64,000 nucleotides of DNA. It comes from Sipunculus nudus (lineage: Eukaryota; Annelida; Sipuncula; Golfingiida; Sipunculidae). Position 1 is the stretch's first letter. Each line of letters starts with the position of its first letter. Both the position numbers and the translations under genes were made by a program. The notes under the pieces were generated by a model. That model was not told where the DNA came from, searched no databases, and worked only from the letters and a program-made list of their open reading frames with translations. Positions 1-64,000 of this stretch are shown here, in pieces. The DNA is taken from assembly GCA_026874595.1 (NCBI GenBank), contig CM049313.1:79786659-79850658 (forward strand). The letters are read 5' to 3'.

Positions 1-1631
1 AGAACTCCTCCGTAACCGCTGGGTGGAATTTTCCGAAACCCGGGATTATGTTCGGGTCACATGTGAACTGCTGCGCCCCGATTTTGTTTTGACCTCTGAC
101 CTTTCCTCTGGGCTCTGCGTCCGTTTGTGCATCTGTTTCCACACATAAACCCACATATCTCGGGAACCGTTTGACCGATCAGGAACATTTTTTTGCACAA
201 ATGTTGCCCTCGGACAGCTTTATAACATACACCAAAAATGGTGGCGCCACCTGCAACCATGTTTGCACAGTGTCCATCTGTTCGTCTGCCTTGAGTTAAA
301 ATCACTCATATCTCTGCAGTGACTTGACTAATTCACCTGAAATTCGGCATGCGCAAACATCCTGGATAGCTTTTCTGATTTTATGACAGGTGGCGCCACC
401 TACATTCACGTTTACGCTGCAGACATCCAAGCTCATATCTCTGGAACCGTTTGACCGATCAGGAAAATTCTTTTGCACAAATGTAGCCCTTGGAGAGCTT
501 TATATCATACACCAAAAATGGTGGCGCCACCTGCAACCATGTTTGCACAGTGTCCATCTGTTTGTCTGCCTTGGGTTAAAATCACTCATATCTCTGCAGT
601 GACTTGACTAATTCACCTGAAATTTGGCATGCGTATACATCCTGGATAGCTTATCTGATTTTATGACAGGTGGCGCCACCTACATTCACGTTTACGCTGC
701 AGACATCCAAGCTCATATCTCAGGAACCGTTTGACAGGTCAGAAAAATTCTTTTGCACAAATGTAGCCCTTGGAGAGCTTTATAACATACACCAAAAATG
801 GTGCCGCTACCTGCAACCATGTTTGCACAGTGTCCATCTGTTTGTCTGCCTTGGGTTAAAATCACTCATATCTCTGCAGTGACTTGACTAATTCACCTGA
901 AATTTGGCATGCGTATACATCCTGGATAGCTTTTCTGATTTTATGACAGGTGGCGCCACCTACATTCACGTTTACGCTGCAGACATCCAAGCTCATATCT
1001 CAGGAACCGTTTGACTGATCAGGAAAATTTTTTTGCACAAATGTAGCCCTTAGAGAGCTTTATAACATACACAAAAAATGGTGGCGCCACCTGCAACCAT
1101 GTTTGCACAGTGTCCAGCTGTTCGTCTGCCTTGGGTTAAAATCACTCATATCTCTGCAGTGGTTTGACTAATTCACCTGAAATTCTGCATGCTTATACAT
1201 CCTGGATAGCTTTTCTGATTTTATGACAGGTGGCGCCACCTACAATCAAGTTTACGCTGCAGACATCCAAGCTCATATCTAGGGAACCGTTTGACCGATT
1301 GGGCCAAAATTTTGCATGTGTATAGTTCTCACAAAGCTCTTTATCATACGCTAAAATGGTGGCGCCACCTGCAACCCTTTTTTGCACAGCGTCCATCTGT
1401 TTGTCTGCCAAGGGCAAAAATCACTCATATACAATATAATGGTTTGACTTATCTGCCTTAAATTTTGCATATGTATACAACTTGGACAGCTTTCTGGATT
1501 TTTTGGTAGGTAGTGCAACCTACATACACAATTTGGCTGCAGACATCCATGCTGATATGCAACACTTCACCCGTTCCACTCTGATTTAGGCGGATACAAG
1601 TAGTCGCTTGTCGACTACCCGTATTCTAGTT
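1..1631 (+). mobile_element. Family C Helentron-like element, 5' end just outside the window
   Basis: The first bases match the part about 70 bp inside the 5' end of the C copy at 48924, so only the extreme 5' end is missing. The body is a tandem array of a 280-bp unit (390 to 670 to 950 to 1230), each carrying two GGTGGCGCCACC palindromes. The 3' end has GGCGGATAC, the hairpin GTAGTCGCTTGTCGACTAC and a CTAGTT terminus. The right flank GATTTTGGGGTCAG is continuous with CTTATTGATTTTGGGG at about 47740, which supports a precise insertion into a family-A copy. The 70-residue open frames here are repeat shadows. Confidence 0.7.
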
Positions 1632-3422
1632 GATTTTGGGGTCAGCTGGTCAGCAGGTTAAAGGTTGCAGGTCAAAGTTATTCACCCATTGGTTGCCAAG
1701 TAATTTCACCAGATTTAAGTGGTTAGTAGTTACCCATCATTTAGAAAGAATCCAGTTGATATGTGGGCAAAAGGCCAAGGTCATAGGTCAGGGATGTTCA
1801 CAATTACTTATTTTATAGACCATCTCTATTTTTCTTGTAAATATAACCATCCCACTCCAGCTGGTACATCTCCCTGTGTGGCTGTAATTGTGAGTGACAC
1901 TGGTGACAAATGACTCCCTTTTGTATCAGCCTATTAAGTGATAAGGCTCAGTGATAAGTACCTCGTTACACCATAACAAAAACACTGTTGTCGGAATGCT
2001 TCAGCCAGGCATTAAGACTATGAGAGTATAGTATTAAGGTTTAGCAACTGATTTATAAGATGATGGGAACATTTTGCAGTTTATTTTATGGAATCCTAGC
2101 AAAAAACTGAATATTTTAATATCTATCACCACATATAAAAGCAAGTGTTTGTTCTCATAATATGTGGATGTGTACCTTGATTTAGGATGGCTTTTTGTTT
2201 TATTTAAAGACTCTTAGTCATGCTTTCTGCATTTCTTTTCTTTCAGGTTTGGCAGTTTACCTACCCAGCTGACCCCATTCAAAAGCAGAGTGATAATAAA
2301 AAATATTAGACTTACACTTTTTACAATTGCATATCTATAAATCTGATATGAGGGCCTGGACATGCCTTTTGAATTATTTTGGGCAATCATTACTGGATAA
2401 TTTGCCCCAAGTTTGGTCTCTTATTGGAGAATGTGGGATATCAAATGGCATACTTGTCAGAAATCCATTATGTCTGCCAGTTAGCCACCTTAGAAATTCT
2501 TTCTTCAGTGCAGTTTCAGTAATTTTTCTTTAATGTTTGGTCCAATTTAGAGAATGTTTGTTGTCTGACTTCAGACTTGTCAGAGGTCCAATATGGCCAC
2601 CAGGCAACCATCTTTTAATTCCTTTTGATCATATTATCACAAGAACAGTTAAAGTGAATGCAGTTGGATGTATATTTATGTAATCTTGTAAAGGATTGGG
2701 TCTAATATTTCTGAATAAATATTTCCATCATTTATAAAAGTGCAGTACAGTTGGCTTGTATTGAATAAAATTTCATACAGAAGCACCTGTTTCTCAATAA
2801 TTCTTGCATGTATTTCCTTGATTTTTGTTATATATTTTGAACTTATATTTGCCCTTTGTGGTGTTCCTTTTGAGACTGACAGGTTTCAAGCAAGCTGTTG
2901 GAATAGTTCCTGATAGCTTAACAATCATGCATTTTCCTCAGACCATCAATTCACTGTGTTTTAACCAGACATAGGTGATATATATTTCTGTTGTCATAGG
3001 AAATTTTCAACAAATTGGCAAATTGGTTCTTCAAAATTTGACTGGAAGTTGTGAATCTCAGTCCATGATGTCACAGGTCATGCTTGTTTTACAAGACCTT
3101 TAGTAATGCTTTCTGCATTTCTTTTCTTTCAGGTTTTGCAGTTTACCTACTCTGCTGATCCCATTGAAAAGCAGTGATAATAAAAAATATTGGACTTACA
3201 CTTTTTACATTTACATATCTATAAATCTAATATGAGGGCCTGAAAATGCCTTTTAAATTGTTTTGGACATTCATTACTGTAACATCCTTTGGAGAATTTG
3301 CTACAAGTTTGGTCTCTTATTGGAGGATGTGTGATATCAAATGTCAGACTTGTCAGAAATCCATTATGTCTGCCAGTTAGCCACCTTAGAAATCCTTTTG
3401 TCAGTGCAGTTTCAGTGATATT
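1632..3422 (+). mobile_element. Family A element, 3' half, with internal duplication
   Basis: Nearly collinear with 47745-49400, including the stretches near TTGCAGGTCAAAGTTATTCA and ATCATGCATTTTCCTCAGAC. A segment resembling 2204-2500 recurs at 3090-3420 with about 890 bp offset. The copy breaks at 3423 where another family-A 5' end begins, so it lost its own 3' terminus. It contains the unoccupied counterpart (2790-2815) of the family-C insertion site at 48924. Confidence 0.6.
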
Positions 3423-3921
3423 TAGCTCAGCTGACTTTTAGTCATGCTGTGCTATAGCGATGGGTCTTTGTCTGTCGTCCTTCCATCTGTCCGTCTGGCC
3501 AGCAGTCCGGCCGTTAGCAGGGCACAAATTGTAACTGTAAGGGCTAGATACATGAACCCTATGCAGTCTTAGAGGTTCTAAAAAGATCTCCTTGCAGATC
3601 TGAAATTAGGTCACTGTGACCTATATTCTCTGAGTTATGGGGTGTGTTTGCACCTCCCAGAATTAATTCTTATAGTAATCATCCCAAACCTTACATGTCA
3701 ATAGAGGAACAAACCTTTTGATATTTAGGTCTTAGGGTCAAATGTCAATGTCACAGGACCAGCTTCTTGAAAAAAGTTGTGGATGCATTTCAAGTCAGAC
3801 TTTTCATCCCGTACCTTCCATCTTCCATGCAAGTATGATCAGATACCATAAGGTATACCATCAGGCTTTAAATACAGGTCATGCTTGTCAGCTGAGCGTC
3901 ATGACCCATGGGTCACTTGTT
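3423..3921 (+). mobile_element. Short family A element (Helentron-like)
   Basis: It begins TAGCTCAGCTGACT with the weak partner arm AGTCATGCTGTGCT, then a GTCC-type microsatellite. It ends CAGCTGAGCGTCATG, the palindrome GACCCATGGGTC and ACTTGTT. The 5' GCTCAGCTGA and 3' TCAGCTGAGC are perfect subterminal inverted repeats. The left flank is family A and the right flank is family-E tail, so the two flanks do not rejoin; this points to later recombination between copies. Confidence 0.6.
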
Positions 3922-4131
3922 GTGTTGTTTACATCCATGCCAGTACTTCAGGAGTGATGTTTATGGAATTGGTGCTTGTACTCTGGTTCTAAATGTTTAG
4001 TACTTGCTGTGTACATTTGTGTGTCAAATAACCAAGTACTTTTCCAATGAAGATCAGGCATGTTATCATGGAGCATTAAACCTGATCTGTATCTCATTGC
4101 AAAGGTTTGCTTTAGGCCTGTAGGCCTTGTT
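3922..4131 (+). mobile_element. Family E 3' tail remnant
   Basis: Matches the tails at 46466-46641 and 55034-55211: a TGTTGTxTxCATCCATGCCAG start, a long A/T-rich stretch and a 3' hairpin TTAGGCCTGTAGGCC followed by TTGTT. The rest of the element is absent upstream. Confidence 0.55.
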
Positions 4132-4372
4132 TGTATAAATTAAAGGCTTATGCACAGTGCCCTCATGACAATCAGTCCTAAACAAAATAAAATTCATCTA
4201 GTATCACAGCCTCAATCAACACATCAGTCAGCTGTTCATCATGACCCATGGGTCAATGCTGTGACAGTTAGATGACTCTTCCACAGAGTTGCAGTTCTGG
4301 TGTATGTAAATAACTATGTTCAAGTTGTCCCATGTCACAGCCAAAATAATGCTAATGTGTTAATACCTTTAG
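4132..4372. other. Intron just upstream of exon 1
   Basis: No gene. A decayed family-A 3' terminus (CAGCTGTTCATCATGACCCATGGGTCAATG) can be seen at about 4229-4257; beyond that only unique intron up to the acceptor at 4372. Confidence 0.4.
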
Positions 4373-4565
4373 GGTGAGTGGGTTACAACAGAAAAGAAGA
4401 AAAAAAGAAACCAGCCGTCATCTACACCACAGGATGAGAACACATCAAATCACAGATCAGACCACAGGGAAGAAAAGAGCCGTGAGCGTGAGCCCAAGGA
4501 GCGCAGTGAAAGTTCCAATAGAGGAAGTCGCATCCGCTCTGGCATGCCACCAAGACTGGCCAGGG
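4373..4565 (+). CDS. UBAP2/UBAP2L (lingerer) homologue, exon 1 of 10 in window
   Basis: Internal coding exon after acceptor ...ATACCTTTAG and before donor GTTAGT. In the frame starting GGT GAG TGG it reads GEWVTTEKKKKRNQPSS, then a charged stretch with REEKSREREPKERSES and finally GSRIRSGMPPRLARG. In UBAP2L and lingerer this place, between the N-terminal UBA domain and the RGG region, holds a similar W-x-x-x-x-K-K-K segment followed by basic/acidic sequence and an RGGPPRRGRG-like run. It holds 64 codons plus one base, so it ends in phase 1, which matches the next exon. The UBA-coding exons should lie upstream of the window; I found none in 1-4372. The overlapping open frames here are in other phases and are shadows. 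Confidence 0.75.
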
Positions 4566-6218
4566 GTTAGTGATATTCCTCCTGCTTTGTGTTTCTTTGT
4601 CTTTCTCAAGCTTGAGCAAGAATGAGCAACAGGATTCTTCAAAACTACAACTAGCACTAATGACATAGTACTACACAGATTATACATGGGTCAAAGCACC
4701 ATATCTGAATAAATCATACATCTATTGCCTTAAACTAGGCTGTGCACTATGATTTGATTGGCAAGTTTAAATACTTAAATTATTATTTTAACACAAGTAT
4801 CAGTCATTTAACTGTATTAGCACAACACATTCTCAATCGTTAACAGTTAATACTACTCCATATTTTCACAGGTCATGTTTTTTTCTGCTGAGCAACATGA
4901 CCCATTGGTCACTTTAATTATTTTCATGGACTTTATGGAAACTAAGACTCCTGGAATTTCACAGAAATGGAAAATATGTTGTATCCCAGGTCTCTCATAA
5001 AATATGTTGTATCCCAGGTCTCTCCTAAAATATGTTGTATCTCAGTGATACCTTATGTCATTTGCTTCAAGATTAAGGAATCACAAGGTTTTTGATATGC
5101 ATGACAAGGCCTGCTCCCTGTTGATTAAATTGGCCACTGGTTGGGAATACTTTGTGATAGAAGTTGCATTTGCTGTAAAATCTCCATGTGGCTTTAAGGT
5201 AGCCGTGACAACCCGACTCCGCAGGCAATGATAATTGGGCCTACTTCAGTTGTGATACAAGCAATATTGAGAAATACATCGCAGTAGTCCTCCATCATTT
5301 TGTGAAAAACAGCCCATAATCTAAACATGCTACGAATGATGAATCAACACAAGAGAATATATATGAATATATATATGAACTCACAACCCAAACTGAAACC
5401 CTGTCTCTATGGTAACTAACGAGTCATTTCCTGTATCGCATATAAATTGGCTGCATCTAGTAACCCATGGGAGTCACACTTGTATTCATGCCATCAGAAA
5501 TTCAACAAAAATGCTGAGGGGTTTAACAATATGCTGAGTTAAAACGGAACTTTTTTCGCTCATGTTTGGTGTTGTTAGAAAGTACACTAAAAAATGCTAA
5601 CAATCAGTCTGGTTAATGTCGATCGGCAGTGTACCTGAAGGCCCTGAGGTGTTGTCAACAAGGAGTAATAATATATGCATCCTCATGGGGCCTTATAATG
5701 CGTTCTTCAGACCTAGATGTAAAATTCACTCTGACAGCCAGTAATCTGGTCGTAATGTCAGAGGGCTGTTGTGGCCCTAGCTTTAAGGTTAACATGCTTG
5801 AACAGGGCATAAAATTAACTTTTTTTATCCACCTGAAATGGGGTCTGGCACCAAAAAAATTTGCCGGACCCCACAGAATTCCATCTGACCCTGAATAGTT
5901 GTTAGTTCCAAGTTGTAATTACTTCTCTCAGGTGGAAAACAAAATGATTGGCTCAGAGGAGTGGGAGTGACACTGTATGCAAACAACTTTTCGTCATCAT
6001 AGGTTACCCGTGCTATTTCTATATATGGAAATATTCTGTTTCTGGTGCAAGCGATCTAACGGGAGGTGTGTTCTTTGTTAGGCATCACAGTATTAACTAT
6101 TTCACTTTTAAAGATGTACAGCTACTGCTGGGCGAATTGACTTAACTATTTCAGTTTTGAAGACGTACAGCTACTGCTGTGTTCATCAGGGCCTGTTGTA
6201 ATGATTTGTATTAATTTT
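4566..6218. other. First intron, 5' part: mostly unassigned
   Basis: No coding sequence seen. It holds a decayed family-A 3' terminus near 4886-4912 (GCTGAGCAACATGACCCATTGGTCAC), three short copies of an approximately 31-bp unit at about 4968-5046 (AAAATATGTTGTATCCCAGG), and a possible MITE at about 5195-5790. The MITE candidate's ends (CTTTAAGGTAGCCGTGACAA and, inverted, CCTTAAAGCTAGGGCCACAA) are only roughly complementary. Confidence 0.35.
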
Positions 6219-9200
6219 TAGCTCAGCTGACTATAAGTCATCTGAGCTATAGTCGTGGTCCATTGTCCGTCGTCTGTCCGTCTGGATGTCCGTCAGTAAG
6301 ACTGGCACGTTTCGACACCGTTGGACCTACGAATCTGAAATTCGGCATACAGTTAGATGTCCCCAAAATCTCCTACCATGCCCAAAATTGGGTCAATAGG
6401 ACTATGTTCCTTCGAAATATTAAGGAAAAACCTCAATTTTTTTATTAGAAATCTATTTTTACACTTCAGGAATACCTAATATCAAAACCACTCATCTGGT
6501 TTTCTTCATATTTACCATAAATATTCCTCTATATAGTTCCTATGTACATGCCAGAAATTAAGTCAGTATTGTTTAATTTAAAAAAGTTATGGGCCCAAAC
6601 ATAATGGACTTTGTAAAAAAATCAGGAAAGATATTTGGTCACTTAAGACCAAAAATGTTAAAGGTAGGGACTTTTTTTCAGTAATACAACATTAATTAAT
6701 CAAAATTTAATTGTATACCAAAAATAAGATCAAAATCTGTTAAATTTTTTTAAATATTGGCGAAAATATAAAATTGGTACCTTAAATTTTGCCCAACTTT
6801 GGACTTTGTAAAAAAATCAGGAAAGATATTTGGTCACTTACGACCAAAAATGTTAAAAGTAGGGACTTTTTTTCAGTAATACAACATTAATTAATCAAAA
6901 TTTAATTGTATACCAAAAATTAGATCAAAATCTGTTAAATTTTTTTAAATATTTGCAAAAATATAAAATTGGTACCTTAAATTTTGCCCAACTTTGGCCA
7001 AGGCATGTTTTTTTCCTGTAAGTACTGTGGATTTAATTTTCACAGCATGTACACATAAGGATTTTATCTGTTAAAATCTGAATTTTGAAAATAAAAGCTG
7101 CAAAATTAGGCTAGTTATTGAATTTTTTAGAGGCTCTTGTTGTATTCCCTTACATTGTCAAGCAGTCCACTTTGATGACTGTAGGTCATTCAGTGCACAT
7201 CTCTATGCTCCCCAGGCTGTTGGCATAATTTAGATGTCCCCAAAATCTCCTACCAAACCGAAAATTAGATCATTAGGACTTCGTTCCTTCGAGATATTAA
7301 GGAAAAACCTCCGTTTTCCATAAAAAAGCCATTGTTACACTTCAAGGCTGCCTAATATCAAAACCACTGATCTGTTTTTGATCATATTTAGTATTCACAT
7401 TCTTTTATACATTTTCTATGAACATACCAAAAACTAGGTCAGTATTGGGTATTATTTTGAAGTTATGGGCCAAAATATAATGCAGTTTTTAAAAAAATCA
7501 GGAAATTTATTTACTCACCTAACATGAGAATTGCTGAACCTAGAGACTTTTTTTCAGGAATATAACTTTATTTAATCAAGATTCAATTGTTTACCCAAAA
7601 TTAGATATAATTTTGCAATTTTTTCAAGTTATTTGCATAAATAAAAAATCAGTACCTTAAATTTTGTCCAACTTTGGCACTGTTGATTTAATTTTCACAG
7701 CATATAAACATAAGGATTTAATCTTTTAAAATCTGAAATTTCAAAGAAATTGATTGGAAAGAATAGCTTTTATTCACGTTTTCATACACCATGTCAAGTG
7801 TTGTTTACATCTAGCCCACCTAGTAGTACAGCCTTCACTTGCATTATGTAACACACCCCAGGCAGCTTGCCTTGGCTAAGCTTGGCCACTACCAGCAGGC
7901 TTCCCCTCTGCCCTGCACTCATCCCCCCCCCCCCCCCCCCAGCTGGTGCATAAACTAGATGAATGTTATAATTTTCTGTATTTTATTTTCTTCTTGGACG
8001 TGCTACATTTTAGATTTTGTATTGTACCACCAGGGTTACAATGATTTAAGTGTACATTTAATTGTGTCCACAAAGTGGTGTATTGCTGTGAAAGTGTGGA
8101 TGTTCATGAGATAAGTAATTCCTTACTTCAGAAGAGTAAAAACTTCACCAGGTGTGAAATTGACTATTAATTCCAGTAATAAATTAAAACTGGGATAGTA
8201 ATTAGCACAATGATATTGTTTGTCCCTCATTCAACCAACAGTGTGTATACTTTATTTGAAAAGATGTTTTATTTTATCAAATTTACTGAATCTTTTATTT
8301 TATTTTGGTGAATAAAATTAAGCATGTACTGAAAACTCCAGTGTGCAAAACTTTTTAATAGTGATTCAAGAAATATTCTTGTAGATGCCATGTTATGGCA
8401 TTATTTTCTTTTAAATTCAGTTTAAACATTTATGATTTAAAAATAATAAAATATATGTGTATGCATAATATGACCCAATATGAGCTACACTCTGGATATA
8501 TGATGATTGCAACTTTTGCAACAATTCTAATATTTAAACTTATAGTTTCAGTTTTTTACTCTGTATATATAATGATTGCAACTTTTGCAACAATTCTAAT
8601 ATTTTAACTTATATTTTCAGTTTTTTTATTAAAAATTTATAAAACCTGTAAATAAAAAAAAAATTCAGATAAAAGTTTCTTAATGGAAAAGTGGATATGC
8701 TTTAAAGAAATAGGCTTATATATAAACTTAAATGCATTATTCCCTTGAAAGTGAAATAAAGGTATTAGTCCATTCTGTCCACTTGCCTGTCCATCTGTAT
8801 ATTTTCATATGCATCACAGTATCTCAAAACTTTACTGTTTTTCTTCATGACAGTCTTGTCAGAGTATTAGTTTGCAATCATATATTTAGAAATTTACTAT
8901 AACCAAGTAGGAGGGCCCCTTTCCTCTTAGCTTTTCATATTCTTATATAAATGCAAAACATTACAATATAATATTTCTACATCCACCTTTGTGCTGCCCT
9001 CACTTTTCCCTTCTCCGACCCCATCCCAAAGTCAGCCTCAGTAAGCAAGAACAAGATGAATCAGATATATTCATACTTTAATATTTTGTACAACTATTCA
9101 TCCATAGGTACCTATGTACATGCCAGAAATTATGTCAATATTGTGTAATATGTAGACATAGTGGGCATCACAATAATGTACCTTGTCAAGACTAAAGAGA

Positions 9201-9348
9201 TATTGTGTCATACAGTCACAAATTCATAAATCACTTCATCAGCATAGTTAACCATAACTTCATATCTGTCAAATTGAAAGCTTGCAGACTGCCATACACT
9301 TTAGATCCTTCAACAAATAGCCTTATCATCATTCTACTACTGCTTATT

Positions 9349-11622
9349 GTATCCCCAGACAAAGTCGGGGGATACTATGTTTTCATACCGGTGTGCCGCC
9401 GCCGCATATAAATCTTGTTGGCGCGATAACCCAAAAAATATTTCACGGAACTTTACCAAACTTGGTATATGTATAGATATGGGTGAGAGGACGACGCCTA
9501 TTTAAAATGAGGTCATGACCTTTACTAGGAGAGTGTCCTTGACCTTGAATAGGTCCAATTTTGGGGAAAATCACACAAATTCTTTAATATCTCAAGAAAT
9601 CTTGCATGGATTGATCCCAAAATCAAGTTGATGGAAGATCATGGATAGGGTTGTCATGTTCCAGAAACTGGTGGCGCCACCTATTATTCTTTACTTGTTT
9701 TTATACAAGTTTAATATCCCCAAAATTGCCACCTTACAGTACTGTGAGCATTATAAGTCAAAAACTAATGGACAGATTTCTTTTATATTATGCATATACA
9801 TAGGTATTGGTTATGGGATGATGTTTATTTAAATTGGGGTCATGACCTTTCCTATGATAGTGGCCTTGACCTTGAATATTGCCATATATGGTGAAAATCA
9901 CACACCTCTTATGATATCTCCAGTGTTGATAGCCATATGGATTTCAAACATGACTTATGTATGGCCTACCACTAAAGTGAGAACCCTATAGGTTCTAGGG
10001 TCATGAGGTCAAAGGTCAAGGTCACTGGACTGGCATTTTAAAAGATACTGTGGATGCATTTTAAGCCAAACTTTCATCTTAGGTCTTCCATCTTGAATAT
10101 ATAGCTCACTTGCCAGTAGTGGATGATCCATAAAAATTTTGGGGTCACAAGGTCAAAGGTCAAGGCCACAGGAGCTATCTGTCCAAAAATTAGTCTCTGG
10201 ATGATAATTCCTGCTTTCATTGATGTATTGATTTCAGACTTGACTTATATATGTCCCATTGAAAAAGCAAGACTCCAATTGATTTTGGGGTCATGAGGTC
10301 AAAGGTCAAGGTCACAGGACACATCTTTAAAAAGATTGTGGATGCATTTTCAGCCAAACATTTCATCTCAGACCTTTCATCATGCACATGTAAGTCATCT
10401 GGCAAAAGGAAGACCCCTATCAGTTTTGAGGTCACAAGGTCAAAGGTGAAGGTCACAGGAGCCATCTGTCCAAAAATTAGTTTCTGGATGATAATTCCTG
10501 CTTTTATTGATGTATGGATTTCAAACTTGACTTGTATATGTCCCATTGGAAAAGCAAGACCAAAATTGATTTTGAGGTTATGAGGTCAAAGGTCAAGGTC
10601 ACGGGACACACCTTTAAAAAGATGTGGATGCATTTTCAGCCAAACATTTCATCTCAGATCTTTCATCTTGCACATATAGTTCACCTGCCAAGAGAGGAAG
10701 AACCCTATCAATTTTGAGGTCACAAGGTCAAAGGTGAAGGTCACAGGAGCCATCTGTCCAAAAATTAAATTCTGGATGATAATTCCTGCTTTTATTGATG
10801 TATTGATTTCAAACTTGACTTGTATATGTCCCATTGGAAAAGCAAGACCCAAATTGATTTTGAGGTTATGAGGTCAAAGGTCAAGGTCACGGGACACACC
10901 TTTAAAAAGATGTGGATGCATTTTCAGCCAAACATTTCATCTCAGATCTTTCATCTTGCACATATAGTTCTCCTGCCAAGAGAGGAAGAACCCTATCAAT
11001 TTTGAGGTCACAAGGTCAAAGGTGAAGGTCACAGGAGCCATCTGTCCAAAAATTAGTTTCTGGATGATAATTCCTGCTTTTATTGATGTATTGATTTCAA
11101 ACTTGACTTGTATATGTCCCATTGGAAAAGCAAGACCCAAATTGATTTTGAGGTTATGAGGTCAAAGGTCAAGGTCACGGGACACACCTTTAAAAAGATG
11201 TGGATGCATTTTCAGCCAAACATTTCATCTCAGATCTTTCATCTTGCACATATAGTTCTCCTGCCAAGAGAGGAAGAACCCTATCAAGTTTGAGGTCAAA
11301 GGTGAAGGTCACAGGAGCCATCTGTCCAAAAATTAGTTTCTGGGTGATGTTTCCTTCTTTCATTGATGTATGGATTTCAAACTTGACTTGAATTTGACCC
11401 ATTGGAAAAGCAAGACCAGATTTGATTTTGGGGTCATGAGGTCACAGGTCAAGGTCACAGGACCAACATCTTTAACAAGATTGTGGATTGTTAGATGGAA
11501 GAAACAATGAATATGCCAAGTGTCAGTATATGCTGCTAAAATGGGGGTATATTTATAAAGGGGGTGGGGGCCTACTATGTCTGGGGATACTCTGGCACCT
11601 GCAGTGCCAAGAAATGTCTAGT
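9349..11622 (+). mobile_element. Family B Helentron-like element, nested in A
   Basis: The 5' end GTATCCCCAGACAAAGTCGGGGGATAC is a hairpin. The 3' end has TGTCTGGGGATA, a hairpin GGCACCTGCAGTGCC and AAGAAATGTCTAGTT. CCCCAGACA and TGTCTGGGG are inverted. The flanks TACTGCTTATT and ACTGCTGTC are contiguous in the copies at 30401-30420 and 21441-21460, so the element inserted between two Ts without duplicating target. The middle (about 9995-11480) is a tandem array with 288-bp period (10573, 10861, 11149) rich in AGGTCA half-sites. Confidence 0.75.
9995..11480. repeat. 288-bp tandem array with AGGTCA clusters inside element B
   Basis: Each unit has one or two copies of AGGTCAAAGGTCAAGGTCA or a one-base variant, for example at 10006-10024, 10296, 10583, 10871 and 11159. 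The open frames of 60-109 residues on both strands here are the same repeat translated in different frames and are not genes. Confidence 0.8.
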
Positions 11623-11912
11623 TACTGCTGTCATTGCATTCATATTTGCTCACATATATCACGATTTTCAACCCCTCCTAAATAAATAAAAATAAACCAC
11701 TATATTTTACTCCATTATTCCATCAGTCAGGTAATTTCATTTATCATTTACTCACATATTACATTACATTCCTTTATAATAGCCCAACATGTCCATGATA
11801 TTCATAAGCTTTCTCGACTCGATATAGTATCACAGTGGAGAAACATTTATAGTCCAATCACGATCAGCTGAGCGCCGTGACCCATGGGTCCCTTGTTTGT
11901 GTAATATTCCAG

Positions 11913-11984
11913 GAAGAGGGAAGGAGAATGATGATAGTCAGAGTCGAGAGCGAAGCTTTGATCGTGGACGGGGACGTGGCAGAG
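11913..11984 (+). CDS. UBAP2/UBAP2L homologue, exon 2 (RG-rich)
   Basis: A 72-bp exon between acceptor AATATTCCAG and donor GTGAGA. With the carried G it reads GRGKENDDSQSRERSFDRGR and continues RGRG. This is the start of the arginine/glycine-rich segment. In human UBAP2L the matching RGG region is known to be methylated by PRMT1 and to influence stress-granule assembly; equivalence here is inferred from order and composition. It enters and leaves in phase 1. The acceptor lies only 15 bp past the 3' end of a family-A transposon, so most of its pyrimidine tract is transposon sequence. Confidence 0.75.
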
Positions 11985-12600
11985 GTGAGAGCATTTACCA
12001 GATGGGAGATATTGACCAAGTCACAGTGTGCAGTGAAAATTGAAATTTAATTACTTTCCAATCTTTGTTTCATGTTTTCATTTTGTTGACACCAGATGGC
12101 GGAACAGAACAACTTTATTCAGGAAGAAGGCCTCAGGCTCCAAATGCTCAGCCCTGCCAGGGCTTTAGTATTTTATGTTTGCAGCTGAAATACGTAAAAT
12201 AAAATGTGATTCCATGTACAGATAGATGTATCTCAGTGCCAGCTCTTATTACCGAAGCCCTGGAAAGTCGGTATGGTGAATTCCAGATATTTGCATATGA
12301 GAGGGTCACAAGGCTATTTGAGTACCTGTGATTCATTTGCATATCACAAAGTCTTGCCTAATGCAAGGGACATAGTTGCTATGAGAACGCCAGACAGCCA
12401 GTACATGTATCATGATTTAACTGCCACTGTCTCATGTACACTTCTATACTTCACTGGGGCCATGCTGACTGGCAGAGCCAGAATTCTGTTATATTTTGTT
12501 AAAACAGGCCAACTTTGAAGAGCGATTGGATGATAAGTGGGAATTGTAACACCTGCTACTACTGAGTCTGACTGAGTCTGAAGATTATATTTGTCAAACT
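11985..12600. other. Intron, unassigned
   Basis: No coding sequence or family match inside the window. Contains a short palindrome near 12150 (AGCCCTGCCAGGGCT). The short frames show no family motif. Confidence 0.3.
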
Positions 12601-13192
12601 TAGACTGAATGGTCATTGGATTCAACATATTGGAGGGTCTCATAATATTAATCTATAAATTGATAGCGTAAGGCGATTTTTGTGATTTTCCGTATCTCCT
12701 CTGATACTGCCGTACGAATTGCCATGATTTTCGACATACATATGCTCTGGGTTTGTCCGAAGAGATTCCACCCCCTTTTATTTGCAATATTTGCGTATTA
12801 CCTGCATAATTAATAATTTTAATATTTGCTCCCCCATGGGCGCCTCTTTTCTTTGTGTCTTTGGGCCCAGTAACACAATGGCCATAGGGTGTGTTAGACT
12901 GAATGGTCATTGGATTCAACATATTGGAGGGTCTCATAATATTAATCTATATATTAATAGCGTAAGGCGATTTTTGTGATTTTCCGTATCTCCTCTGATA
13001 CTGCCGTACGGATTGCCATGATTTTCGACATACATATGCTCTGGGTTTGTCCGAAGAGATTCCACCCCCTTTTATTTGCAATATTTGCGTATTACCTGCA
13101 TAATTAATAATTTTAATATTTGCTCCCCCGTGGGCGCCTCTTTTCTTTGTGTCTTTGGGCCCAGTAACACAATGGCCATAGGGTGTGTAATG
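12601..13192. repeat. Approximately 295-bp direct tandem duplication, with a third partial copy
   Basis: The segment starting AGACTGAATGGTCATTGGAT at about 12602 restarts at about 12897 with only a few differences, and a diverged third part (AGCGTAACGCGATTGTGTGA onward) lies at about 14812-14930. Both full copies end in the stretch GGCCATAGGGTGTGT. There is no open frame worth calling. It looks like a satellite-type or element-internal repeat; the family is unknown. Confidence 0.65.
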
Positions 13193-13403
13193 GCGGGACA
13201 GAGTTTTACTCCGGGGGCCCTATCTGGGGTTTTCTCACATTTCGTGGTGACCGGCCCGAAATAATCCACATTGGTGATCCATTCTCAAAAGGCAACCTCC
13301 GCGCAGCGAAAAGGTCTATTGTGCACAAGGGAATCTTGCGTGAGGAGAATGCTCAAAAGGGGGATCTTTCAAAGAATGAAAATTTTCCGAGCGGTAGTGA
13401 ATG

Positions 13404-14379
13404 CAGGGTAGTGTGTAAAACCTGAACCCCACGGTCCCCGGACCCCATAAACCTATTTCCTCATTTTCCATTATTTATACCGATAAACACACCACTATTG
13501 TTGATGTAAGGACAGAGCAAAGTCCCTAAATGTTGCACATTTGTAAATGACTGATTCACTGAAAGATTTATAATTAAAAATATTTCGATGAAGACGGACC
13601 TCATTTACTTGAATTTGCCGACTGTTCAATTGTGACGGACCCCAGTAACGACTGCTCATATTTTTATAAATGACTAAAAGAGGACAAAAATAGCACTCAT
13701 GTCACACACTAAATATAATATTTGTTATTTTAAATGAAAATATATTAGTGCGGACACAGTGGGGAGATTTAATTTGAAGTGCACTAACAGTTGAGCGGAC
13801 CTGAGACTGATATATCAGAGCACTTCCACATAACAACAGGTTTCGTGCTCCGTTCATAACAACCATGCAATTTTAAAGTTGGCAATAATATAAATACCAA
13901 AAGGAATTGTTGATTACTTGCATTTCAAGCAACTACAGGTTCCAAAATAATGATTTTGTAAATGTTTTAAATTATAATACTTTTTAAAACACTACACAAA
14001 TGAAATAAATAGCAAATATAAAATTATGAATAAAAACTGAGACAGAAATGTAAAAATACAGATACAAACAATAATAAATCACAAATGTGTCATGGCTAAA
14101 CGTGATGTCAAATACATGTATGTACTAAAGAAATGGTAAAACAACGAGAAAACGGGGTCCGTGTAATCCGTGAGGTCCGTGCCCCAAGTGTTTTTTTTTT
14201 ATCAAATTATGTTGCAAAACAGACTATTTTTTTATGTTTTAACCAAACATAATATAAAATATGTCTTTAGATACGATTATGCCAAAATATCTGGACAAAT
14301 TCCCATGAGAGTTTAAGAATTACAAATTTTTCTTGGGTTCCAGGATCCGGAGTGGGATCCGGGTTTAACACACTGCCTG
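13404..14379. mobile_element. Possible TIR DNA transposon (non-autonomous)
   Basis: The left end CAGGGTAGTGTGTAAAACCT and the right end, read inverted, CAGGCAGTGTGTTAAACCCG agree at most positions, followed on both sides by CCC/GGATCC-type sequence. No transposase frame lies between them. The CAGGG start recalls hAT elements, but I could not find a convincing 8-bp target duplication, so superfamily and exact ends are open. Confidence 0.4.
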
Positions 14380-16271
14380 AAGGCAGTGACTGTCTCACTG
14401 GAAAACATTGGCTCAGCTTTCAAACAGAAAGGAGTGCGTGATATTTAAAAATATATACAGCCATTAAATGTACCACATAATATAATGCTACCATGAACTT
14501 TTGCACAGCGGGATTGCCCGACCATGTGAGTGCTCAGTTTTTGTGCGTTATAACTGGAATGCAATTATCGAGATCATGTCTCAGCGCTGTACTGTACTAC
14601 CATGCAAGATAACAGGTTCCTTTGCTGGCGGATTCAAGGGCGCGGAGGGCAACTTTAAATGGCGATGTTTAGCATAATATATATTTTCATATAAAAATGA
14701 TTTTATTTAACATATTTCTTCATTTTATTTAACACAACCTCTTCGAAAATTCTCCGGTCATCCTCACGGCTTCAATTTTATTGTTATTTTTAACACCATG
14801 CATATAATTGATCTATATATTAATAGCGTAACGCGATTGTGTGAATTTACATGTCTCCTTTGACACTACGGTTTGCCCTGATTTTTGACATACATATGCT
14901 CCAGGTTTGTCCGAAGACATTCCACCATTCGGACAAGAACGTATTCGTCCAGGTCATTCAGACTCCGACACAAGGTTAACTCAGAGACATAACACTTATA
15001 CCAAATGTCGTATTCAAAGAGACAGTAACATTGTACACCCAAGACATGCAACTATGACAGACTATTTGACATCAGAACTAAATGCTCGCCCAAAACCGTG
15101 CGTAGCACGGGTAATACGCATGGGTAATTGCTAGTACTGATTAAATCTGGATATTAGTAGCCAGCTGGAAACGTGCAATAGGGGATGACTGAATGAAACA
15201 TGCTGGTTTGGACTTTGGAGTAAATTTCTGGGAAAGAACACCAGTGACTGCTGACGTCAGTGGAAAAGCCCTTAGTTCAGCGAGGCGGTGATGTGTGGCC
15301 CTAACCTTCCCACAACCAGTGGACCTGACCAGTCAATAATATAGTCGGTCAGGGAGCCATTGAGTAGCTACATAACTGGCCACAAGGTGGCAGTAGCTGT
15401 TAAACAATTGCGACACAGCAAGTGCAATCAAGTTTGATGTTTCTGTCAGTGGGAGGATTGAAGTCTAACTATTTCATTGACAGGGCCAGTCTATCAAATG
15501 CATATATATACTGTTAAATGGCGCTCTAACATTTATTGATAAATAATGATGTTACATTACTGCATGCCTTAGTACACTGTGTATCTTTTAAGTCATCATC
15601 AGTAGAGTATAAAATACATAATTCAACCATCTATTATTCTTTGTCTCCTCAAAAAAAAATTACTTAAATAAGCAACAACTTTTGTTTTTAAAAAGGGTTA
15701 TCCAGATTAAATAATATTTTAAAATTAGACATTGCAAATCTTTTCAGAAGTATTTCAACCTCAGATCATCATACAATTTTCATTCTAACATAAAGTGAGC
15801 TTCATCCTTCATGATGTTGTACCCATTATACGAACAGTATTTATAGATCTTATTTTCATGAGAAATATCTTTATGAAAACACATTTCTATAGCAATTAGT
15901 GTTTGGAACATTGAAGTTCTGCAAGTGCTGTATGATGTTTTTTTTTTTTATATGGAATACAATATACATACCTTTCCACAGTGAGCAAAGATTTAAAAAT
16001 GTCATAGTAAGCATAGATTTAAAAGTGCCCTGATAATATAGTTAACTACACCACTGGATATTGCTGTACAGATTTTGAATAGCAATATCTTTTATGCTCA
16101 TTTCAAATTCCTTAAAAAAAATTTACACATCCAGCATGATGTTCAATCAAAACAACCAAAATCAGCTTGGAACAGCAGTGTTCATATATAAAAAAAAACA
16201 ATTATATTCACCACTTTTGTCTAAATTCATCAAAATATGGTACATTCTCTGTATGTGTCTTAATGTTTCAG
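14380..16271. other. Intron before exon 3, mostly unassigned
   Basis: Apart from the diverged repeat copy near 14812-14930 I see no element ends, RNA gene or coding sequence. Short frames at 14866-15134 are repeat or chance frames. From about 15500 it is AT-rich unique intron. Confidence 0.35.
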
Positions 16272-16314
16272 GTCAGATGAATGGTCCAGGTCGTGGACGA
16301 GGAAGAGGAGCAAG
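16272..16314 (+). CDS. UBAP2/UBAP2L homologue, exon 3 (RG-rich microexon)
   Basis: A 43-bp microexon after TAATGTTTCAG and before donor GTTAGT. With the carried G it reads GQMNGPGRGRGRGAR, continuing the RG-rich segment. It starts in phase 1 and ends with two bases (AG) that join the next exon to give Arg. A 47-bp tandem array begins about 27 bp downstream of its donor. The frame stays open past the donor for a few codons and then meets a stop, as expected for intron sequence. Confidence 0.7.
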
Positions 16315-16340
16315 GTTAGTGGACTTCAGATTAAAATAGA

Positions 16341-17095
16341 AAGCCCTCATGATCAAGGTGTGCAATGGTCTAATATGCAGTTCTACATTCAGAAAGCCCT
16401 CACAGCATGCAATGGTCTAACATGTGGTTCTACATTCAGAAAGGCCTCACAGCATGCAATGGTCTAACATGTGGTTCTACATTCAGAAAGGCCTCACAGC
16501 ATGCAATGGTCTAACATGTGGTTCTACATTCAGAAAGGCCTCACAGCATGCAATGGTCTAACATGTGGTTCTACATTCAGAAAGCCCTGACAGCATGCAG
16601 TGGTCTAACATGTAGTTTTACATTCAGAAAGCCCTCATAGCATGCAATGGTCTAACATGTGGTTCTTTATTCAGAAAGTTCTCACAGTGAGCAATGGGGT
16701 AATATGTGGTTCTATATTCAGAAAGCCCTCATAGCATGCAATGGTCTAACATGGTTCTTTATTCAGAAAGCTCTCACAGTGAGCAATGTTCTAATATGTG
16801 GTTCTACATTCAGAAAGCCCTAATAGCGTGCGTTGCTCTAAAATGTTGTTCTACATTCAGAAAGCCCTAACAGTGTGCATTTCTCTTAAATGTTGTTCTA
16901 CATTCAGAAAACCCTCACAGCATGCATTGCTCTAACATGAAGTTCTAAAATCAGAAAGCCCTAACAGCGTGCATTGCTGTTAAATGTGGTTAAACATTCA
17001 GAAAGCCCTAACAGGGTGCATTGCTCTAAAATGTGGTTCTACATTCAGAAAGCCCTAACAGGGTGCATTGCTCTAACATGTGGTTCTACATTCTG
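16341..17095. repeat. 47-bp minisatellite downstream of exon 3
   Basis: About 16 copies of a 47-bp unit containing TTCTACATTCAGAAAG and AGCATGCAATGGTCTAACAT. The copies at 16430-16570 are nearly identical and those further right are diverged, so the array homogenises from its left side. Each unit contains TTCTACATTCAG, which reads like a weak splice acceptor. No frame is kept open over the whole array. Confidence 0.85.
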
Positions 17096-17179
17096 AACCA
17101 AATGTAGTACTAAATAAATTAACTGTCCATCATGTATAAATGTATTGTACGGCCAGTATGCAAAGGGATGATTATAGTT

Positions 17180-17893
17180 CTATCACCTTCAATTGCATAA
17201 AGTGAGATGCACAAAGCTTCCCAGCATTCAATGTGCAGCTTGCTGCTTGAATTATCAGACATGTCTTCTTTACTTGCCTTAAAATTTTATTGATTTATAC
17301 GCTGCAACAGTGGTAAATATTTCTCAATACCAACACCAATGATAGGCAACTTATCTGGTGTGTGTGGTAATGTTACTTTTAAGTTAGAGCGTTGCAATCA
17401 GTTCCATCTAACGAGTGCAAGTTGGCAAGCCCGAGGCCACAGGCATCCAGCAATGGCAGACAGGCAGTATAATCAGCCAGGAGATGACCTGGGCAGTGGG
17501 ATCGTCAGCAGTATGGACACTGATAGATATTGCCCATCATCAAACAGAGAAAGCAGCTTAGAAAGAGCATGCAATCAAAGAGAGCCGCAAAAATTGCGGA
17601 AAGAGGCCAAAGTAAGGTCAAAGTGGACTCCAAACATGACAAACGGGACAATTCCCAGCAGGGGGCCAAGGGCAGCACAAGGAAGCAGATCAAGCTATCT
17701 ACCCAACAAAGGTGACAAAACGTCTGAATTCAATGCAGTTGGTGCAACCGGTAGCTGTTACAGCACCTTCGGCCAGCACTGGCAAGTCTTCCATGACAAG
17801 CCATGTGACCTTTACCTCTCGTATGAGATCAGGGGCAAAACCAAAATAAACAAGATGGCGACCGAGATAAACATGGTCAAGAGGGCGCCATAG
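17180..17893. pseudogene. Insert flanked by 20-bp direct repeats, with degenerate coding look
   Basis: The direct repeat GCAAAGGGATGATTATAGTT at 17160-17179 and 17894-17913 brackets this 714-bp segment, as a retroposition target duplication would. The segment is more GC-rich than the introns around it. It has a 184-codon open frame (17339-17893) and partial frames in the other two phases, with peptides such as KSMQSKRAAKIAERGQSKVK and MTSHVTFTSRMRSG, suggesting an old coding sequence with frameshifts. I do not recognise the family. No poly(A) tail is seen at either edge. It may be a fragment of a retroelement ORF or a retroposed host gene. Confidence 0.4.
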
Positions 17894-18057
17894 GCAAAGG
17901 GATGATTATAGTTAAATTCTAGCTCTGTGTCCAGTTGTTAGAATGTATGCCAGACCATTGATTTACTGAAACATGGCTAGCCTGCTGTCTTTTTATTCAC
18001 ACCAGATTGTAATTGTAATATGTGCTTGCACTGGCTTGGATTTCTCTGTTATTGTAG

Positions 18058-18149
18058 GAGATTTGAACGGGGAGGCAAGTTTGAGAAGGGGCCAAGAATA
18101 GATACTTGGACTAATGAAACCGCAGAGGTGGCAGAAAAAGACAACAACA
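18058..18149 (+). CDS. UBAP2/UBAP2L homologue, exon 4
   Basis: A 92-bp exon between acceptor GTTATTGTAG and a consensus donor GTAAGT. It reads RRFERGGKFEKGPRIDTWTN and continues ETAEVAEKDNN. The R-R-F...G-G and D-T-W-T-N pattern fits the end of the RGG segment and the NTWNNT-like motif of UBAP2L (VDTWDNAT in lingerer). It ends with one base that joins the next exon to encode Thr. Family membership rests on motif order because I could not run an alignment. Confidence 0.75.
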
Positions 18150-18290
18150 GTAAGTGAAGTATTAAAAGTAAGCAAATAACAAGTAAATAAGTGTAGAATT
18201 GTTTCAGGGCACAGTTGCCACGGCAAGATTGCTCATGTTGTTTTGAATGTATGTGTTCTAAATGAGAAGCAGAATTGCAAAACCTGTTTA

Positions 18291-18550
18291 CTGTTCAGTG
18301 TTAATCATTTAGGTGGTTTAACACACTTAAGGAGTGGTGATACTTGTTTTACCATGTAGTGTTAATCATTAAGGTGGTTTTACACTAAGGAGTGGTGATA
18401 CCTGTTTTACCATTTAGTGTTAATCATTAAGGTGGTTTCACAAAGTGTTAATCATTAAGGTTAGTTTACACACTAAGTTGTATGGTAATACCTTTTTTAC
18501 CATTCAGTGTTAATCATTACGGTGGTTTTACATAAAGGAGTTTTGTTATA
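18291..18550. repeat. 60-bp tandem array downstream of exon 4, split by transposons
   Basis: Units carry AGTGTTAATCATTAAGGTGG and AGGAGTGGTGATACCTG. The array continues at 22446-22475 and 23811-23880, so the A complex (18556-22445) and element D (22476-23810) were inserted into one original array that ran almost to exon 5. Confidence 0.75.
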
Positions 18551-18555
18551 CTTTT

Positions 18556-21500
18556 TAGCTCAGCTGACTATAAGTCATCTGAGCTTTAGTCGTGGTCCAT
18601 TGTCCGTCATCTGTCTGTCTGTCCCTCCCTCCGTCAGTCCGTCTGTCTGTCCGTCCGTTCGTCCGTAGATGTGGCACGTTTTGAAACCGTTGGACCTACG
18701 AATCTGAAATTCGGCATACAGTTAGATGTCCCCAAAATCTCCTACCATGCCGAAAATTGGGTCAATAGGACTTCATTCCTTCGAGATATTAAGGAAAAAC
18801 CTCAATTTTTTATTAGAAATCTATTTTCAAACTTCAGGACTGCCTAATATCAAAACCACTCATCTGGTTTTCTTCATATTTACCATAAATATTCCTCTAT
18901 ATAGTTCCTATGTACATGCCAGATATTAAGTCAGTATTATATAATTTAAAAAAGTTATGGGCCCAAACATAATGGACTTTGTAAAAAAATCAGGAAGATA
19001 TTTGGTCACTTAGGACCAAAAGTGTTAAAGGTAGGGACTTTTTTCTAGTCATACAACTTTAATTAATCAAAATTTAATTGTATACCAAAAATTAGATCAA
19101 AATCTGTTAAATTTTTTTAAATATTGGCAAAAATATAAAATTGGTACCTTAAATTTTGCCCAACTTTGGCCACGGCACGGTTTTTTCCTGTAAGTACTGT
19201 GGATTTAATTTTCACAGCATGTATTCATGAGGATTTAATCTGTTAAAATCTGAAATTTGAAAATAAAGCCTGCAAAATTAGGCTAGTTATTGAATTTTTT
19301 TGGAGGCTCTTGTTGTATTCCCTTACATTGTCAAGCAGTCCACTTTGATGACTGTAGGTCATTCAGTGCACATCTCTATGCTCCCCAGGCTGTTGGCATA
19401 ATTTTAGATGTCCCCAAAATCTCCTTTCCATAAAAAAAGCCATTGTTACACTTCAAGGCTGCCTAATATCAAAACCACTGCTCTGTTTTTGATCGTATTT
19501 AGTATTCACATTCTTTCATACATTTTCTATGAACATACCAAAAATTAGGTCATTATTGGGTATTATTTTGAAGTTAAGGGCCAAAACATAATGCAATTTT
19601 TAAAAAAAATCAGGGAATATATTTACTCACCTAACATGAGAATTGCTGAACCTAGAGACTTTTTTTCAGGAATATAACTTTATTTAATCAAGATTCAATT
19701 GTTTACCCAAAATTAGATATGAATTTTGCAAATGTTTCAAGTTATTAGCATAAATAAAAAATCAATACCTTAAATTTTGTCCAACTTTGGCACTGTTGAT
19801 TTAATTTTCACAGCATATATACATAAGGATTAAATCTTTTAAAATCTGAAATTTCAAAGAAATTGATTGGAAAGAATAGCTTTTATTCATGTTTTCATAC
19901 ACCATGTCAAGTGTTGTTTACATCTAGCCCACCTAGTAGTACAGCATTCACTTGCATTATGTAACCCACCCCAGGCAGCTTGCCTTGGGTCAGCCTGGCT
20001 ACTACCAGCAAGCTTCCCCTCTGCCCTGCACTCCCCCCCCCCCCCCAATGGTGCATAATCTAGATGAATGTTATTATTATCTATATTTGATTCATTCTTA
20101 TTCTAGGCTATGCTACATTTTAGATTTTGTATTGTACCACCAGGGTTACAATGATTAAAGTTTACATTTAATTGTGTCCACAAAGTGGTGTATTGTTATG
20201 AAAGTGTGGATGTTCATCAGATAAGTAATTCCTTACTTCAGAAGAGTAAAAACTTCACCAGGTGTGAAATTGACTATTAATTCCAGTAATAAATTAAAAC
20301 TGGGATAGTAATTAGCACAATGATATTGTTTGTCCCTCATTCAACCAACAGTGTGTATACTTTATTTGAAAAGATGTTTTATTTGATCAAATTTACTTTT
20401 ATTTTATTTTGGTGAATAAAATTAAGCATGTACTGAAAACTCCAATGTTCAAAACTTTTTAATAGTGATTCAAGGAATATTCTTGTAGATGCCATGTTGT
20501 GGCATTATTTTCTTTTAAATTCAGTTTAATCATTTATGATTTAAAAATAATAAAATATATGTGTATGCATAATATGACCCAAGATGAGCTACACTCTGGA
20601 TATATGATGATTGCAACCTTTGCAATAATTATAATATTTTAACTTATAGTTTCAGTTTTTTACTCTGTATATATAATGATTGCAACTTTTGCAATAATCC
20701 TAATATTTTAACTTATATTTTCAGGTTTTTTTATTAAAAATTTATAAAACCTGTAAATAAAAAAATGATTCAGATAAAAAATTCTTAATGGAAAAAGTGG
20801 ATATGCTTAAAAAAATAGGATTATATATAAACTTAAATGCATTATTCCCTTGAAAGTGAAATAAAGGTATTAGTCCATTCTGTCCACTTTCCTGTCCATC
20901 TGTAAAATTTCATATGCATCACAGTATCTCAAAATTTTACTGTTTTTCTTCATGACAGTCTTGTCAGAGTATTAGTTTGCAATCATATATTTAGAACTAT
21001 ACTATAACGAAGTAGGAGGGCCCCTTTCCTCTTAGCTTTTCATATTCTTATATAAATGAAAAAAATTACAATAGAATATTTCTACATCCACCTTCGTGCT
21101 GCCCTCACTTTTCCCTTCTCTGAACCCCATCCCAAAGTCAGCCTCAGTAAGCAAGAACAAGATGAATCAGATATATTCATACTTTAATATTTTGTATAAC
21201 TATATGTCCATAGGTACCTATGTACATGCCAGAAATTATGTCAATATTGTGTAATATGTAGACATAGTGGGCTTCACAATAATGTACCTTGTCAAGACTA
21301 AAGAGATATTGTGTCATACAGTCACAAATTCATAAATCACTTCATCAGCATAGTTAATCATAACATCATATCTGTCAAATTGAAAGCTTGCAGACTACCA
21401 TACACTTTACATCCTTCAACAAATAGCCTTATCATTCTACTATTGCTTATTACTGCTGTCATTGCATTCATATTTGCTCAAATATATCACAATTTTCAAC

Positions 21501-21726
21501 CCCTCCTAAATAAATAAAAAATAAACCACTATATTTGACTCTATTAATCCATCAGTCAGGTAATTTCATTTATCATTTACTCACATATTACATTACATTC
21601 CTTTATAATAGCCCAACATGTCCATGATATTCATAAGCTTTATCGACTCGATATAGTATCACAGTGGAGAAACATTTATAGTCCAATCACGATCAGCTGA
21701 GCGCCGTGACCCATGGGTCCCTTGTT
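18556..21726 (+). mobile_element. Family A Helentron-like element
   Basis: Starts TAGCTCAGCTGACTATAAGT with the usual hairpin, a long GTCC/GTCTGTC microsatellite and ends CAGCTGAGCGCCGTGACCCATGGGTCCCTTGTT. It is collinear over its length with 6219-11897 without the nested B element, and has the uninterrupted target of B at 21441-21460. It has a poly-C run at about 20033-20046. No long coding frame is present. Confidence 0.72.
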
Positions 21727-22445
21727 TTTATTACATATTTATAAAACTTGTAAATAAAAAAAATGAATTAGATAAAAACTATTAATGGAAAAAGTGGATA
21801 TGCTAAGAAAAAAATAGGCTTATATATAAACTTAAATGCATTATTCTCTTGAAAGTGAAATAAAGGTATTAGCCCATTCTGTCCACTTGCCTGTCCATCT
21901 GTAAATTTTTCATATGCATCACAGTATCTCAAAACTGTTACTGTTTTCTTAATGTATGACAGTCTTGTCAGAGTATTAGTTTGCAATCATATATTTAGAA
22001 CTTTACTATAACCAAGTAGGAGGGCCCCTTTCCTCTCAGCTTCTCATATGCTTAAATAAATGAAAAACATTACAATAGAATATTTTCATATTTTTGCATT
22101 TGGTAAAAATTTCAAACTTCACCTGAGCACCGTTACCCATGGGTCCCTTGTTTCTCAAAATTTTGATCTTATATTTGGCTTGTGTGGTATTCCTTTTGAG
22201 ACTGACAGGTATCAAGCAAGCTGTGGGATTAGTTCTTGATAGCTCAGCAACCATACATTTTGCCTCAGACCATCAATTCACTGATTAAACCAGACATGTG
22301 ATATATATTTATGTCAACGTAGAAAGTTTAAAAAAAAATGGCATATAGGTTTTTTCAACAATTTGACTGGAAGTTGTGAATAGCAGCCCATGATGTCGCA
22401 TGTCATACTTGGAAACTGAGCGTCATGACCCATGGGTCACTTGTT
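21727..22445 (+). mobile_element. Two further family-A 3' tails in series
   Basis: The segment 21727-22152 matches the tail of the A copy ending at 25982 and ends CCGTTACCCATGGGTCCCTTGTT. The segment 22153-22445 matches the tail of the copy ending at 49437 and ends GCGTCATGACCCATGGGTCACTTGTT. Neither has its own 5' end, so three 3' termini share the one 5' end at 18556. Confidence 0.6.
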
Positions 22446-22475
22446 CCATTCAGTGTTAATCATTAATGTGGTTTT

Positions 22476-23810
22476 TAGCCCTCAGCCCTTAGGCTGATGG
22501 GCTATTGTCGTCACCCAAGCTGTCCGTCCGTCCGTCCGGCGTCCGTTAACTTTTACCTTGTGAGCGGGATATCTTGAAAAGGATTCACCGTCAGAATTTT
22601 ATTTCCTCGGTAAAGATGTATATCGACAAAATCTTGGTCAAGTTCGAAGATGGGTGACCTTGACCTATTTTTCTACATTTTAGAGCTGATTATAGAAAAA
22701 CACTTAGATGCTTATTAATCAGGAACCATTTGGTGGATTTTCAAAAAACTTACTATGGTTATTGGGACTGATAGTCTGTACCTGCTATACAAGTTTGGTG
22801 GCGCCACCTACAATTTCTGATTTTTAATGAATTTTTATCGGATTTTTCAACTTTGGGCTTGTGAGCGGGATATCTCGAAAAGGATTCACCGTAAGAATTT
22901 TATTTTTTCGGAGAAGATGTATATTGACAAAATCTCGGTCAAGTTCGAAGATGGGTGACCTTGACCTATTTTTCTACGTTTTAGAGCTGATTATAGAAAA
23001 AACACTTAGATGCTTATTACTCAGGAACCATTTGGTGGATTTTCACAAAACTTACTATGGTTATTGGGACTGATAGTCTGTACCTGCTATACAAGTTTGG
23101 TGGCGCCACCTACAATTTCTGATTTTTAATGAATTCTTATCGGATTTTTCAACTTTGGGCTTGTGAGCGGGATATCTCGAAAAGGATTCACCATAAGAAT
23201 TTTATTTTTTCGGAGAAGATGTATATTGACAAAATCTCGGTCAAGTTCGAAGATGGGTGACCTTGACCTATTTTTCTACGTTTTAGAGCTGATTATAGAA
23301 AAAAACATTTAGAAGCTTATTTCTCAGGAACCATTGGATAGATTTTCACAATACTTACCATGATCATAGGGACTGTTGGTCTGTAACTGCTGCACAAGTT
23401 TGGGGGCGCCACCTGCAATTTCTGATTTTTTATTGAATTTTTCTTGGATTTTTCAACTTTGGCCTTGTGAGCGGGATATCTCTAAAAGGATTCACAAATG
23501 GAATTTTATTTCTTTGGTGAAGATGTATATTGACAAAAATCTTGTTCATGTTCGAACATGGGTGACCTTGACCTACTTTTCAAGGTCACAGAGCTTATAA
23601 TAGAATAAAACTTAGAAGCTTATTTTTCAGGAAGCATTTGGTGGATTGTTATGAATCATGGTACATACCTCTCCATTTTAAATTTATAACTTAGATATGT
23701 ACAGATATCAACCATGTGAGAACAGATATTTAGTACTTGTTACTGTTACCACCTCTAAACACTGTTCTTTTGGCTGAGGGCTTTTGTCAGCTTTTGCTGA
23801 TATTCTAGTT
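22476..23810 (+). mobile_element. Family D Helentron-like element
   Basis: The 5' end TAGCCCTCAGCCCTTAGGCT folds back on GATGGGCT and is followed by GTCCGTCCGTCCGTCC. The 3' end has GGCTGAGGGCT, a hairpin GTCAGC-TTTT-GCTGAT and ATTCTAGTT. AGCCCTCAGCC and GGCTGAGGGCT are an 11-bp perfect inverted pair. The body is four units of about 301 bp (starting near 22561, 22862, 23164 and 23466), three with GGTGGCGCCACC or a one-base variant. It lies in the 60-bp array; the flanks GTGGTTTT and CACACTAAGG nearly rejoin. Confidence 0.7.
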
Positions 23811-23908
23811 CACACTAAGGAGTGGTGATACCTGTTTTGCCATTCTGCGTTAATCATTTAGGTCGTTTTACATACTGTCCATGGTCTGATGTAAACTTTT
23901 TCCCTCAG

Positions 23909-23958
23909 CATGGGACCTACAGGTGGAAGACTGGACGGCAGATGAATGGCAAGGATCT
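23909..23958 (+). CDS. UBAP2/UBAP2L homologue, exon 5 (W/D/E-rich microexon)
   Basis: A 50-bp exon after TTTTTCCCTCAG and before GTGAGT. With the carried A it reads TWDLQVEDWTADEWQGS. UBAP2L has an equivalent Trp/acidic segment (EEWGTEDWNEDL) just before an ETKIFTA motif. Here exon 6 opens with LEESKVFTAK, so the joined protein reproduces that order. It ends in phase 0. Upstream, a 60-bp tandem array split by transposons reaches to about 30 bp before the acceptor. Confidence 0.75.
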
Positions 23959-24297
23959 GTGAGTAGCTCTTGTTGCTACAATTTACATGAAACTTAAATT
24001 GAATTGTCTCAGATAAACAGATTATATTCTGATAAGATTTTTGTGAAGACCTCATTAATGCAGATTAAAACCATATCAAGTTCTCTTTTCATAAAAATTT
24101 TGTAGGGGGTTTTAAAATGTAAATCTAAAAATGAAACAGAATTTAGAAAAAAAAGCTTGTAATTTGTAAACAAATGCTAAGGATATGCAGTTATGAAATT
24201 GGTGTATCCTTAAAATACATTAATCTGTCCATAATTATAGTATAAATATAGTACATGATTATGGTTGATGTATATTGTTTTTCTTTTTTGCACTTTT
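23959..24297. other. Intron after exon 5, no feature seen
   Basis: AT-rich unique intron between the donor of exon 5 and the family-A element at 24298. No coding, RNA or repeat structure noticed. Confidence 0.4.
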
Positions 24298-25982
24298 TAG
24301 CTCAGCTGACTATAAGTCATCTGAGCTATAGTCTTGGTCCTTTGTCCGTCGTCCGTCCAGCCGTTAACAGGGCACATTTTAATACCATTGGACCTACCAT
24401 TCCAAAATTTTGCATACCATTAGATGTCCCCAAAATCTCTTACCATACCAAAAATTGGGTCATTAGGACTTCGTTCCTTCAAGATATTAAGGAAAACCTC
24501 TGTTTTCCATAAAAAAAGCCATTGTTACACTTCAAGGCTGCCTAATATCAAAACCACTGATCTATTTTTGATCAGATTTAGTATTCATATTCTTCCATAC
24601 ATTTTCTATGAACATACAAAAAATTAGGTCAGTGTTGGGTCTTATTTTGAATTAAGGGCTCAAATATAATGCAATTTTTAAAAAATCAGGAAATATATTT
24701 GCTCACCTAATATGAGAATTGCTGAAGCTAGAGACTTCTTTTCAAGAATATAACTTTATTTAATCAAGATTCAATTGCTTACCCAAAATTAGATCTGAAT
24801 TTTGCAAATGTTTCAAGTTATTAGCATAAATAAAAAATCAATACCTTGAATTCTGTCCAACTTTGGCAATGGCACGTTTTTTCACTGTAAGCACTGTTGA
24901 TTTAATTTTCACAGCATATATATATAAGGATTTAATCTTTTAAAACCTGAAATTTCAAAGAAATTGATTGAAAAGGGTAGCTTTTATTCAAGTTTTCATA
25001 CACCATGTCAAGTGTTGTTTACATCTAGCCCACCTAGTAATACAGCCCTCACTTGCATTATGTAACCCACCCCAGGCAGCTTGCCTTGGCTCAGCTTGGC
25101 CACTACCAGCAGGCTTCCCCTCTGCCCTGCACTCCCCCCTCCCCCCCCCCCCCAGATGGTGCATAAACAAGATGATTATTGTTAATATGTTATTATTTTC
25201 TGTATTTGATTCATTCTTATTCTAGGCTATGCTACATTTTAAATTTTGTGTTGTACCACCAGGGTTACAATGATTGAAGTGCACATTTAATTGTGTCCAC
25301 AAAGTGGTGTATTGCTATGAAAGTGTGGATTTTCATCAGATAAGTAATTCCTTACTTCAGAAGAGTAAAAATTTCACCAGGTGTGAAATTGACTATTAAT
25401 TCCAGTTTACAATTAAAGCTGAGATAGTAATTAGTACAATGATATTGTGTGTCCCTGGATATATAATGATTGCAACAATTTCTTATATTTTAACTTATAT
25501 TTCAGTTTTTTTACTCTTGATATATAATGATTGCAACTTCTGCAACAATACTAATATTTTAATTTGTATTTTCAGTTTTTTTTATTAAAAATTCATAAAA
25601 CTTGTAAATAAAAAAATGATTCAAATAAAAACTTGAAAAAGTTGATATGCTAAAAAAATAGGCTCATATATAAACTTAAATGCATTATTCCCTGAAAGTG
25701 AAATAAAGGTATTAGTCCATTCTGTCCCCTTGCCTGTCCATCTGTAAATTTTCATATGCATCACAGTATCTCAAAACTTTTACTGTTTTTCTTCATGACA
25801 GTCTTGTCAGAGTATTAGTTTGCAATCATATATTTAGAACTTTACTATAACCAAGTAGGAGGGCCCCTTTCCTCTTAGCTTCTCATATTCTTTATATAAA
25901 TGAAAAACATTACAATAGAATATTTTGCATTTGCAAAATTTTCAAACTTCAGCTGAGCACCGTGACCCATGGGTCCCTTGTT
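24298..25982 (+). mobile_element. Family A Helentron-like element upstream of exon 6
   Basis: Starts TAGCTCAGCTGACTATAAGT and ends CAGCTGAGCACCGTGACCCATGGGTCCCTTGTT, 59 bp before exon 6. It is about 1.7 kb, a shorter relative of 18556-21726 with internal deletions. It has a poly-C run near 25137-25152. Non-coding. Confidence 0.72.
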
Positions 25983-26041
25983 TGGCATAATCATGCTTGC
26001 ATGTCCAGTTTGGTATTAATCTGTGTTAATCTGTTTGTCAG

Positions 26042-26301
26042 CTGGAAGAAAGTAAAGTGTTCACGGCCAAGCAGAATACAGACTCTAAGTTCTTCCCACC
26101 ACCAGGTGTAGGGGACAATGACGCATCAATGTTTCAGCCACCACCCCCCAATATTCCACTGGAAACAACGGTATTCACAAACAGCATGGTGTCAACTGCC
26201 ACAAATGGAGGTATGGGCCTGTCTGATGGGAGTAATTCCTTGAACCATCCGTCAGCAATGCCCCCGGCACCAGGGCTTCATCAGCCACCATTGGGACAGA
26301 G
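26042..26301 (+). CDS. UBAP2/UBAP2L homologue, exon 6 (Pro-rich)
   Basis: A 260-bp exon, 86 codons plus two bases, after CTGTTTGTCAG and before donor GTAGGT. It begins LEESKVFTAKQNTDSKFFPP, runs through a Pro-rich stretch (MFQPPPPNIPLE) and ends PGLHQPPLGQR. The opening matches the SETKIFTAS motif of UBAP2L and the closing GQR matches the place of GQRIDLAVLLGK. The last 20-25 bp of the exon plus the donor are tandemly repeated about 13 times into the following intron, so this exon is the parent of that array. A family-A element ends 59 bp upstream of the acceptor. Confidence 0.8.
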
Positions 26302-26925
26302 GTAGGTGAACATGAACTAGCAGTGCTTTTTTAGCCTCCATTGGGACAGCTGTAGGTGAACATATGCTAGCAGTGCTTTATCAACCAACTTTGGGGCAGA
26401 GGTAGGTGAACATGAACTAGCAGTGCTCCAGCCACTGTTTGGACAGTTATTGGTGGACATGAACTAGCAGTGCTTCATCAGCCTCCATTTGGACAGTTAT
26501 AGGTGAACATGAACTAGTAGTGCTTCATCAACCTCCAATGGGACAGATATAGGTGCTCCAGCCACCGTTTGGACAGTTATTGGTGGACATGAACTAGCAG
26601 TGCTCCATCCGCCAGCATTGGGACAGAGGTAGGTTAACTTGAACTGGCAGTGCTCCATCCGCCAGCATTGGGACAGAGGTAGGTGAACATGAACTAGCAG
26701 TGCTTCATCAACCTCCATTGGGACAGAGACAGGTAAACATGAACTAGCAGTGCTCCATCCATCACCATTGGTAGGTTAACATGACCTTGCAGTGCTTCAT
26801 TAACCTCCACTGGGACAAAATAGGTGAACATGAACAAGCAGTGCTCCATCAGCCATCATAGTGACAGAGTTACGTGAACATGAACTAGCAGTGCTTCATC
26901 AACCTCCATTGGGACCAGTGAATGT
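26302..26925 (+). repeat. 50-bp tandem array of the exon 6 end plus splice donor
   Basis: About 13 copies of a unit that begins with the real intron start GTAGGTGAACATGAACTAG and runs into a copy of the exon end (CATCAxCCxCCATTGGGACAG). The first periods are exactly 50 bp (26302, 26352, 26402). Several copies keep G|GTAGGTGAAC, for example at 26402 and near 26678, and are credible donors; others are mutated (ATAGGT, TTGGTG). The array starts at the genuine donor, so it arose by tandem duplication across the exon-intron border. Confidence 0.85.
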
Positions 26926-27148
26926 TCTGGCCTCTGGCCATGTCCAGTGCTATAGAATTTTAAATTACATAAAAAGAAAATGTTTGTGTACTGTTTGTGT
27001 ACTGTAGTCCATTGGTCATGAATCAGGAATGATAACAAAGCATATTGTTATGCTACAAATGGAATATCAGTTAAATTAAAATCAGCAGTGCCAGTGCACA
27101 ACATATTCTTTTATATTAATAACAGAACTTTATGCCCACTACCACAAG
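26926..27148. other. Unique intron between arrays
   Basis: No element ends or coding sequence. Short frames here are chance frames. Confidence 0.35.
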
Positions 27149-28065
27149 TTATATGGGCCCCGCTTGACAAGCGGTGCCCTATAGTGATCACTGTGTCAGT
27201 CCGTACTTCCGTCCTTTCGTCAGTGACACTTTCTTTCGCGCGTGATAACTCAACAACAACATACTTCAGCTTTCCCAAATACACAGGGATGATTGGTACA
27301 TATGAGGGCTCCAGACCTATTGAATTACAGACCTGTTGGAATTCCAATATGGCCTCAACAGCCAAATCCCTCATTTTCTTTTGCACTCGATAACTCAACA
27401 ACAACATTCTTCAGCTTTCCCAAATTCACAGGAATGATTGGTCCTTATAAGGGTTCCAGCCCTATCGAATAACAGACCTGTCTGAATTCAACTATGGTGG
27501 CCACAGCCTAATTGTTGATTTTCTTTCCCGCGCAATAACTCAACAACAACATATTTCAGCTTTCCCAAATTCACAGGGATGATTGGTACATATAAGGGCT
27601 CCAGACCTATTGAATTACAGACCTGTCCAAATTCCAATATGGCCACCACAGCCCAAAAGCTGATTTTCTTTTGCAAGCAATAACTCAACAACAACATACT
27701 TCAGCTTTCCCTAATTCACCGTGTGATTGGTACATATGAGGGCTCCAGACCTATTGAATTACAGACCTGACAGAATTCCAGTATGGCTGCCACAGCCCAG
27801 TTGCTGATTTTCTTTCTCGCACGATTTTTCAACAGCAACATACTTCAGCTTTCCTAAATTCACAGGGATGATTGATACATATGAGGGCTCCAGACCTATT
27901 GAATTACAGACCTGTCTGAATTTCTTTTGCGCGTGATAACTCAACAACAACTTACTTCAGCTTTCCCATATTCACAGAGATGATTGGTACCTATAAGGGC
28001 TCCATCTCTATCGAATTGCAGACCTGTTGAAATTCCAATATGGCTGCAATTGCACAATCATTTGT
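27149..28065 (+). repeat. Approximately 145-bp tandem array, probably a Helentron-like 5' part
   Basis: Begins with a hairpin-like CCCGCTTGACAAGCGG and CCCTATAGTGATCAC, then about six units with AACTCAACAACAACATACTT and CAGACCTATTGAATTACAGA. A similar 5' start (CAAGTGGATGCCCTATACTAATCACC) is at about 45665. No matching 3' terminus was found; the family-A element at 28066 interrupts it. The 60-100 residue frames on both strands are the same repeat. Confidence 0.6.
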
Positions 28066-30686
28066 TAACTCAGCTGACTATAAGTCATCCGAGCTATAGT
28101 CGTGGTCCATTGTCCGTCGTCCGTCCGTCTGTCTTGCCGTCCGTCCGTCCTTCTGTCCGGATGTCCGTCCGTAAGACTGGCACGTTTCGACACCGTTGGA
28201 CCTAAGAATCTGAAATTCTGCATACAGTTAGATGTCCCCAAAATCTCCTACCATGCCGAAAATTGGGTCAATAGGACTATGTTCCTTCGAAATATAAAGG
28301 AAAAACCTCAATTTTTTATTAGAAATCTATTTTTAAACTTCAGGACTGCCTAATATCAAAACCAATCGTCTGGTTTTCTTCATATTTACCATAAATATTC
28401 CTCTATATAGTTCCTATGTACATGCCAGAAATTAAGTCAGTATTGTTTAATTTTAAAAAGTTATGGGCCCAAACATAATGGACTTTGTAAAAAAATCAGG
28501 AAGATATTTGGTCACTTAAGACCAAAAGTGTTAAAGGTAGGGACTTTTTTTCAGTAATACAAATTTACTTAATCAAAATTTAATTGTATACCAAAAATTA
28601 GATCAAAATCTGTTAAATTTTTTTAAATATTGGCAAAAATATAAAATTGGTACCTTAAATTTTGCCCAACTTTGGCCACAGCACGGTTTTTTCCTGTAAG
28701 TACTGTGGATTTAATTTTCACAGCATGTACACATAAGGATTTAATCTGTTAAAATCTGAAATTTGAAAATAAAAGCTGCAAAATTAGGCTAGTTATTGAA
28801 TTTTTTTAGAGGCTCTTGTTGTATTCCCTTACATTGTCAAGCAGTCCACTTTGATGACTGTAGGTCATTCAGTGCACATCTCTGTGCTCCCCAGGCTGTT
28901 GGCATAATTTTAGATGTCCCCAAAATCTCCTACCAAACAAAAAATTTGGCCATTAGGACTTTGTTCCTTCGAGATATTAAGGAAAAACCTCTGTTTTCCA
29001 TTAAAAAAAGCCATTGTTACACTTCAAGGCTGCCTAATATCAAAACCACTGATCTGTTTCTGATCAGATTTAGTATTCACATTCTTTAATACATTTTCTA
29101 TGAACATACCAAAAATTAGGTCAGTATTGGGTATTATTTTGAAGTTATGGGCAAAAATATAATGTAATTTAAAAAAAAAAACAGGAAATTTATTTACTCA
29201 CCTAACATGAGAATTGCTGAACCTAGAGACTTTTTTCAGGAATATAACTTTATTTAATCAAGATTCAATTGTTTACCCAAAATTAGATATGAATTTTGCA
29301 AATTTTTCAAGTTATTTGCATAAATAAAAAATCAATACCTTAAATTTTGTTCAACTTTGGCTCTGTTGATTTAATTTTCACAACATATATACATCAGGAT
29401 TTAATCTTTTAAAATCTGAAATTTCAAAGAAATTGATTGGAAAGAATAGCTTTTATTCATGTTTTCATACACCATGTCAAGTGTTGGCTTCCCCTCTGCC
29501 CTGCACTCCCCCCCCCCCCCCAGATGGTGCATAAACTAGATGAATGTTATTATTTTCTGTATTTGATTCATTCTTATTCTAGGCTATGCTACATTTTAGA
29601 TTTTGTATTGTACCACCAGGGTTTCTACATCCACCTCAGCCTCAGTAAGCAAGAACAAGATGAATCAGATATATTCATACTTTAATATTTTGTATAACTA
29701 TTCGTCCATAGGTACCTATGTACATGCCAGAAATTATGTCAATATTGTGTAATATGTAGACATAGTGGGCATCACAATAATGTACCTTGTCAAGACTAAA
29801 GAGATATTGTGTAATACAGTCACAAATTCATAAATCACTTCATCAGCATAGTTAATCATAACATCATATCTGTCAAATTGAAAGCTTGCATTTACTGTTT
29901 TTTACTTCATGACAGTCTTGTCAGAGTATTAGTTTGCAATCATATATTTAGAACTTTACTTTAACCAAGTAGGAGGGCCCCTTTCGTCTTAGCTTTTCAT
30001 ATTCTTATATAAATGAAAAACATTACAATAGAATATTTCTACATCCACCTTCGTGCTGCCCTCACTTTTCCCTTCTCCGAACCCCATCCCAAAGTCAGCC
30101 TCAGTAAGCAAGAACAAGATGAATCAGATATATTCATACTTTAATATTTTGTATAACTATTCATCCATAGGTACCTATGTACATGCCAGAAATTATGTCA
30201 ATATTGTGTAATATGTAGACATAGTGGGCATCACAATAATGTACCTTGTCAAGACTAAAGAGATATTGTGTAATACAGTCACACATTCATAAATCACTTC
30301 ATCAGCATAGTTAATCATAACATCATATCTGTCAAATTGAAAGCTTGCAGACTACCATACACTTTAGATCCTTCAACAAATAACCTAATCATCATTCTAC
30401 TACTGCTTATTACTGCTGTCATTGCATTCATATTTGCTCAAATATATCACAATTTTTAACCCCTCCTAAATAAATAAAAAATAAACCACTATATTTGACT
30501 CTATTAATCCATCAGTCAGGTTATTTCATTTATCATTTACTCGCATATTACATTACATTCCTTTATAATAGCCCAACATGTCCATGATATTCATAAGCTT
30601 AATCGACTCTATATAGTATCACAGTGGAGAAACATTTATAGTCCAATCACGATCAGCTGAGCGCCGTGACCCATGGGTCCCTTGTT
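28066..30686 (+). mobile_element. Family A Helentron-like element in the middle of the duplicated-splice-site intron
   Basis: The 5' end is slightly changed (TAACTCAGCTGACTATAAGT), followed by the GTCC microsatellite. It ends CAGCTGAGCGCCGTGACCCATGGGTCCCTTGTT. Relative to 18556-21726 it has a deletion near 29630 and an internal duplication of about 470 bp (TCCATAGGTACCTATGTACA near 29704 and 30165). The empty site of element B is present at 30401-30420. Poly-C at about 29507-29520. Confidence 0.7.
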
Positions 30687-31386
30687 TTCTTTTTCCAGGC
30701 TGATGCATTGGTCAACGTGTAATAACTTGTTTAAAATAATACTGTGACCACAATTTTTTGTGTTAAAATTTATTATGTAGTTTCTCTAATATAATGAATT
30801 GTCCATTGTTCCCCTTATTTACTGTATAGAATGACAAAATCTGCGTTTTAGCATCCCTCTGTGTGGTTACAAAAATAAGGTGTTCACACATTCAACTATT
30901 TCTATTATATTGTAAGATGATGTTTACCAAACAGTTGACCAAATGTAATAACAATTGTTTATATATACGTAGCACTTAGACAATACACAGTGGAGAGGTG
31001 TCACTTGCCCACGAACAGGTGGCTCTGAAAAAGGGGGTTTCCAGGGCTTAAGCTCGGGTCTTGGTCAAAACATTGTTACTATATTTTGGGCTTTGGGAAG
31101 TCATGTAAACCTCTCATGTGGGGCTTAAGTCATTGCAACAAGACCCCAGTTATTTAAGTCGGAATACATGTACTGGTTTTGACTGCAGGAGGATGAAAGA
31201 CTCTGTGCCTTTTCATTGACCAGATTAGCTTGACTGGTTTTCAGTGCTTACAGTCTTCAAACATTTGAAAATCATTTTGCAGACCAGATTTTCCATCTGG
31301 AATTTTATAGAAGCAAAGTCCCAGTAAATTTTGACTTGAGAATGTCATATTGTTACTGACCAGGTATTTAAATCAGTAATTTTGTA
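30687..31386. other. Unique intron before the acceptor array
   Basis: No coding sequence or element ends noticed over about 700 bp. Confidence 0.35.
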
Positions 31387-32194
31387 ACAGACTGGGGCTT
31401 GGTCTTTATTTTGTTTTGTATTTTACAGACTGGGGTTGGTCTTTATTTTGGTTTGTATGCTACAGACTGGGGCTGGTCTTTATTTTGGCATGTATGTTAC
31501 AGACTGGGGCTTGGGTCTTTATTTTGGTTTGTTTGTAACAGACTGGGGCTTGGTCTTTATTTTGTTTTGTATTTTACAGACTGGGGTTGGTCTTTATTTT
31601 GGTTTGTATGTTACAGACTGGGGCTGGTCTTTATTTTGGCATGTATGTTACAGACTGGGGCTTGGGTCTTTATTTTGGTTTGTATGTTACAGACTGAGGC
31701 TTGGCCTTTATTTTGTTTTGTATTATACTGACTGGGGGCTTAGTCTTTATTTTGGTTCTTATGTTACAGACTGGGGCTTGGTCTTTATTTTGTTTTGTAT
31801 TATAGTTTATACATACCAGGGGCTTGGTCTTTATTTTGTTTTGTAAGTTATAGACTGGGGCTTGGTCTTTATTATAGTTTGTATTTTACAGACCTGGGTT
31901 GGTCTTTATTTTGTTTTGTATGTTACACACTGGGACTTGGGTCTTTATTTTAGTTTGTATGTTACAGACTGGGGCTTGGTCTTTATTTTGTTTTGTATTT
32001 TACAGACTGGGGTTGGTCTTTATTTTGGTTTGTATGTTACAGACTGTGGCTTGGTCTTTATTTTGGTTTGTATGTTACAGACTGGGGCTTGGTCTTTATT
32101 TTGGTTTGTATGTTACAGACTGGGGCTTTGTTTTTATTTTGGTTTGTATGTTACAGACTGGGGCTTGGTCTTTATTTTGGTTTGTATGTTACAG
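31387..32194 (+). repeat. 38-bp tandem array of the exon 7 splice acceptor
   Basis: About 22 copies of a 38-bp unit (some 37 or 39) made of ACTGGGGCTTGG, a pyrimidine-rich GTCTTTATTTTGGTTTG and TATGTTACAG. The last copy is the real acceptor and exon start (ACAG at 32191-32194). Most copies keep ACAG; a few are mutated (ATACTGAC near 31726, ATAGAC near 31848, ACACAC near 31923). The unit has no TAA, TAG or TGA in any + frame, which explains the 110-198 residue overlapping frames; these are not independent genes. Confidence 0.88.
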
Positions 32195-32480
32195 ACTGGG
32201 GCTTGGTATGTTGGGCTTAAACGACAAGTCTGGAGGGGAGGCCCCAGGAGGGTCATCATCTCAGCAACAATCTCAGTTCATGAGCCAGTTTGCAAAACAG
32301 GCAACAGAATCGATAAAGAACGCAGTCGGGATTGGTTCCTCACCACCAGCAAACCAATCTGCAAACGCTGCTGTGACACAACCTAGTCAGCCCACGCCAC
32401 CTGTAGGGCAAAATCAACAACAGTCATCCTTACAGCAACAGAGAAAGCCACAGCGAACCAAGTTGCCACCACCCTCCAAG
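32195..32480 (+). CDS. UBAP2/UBAP2L homologue, exon 7 (Gln-rich)
   Basis: A 286-bp exon ending at donor GTTAGC. It reads (R)LGLGMLGLNDKSGGEAP, then QQQSQFMSQFAKQATESI, a Gln/Pro-rich stretch and finally RKPQRTKLPPPSK. GQR|LGLGMLGLNDK across the junction resembles GQRIDLAVLLGK of UBAP2L, and TKLPPPSK|IPASAVEMPG fits the family block. The chosen start is the last of about 22 tandem copies of the same acceptor. Upstream copies are also plausible acceptors and all frames stay open there, so the true start could be further 5' in some transcripts. The Met codon and GLNDK part is unique sequence beyond the repeat. Confidence 0.75.
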
Positions 32481-33264
32481 GTTAGCATTTGTTAAACGGA
32501 TAATGTTTTATCCACTTTGGTTTAAAGAATCAACTGGCTCAGTAAATTTTAAAATAAATTGTTAGTTTCAGTAGTGATATGTTTTAAGTGTGATTTAACA
32601 AATGTAACCAAATAAGCCCATTTTTTTTAACAAACGACCTTAGAGCATTCTTATATACTACAAACCATTTATTCAGTGTATGTCTCTAATTTCCCAATAT
32701 TCATGTGGTTATTTAAATTTCCTGATATTCACGAATGGGAAATAATCATGAATATGAAACCCTTGGGAATAAGTTGCCCCATTAACTAGTATGATGCATC
32801 TACACAAACAGATTAGTTATTACACCTCTGGGAACATGGTTTGGTAATGAACCCTAACCCTAACTAATATGTGAATGGTATTGAAACCAGCTCATGCAGA
32901 CATGCAATAGTAATTGTAAAAAATTTGACTGTGACACAGGTCATAGTGCAATGACTGTAACAGAAATGAGTCGGGTATTATGGGATTTATTATTTTATAA
33001 TAAATGCAAAACTGTTGCACTAAAAACTCATAAGTTCTTGTGGAATCATGAAAAATAAAACCCTCATGAAATGTTCACAGTGATAAATCTTGCAAAATTT
33101 CAGCATCTCCAATATGAAACCAACCACAGTATTGGTTTTATTAACATTATTAGTCGCTTAGGTGGTAAAACATTTTGTTGGTTAGGGTTATTAGTCACTA
33201 CTGGTGTTGACACATTTTATTGGTTCACATCTGTATTCAAGGAAGAGACCCATTTAATTGACAG
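32481..33264. other. Intron between exons 7 and 8, unique sequence
   Basis: No element ends. A short stretch near 33112-33146 (CCACAGTATTGGTTTTATTA) is shared with 41002-41037 beside a reverse-transcriptase fragment; its origin is unclear. Confidence 0.4.
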
Positions 33265-33428
33265 ATTCCTGCATCTGCAGTGGAGATGCCAGGTCACATG
33301 GTCGGCTTCCCACTAGACGTACAGTTTGGCAATTGGGATCTCAGTAATGAAACATCTGCTTACGCCAGCTACACAAATTCAGCAGACACGGTGTCGTCAG
33401 GAGCGATATATTCTGGTTCTTCAGCAGG
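33265..33428 (+). CDS. UBAP2/UBAP2L homologue, exon 8: family-diagnostic block
   Basis: A 164-bp exon after ATTTAATTGACAG and before GTAAGA. It reads IPASAVEMPGHMVGFPLDVQ and then FGNWDLSNETSAYASYT, ending SGSSAG. The IP-x-x-AVEMPG ... LDVQFG pattern is the most conserved short block of UBAP2, UBAP2L and lingerer (DUF3697 in Pfam, by my recollection), the region implicated in G3BP1 binding by human UBAP2L. It is the strongest evidence for the gene's identity. It starts in phase 0 and ends with two bases (GG) completed by the first base of exon 9. Confidence 0.88.
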
Positions 33429-33544
33429 GTAAGATGTTAACATTAGTTGAGTCTTTGTGAAGGGATTTGTTGATACAGGTTTTCTGTCGGTCTATCAGCA
33501 AATTTGTTTTTCTGAAGACTCAGCTTGTGTTAAGATATTTAATT

Positions 33545-36500
33545 GTATCGCCAGACATAGTCTGGAGATACTATGGTTTAGTCACGGTTGCGCCGCCGCT
33601 GCCGCAGAGATTTCTTTTGGACACAATAACTCAAAAAATATTTCAAGGATCTTTTTCAAACTTGAAACATTTATAGATATAGGTGAGAGGACGAAGCCTA
33701 TTTAAAATGGGGTCATGACCTCAACTAGGAGAGTGACCTTGACCTTGAATAGATCCATTTTTGGGGGAAATCACACAAATTCTTAAATATCTCAAGAAAT
33801 CTTTCATGGATTTATCCAAAAATCAGGTTTGACAAAGATCTTGGATAGTGATGTCATGTACCGGAAACTGGTGGTGCCACCTAGTATCCTTTTCTTGTTT
33901 TTGTGCCGTTTAATACCCCCATCATTGCCACTTGACAGTACTTTTAGCATCACAAGTCAAAAACTGATTGACAGTTTTCTTTAATATTATGCATGTACAT
34001 AGGTATGGGTTATGGGATGATGTATATTAAAATTGGGGTCATGACCTTTCCTTTGAGAGTGGCTTTGACCTTGAATATTACCATATATGGTGAAAATCAC
34101 ATAAAATCATGAATATCTTAAAAAGGGATGCATGGATTGGTCCAAAAATCAAGTTGACATAAGATCTTGGATAGTTTTGTCTTTTGCAGAAGATAGGTGG
34201 CGCCACCTGTTGTCCTTTTCTTGTTTTTTGCGCCTTTGAATACCCCATCATTGCCACTTGACAGTATATACTGTGAGCATTATAAGTCAAACAGTAATGG
34301 ACAGATTTCTTTCATGTTATGCATGTATATAGATATGGTTTATGGAATGAGGTATATTTAATTTTAAATTTAATTTTAAAATTTAATTTAATTTAAACTA
34401 TTTTTTTTTTTAATTTAATTTTTAGCTCAGCTGACTGAAAGTCATCTGAGCTATAGCGATCACTCTTTGTCCGTCGTCCGTCTGTCCGTCCGTTAACCAG
34501 GCACAAATCGTAACCGCTGGACCTAGAACCTTGTAACTTGGCATTCTGAGAGGTCTATGAAAAATCTCCTTGGAAACCAGAAATTAGGTCTCTGTTACCC
34601 ATATCCTTCGAGCTATGGGGCCCCAAAGTACCCCCCAGAAAAGTCAAAAATTTCATACAAAAACATCAATATCTCATTAACTACATCACTGATGGTCATG
34701 ATTTTTTGCATACATATTGATCATGAGATGTTCCATCAGTTCCTGCAGACTGGTGGCGCCACCTGTATTTTTCGATTTTTTACGAATTTTTTTCTCTATT
34801 TTTGAGACCTTTAAAAATGTGAACATCTGTTAACAAGGCACAAATTGTAAAGACTGGACCTAGAATCTTCATTCTTGAGACATTGAGAGGTCAATGAAAA
34901 AATGTCCATGGAAACCAGAAATTAGGTCTCTGTTACCCATATCCTTCGAGCTATGGGGCCCCGAAGTACCCCCCCAGAATAGTCAAAAATTTCATACAAA
35001 AACTTCAATATCTCATTAACTACATTACTGATGGTCATGATTTTTTGCATGGATATTGATCATAGAGTGTTTCATCAGTTCTGCAGACTGGTGGCGCCAC
35101 CTGTATTTTTTCAATTTTTACGTGTTTTTTTCTCTATTTTTGAGACCTCTGAAGATGCAGTCATCTGTTAACAGGGCACAAATCGTAACGACTGGACCTA
35201 GAATCTTCTCTCTTGACATGCAGAGAGGCCCATAAAAAGTCTCCTTGGAAACCTGAAATTAGGTCTCTGTTACCCATAACCTCTGAGCTATGGGGCTCCG
35301 AAGTACCCCCCCAGAATAATGGAATATTTGATACAAAAGTTCAAGTAACTGATCAACTATTGCATTGATCACTATGATTCTTTGCATTGATTTTGATCAT
35401 GGGGTGTTTCATCAGTTTCTGCAGACTGGTGGTGCCACCTGTATTTTTTCGATTTTTACGTGTTTTTTTCTCTATTTTTGAGACATTAAAAGATGCAGTC
35501 ATCGGTTAACAGGGCACAAATCCTAATGACTGGACCTAGAATCGTCTCTCTTGACATGCAGGGAGGCCCATGAAAAGTCTCCTTGGAAACCTGAAACTAA
35601 GTCTCTGTTACCCATAACCTCTGAGCTATGGGGCTCAGAAGTACCCCCCAGAATAATGGAAAATTTGATACAAAAGCTAAAATATCTGAACAACTATTGC
35701 ATTGATCACCATGATTCTTTGTATGGATATTGATCATGGGATGTTTCATCAGTTTCTGCAGTCTGGTGGCGCCACCTGTATTTTTTCGATTTTTACGAAT
35801 TATTTTCTCTATTTATGAGACCTTAAGATGGGGTCATCTGTTAACAGGGCACAAATCGTAACGCCTGGACCTAGAATCTTCTCTCTTGACATGCAGGGAG
35901 GCCCATTAAAAGTCTCCTTAGAAACTTAGAAAAAGGTCTCTGTTACCCATTTTCTTCGAGCTATGGGGCTCCCAAGTACCCCCCAGAATGATGGAAAATT
36001 TGATACAAAAGCTCAAGTATCTGCAAAACTATTGCAATGATCACCATAATTTTTTGCACGGATATTGATCTTGGAATGTTTCATCAGTTTCTGCAGTCTG
36101 ATGGCGCAACTGGTATTTTTTTCGATTTTTACGAATTTTACAGGGCACAAATCGTAATCCCTAGACCTAGAATCTTCTGTCTTGACATGCAGGGAAGCCC
36201 ATAAAAAGTTTCCTTGGAAACCTCAAATTAGGTCTCTGTTACCCTTATTCTTCGAGCTATTGGGCTCAGAAGTACCCCCCAGAATAATGGAAAATTTGAT
36301 ACAAAAACTCAAGTATCTGAACAACTAATGCATTGATCACCATGATTCTTAGCATTGATATTGATCATGGGGTGTTTCATCAGTTTCTGCAGTCTGGTGG
36401 TGCCATCTGTATTTTTTTCAATTTTTAGCTCAGCTGACTGAAAGTCATCTGAGCTATAGCGATCGCTTTTTGTCCGTCGTCCGTCTGTCCGTCCGTTAAC

Positions 36501-39500
36501 CAGGCACAAATCGTAACCACTGGACCTAGAACCTTGTAACTTGGCATTCTGAGAGGTCCATGAAAAATCTCCTTGGAAACCAGAAATTAGGTCTCTGTTA
36601 CCCATATCCTTCGAGCTATGGGGCCCCAAAGTACCCCCCAGAAAAGTCAAAAATTTCATACAAAAACTTCAATATCTCATTAACTACATCACTGATGGTC
36701 ATGATTTTTTGCATACATATTGATCATGAGATGTTCCATCAGTTCCTGCAGACTGGTGGCGCCACCTGTATTTATTTATTTTTTACGAATTTTTTTTCTC
36801 TATTTTTGAGACCTTTAAAAATGTGAACATCTGTTAACAAGGCACAAATCGTAAAGACTAGACCTAGAATCTTCATTCTTGAGACATTGAGAGGTCAATG
36901 AAAAAATCTCCTTGGAAACGAGAAATTAGGTCTCTGTTACCCATATCCTTTGAGCTATGGGGCCCAAAAGTACCCCCTTGATTAGTCACAAATTTCTTAC
37001 AAAAACTTCAATATCTCAATAACTACATCACTGATGGTAATGATTTTTGGCATACATATTGATCATGAGATGTTCCATCAGTTCCTGCAGACTGGTGGCA
37101 CCACCTGTATTGTTAGATTTTTTACGATTTTTTCCTCTATTTTTGAGACCTTTAAGGATGCTGTCATCTGTTAATGTGGCACAAATCGTAACGACTGGAC
37201 CTAGAATCTTCATTCTCGAAACACTTAGAGACCTATGAAAAGTCTCAATGGAAACCTGAAATTAGGTCTCTGTTACCCATATCCTTTGAGCTATGGGACC
37301 CCAAATTACCCCCCCCAGAATTGTCAAAAATGTCATACAAAAACTTCAAGATCTCATTAACTACATCACTGATGGTCATGATTTTTGTCATACGTATTGA
37401 TGATCAGATGTTCCATCAGTTCCTGCAGACTGGTGGAGCCACCTGTATTGTTAGATTTTTTTACGATTTTTTCCTCTATTTTTGAGACGTTTAAGGATGC
37501 TGTCATCTGTTAACGTGGCACATATCGTAACGACTGGACCTAGAATCTTCATTCTCGACACACTTAGAGACCCATGAAAAGTCTCAATGGAAACCTGAAA
37601 TTAGGTCTCTGCTACCCATATCCTTCAAGCTATGGGGCCCCAAATTACCCCCCAGAATTGTCAAAAATTTCATACAAAAACTTCAATATCTCATTAACTA
37701 CATCACTGATGGTCATGATTTTTGGCATACGTATTGATGATGAGATGTTTCATCAGTTTCTGCAGACTGGTGGCGCCACCTGTATTTTTCAATTTTTACG
37801 AATTGTTTTCTCTATTTTTGAGACCTTTAAAAATGTAAACAGGGCACAAATCATAAAGACTGGACCTAGAATCTTCATTCTTGACACACTGATAGGTCCA
37901 TGAAAAGTCTCCATGGAAACCTGAAATAAAGTCTCTGTTACCCATATACTTTGAGCTGTGTGATGGGCTCCCAATTAGCCCCGAGAATAATGGAAAATTT
38001 GATAAAAACAAACTGCAACATCTCAATAACTACAACACTGATGGTCATGATTTTTTGCATACATATTGATCAAGAGGTGTTCCATCAGTTCCTGCAGACT
38101 GGTGGTGCCACCTGTATTTTTTCAAATTTTCACAATTTTTTTTTCTCTAATTTTGAGACCTTTAAGGATACATAGTTATCTGTCAACAGGGTACAAATTG
38201 TAACGACTGGACCTAGAATCTTCATTCTTGACAGACAGGGAGACCCATGAAAAGTCTCCATGGAAACTTGAAATTAGGTCTCTGTTACCCAAAATCTCTG
38301 AGCTATGGGGCTCCGAAGTACCCCCAAGAATAATGGAAAATTTGATACAAAAGCTTAAGTATCTGATAAACTAATGCATTGATCACCATAATTCTTTTCA
38401 TGGATATTGGTCATGGAATGTTCCATCAGTTTCTGCAGACTGGTGGCACCACCTGTATTCTTTCGATTTTTTAAGATTTTTAGCTCAGCTGACTGAATGT
38501 CATTAAAGCTATAGTGACCACTCTTTGTCCGTCGTCCGTCTGTCTCTCTTGTCTGTTAACCAGGCACAAATCGTAACCATGGACTTGGAATCTTCTATAT
38601 TGACATCCAGGGAGGTCCATGAAAAAAATCTCCAAGAAAACCTGAAATTAGGTTTGTGTTACCCATATCCTGCGAGATATGGGGCTCTGAAGTACCTACC
38701 AGTATAATCAAAATTTTATACAAAAGCTCCAGTATCTGAAAAACTTATGCATTGATTACCATGATTCTTCGCATGCATATTCATCATGGAGTGTTTCATC
38801 AGTTCCTGCTGAGTGGTGGTGCCACCTGTATTTTTTCGAATTGTTATGCATTTTTTTCTCTATTTATGAGACCTTCAAAGATGCGGTCATCTGTAAACAG
38901 GGCACAAATCATAACTGATAAAAGTATCTATAAATCTCTTTCACATAGTAACAACACCAGATCTCATCAACACCTTTAGTCTCTATAAATAGCCTTCACA
39001 CAATCCCAACATCAGTTCACATCAAGATTCTAGACATCCATAAATAACTTTGGCATGATGGCAAGATTACAAGTGGAACACATGTTTTAACCTTCAACTG
39101 TTCCTACAACTTGGTATGCATTTTCATGGTAAGTTAACTGTTTTTATTTTAAACCAGTCAATACAAATTTATATGTAAAATGTCGCTTTATCAGCAGGAA
39201 TCCTGAAACCCCATAAAACTGATTTCATGCCAATCTGTCCTCCAGTGTGACATAACTCCTCTACACACATATCACCCAAGCACTAAACCTGCTTTTTATT
39301 CCATTACACATGTTTCCATGAGGCCTTGTTGTTTTACACTAGAAAAAATATAGTTGTTCCATTTTCTCAACACCAGGTTATGTGCTCAAGTTTGGTATGT
39401 TGATTTATCATTTATTTATTGTCTGTGCATTCCAGAACAAAAAAAACCTTGCAGTTCCACTTTATTTCTAGTCTGTATGCGCAACATGCTGTTACCAGCA

Positions 39501-40170
39501 AAATTTAATTCTTGCAGTACCAGTTAAAACTAATGTCTGATGACTACATATTCATTAGATTTTGCATGCAAAACATGCTTGTAATTCAAGTTCAGCTGAG
39601 CGTCATGGCCCATGGGCCTCTTGTTTTTTCAAATGTTGGATATTTTGGAATGCAGTTTATTGATTTGAGGTCATGACCGTGACTATGAGAGTGACCTTGA
39701 CCTTGAATATTCCCATATTTGGTGAAAAACATAAAATCATGAATATCTTAAAAAGGGCCACTTGACAGCACTGTGAGCATTACCAGCAACTCCATCACCC
39801 CCCTCCTTGTTAAAGATAATTATCAACCCCCTGTTACACACTTACACTAACCATTATCATATCTCTCCATCTCTCTGAAATCCTGTCTATCCATCTCTTT
39901 CTCTTTCTTTCTGCTTTACTCTATATTATTCTCAACAAGTTACTCCAAACATACATATACAACTCAATACAACATTAAATATATACTTGTATTTATACAT
40001 AACCTTTTACATAACAATTGCCTTCACTTTAAATATTCCTATATTTTGTACAAATGTTTCTCACATTCATTGCTAAAATACAAATACATCACATTATATC
40101 AACAAAATACCACAAAACCTCATTTGTCTGGCGATACTATGGCACCAGCGGTGCCAAGAAATGTCTAGTT
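33545..40170 (+). mobile_element. Family B Helentron-like element with nested A modules
   Basis: The 5' end GTATCGCCAGACATAGTCTGGAGATAC is a hairpin. The 3' end (from about 40126) has TGTCTGGCGATAC, the hairpin GGCACCAGCGGTGCC and AAGAAATGTCTAGTT. CGCCAGACA and TGTCTGGCG are inverted repeats. The first 870 bp and the last 540 bp are B sequence, with GGTCATGACC and GTGACCTTGACCTTGAATA blocks shared with 9349-10000; the middle 34423-39625 is family A. No coding capacity. Confidence 0.68.
34423..39625 (+). mobile_element. Family A array: three 5' ends, one 3' end
   Basis: Family-A 5' ends (TAGCTCAGCTGACTGAAxGT plus GTCCGTCGTCCGTCTGTC) occur at 34423, 36426 and 38481, about 2.0 kb apart, and the first two modules are nearly identical at their starts. 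A single 3' end (CAGCTGAGCGTCATGGCCCATGGGCCTCTTGTT) lies at 39625. Each module is itself built of units of about 335-340 bp (GGCACAAATCGTAACGACTG to GAGACCTTTAA) with one GGTGGCGCCACC or a decayed form each. Confidence 0.65.
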
Positions 40171-40502
40171 TTTACATATATATGACCAATCATTAAAGAA
40201 AGAACCTTGATTAGTTTTGAGGTCAGAGAGTTAAAATGAAAGATAACAGGTCAATAGGTATTCACTGTTGGGTTTTCGTTTTACTGCAGCTTAGAAAGGC
40301 AGTTTACCAGTCAGCAAATGCATTGAATTCACATTTACGATCTTACTAAGATAGTTGAAGATTCAACTTATGATGAAATCATATGCAGAACAGCTGAAGC
40401 TTGACTTAAGTTGTTGTGCAGGCAATTCCATGACAGGTTATTTTGTTGTAACAACAGATATGATTATATTTATTATTTGTCAGTACTGCTTGTTAATTAC
40501 AG
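40171..40502. other. Intron before exon 9
   Basis: Unique AT-rich intron ending in the exon 9 acceptor; nothing else seen. Confidence 0.4.
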
Positions 40503-40716
40503 TCCTGGAGCCAACATGAACAGCATGTCCCACATGAGTTCAAGTAAGCCTGACATGCCGACATCTGTGATGACCAACGTGACATCCTCATCCAGCCCGA
40601 CTGTTGGGGGACTGGAGAGTTTGTCACAGTCAGTGGTGGCTAACCAGAGGACTGGGGTGTTCTCAAACTCCTCTCCCTCCACAACACCGACCAAAGACTT
40701 CTCACAGTCTAACAAG
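40503..40716 (+). CDS. UBAP2/UBAP2L homologue, exon 9 (Ser/Thr-rich)
   Basis: A 214-bp exon after TGTTAATTACAG and before GTGTGT. It reads (G)PGANMNSMSHMSSSKPDMPT and later VGGLESLSQSVVANQRTGVF, ending SPSTTPTKDFSQSNK. The ending resembles SSSPQKDLTQAKN of UBAP2L. It is low-complexity and predicted disordered. It holds one completing base plus 71 codons and leaves in phase 0. A family-A element starts only 35 bp after the donor. Confidence 0.8.
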
Positions 40717-40750
40717 GTGTGTATATCCTTAGCTTGCTACCACACCATTT

Positions 40751-40985
40751 TAGCTCAGCTGACTATAAGTCATCTGAGCTATAGTTATGGCCCATTGTCT
40801 GTCGTCCGTCCATCCGTTAGACTGGCATGTTTTGAAACCGTTGGGCCTACAAATCCAAAATTTGTCATACTGTTAGATGTCCCCAAATCTACCAAACCAA
40901 AAACTGGGGCACTGTGTCTTGGTTCCTTCGAAAAATTAAGGAAAAACCTCAACTGTTTATTAAAAACCTATTATCACACCAGAGG
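40751..40985 (+). mobile_element. Family A 5' fragment just after exon 9
   Basis: Starts TAGCTCAGCTGACTATAAGT and keeps the GTCC stretch and the GAAACCGTTGGGCCTAC block, then breaks off near 40985. No 3' end follows; the sequence changes to a reverse-transcriptase fragment on the other strand. Confidence 0.6.
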
Positions 40986-41030
40986 ACTGTGTACCATCAA
41001 AAATATGAAGCCAGCCACAGTATTGGTTTT

Positions 41031-41218
41031 ATTAGCTATGTCATCCGTATAATCTAGGTCTTCTAAAACTGATGCAAATTTCCATCGGATTCCCCTATTT
41101 TTGTCCCTGACTGCACTGCTCATCACCGAGTCTATGGCCAAAACAATCAAAAACCCTGACATTACACACCCTTGGCGTACTCCTGTTTTCACTTGAAACC
41201 ATTCAGGTTCAACTAAAA
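41031..41218 (-). pseudogene. Non-LTR retrotransposon reverse transcriptase fragment
   Basis: On the minus strand the peptide runs EPEWFQVKTGVRQGCVMSGF, then LIVLAIDSVMSSAVRD and GIRWKFASVLEDLDYTDDIA. This is the fingers/palm part of a LINE-type reverse transcriptase: the TGVRQGC motif and the catalytic box, which is normally (F/Y)ADD and here reads YTDD. About 62 residues remain and the match stops abruptly after DDIA. It is a dead fragment, and the only antisense-oriented mobile sequence I found in the gene. The clade (for example RTE, CR1 or I-like) cannot be fixed from this piece. Confidence 0.7.
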
Positions 41219-41260
41219 TATTCAGATATATATGTTATACCGTAAATGTACATTTATTAT

Positions 41261-41710
41261 TGTCCCCCACTCCGTGGATTCGGGGACTTTTTTTTTGGTT
41301 TGTCTGTCTGTTAGTCTGTCTGTCCTAAATTTTATCAGATTTCATTCAAATTTGGATCAGTGATTGCTCTCATGCATACCTCGGTTTGGATTGATTTTGG
41401 AGTGTCCATCTGAAAAATATTTCTCTCAGGCTAAAAAACAAAAGTCTCAAATTTGGTCTAATTTCTCGGTGCGTTTTAGTTTTTATGTTCACCTGCAGAT
41501 GTCTCCACATGTCATAGTGGATTTTTGTCCTATTTCTCAATGTGTTTTAGTTTTTAATGTTCACCTGCAGATGTCTCCGCATGTCATAGTGGATCTGTTA
41601 ACATGTGCTCTCAAGATATTCTCCACATGCCATAATCTGGGTTGCTTATCAAGCATAAAAGACAACAAGTGCCCAAAGCAGGGGACATTAAATCCAAGAA
41701 TTTGCTTGTT
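41261..41710 (+). mobile_element. Possible further Helentron-like element (family F)
   Basis: The 5' GTCCCCCACTCCGTGGATTC-GGGGAC folds on itself and is followed by GTCTGTCTGTTAGTCTGTC. A candidate 3' end at 41665-41710 contains GGGGACATTAAATCC and ends TTGCTTGTT. The inverted pair GTCCCC/GGGGAC is short, so this call is weak. An internal duplication of about 75 bp (TTCACCTGCAGATGTCTCC) is present. Confidence 0.4.
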
Positions 41711-41869
41711 TAAGTAAATAAATAATTTTATAAACTTGAAAAAAAATCTTTTGTAATAAAAAAAATGAGAATCTAATGCAAACATTTGTTCATTGTTCTG
41801 CCTCAGTAGAAAGGGAATTAAAGTGAATTGCTTTGTTTTTCAATCTCTCTGCCAGTTTTTAGTGAATCT

Positions 41870-44800
41870 GTTCGCTTATGCAAATGTGTGGTGTCGTCCG
41901 TCGTCTGTCGGCCTTCGTCCGTCGTCTGTACATTAACCCATACTATCTTGAAAACAGCAAGAGTTAGCATCATGAAATTTTATGCAAAAAATTTGTCTTC
42001 TAAAAAACTCTATCGGATTTTGCTTATTTTTTGGCTAACTGCATTTTCTTAGATTTTATAGGGGAAAAGCTAAAAAAGCTTTAAAAATCTTCTTCTCCGA
42101 AACTGTTCAGCTAAATTGACCAATATTTCACAGAAATGATTCCTGGAACAATCTCTCTCAAATTTGTTCAAATGGTTTAAGTTCGGTGATTTTTGGCTGA
42201 ATTACAGGAAGTTGAACTAAGTCATCTGTCCAAAAAAGCATACTTAAATTACAATCTTAGAAACGGCTGAAGCTGTCATCACCAAATTTTATGCCAATGT
42301 TGGTCACATGAGTCATATCTGAAATTTCAGTGTTGGTGGTGCCACCTGCATCGGCCTTTTTTTTACGGGGGTTAGGGTTAGCCCTAACATGCAGTGCCTA
42401 TATCATCTTGACAGCTACTAAAAACTTCTTCTCTGAAACCATTTGGCCAAATTGTTTAATATCGCACAGAAATGATCCTAGGGTAGTGCTTTCTGAAGTT
42501 TGTTCAAATGGTCTCAGTTCAGTGACTTTTGGCTGAGTTATGGGAAGCTGAATTTAGTCATATGCCATAACAGCCCGTTTTAGCTCAGTTGCTACAAAGA
42601 TCTTCTTCTCAAAAACCACTGGGCCAAATTCTTAAATCTCACACATTAATCATCCTTAGATGTTGATAATTCAAGTTTGTTCAAATGGTTTTGGTTCAGT
42701 GATTTTTGGCTGAGTTATTGGAAGCTTAACTTAGCCATTTTGCTTTATTTTCTCATATGAGTTATAAACCTGCAAAACATTTTTTGACTGACGCCACTGA
42801 GGCCAATTTGTTTAATATTTTACAAGAATAATCCCCTGAATAATTCTTTTAATAATTGTCTTTTATGGTTCCAAAGAATGAATATAGGCTGATTAATAAA
42901 GATTGAATTGAGTCATTTTACCATATATGTTAGCTGTGTGAAGCAGATACATCTAGCCTGGAACCAGTTTACCAGCATCCGGTACATCATGCCTCCAGAC
43001 ATTTAGATTTCAGGTTATCTTTGGTTAATATTGACAAGAATGTTTTTTTTTTTTAACTTTTAAAAAATGTAGATTTATGATTTTTAGATATTCCTCATGC
43101 CAGGCAATGTTTACAATCACAGGTATACGTTAATCCATACTATTTCGAAAATGACTGGAGCTAGCATCATGAAATTTAATGCAAAAAATTAGCCATCTGA
43201 AAAAATCTGCATTTTCTTAGATTTTATAGAGAAAAACCTAAAAACCTTTAAAAATCTTCTCGTCTGAAATGGTCAAGCCAGTTTGTTCAATATTTCACAG
43301 AAATAATCTTTTATACCATCTCTCTCAAATTTGTTCAAATGGTTCAAGTTCTGTGAATTTTGGCTGAATTACAGGAAGTTGAACTTAGTCATCTGTCCAA
43401 AAAAGCATACTAAAATGACAGTCTCAGAAACGGCCAAAGCTATCATCACCAAATTTTATGCCAGTGTTGGTCACATGAGTCATATATGAAGTTCAGGTAT
43501 TGGTGGCGCCACCTGCATTGACCAATTTTTGTACAGGGGTCATCAATCATCTGTATATCAACCCATAATTTCTCAGGAATTGCAGGAGCTTCCATGCCCA
43601 GATTTTATGCAATTATCTGTCACATATTGAATGTTGTGGGATTCAGCTTATGTTTTTTGTTATCTGCATTTACTTAGATTTTATAGGGGAAAAGCTGAAA
43701 AACCTTTAAAAGTCTTCTTGTAAACGGTCCAGCCAAATTGTTCAATATTTTACAGAAATGATCCCAGAGGCAAGCACTCTCATAGTTGTTCAAATGGTTT
43801 GCATTTGATGAATTTTAGTGCAGTTAAATGAATTTGAAAGGTCATTTGGCCAAGTAAGCATACTGACATAGTTATCTCAGAAATGACAGAAGCTAGCATT
43901 ACCAAGTATTGTGCAAATGTTGGTCACATGACTCATATTTGAAATTGCAGATTTTGATGTGCCACCTACATTGACCTGTTTTTTATGGGGAAAACCTCAT
44001 AATTTTAGCCTCTTTCATCTTAAAATGTTTATGATGAAACTGTCAAGTTGAATCGTTCAATTTTTCAAAAGAATTATCGTAGGACATGGTTCATTCAATA
44101 ATATCAGAAAAACTTAAGTTGGTCTTATGGCCATTATTATGTCTAACTCTAACTGAGGACTGCAAAACTGTTCTTCTACAAAATTATTGTTTCAATTATA
44201 ATTTCTGTTACACGGCACAAAAATTATTCTTAGGTGGCCTTTGTTCAAGTTTACTTGAATGATTTTTGGCAGAATTATTGGACCTTTAACAATGAAAGAA
44301 CTGAATCTTTAATTTTTCTAGATATTTTGATAAAAAATTTATGAATATTTCAGCTTGAAAAAAAGCATTTTATCCAAAGTCTTATAGTATGTGTAAACAG
44401 ATTTGCCAACAGGCCAAGATTGTGTCTGTATATTTACACAGGTTAAGAAACTGCCAACTGTTTCAGATTTGGCAATAGATCAAGAGTTCATTCAGTGCAA
44501 CCAGATATAGGTCAAGAGCTCAGTCAGTGCAGCCAAGCACAAGGCATGTGATCCCCTCATGGGTGACGTGATCACCTCATGGGTGTCATGCCCCTCAGGG
44601 CTGCATGTGGAGCCAATCTATTTATAGCTTTGGCAGACTGCCAACTGTATCAGATTAGGCAACAGGTCAAGAGTTCACTCAGTGCAGCCAGGTACAGGTT
44701 AAAAGTTCACCCAGTCTAGCCAGGTGCAGGTCATGAGTTCACTCAGTGCAGTAGCCTGAGCTAGCAAATTTGTCACAGTCCACTCGGGGCAACTGCCTTT

Positions 44801-46641
44801 CTTACCTAAGCGTGGTCAGCCCCATGCATCAGACTTAAGGTAAGTTTGATGTATTGGCCTAATATTTTGACCTGTCTATGTGTCTTTGATTGGTTTCTCA
44901 TTCACAAGACAGGTGTCACCACCTACAATGACATTTGCACAGTGTGTGGCTTTTGTGCCTGCTTATTTCTATAGAGGAATTTGATATATCATCCTGAAAT
45001 TGGGCATATTTATACCTATCGTATTTTAATTATCGTATACTTGTCGTATACAAGACTGGTGATGCCACCTACAAAAATTTTTTGCACAGTGTGTGTCCCT
45101 GCTTATTTCTCAGGAGGGGTTTGATATATCAGTCTGAACTTGGGCATATGTATATATCTTTGAAACTTTTTGTATACAAGACTGGTGGTGCCAGCTACAA
45201 TCAATTTTAGCTCAGCTAACTGTATGTCAACTGAGGTATAGGAATGGCGCTTTGTCCGTCGTCCGTCTGGATGTCCAGCCGTCCATTAGCAAGGCACAAA
45301 TCATACCAGCTGGTCCTAGAAACTTCTAAATGAACATCCAGGGAGGTCAATTAAAAATTTCCTTGGAAACCTGAAATTAGGTCACTGCGACCTTTTTCCT
45401 TTGAGCTATGGGGCTTGAAAGTACCCCCCAGAATAGTAAAAAATTTGATACAAAACCTCCAATATCTTGATAATTAATGCATGGTTTGTCATGAATCTTG
45501 CCTTGAATATTGACCATGACTAGTTTTGTCAGTTCCTTAAACGTGACGGTTTTCCTATTTTAACAAATATTTTTCTATTTATTTACTTTAAAATGACAAC
45601 AATCATGTCAGTTTCTCAGCTATCATTACATCTGGTGTCCCAAAACCTGGTGTGTTTATTGATCACAAGTGGATGCCCTATACTAATCACCCTGTCTGTC
45701 AGTCTGTCTGTCTGTATGTCTGTCTGTCTGTCAATCCGTCCATCCACACAAAGTAGTTTCCAGATGATAACTCCAGTTAAGTTGGATATATTGTCAAACT
45801 TAACTTATAAATGGCCCACCACCAAGTAAGAACCATGTTGATTTTGGGGTTCAAAGGTCAAGGTCACATGACCCATTTCTTTAAAAGGAATGCATATGCA
45901 TTTGAAGCCAAACTTTTCATCGCTAATCTTCCATCTTCAGGATATTGCTAACCTGCCACTACGGGAAGATTCTGGGTTTTTTTTGGGTCATAGGTCGAAG
46001 GTCAAGGTCACAGGGCCCATCCATTCACAAATTAGTTTATGAATGATAATTCTGCTTTGGATAGACAGACTGGCTTCAAACTTGATTTAATAATGATAAA
46101 CCACATATGTACATTCATTTTGATTTTCAGGGTCCAGCAGGGTCACAGAAGCCACATCTTCAAAAAGATTGTGGATGCACTGTAAATCAAACTTTTCATC
46201 CTGAACTTTCTAACGTTCACACATGGCTTACGTGCCCAAAGTGAGGAAACCTGTAGAATTTGAGGTTATCTGGTCAGAGGTCAAGGTCTTTTTAAAAGAT
46301 TGTTACAATAATCCTAATGCTGCAAGTCCAAGGATAATAAGTTCTAAGATTTTTTGGTTACAAGGTCATTGGTTAAGGTCACAGGACTGTCATTCTGAAA
46401 AATTTCTTTCAAAATATCCTTATAGACAAATTCAACTGAGCGTTGAGACCCATGGGTCCCTAGTTGTGTTGTGTGCATCCATGCCAGAATTTCAGCAGTG
46501 ATGTTTGTGTAATTGTTTCTTATTCAAAATGTTTAGTACCTGCATTGTTCATATACATGAGAAGTCATGGTCCAGCATTTAGGCATTATACCTGGTGTAT
46601 TTCCCAATGCACAGGTTCGCATTAGGCCTGTAGGCCTTGTT
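41870..46641 (+). mobile_element. Family E Helentron-like element with nested A
   Basis: The start (TAGTGAATCTGTTCGCTTAT) corresponds to TAACGAACCTGTGAGCTTAT at 51342. The 3' end is CACAGGTTCGCATTAGGCCT-GTAGGCCTTGTT. In the other copy CGAACCTGTG and CACAGGTTCG are a 10-bp inverted pair. Internal units (41940-44400) repeat blocks such as CTTCTTCTCTGAAACC, AATGATCCTAGGGTAGTGCT and TTTGTTCAAATGG. Palindromes GGTGGTGCCACC (42334) and GGTGGCGCCACC (43502) are present. A family-A element is inserted at 45208-46465. Non-coding. Confidence 0.65.
45208..46465 (+). mobile_element. Family A element nested in E
   Basis: Starts TAGCTCAGCTAACTGTATGT and ends CAACTGAGCGTTGAGACCCATGGGTCCCTAGTT. The left flank GGTGCCAGCTACAATCAATTT and the right flank GTGTTGTGTGCATCCATGCC are joined, with a different insert between them, in the E copy at 53560-55060, which fixes the insertion point. 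Contains AGGTCA clusters (about 45855, 45995, 46275) and a second 5'-like start at about 45655. Confidence 0.62.
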
Positions 46642-46809
46642 TATATGTTACCTGTAAATTCAGAGGGTCAGAATTGGAAAACTAAATTAGCATGAGGAGT
46701 TCTAAATACACTAAACAGTAGGGCCTAACTTGAATATCGCATTCTTGTCACAATGTAACATGTCACATTAAAAGATTATATATGAACTGTTTTTTTCCTT
46801 CTTCATTTT
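46642..46809. other. Short unique intron segment between E and A
   Basis: Nothing recognisable; ends in a T-run where the next family-A element begins. Confidence 0.3.
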
Positions 46810-49437
46810 TAGCTCAGCTGACTTTCAGTCATGCTGGGCTATAGCGATGGGTCTTTGTCCGTCGTCCTTCCGTCTGTCGGTCCGGCCGGCCGTCCGTCCG
46901 TTAGCAGGGCACAAATCGTAACCGTAGGGGCTAGGGCCATGAACCCTATGCAGTCTTAGAGGTTATAAAAAGATATCCTTGCAAACCTGAAATTAGGTCA
47001 CTGTGACCTATATTCTCAAAGTTATGGGGTGTGTTTGCACCCCCCAGAAATAACTCTTTGAGACAAAATTTTCATCCCAAACCTTCCATTTTTCACATAC
47101 AGCTCATCTACCAACAGGGGAAGAACCATAATTTTTTTTAGGTCAAAAGCTCAAAGGTCAAGGTCACAGGAGCCTCTTCTTTGAAAAGCCTGTGGATGCA
47201 TTTTAAGCCAACCCTTTCATCCCAATTCTTTGATCTTTCACATATAGCTCACCTACTAAGTTGGAGAAGAATCCTATAGATTTTGAGGTCACAAGGTCAA
47301 AGGTCAGGGTCACAGGATTCACTTCTTTGAAAAGGTTGTGGACACATTTCAAGCTAGACTTTTCATTCCAAACCTTTCAGCACTGATATGGCTTCTCTGC
47401 CAACAGGGGAAAAGACCTGTTGATTTTGAGGTCAAAGGTCAAGTTCACAGCACCCACTTCTTGCATGGAGTAATTTTCAGGCAAACTTTTCAATCTGTAC
47501 CTTCCATCTGTCATATATGGCTTACCTACCAATAAGGGAAGAAGCCTATTGATGTTGAGGTCAAAAAGTCAAAGGTCAAGGTCATAATATTTAATTGTTC
47601 TAAATGCTTGTTAGCATATTTCAAGTGTAACTGTTCAACCCAAACCTTCAGTCTTTCACATATGCCACATCTATGCATCACTCAGTTTGACTCAAACTTC
47701 ATATTTATGGGTCTTTTTGCTTGAATAAATAACTTATTGATTTTGGGGTCAGTTGGTCAGCAGGTTAAAGGTTGCAGGTCAAAGTTATTCACCCATTGGT
47801 TGCCAAGTAATTACACCAGATTTAAGTAGTTAGTAGTTACCCATCATTTAGAAAAAATCCAGTTGATATATGGGCAAAAGGCCAAGGTCATAGGTCAGTG
47901 ATGTTCACAATTACTTATTTTATAGACCATCTCTATTTTTCTTGTATATATAACCATCCCACCCCAGCTGGTAATCTCCGTGTGGCTGTAATTGTGAGTG
48001 ACACTGGTGACATATGACTCCCTTTTGTTTCAGCCTATTAAGTGATAAGGATCAGTGATAAGTACCTCGTTACTTCATAACAAAAACACGGTTGTCTGAA
48101 TGCTTCAGCCAGGCATTAAGACTATGAGAGTATAGTATTAAGGTTTAGCTACTGATTTATAAGATGATGGGAACATTTTGCAGTTTATTTTATGGAATCC
48201 TAGCAATAAACATAGTTTCCTAGATATCTGAATATTTTAATATATATCACCACATATAAAAGCAAGTGTTTGTTCTCATAATATGTGGATGTGTACCTTG
48301 ATTTAGGATGGCTTTTTGTTTTATTTCAAGACCCTTAGTCATGCTTTCTGCATTTCTTTTCTTTCAGGTTTGGCAGTTTACCTACCCTGCTGACCCCATT
48401 GAAAAGCAGAGTGATAATAAAAATAATTGGACTTACACTTTTTACAATTGCATATCTATAAATCTGATATGAGCGCCTGGACATGCCTTTTGAATTATTT
48501 TGGGCATTCATTACTGGATAATTTGCCCCAAGTTTGGTCTCTTATTGGAGAATGTGGGATATCAAATGTCATACTTGTCAGAAATCCATTATGTCTGCCA
48601 GTTAGCCACCTTAGAAATTATTTCTTCAGTGCAGTTTCAGTAATTTTTCTTTAATGTTTGGTCCGATTTAGAGAATGTTTGTTGTCTGATTTCAGACTTT
48701 TCAAAAATCCAATATGGCCACCAGGCAACCATCTTTTAATTCCTTTTGATCATATTATCTCAAGAACAGTTAAAGTGAATGCAGTTGGATGTATATTTAT
48801 GTAATCTTGTAAAGGATTGGGTCAAATATTTCTGAATAAATATTACCATCATTTATAAAAGTGCAATACAGTTGGCTTGTATTGAATAAAAATTCATACA
48901 GAAGCACCTGTTTCTCAATAATTGTATCCGCCAAAACAGAGTTTTGTGGATACTAGGTTTTCAGCTGCACGCCGCTGCCGCCGCGTAGGTGTCCGGAGAA
49001 CTCCTCCATAACCGCTGGGCAGAATTTTACGAAACCCGGGATTATGTTCAGTTCACATGTGAACTGCTGCACCCCGGGCGGATACACATAGTCGCTTGTC
49101 GACTACCCGTATTCTAGTTCTGGCATGTATTTCCTTGATTTTTGCTATATATTTTGATCTTATATTTGCCCTTTGTGAAGTTCCTTATGATACTGACAGG
49201 TTTCAAGCAAGCTGTTGGAATAGTTCCTAATAGCTTTACAATCATGCATTTTCCTCAGACCATCAATTCACTGTGTTTTAACCAGACATAGGTGATATAT
49301 ATTTCTGTTGTCATAGAAAATTTTCAACAAATTGGCAAATTGGTTCTTCAAAATTTGACTGGAAGTTGTGAATCTCAGTCCATGATGTCACAGGTCATGC
49401 ATGGCAGCTGAGCGTCATGACCCATGGGTCACTTGTT
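46810..49437 (+). mobile_element. Family A element with nested C derivative
   Basis: Starts TAGCTCAGCTGACTTTCAGT, GTCCGTCGTCCTTCC and ends CAGCTGAGCGTCATGACCCATGGGTCACTTGTT. The first half has AGGTCAAAGGTCAAGGTCA-type clusters (about 47150, 47295, 47430, 47565); the second half is collinear with 1632-3090. It contains the 195-bp element C at 48924-49118. Non-coding. Confidence 0.7.
48924..49118 (+). mobile_element. Family C short deletion derivative (195 bp)
   Basis: The 5' GTATCCGCCAAAACAGAGTT folds on TTTTGTGGATAC; the 3' end is GGCGGATACACATAGTCGCT-TGTCGACTACCCGTATTCTAGTT. GTATCCGCC and GGCGGATAC are an inverted pair. The first about 155 bp match the 5' part of the long C copies (window start and 53587 onward) and then jump straight to the 3' end. 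The flanks CAATAATT and CTGGCATGTATTTCC correspond to uninterrupted CAATAATTCTTGCATGTATTTCC at 2795-2817. Confidence 0.75.
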
Positions 49438-50434
49438 AATAAGAATAATGAATGATCAGACTATACAATAATTGTTCCTGTTACAGTCTCAGCTAAGGTA
49501 CTGGTAATAAAATCTGCATTTGGCTTGAACTGAATTTTTAGCAATGAATGAAATTTTACATACACACCGTTTTTCCCATACCATTAGATCTGTACACAGT
49601 AGTGTAAAAATGTACATTACAAGTTACATTAACCCTTTACTGTTTACATTTATTTTAGATTTCCGACAAATTATGACACTATTTATATTTACACTAACAG
49701 CCATATTTTTCAAGCTTTTTTTGTATCTTTATCAAATTTTCAACAGTTCCCATGAAGAGGGTTTGCTGAAGATTATTGAAAATCATTGAAACTTAGAAAT
49801 AATATGCAATATTTTTGTCCTGAAAGAATCTATACATATCATGGCAATCTAGTTGCCCATTTAGAGTGCTCTTTAGTGGCTTGTAAACAGTAAAGGGTTA
49901 AGACTTGACATATATTTATATCTTTTTATATGATTTAAAAACAGTAAAATGAACTATCTTGTCAGCAAAAATAATGGATCTGGCTCCCAGGAATACGAAA
50001 CGGAATTGAAACGGAATTTGGTGATGGATAAAACGGAAAAGCCTTGTTTTTGAAACGTAAAATCATTGGCTCTACCTGTGCATGACAGCATGAGTATTCC
50101 AGGCAATGTAATGATATTACTATCTGCATTATCAGCCATGTTTTATACCAACAATACAGTTATTGTAAATATGGTTGCATGAGAAATTTGAAATCTTAAT
50201 TCTTTCTAACTTCTGTGAACTCATTTTTGTCCTATAACTGGTGATTGTACAGATTCTGTCATACCTTTCAGAATGATTTTGTTGTAGTGTTTGGCTGGTG
50301 TTAGTTTCACAAACCCAGGAGAGGATCATTATATGCAATGAGCATGCTCTTAAAAAGGTCTGCTGGTGATATTATATTAATGGTAAACAAATAGTCGACA
50401 TACCACCCAAATGAATGCATTTACTGTGTTACAG
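49438..50434. other. Intron before exon 10
   Basis: Unique AT-rich intron of about 1 kb. No element ends, RNA genes or conserved frames seen. Confidence 0.4.
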
Positions 50435-50525
50435 CTTTCCTCTCCTCCGGATCCTATTCCATTCCCGACATCACAGACAGACAGGAACAGTCCATACAGT
50501 GGTCAAAGGCAGACACAAACTCCAG
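50435..50525 (+). CDS. UBAP2/UBAP2L homologue, exon 10 (last seen in window)
   Basis: A 91-bp exon after TACTGTGTTACAG and before GTATTG. In phase 0, continuing from exon 9, it reads LSSPPDPIPFPTSQTDRNSP and then YSGQRQTQTP, leaving one base. Composition and phase fit the Ser/Pro/Gln-rich middle of the family, but it has no hallmark motif, so this is the least certain exon. No later exon is visible up to 64000; the downstream intron would then be longer than 13 kb, most of it minisatellite and transposons. Confidence 0.62.
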
Positions 50526-50867
50526 GTATTGAAAATTTTAAAAATTCATCACCAGTTTACTGTGCTGACAAAGTGCTGATAGAATATCAAACTCTTTTTA
50601 TCTAGCAAGACATACTAACAGCAGATGAACAGCCAGTGTTTCATTTGTAAATTTTCATGGGAATTCATTTGTTGGTAAATTCTCAAGGAACATGGGCTTC
50701 AGTGTGGCAGCTTTTTCAGCAGTGTTGCAGTTATGATATTAATTTGAAATTAGAGTTTCAGGTTTCTGTGTACAGCTCTAGACTTTGACACCATCACTGA
50801 AAGCTTTGATTCAATCAAAAAGGATTCTGCAGCATTTGTATTTTGCTAGTAAATTTGCTTTTTTTTC
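50526..50867. other. Intron after exon 10
   Basis: Unique sequence between the donor of exon 10 and the first minisatellite units. Confidence 0.35.
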
Positions 50868-50962
50868 TATGAGCTTCAGCTAGGTATACCACTATTTCAT
50901 TGTTTTAATACATGATTAGTTTCAGGGAGCTTCAGCTAAGTATACCATTATTTCAGTGTTTT
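50868..50962. repeat. Left edge of the 53/56-bp minisatellite
   Basis: Two diverged units (GAGCTTCAGCTAGGTATACC and GAGCTTCAGCTAAGTATACC) with TTATTTCAGTGTTT at the right edge. The array is interrupted here by the A element at 50963-56757 and resumes at 56758. Confidence 0.8.
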
Positions 50963-51341
50963 TAGCTCAGCTGACTATAAGTCATCTGAGCTATAGTCGT
51001 GGTCCGTCGTCCGGCCGGCCGGCCGTTAACAGGGCACGTTTTAAAACCGTTGGACCTACGATTCCCAAATTTTGCATACCATTAGATGTCCCCAAAATCT
51101 CCTACCATACCAAAAATTGGGTCATTAGGACTTTGTTCCTTCAAGATATTAAGGAAAAACCTCTGTTTTCCATAAAAAAGCCATTGTTACACTTCAAGGC
51201 TGCCTAATATCAAAACCACTGATCTGTTTTTGATCATATTAAGTATTCATATTCTTCCATACTTTCCTATGAACATACAAAAAATTAGGTCAGTGTTGGG
51301 TCTTATTTTGAAGTTATGGGCCAAAATATAAAGCAATTTCT

Positions 51342-54300
51342 AACGAACCTGTGAGCTTATGCGATGGTGCGTCGTCATCCGTCGTACGTTAACCATAGCT
51401 ATCTCAAAAACAGCAGGAGCTAGCATCACGGAATTTTTTTGCAAATAATCAGTCATCCAAAAAACTATATTGGATTTTGTTTATTTTTTTTCTAACTGCA
51501 TTTTCTTAGATTTTATAGGGAAAAAGCTGAAAAAGCTTTAAAAATCTTCTTCTCCGAAACTGTCCAGCCAAATTGTCTAATATTTCACAGAAATGATCCC
51601 TGGAACAATCTTTCTCAAGTTTTTTCGAATGGTACCAGTTGGGAGATTTTTGGCCAAGTTACAGGAGGTTTAACTTTGTTATCTGTGCAAAAAAGCATAT
51701 ATAAATTTAAATCTCAGAAACGCCTGGAGCTATCATCGCCAAATTTTATGCCAATGTTGGTCACATAAGTCATATCTGAAATTGAGGTATTGGTGGCGCC
51801 ACCTGCATTGGCCTTTTATGTACGGGGTCATTAGTGCCTGTATCACACTAAGGGCTACAAAAAACTTCTTCTGAAACCATATGGCCAAAATGTTTAATAT
51901 CGCACAGAAGTGATCCTAGGGTAGTGCTTTCTGAAGTTTGTTCAAAAGTTCTCTTTTCAGTGACTTTTGGCTAAGTTATGGAAAGCTGAATTTAGTCATA
52001 TGCAATAACAGCCAATTTTATCTCAGTGGCTACAAAGATCTTCTTCTCAAAAACCACTGGGCCAAATTCTTAAATCTCACACATTTATTATCCTCAGATG
52101 TTGATAATTCAAGTTTGTTCAAATGGTCTTGGTTCAGTGCTTTTTGGCTGCGGTACGGGAAGCTGAACTTAGCCAGTTTGCTGTATCTTCCTGTATGAGT
52201 TATAAACTTGCAAAACATTTTTCGACTGATGCCACTGAAGCCAGTTTGTTAAATATTTTTTATTCTTTTTACAAGAATACAATTATTCTTATTATAATTG
52301 TCATCAATGGTTCCACATGAATGATTTTTGGCTGTATTATGGAGATTGAATTAAGTCATTTTACCATATATGTTAGCTGTGTGATGCTGTTACATCTAGC
52401 CTGGCACCAGTTTATCAGCATCTATTACATCATGCCACTAGACATGTAGATTTCAGGTTATATTTGGTTAATATTGACAAGGAAGTTTTTTTAAAAGCTT
52501 TTAAAAAATTTAGATTTATGATTTAAGTTATTCATCATACCAGGTAATGTTACAGTCATGGATATTCAGTTCTCTGTGGCTATATTAAGACAACTGTACA
52601 TGGATTATAAATTATTGGTATCCCTACTCAACTTAATTCAAGTATTTGCCATCAGTGATATATATCTGTATTTTAATTTTGCATTATGCATCCGTAATAA
52701 TTTTACATATATTCCTGATTTCTTTTTTATAAAAAGTCAGCTGAAAAGCATTTTGTATTGGGTAAATAAATTTCAAAGTTATTTCAAGTAGGGACCACTT
52801 TTGTGTACAGATGGCAGCACTTGGTTTATCATTGGCAGATTGCCAGTGCCTTGATGTTGGCCATTAGCCAGGATGATGTAAGCTCTATAAATAGTTTTGG
52901 CACAGTGCCAGGATTGGAAGAAGTGCAGCCAGGTATAGGTTAAGAGTTCACTCAGTGCAGTAGCTGCATTCTATTTATAGCTTTGGCAGACTGCTAACTG
53001 CATCAGTTTTGGCACCAAAGTTCAGCCTGAATCTATTTATAGCTTTTGCAGACTGCCAACTGTGTCAGATTATGCAACAGGTCAAGAGTTCACCCAGTGC
53101 AGCCAGGTAAAGGTCAAAAGTTTACTCAGTCTAGCCAGGTGCAGGTCAAGAGTTCACTCAGTGCAGTAGCTTGAGGCAGCAATTTGTCACAGGTCACTCG
53201 GGGCAACTGCCTTACTCACCTAAGCCTTGTCAGCCCAGTGCATCAAACTCTGGGGAAGTTTGATGTATTGGACTGATACCTGTCTATGCGTCTTTGATGG
53301 TATTCTCATTTACAAGACAGGTGGTGCCACCTACATTGACTTTTGCAGTGTATGCGCCTGCTTATTTCTACAGAGGAATTTGATACATCAGCCTAAAATA
53401 GGGTATGTTTATACATATCGGATAGCTTTATAGTGTACAAGACTGGTGGCGCCACCTATCATAATTTTTGCACAGTGTATGTCCGTGCTTATTTCACAGG
53501 AGGGGTTTGACATATCAGTCTGACATTGGGCATATGTATATATCTCTTCGTTTTATATAAGACTGGTGGTGCCAGCTACAATCATTGTATCTGTCAAAAC
53601 AGAGTTTTGCGGATACTATGTTTTCAGTCGGACACCGACGCTGCCGCCATCGCGGCATAGGTTTCTGGAGAACTCCTCCATAACCACAGGGCAAAATTTT
53701 TAAAATATGGAATTATGATCGGTCACATGTGAACTGCTGCACCCTCATTTTTGGTTAACCTCTGACCTTTCCTCTCTGCCCAGCGTCCATTTGTGCGTCT
53801 GTTTCCACACATAAACCCACATATCTCAATAAGGCTAAAGATTTTGCACAAATGTAGCCCCTGGAAAGCTTTATAACATACACTAAAAATGGTGGCGCCA
53901 CCTGCAACCATTTTTGCACAGCGTCCATCTGTTCATCTGCCTTGGGATAAAAACACTTATATCTGGGCAGTGGTTGGACTTATCAACCTGAAATTTTGCA
54001 TGTGTATACATCCTGGACAACTTTCTTGATTTTATGACAGGTGGTGCCACCTACACTCACGTTTAAGCTGCAGACATCCAAGCTCATATCTTGGGAACCG
54101 TTTGAACAGTTGGGCAAAAATTTTGCATGTGTATAGATCTCCCATGGCTCTTTATCATACGCAAAACTGGTGGTGCCACCTGCAACCATTTTTGCACAGC
54201 GTCCATCTGTTCATCTGCCTTGGGATAAAATCACTCATATTTCGGCAGTGGTTTGACTTTTTTACCTGAAATTTTGCAGGTTCATACATCCTTGACAGCT

Positions 54301-55211
54301 TTCTTGTTTTATGACGGGTGGCGCCACCTACATTCAAATTTACACTGCAGAAATCCAAGCTCATATCTCAGGAACCATTTGACCTATTTAGTAAAAATTT
54401 TGCATGTTAATGGATCTCACAAAGCTCTTTATCATACGCAAAACTGGTGGTGCCACCTGCAATCATTTTTGAACAGCATCCGTTTGTTTGTTTGCCTTGG
54501 CATAAAATCACTCATATCTCAGCAGTGGTTTGACATATCTGCCTAAAATTTGGCAGGTTTATACATCTTGGATAGCTCTCTGGATTTTGTGGCCACATAC
54601 ATTTATGTATAAGCTGCAGACATTCAGGCTTATATCTCAGGACTGGTTTGACATATCCCCCTGAAATTTTGCATGTGTATAGATCTCACATATCTCTTAA
54701 TCATACACAAAATTGGTGGCGCCACCTGCCACCATTTTTGCCCAGCGTCCATCTGTTTTTCTGCTGTGTGCTAAAATCACTCATATCTCAGTAGTGGTTT
54801 GACTTATCTGCCTAAAATTTTGCATGTTTATACATCTTGGACAGCTTTCTGGATTTTGTGGTAGTTGGCGCAACCTACATACACATTTCGGCTGCAGACA
54901 TCCAGGCTATTATGCAACACACCTCACTCTATTTCCCCTTGCCACTCAATCTATGCCTCACTTTACCTTTCCTACTCTTTCCTACCTTTTGGCGGATACA
55001 CGTAGTCGCTTGTTGACTACCCATATTCTAGTTTTTGTGTTGTGTGCACCCATGCCAGAATTGCAGCAGTGATGTTTGATTAATTGTTTCTTGTTCTAAG
55101 TGTTTTTAGTACTTGCATTGTTCATATTTATGTTACACATGTTCTTGAAAAGTAATGGTCCAGCATTGAAGCATTATACCTGGTGTTCGCATTAGGCCTG
55201 TAGGCCTTGTT
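51342..55211 (+). mobile_element. Family E element nested in A, itself carrying C
   Basis: Starts TAACGAACCTGTGAGCTTAT and ends CAGGCCTTGTT-type (GGTGTTCGCATTAGGCCTGT-AGGCCTTGTT). The flanks GCAATTTC and AAAAAATCAGGAAATATATT correspond to uninterrupted GCAATTTTTAAAAAAATCAG in the other A copies, so it lies between Ts. Palindrome GGTGGCGCCACC at about 51793. Carries the C element at 53587-55033. Confidence 0.68.
53587..55033 (+). mobile_element. Family C element nested in E
   Basis: The 5' GTATCTGTCAAAACAGAGTT folds on TTTTGCGGATAC; the 3' end has GGCGGATACACGTAGTCGCT-TGTTGACTAC and ATTCTAGTT. The body is about 280-bp units, each with two GGTGGCGCCACC or GGTGGTGCCACC sites (53889, 54041, 54170, 54317, 54448, 54715). 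The insertion point in E is the same T-run used by the A element at 45208. Confidence 0.72.
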
Positions 55212-56757
55212 AAAAAATCAGGAAATATATTTACTCACCTAACATTAGAATTGCTGAAGCTAGAGACTTTTTTTCAGGAATGTAACTTTATTTAATCAAG
55301 ATTCAATTGTTAACCAAAAATTAGTTCTGAATTTTTCAAATTTTAAAGGTTATTAGTATAAATATAAAATTAGTACCTTAAATTTTGCGCAACTTTGACC
55401 ATGGCACGTTTTTTCCCTGTAAGTGCTGTTGATTTAATTTTCATATCATGCACACATAAGGATTTCATCTTTGTAGATCAGAAAGCTGAAAGAAATTGGC
55501 CAAATATTGTAGCTTTTATTAATGTTTATATGAGACCATGTCAGACTCAGGCTTAATCCAGCCCCTCTTCAGTCACCTGTATGTTGACCTTGCTGACCTT
55601 TCATCAGATTATGCATGCTTGAGCGAAGCATACACTGGGGCAGCCAGGCAGCTAATGCCCAGCCACAATTGATCCAGAGGTCCAACCCAACTCATCTAGT
55701 TGTTGTTTTGAAAAACAACATAACAATAAACAATAAATTAATAATTTTGTATTGGTTTTTTTAACAAATTAAAGAAAAATTGATAGAAAAAGAAATTTGT
55801 TAGTTGATGAGTAACAGAAAATTAACTTGCACTTACTGATGATGTAAGAATCTTGTATGGATGGATAGAATGTCAATGTCAATGTTATTACAAATAACAC
55901 CATGCAGTCACCTATGGTATTTTTAAGTTAAATTTTAATGATAAAAAAATAAATCATATTATTCATTACTATTCATTAGGGATCATATGAAGGAAATTAA
56001 TGATAGACAAAGATGCAGTTGATAATATTAATCTAGATTCCTTCTGTGTCTAGTGTGTAGATTGATGTGAAAGTAGTCCAAAGTGAATATATTACATTTA
56101 TTTTTTTTAATATAAATAAAAGCCATAAAACCAGGTACTTATGATCATTATTTAAATTTGTGAATTTTGTATATTCTGGATTCTCAACATCTTTGTTTGG
56201 CTAAAACTGAATAAATACTAGACATGGTGCGAATGCTTTGCAAATGTATTTGAATACGAATATGAATATGTACTGCATTAAAAAAAATTATTGCATAAGA
56301 ATGGGAATTCAGGTAAAAATGAAAGTATTTGAATACCAGTGCAGACACTTTCAAAATGTATTCATGAATGCAATCATGAATATATTCTATAATATTATTT
56401 CAATTATCATTTCAGTTATATTTTATTTTTAAAAAATCATGATTTTCTTATTATTTTTTTAATAAAAATTATATTGGCACAATATTTGTTATTAAATTTT
56501 AATAAATATTTAAACTCTTTTATAATATGTGCTGCTTATAAGTTATATGGCCAAGTCAAAATCTGTGTGACGATCGCACTCCATTTGTAAATAAAATAAA
56601 AGAAATCAATCCTCTTCCCTGTCTCCAAAGATACTATCAAAATCATACATAAGCTAAACACCAACAACTCATAATAAAGCTTATATTTATTACCACACAA
56701 AACAAGCATTTTTATCATATATAACAGCTGAGCGCCGTGACCCATGGGTCCCTTGTT

Positions 56758-59700
56758 ATACATTAGTTTCTGTGAGCTTCAGCTAAGTATACCATTATTT
56801 CATTGTTTTTATACATGATTAGTTTCTGTGAGCTTCAGCTAAGTATACCATTATTTCAGTGTTTTTATACATAAGTTTCTGTGAGCTTCAGCTAAGTATA
56901 CCATTATTTCAGTGTTTTTATACATGATTAGTTTCTGTGAGCTTCAGCTAAGTATACCATTATTTCAGTGTTTTTATACATTAGTTTCTGTGAGCTTCAG
57001 CTAAGTATACCATTATTTCAGTGTTTTTATACATTAGTTTCTGTGAGCTTCAGCTAAGTATACCATTATTTCAGTGTTTTTATACATTAGTTTCTGTGAG
57101 CTTCAGCTAAGTATACCATTATTACAGTGTTTTTATACATGATTAGTTTCTGTGAGCTTCAGCTAAGTATACCATTATTTCAGTGTTTTTATACATGATT
57201 AGTTTCTGTGAGCTTCAGCTTAGTATACCATTATTTCAGTGTTTTTATACATGATTAGTTTCTGTGAGCTTCAGCTAAGTATACCATTATTTCAGTGTTT
57301 TTATACATGATTAGTTTCTGTGAGCTTCAGCTAAGTATCCCATTATTCAGTGTTTTTATACATGATTAGTTTCTGTGAGCTTCAGCTAAGTATACCATTA
57401 TTTCAGTGTTTTTATACATTAGTTTCTGTGAGCTTCAGCTAAGTATACCATTATTTCAGTGTTTTTATACATGATTAGTTTCTGTGAGCTTCAGCTAAGT
57501 ATACCATTATTTCAGTGTTTTTATACATTAGTTTCTGTGAGCTTCAGCTAAGTATACCATTATTTCAGTGTTTTTATACACTAGTTTCTGTGAGCTTCAG
57601 CTAAGTATACCATTATTTCAGTGTTTTTATACATGATTAGTTTCTGTGAGCTTCAGCTAAGTATACCATTATTTCAGTGTTTTTATACATGATTAGTTTC
57701 TGTGAGCTTCAGCTAAGTATACCATTATTTCAGTGTTTTTATACATTAGTTTCTGTGAGCTTCAGCTAAGTATACCATTATTTCAGTGTTTTTATACATT
57801 AGTTTCTGTGAGCTTCAGCTAAGTATCCCATTATTTCAGTGTTTTTATACATTAGTTTCTGTGAGCTTCAGCTAAGTATCCCATTATTTCAGTGTTTTTA
57901 TACATTAGTTTCTGTGAGCTTCAGCTAAGTATACCATTATTTCAGTGTTTTTATACATTAGTTTCTGTGAGCTTCAGCTAAGTATACCATTATTTCAGTG
58001 TTTTTATACATTAGTTTCTGTGAGCTTCAGCTAAGTATACCATTATTTCAGTGTTTTTATACATTAGTTTCTGTGAGCTTCAGCTAAGTATACCATTATT
58101 TCAGTGTTTTTATACATTAGTTTCTGTGAGCTTCAGCTAAGTATCCCATTATTTCAGTGTTTTTATACATTAGTTTCTGTGAGCTTCAGCTAAGTATCCC
58201 ATTATTTCAGTGTTTTTATACATTAGTTTCTGTGAGCTTCAGCTAAGTATACCATTATTTCAGTGTTTTTATACATTAGTTTCTGTGAGCTTCAGCTAAG
58301 TATACCATTATTTCAGTGTTTTTATACATTAGTTTCTGTGAGCTTCAGCTAAGTATACCATTATTTCAGTGTTTTTATACATTAGTTTCTGTGAGCTTCA
58401 GCTAAGTATCCCATTATTTCAGTGTTTTTATACATTAGTTTCTGTGAGCTTCAGCTAAGTATCCCATTATTTCAGTGTTTTTATACATTAGTTTCTGTGA
58501 GCTTCAGCTAAGTATACCATTATTTCAGTGTTTTTATACATTAGTTTCTGTGAGCTTCAGCTAAGTATACCATTATTTCAGTGTTTTTATACATTAGTTT
58601 CTGTGAGCTTCAGCTAAGTATACCATTATTACAGTGTTTTTATACATGATTAGTTTCTGTGAGCTTCAGCTAAGTATACCATTATTTCAGTGTTTTTATA
58701 CATGATTAGTTTCTGTGAGCTTCAGCTTAGTATACCATTATTTCAGTGTTTTTATACATGATTAGTTTCTGTGAGCTTCAGCTAAGTATACCATTATTTC
58801 AGTGTTTTTATACATGATTAGTTTCTGTGAGCTTCAGCTAAGTATCCCATTATTCAGTGTTTTTATACATGATTAGTTTCTGTGAGCTTCAGCTAAGTAT
58901 ACCATTATTTCAGTGTTTTTATACATTAGTTTCTGTGAGCTTCAGCTAAGTATACCATTATTTCAGTGTTTTTATACATGATTAGTTTCTGTGAGCTTCA
59001 GCTAAGTATACCATTATTTCAGTGTTTTTATACATTAGTTTCTGTGAGCTTCAGCTAAGTATACCATTATTTCAGTGTTTTTATACACTAGTTTCTGTGA
59101 GCTTCAGCTAAGTATACCATTATTTCAGTGTTTTTATACATGATTAGTTTCTGTGAGCTTCAGCTAAGTATACCATTATTTCAGTGTTTTTATACATGAT
59201 TAGTTTCTGTGAGCTTCAGCTAAGTATACCATTATTTCAGTGTTTTTATACATTAGTTTCTGTGAGCTTCAGCTAAGTATACCATTATTTCAGTGTTTTT
59301 ATACATTAGTTTCTGTGAGCTTCAGCTAAGTATCCCATTATTTCAGTGTTTTTATACATTAGTTTCTGTGAGCTTCAGCTAAGTATCCCATTATTTCAGT
59401 GTTTTTATACATTAGTTTCTGTGAGCTTCAGCTAAGTATACCATTATTTCAGTGTTTTTATACATTAGTTTCTGTGAGCTTCAGCTAAGTATACCATTAT
59501 TTCAGTGTTTTTATACATTAGTTTCTGTGAGCTTCAGCTAAGTATACCATTATTTCAGTGTTTTTATACATTAGTTTCTGTGAGCTTCAGCTAAGTATAC
59601 CATTATTTCAGTGTTTTTATACATTAGTTTCTGTGAGCTTCAGCTAAGTATCCCATTATTTCAGTGTTTTTATACATTAGTTTCTGTGAGCTTCAGCTAA

Positions 59701-61704
59701 GTATCCCATTATTTCAGTGTTTTTATACATTAGTTTCTGTGAGCTTCAGCTAAGTATACCATTATTTCAGTGTTTTTATACATTAGTTTCTGTGAGCTTC
59801 AGCTAAGTATCCCATTATTTCAGTGTTTTTATACATTAGTTTCTGTGAGCTTCAGCTAAGTATACCATTATTTCAGTGTTTTTATACATTAGTTTCTGTG
59901 AGCTTCAGCTAAGTATACCATTATTTCAGTGTTTTTATACATTAGTTTATGTGAGCTTCAGCTAAGTATACCATTATTTCAGTGTTTTTATACATTAGTT
60001 TCTGTGAGCTTCAGCTAAGTATACCATTATTTCAGTGTTTTTATACATTAGTTTCTGTGAGCTTCAGCTAAGTATCCCATTATTTCAGTGTTTTTATACA
60101 TTAGTTTCTGTGAGCTTCAGCTAAGTATCCCATTATTTCAGTGTTTTTATACATTAGTTTCTGTGAGCTTCAGCTAAGTATACCATTATTTCAGTGTTTT
60201 TATACATTAGTTTCTGTGAGCTTCAGCTAAGTATACCATTATTTCAGTGTTTTTATACATTAGTTTCTGTGAGCTTCAGCTAAGTATACCATTATTTCAG
60301 TGTTTTTATACATTAGTTTCTGTGAGCTTCAGCTAAGTATCCCATTATTTCAGTGTTTTTATACATTAGTTTCTGTGAGCTTCAGCTAAGTATCCCATTA
60401 TTTCAGTGTTTTTATACATTAGTTTCTGTGAGCTTCAGCTAAGTATACCATTATTTCAGTGTTTTTATACATGATTAGTTTCTGTGAGCTTCAGCTAAGT
60501 ATCCCATTATTTCAGTGTTTTTATACATTAGTTTCTGTGAGCTTCAGCTAAGTATACCATTATTTCAGTGTTTTTATACATGATTAGTTTCTGTGAGCTT
60601 CAGCTAAGTATCCCATTATTTCAGTGTTTTTATACATTAGTTTCTGTGAGCTTCAGCTAAGTATACCATTATTTCAGTGTTTTTATACATGATTAGTTTC
60701 TGTGAGCTTCAGCTAAGTATACCATTATTTCAGTGTTTTTATACATGATTAGTTTCTGTGAGCTTCAGCTAAGTATCCCATTATTTCAGTGTTTTTATAC
60801 ATGATTAGTTTCTGTGAGCTTCAGCTAAGTATACCATTATTTCAGTGTTTTTATACATGATTAGTTTCTGTGAGCTTCAGCTAAGTATCCCATTATTTCA
60901 GTGTTTTTATACATTAGTTTCTGTGAGCTTCAGCTAAGTATACCATTATTTCAGTGTTTTTATACATTAGTTTCTGTGAGCTTCAGCTAAGTATACCATT
61001 ATTTCAGTGTTTTTATACATTAGTTTCTGTGAGCTTCAGCTAAGTATCCCATTATTTCAGTGTTTTTATACATTAGTTCTGTGAGCTTCAGCTAAGTATC
61101 CCATTATTTCAGTGTTTTTATACATTAGTTTCTGTGAGCTTCAGCTAAGTATCCCATTATTTCAGTGTTTTTATACATTAGTTTCTGTGAGCTTCAGCTA
61201 AGTATACCATTATTTCAGTGTTTTTATACATTAGTTTCTGTGAGCTTCAGCTAAGTATCCCATTATTTCAGTGTTTTTATACATTAGTTTCTGTGAGCTT
61301 CAGCTAAGTATACCATTATTTCAGTGTTTTTATACATTAGTTTCTGTGAGCTTCAGCTAAGTATACCATTATTTCAGTGTTTTTATACATTAGTTTCTGT
61401 GAGCTTCAGCTAAGTATACCATTATTTCAGTGTTTTTATACACGATTAGTTTCTGTGAGCTTCAGCTAAGTATCCCATTATTTCAGTGTTTTTATACATT
61501 AGTTTCTGTGAGCTTCAGCTAAGTATCCCATTATTTCAGTGTTTTTATACATTAGTTTCTGTGAGCTTCAGCTAAGTATCCCATTATTTCAGTGTTTTTA
61601 TACATTAGTTTCTGTAAGCTTCAGCTAAGTATCCCATTATTTCAGTGTTTTTATACATTAGTTTCTGTGAGCTTCAGCTAAGTATCCCATTATTTCAGTG
61701 TTTT
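56758..61704. repeat. Approximately 5-kb minisatellite, 53- and 56-bp units
   Basis: Roughly 90 units built around GTTTCTGTGAGCTTCAGCTA, AGTATACCATTATTTCAGTG and TTTTTATACATTA. Unit length is 53 bp (TACATTAG) or 56 bp (TACATGATTAG), and a second variable site is ATACC or ATCCC. Rare private variants (ATTACAGTG, GCTTAGTATACC, ATTATTCAG, ACACTAG) recur 1,507 bp apart, which shows a higher-order duplication. There is no long open frame. It is intronic if the gene continues past the window. Confidence 0.92.
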
Positions 61705-64000
61705 TAGCTCAGCTGACTATAAGTCATCTGAGCTATAGTCGTGGTCCATTGTCCGTCGTCCGTCCGTCTGTCCGTCCGTCCGTCCGTCCGTAGATGTGGC
61801 ACGTTTTGAAACCGTAAGACCTAGGAATCCAAAATTCGGCATAATGTTAGATGTCCCCAAGATCTCCTACCAAGCCGAAAACTGGGTCTTTGCAACTTCG
61901 TTCCTTTGAGAAATTAAGGAAAAACCTCAATTTTTTATTAAAAACCTATTTTCACACTTTAGGACTGGCTCATATCAAAACCACTCATCTGTTTTTCCTC
62001 ATATTTACCATAAATATTCCTCTATATAGTTCCTATGTACATGCCAGAAATTATGTCTGTATTATTTAATTTAAAAAAGTTCTGGGCCCAAACATAATGC
62101 ATTTTGAAAAAAATAAGGAAAGATATTTGATCACTTAACACAAAAAATGTTAAAGCTGTGGACCTTTTTTCCAGTAATATAACTTTAATTAATCAAAATT
62201 AAATTGTATACCCAAAATTAGATGAAAATCTTTTAAATTTTTTAAAATATTAATAAAAATAAAAAATTGGTACCTTAAATTTTGCCCAACTTTGACCATG
62301 GCACGTTTTTTTCCTGTAAGTACTGTGGATTTAATTTTCACAGCATGTTTTTGTCAGCATTTCAACTGTTAACACCAAAAATTTGAAACCAGTTGATCAA
62401 AAACTGTAGATTTTAATCAAGTTTTCAAGCACCTTGTAACATATTGTTTACATCAAGCTAGTGTTATGCAGTTTGCAAAAGCTCAGCTCCCAAGCTTCAG
62501 CTCTAAGTTCCTTAAATTCAGCATACAGTTAGATGTCTCCAAAATCCCCTACCATGCCAAGAATTTGGTCACTAGGACTTAATACCTTCGAGATATTAAT
62601 GAAAAACTTCATTTTTTCATTAAAAACCCATTGTTACACTTCAAGACTGCCTAATATCAAAACCACTGATCTGACTTTAATCATAAACAATATACATATT
62701 TTTCATTCTCTATGCACATCCCTGAATGATGTCAGTATTGCTTAATTGTTTTAAGTTATGGGCCCAAACATAATGCACTATGTAAAAAATCAAGAAATAT
62801 ATTTACTCCCTTAACAAGGGCATTGCTAGAGATTTTTTTGTCAGGGATGTAACATTATTTAATCAAGATTCAATTGAATACCCAAAATTAGTTCTGAATT
62901 TTTCAAATTTTATAAGTTATTAGTAAAAATATAAAATTAGTACCTTAAATTTTGCCCAACTGTGACCATGGCACGTTTGTTTCCCGTGAGCACTGTTGAT
63001 TTAATTTTCATATCATGCACACATAAGGATTTCAGCTTTTTAGTTTAGAAAGCTGAAAGAAATTGGCCAAAAATTGTAGCTTTTATTAATGTTTTTTATG
63101 AGACCCTGTCAGACTTTGGCTCTCTCCAGCCCCTCTTGAGTCACCTGTATGTTGACCTTGTTGACCTTTCATCAAATTATGCACGCTTGAGGCGAGGCAT
63201 ACAGGAATCCAGGCAGCTTATGGCCAGCCACAGTTGATCCAGGTGTCCAACCCAACTCATCTAGTAGTTTTAACCAACAACATAACAATAAACAACAAAT
63301 TAATAAATTTTTATTGGTTTTTAATAACAAATTAAAGAAAAATAGAAAAGGAATTTGTTAGTTTATAATAACAGGAAATTAACTTGCAGTTACTGATGAT
63401 ATAAGAATCTTGTATCGATGGGTAGAATGTCACATATTCCAAATAACACCATGGAGTCACCTATGGCATTTTTCAGTTCAATTTTAATGATAAAGAAGTA
63501 AATCATATTATTCATTACTAATCATTAGGGATCATGTGAAGGAAATTAATGATAGACAAAGATGCAGTTCATAATATTAATCTAGATTCCTACTGTGTCT
63601 AGTGTGTACATTGATGTGAAATTAGTCCAAAATGAATTTTTTACAGTTATTTTTTAATATAAATAAAAGCCATAAAACCAGGTACTTATGATCATTATTT
63701 AAATGTGTGAATTTTGTATATTCTGGATTCTCAACATCATTGTTTGGTGAAAATTGAATAAATACCAGACATGGTGCGAATACTTTATAATTGTATTTAA
63801 ATACGAATATGATTATGTACTCCATTATAAAATTTCTTGCATAAAGAATGGGAATTCAGGTAAAAATGAAAGTATATGAATACTCGTGCAAATACTTTCA
63901 AAATGTATTCATGAATGCATTCATGAATATATTCTTTAATATTATTTTAATAATCATATCAGTTATATTTCATTTTAAAAAATCATATGATTCTCTTATT
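61705..64000 (+). mobile_element. Family A element running off the window
   Basis: The 5' TAGCTCAGCTGACTATAAGT with a long GTCCGTCCGTCC run, inserted after CAGTGTTTT of the last minisatellite unit. It follows the same subtype as 50963-56757 (for example GTAGCTTTTATTAATGTTTT near 63076 and 55508). No 3' end before 64000. No coding capacity. Confidence 0.7.

Follow-up and report, generated by a model that had tools for sequence, protein, structure and literature searches.

Minisatellites spanning the splice sites at both ends of one intron in a predicted UBAP2-family gene of Sipunculus nudus

Introduction

Minisatellite-like duplications of exon-intron boundaries have been described in amphioxus under the name of mirages, which, in the part of the report available to us, occur in Adh3 and in globin genes and at both 5′ and 3′ boundaries (PMC3087553). 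As at the locus described here, the units of these mirages (Adh3; BflGb6 and BflGb9) span the boundary, and many but not all copies keep the AG or GT. The 3′ and 5′ globin cases lie in different genes in the available text, with six or three units in BflGb6 and one duplicate in BflGb9, and RT-PCR results suggested that mirages leave regular splicing undisturbed (PMC3087553).

Comparable cases are known in humans, again as far as the available parts of the sources go. A 31-bp VNTR at the boundary of exon 13 and intron 13 of CBS is, like one of the arrays found here, a multi-copy repeat at a donor boundary (PMC5188458), with 16-21 repeats (PMC2630376); it differs in affecting a single end of one intron and in being known to be polymorphic and to be associated with activity. 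The CBS variant c.844_845ins68 likewise duplicates a junction, that of intron 7 and exon 8, and the distal copy is strongly favoured in splicing (PMC2630376), although it is a single duplication and forms no array; the source calls the sites concerned donor sites, and the title of a study cited there speaks of 3′ splice sites. Tandem repeats in human paralogs also involve minisatellite expansion at boundaries, which can alter gene structure and activate cryptic splice sites; unlike the arrays described here, they are described as lying inside exons, where they may give rise to novel introns, a transcript retaining the repeat often being seen as well, and the available part of that paper describes no double-ended intron (PMC2812944).

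The titles and abstract openings of the literature searched, mostly non-subscription, described neither molluscan nor double-ended boundary arrays. A further relative is the AGGT model of intron gain, in which one tandem duplication supplies both splice sites. The likeness lies in a tandem duplication that copies splice signals, and the difference in that the two ends of the intron studied here have unrelated units.

We describe an intron with a boundary-spanning array at each end. The initial annotation of the locus knew of no standard class of element that does this to both ends of one intron; amphioxus mirages, which affect 5′ and 3′ boundaries (PMC3087553), and the single-ended human CBS cases, in so far as their sources were available, speak against that view. 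The kind of array is already described, and the locus has the look of repeats that grew around splice sites, not of a novel system. Compared with the amphioxus globin mirages, as they appear in the available text, this intron has both ends affected and more copies. What is new is modest: the double-ended intron, a rate for boundary arrays in a sample of one genome, and a very long donor array in a kinase gene.

Anatomy of the two arrays

The window, by which we mean the whole 64,000-nt stretch of DNA analysed, corresponds to C8:79786659-79850658 within a 1.43-Gb genome of 153 contigs. Judged by its sequence, the gene in the window is a member of the UBAP2/lingerer family. We first recognised a motif of the family and then searched the genome with the PF12478 profile, and we take the single match reported from the whole genome, which falls in the window gene, to establish the family identity. 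A Pfam search with four translated pieces gave no match. The exons flanking the intron join in phase 2 (AG + A) in an open frame, and the coordinates of all features are collected in Table 1.

Table 1. Features of the double-ended intron and its gene, with the long donor array found in the genome survey (a slash marks a splice junction)
Feature	Position	Strand	Basis or description
Exon upstream of the intron (exon 6 of the initial annotation)	26042..26301	+	Open frame, phase-2 join; acceptor tttgtcag/CTGGAA; ends GGACAGAG
Donor-spanning minisatellite, 50-bp unit, 13 full copies and one partial	26271..26915	+	TRF, wrap-around alignment
Genuine 5′ splice site, GAG/gtaggt	26302..26307	+	Reading frame; 10.8 bits (79th percentile among 85 donors predicted in this genome)
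Intron, 5,893 bp, phase 2	26302..32194	+	Other tandem repeats in the middle
Acceptor-spanning minisatellite, 38-bp unit, about 22 copies	31383..32207	+	TRF, wrap-around alignment
Genuine 3′ splice site, ...tatgttacag/ACT	32175..32194	+	Reading frame, position; 11.1 bits (53rd percentile among 106 predicted acceptors)
Exon downstream of the intron (exon 7 of the initial annotation)	32195..32480	+	Open frame; ends TCCAAG/gttagc
UBAP2-Lig domain (PF12478)	33262..33348	+	Identifies the gene; E 1.9e-6, 39 bits against a cut-off of 22.2
L042 and L096	G000:C4, about 93857170-93861740		Kinase-gene donor repeated 72 times

The donor array was called by TRF in two parts (26271-26555 and 26582-26915, both of period 50), and its unit joins the last 27 nt of the exon (26275-26301) to the first 23 nt of the intron. 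TRF reported the acceptor array as a single call of 21.6 copies of period 38, together with a second period of 151 bp; here the last 25 nt of the intron and the first 13 nt of the next exon (32195-32207) make up the unit. In the wrap-around alignments the exon-joined copies of both arrays are near the consensus rather than divergent: the acceptor copy is identical to it, and the donor copy is one position off. Mean column conservation is 0.84 in the donor array and 0.94 in the acceptor array.

To measure recurrence, we compared the 40-nt segment centred on a boundary with the neighbouring intron by local score. The donor reaches 32 and the acceptor 33, whereas 18 is the highest score in 2,400 controls, for which boundary segments were taken from other loci. 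Across nine approximately placed exons of the window gene (18 boundaries), only these two boundaries exceed 12. A genome search, with a tool that skips simple repeats and very common words, matched each array at one place only, and neither search retrieved the other array. A dispersed satellite or transposon, whose unit would lie at other loci, does not fit this result. The arrays have two properties of mirages, namely a unit that spans the exon-intron boundary and a splice signal kept in many but not all copies. Mirages are further marked by regular splicing at the authentic boundary, by lengths that are unstable between haplotypes or in the soma, and by homogenisation within the cluster that bypasses the edge copies; on this last trait, the acceptor array shows its 151-bp period, but the exon-joined copies of both arrays are near the consensus. 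Both are real boundary-spanning minisatellites, and on this point the initial annotation, which had reported paired arrays at the two splice sites of one intron, is borne out.

Boundary arrays in the rest of the genome

We surveyed 120 exons of the same genome, 60 from kinase and 60 from kinesin genes, and ran TRF around their 240 predicted boundaries. The exons were picked by hand for the lack of internal stops and form a non-random sample, which includes exons that adjoin one another in a single gene as well as several overlapping regions; their boundaries were predicted with a generic consensus, and 191 of them (85 donors and 106 acceptors) form a better-scored subset. An array was counted as spanning a boundary if it covered at least 5 nt on each side. 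The array scan also took in a further 30 kinase loci (L005-L034), which are not part of the 240 called boundaries.

TRF arrays span five of the 240 boundaries: the donors of L042 and L087 and the acceptors of L079, L142, and L154. The recurrence score added the acceptor of L132 (score 26), which was confirmed by eye. This gives six in 240 (2.5%, 95% interval 0.9-5.4%), or two of 120 donors and four of 120 acceptors; all six are among the better-scored boundaries (3.1% of 191). Arrays of this type are common in the sampled part of this genome, at about one in forty borders. A very long one is the donor array of the kinase gene L042, with 72 copies over 4,575 bp, 69 of which keep the GT. L060, whose recurrence score of 18 equals the control maximum, was left out after inspection, which suggested a misplaced acceptor. 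At L035, L103, L124, and L151, minisatellite arrays begin or end no more than 30 bp from a predicted splice site but do not extend across it, and these were not counted.

Arrays cover 4.8% of the flanking intron sequence (4,944 of 101,984 bases, with overlapping regions counted twice). The boundary rate from TRF, five in 240, does not exceed this coverage, so the boundaries are not enriched for arrays. The five TRF boundaries are in fact slightly under random expectation (P(≤5) = 0.023; P(≤6) = 0.052 with six), in a test that is rough, since arrays are clumped, some regions overlap, and the counting rule demands 5 nt inside the exon.

If a rate of 2-3% holds, boundary arrays would routinely supply this genome with redundant splice sites instead of being a peculiarity of individual amphioxus genes, and direct comparisons could be made among introns affected at one end, at both, or at neither. 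The window locus is itself a natural test of how the spliceosome chooses among many near-identical sites.

The ABC-transporter family (PF00005) was dropped from a second survey, since all 19 of its scored matches (among 819 candidates) fell on contigs C61-C138. These matches lie in open frames and suggest that bacterial DNA is present in the assembly on those contigs.

Splice signals and reading frame across the copies

We regard the locus, with a probability of roughly 0.8, as two independent boundary-spanning minisatellites, or mirages, in which the surplus copies act as decoys within the intron. On this reading, a short stretch across the exon-intron junction would have undergone tandem duplication at either end of the intron, and the duplicates would then have multiplied through slippage or unequal exchange. 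The copy joined to the exon body would keep the reading frame and stay a working splice site, and the remaining copies would drift as decoys inside the intron. We infer both this mutational mechanism of array growth, for which slippage or unequal exchange is a plausible source, and the use by RNA of mainly the exon-proximal copies. The principal alternative is that the arrays regulate splicing, either because decoys compete and array length tunes the amount of productive UBAP2-family mRNA or because upstream in-frame acceptors lengthen the protein. The splice signals and the reading frame bear on both readings.

Sites were scored with models trained on the 85 donors and 106 acceptors predicted in this genome, the six array cases included. 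Three other donor copies match the 10.8 bits of the first donor, and the remainder are weak or lack a GT; in the real register the GT is kept in six of 13 donor copies and lost in seven. In the acceptor array the AG is present in 18 of 21 full copies (19 of 22 over all copies counted), and most AG-bearing copies score inside the normal range of this genome. Many upstream acceptor copies equal the 11.1 bits of the last copy, and three reach 13.1, so the acceptor model does not single out the exon-proximal copy and upstream acceptors may be used.

For the reading frame, we tested 342 pairings (18 donor GTs, in two registers, with 19 acceptors), and only four are in frame and free of stops. All four start from the first donor, with acceptors at 32195, 32081, 32006, and 31892, the last three adding 38, 63, and 101 residues, respectively. 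From any donor copy after the first, every pairing loses the frame or meets a stop. On the mirage reading, the arrays look anchored at the splice sites because only the copy adjacent to the exon body keeps the frame, together with the three in-frame copies at the acceptor. The initial annotation had listed many competing isoforms among the possible outcomes; on frame grounds, many productive isoforms are unlikely, though three of the four permitted pairings use upstream acceptors.

In both window arrays and in the L042 array, the splice dinucleotides are not clearly more conserved than other positions in the unit. Two-column windows with conservation as low as that of the dinucleotide or lower number seven of 50 in the donor unit, 12 of 38 in the acceptor unit, and 43 of 65 in the L042 unit. 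We therefore rejected functional constraint on every copy, the dinucleotides lying within the range of the other columns in the window arrays and in L042 (in the latter 0.96, against a mean of 0.93). At L142 all 11 copies counted have kept the AG, a pattern consistent with constraint. In the window donor unit, columns 29-31 are less conserved than any other three in a row, and column 13 is low by itself. Selection against decoy donors was considered and set aside as well, because seven of the 50 two-column windows have conservation no higher than that of the GT, and one change is common to several copies.

A regulatory role accords with the three upstream acceptors that keep the frame, with the score of the acceptor at 32006, which exceeds that of the genuine site, and with the retention of AG in most acceptor copies; in CBS, moreover, more 31-bp boundary-repeat units go with lower activity, according to the available part of that study (PMC5188458). 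However, later donor copies never give a usable frame, more than half of the donor copies have lost the real-register GT, and the dinucleotides show no clear preference in retention, so that we consider regulation unlikely. An extension, likewise unlikely, is that boundary-spanning arrays at a few percent of splice sites provide this genome with a large store of splice decoys that vary in length, and that here both arrays set splicing efficiency while the in-frame acceptors (+38, +63, and +101 residues) give protein variants that depend on copy number. On balance, the splice-signal, frame, and conservation data fit neutral repeat turnover with decoys.

Relationship between the two ends

The opposite end of the intron could be seen for four of the surveyed array cases (exon pairs L087-L095, L142-L157, L154-L138, and L132-L158), and none of the four introns has an array there. 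In these comparisons the neighbour status of the exons was inferred from their order along the domain model, and the L138 donor, which is the other end for L154, is a weak call (score -0.6). For L042 and L079 the opposite end could not be located, and the count does not include them. If arrays at the two ends are independent, the survey rates (two of 120 donors and four of 120 acceptors) predict about 56 double-ended introns per 100,000, or about 0.06%.

Duplex energies of the doubled units revealed no unusual pairing between the donor and acceptor units, 232 of 300 shuffles being as good or better, and donor-acceptor pairing was rejected. Among the three tests of this kind, the self-duplex comparisons gave 73 of 300 shuffles as good or better for the donor unit and two of 300 for the acceptor unit.

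One event or process might have affected both borders of the intron, such as damage linked to the spliceosome or to R-loops; the initial annotation had raised a common cause as speculation, naming template slippage or spliceosome-linked DNA damage. The presence of both arrays on one intron, a state expected for so small a fraction of introns under independence, is what this explanation would account for. It is nonetheless very unlikely: The unit lengths differ, the arrays do not find each other in searches, the units show no unusual pairing with each other, boundaries are not enriched over flanking intron (five in 240, against 4.8%), and each of the four single-array introns is free of an array at its other end. 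We found nothing that links the two ends, and the double end is best read as an uncommon coincidence.

Still less probable is that a tandemly duplicated AGGT stretch of exon gave rise to the intron itself. Such origins have been proposed from the amphioxus globin mirages (PMC3087553), and novel introns from boundary repeats have been reported in human paralogs (PMC2812944), as far as the available parts of these papers go. In an intron gained in this way, both sites would come from one segment; here the donor belongs to a 50-bp unit and the acceptor to a 38-bp unit, and no cross-match appeared at the sensitivity of the search. Finally, although tandem arrays are hard to assemble, an assembly artefact is scarcely credible, since the copies in both arrays have diverged, with private changes, which argues against duplication by the assembly, and comparable arrays are present elsewhere in the genome, at loci on different contigs.

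Other repeats in the window

The window is rich in repeats, and TRF arrays of period ≥20, merged by hand, make up about 31.5% of it. A 47-bp array of about 15.7 copies (16361-17097) begins about 47 bp past the donor of the exon ending at 16314 and is thus near a splice site without crossing it. Within the double-ended intron, the stretches 29628-29870 and 30090-30350 were seen by eye to be near-identical; translations similar to those of this pair occur near 9000 and 21100, and the stretches look like part of a dispersed repeat. An array of about 92 copies of a 53-bp unit (97% matches) extends from 56756 to 61706, directly after a short sequence ending GGGTCCCTTGTT. That sequence is found in near-identical form at about 11866, 25953, and 30655, and in a diverged version in L079, and could represent the terminus of a dispersed element.
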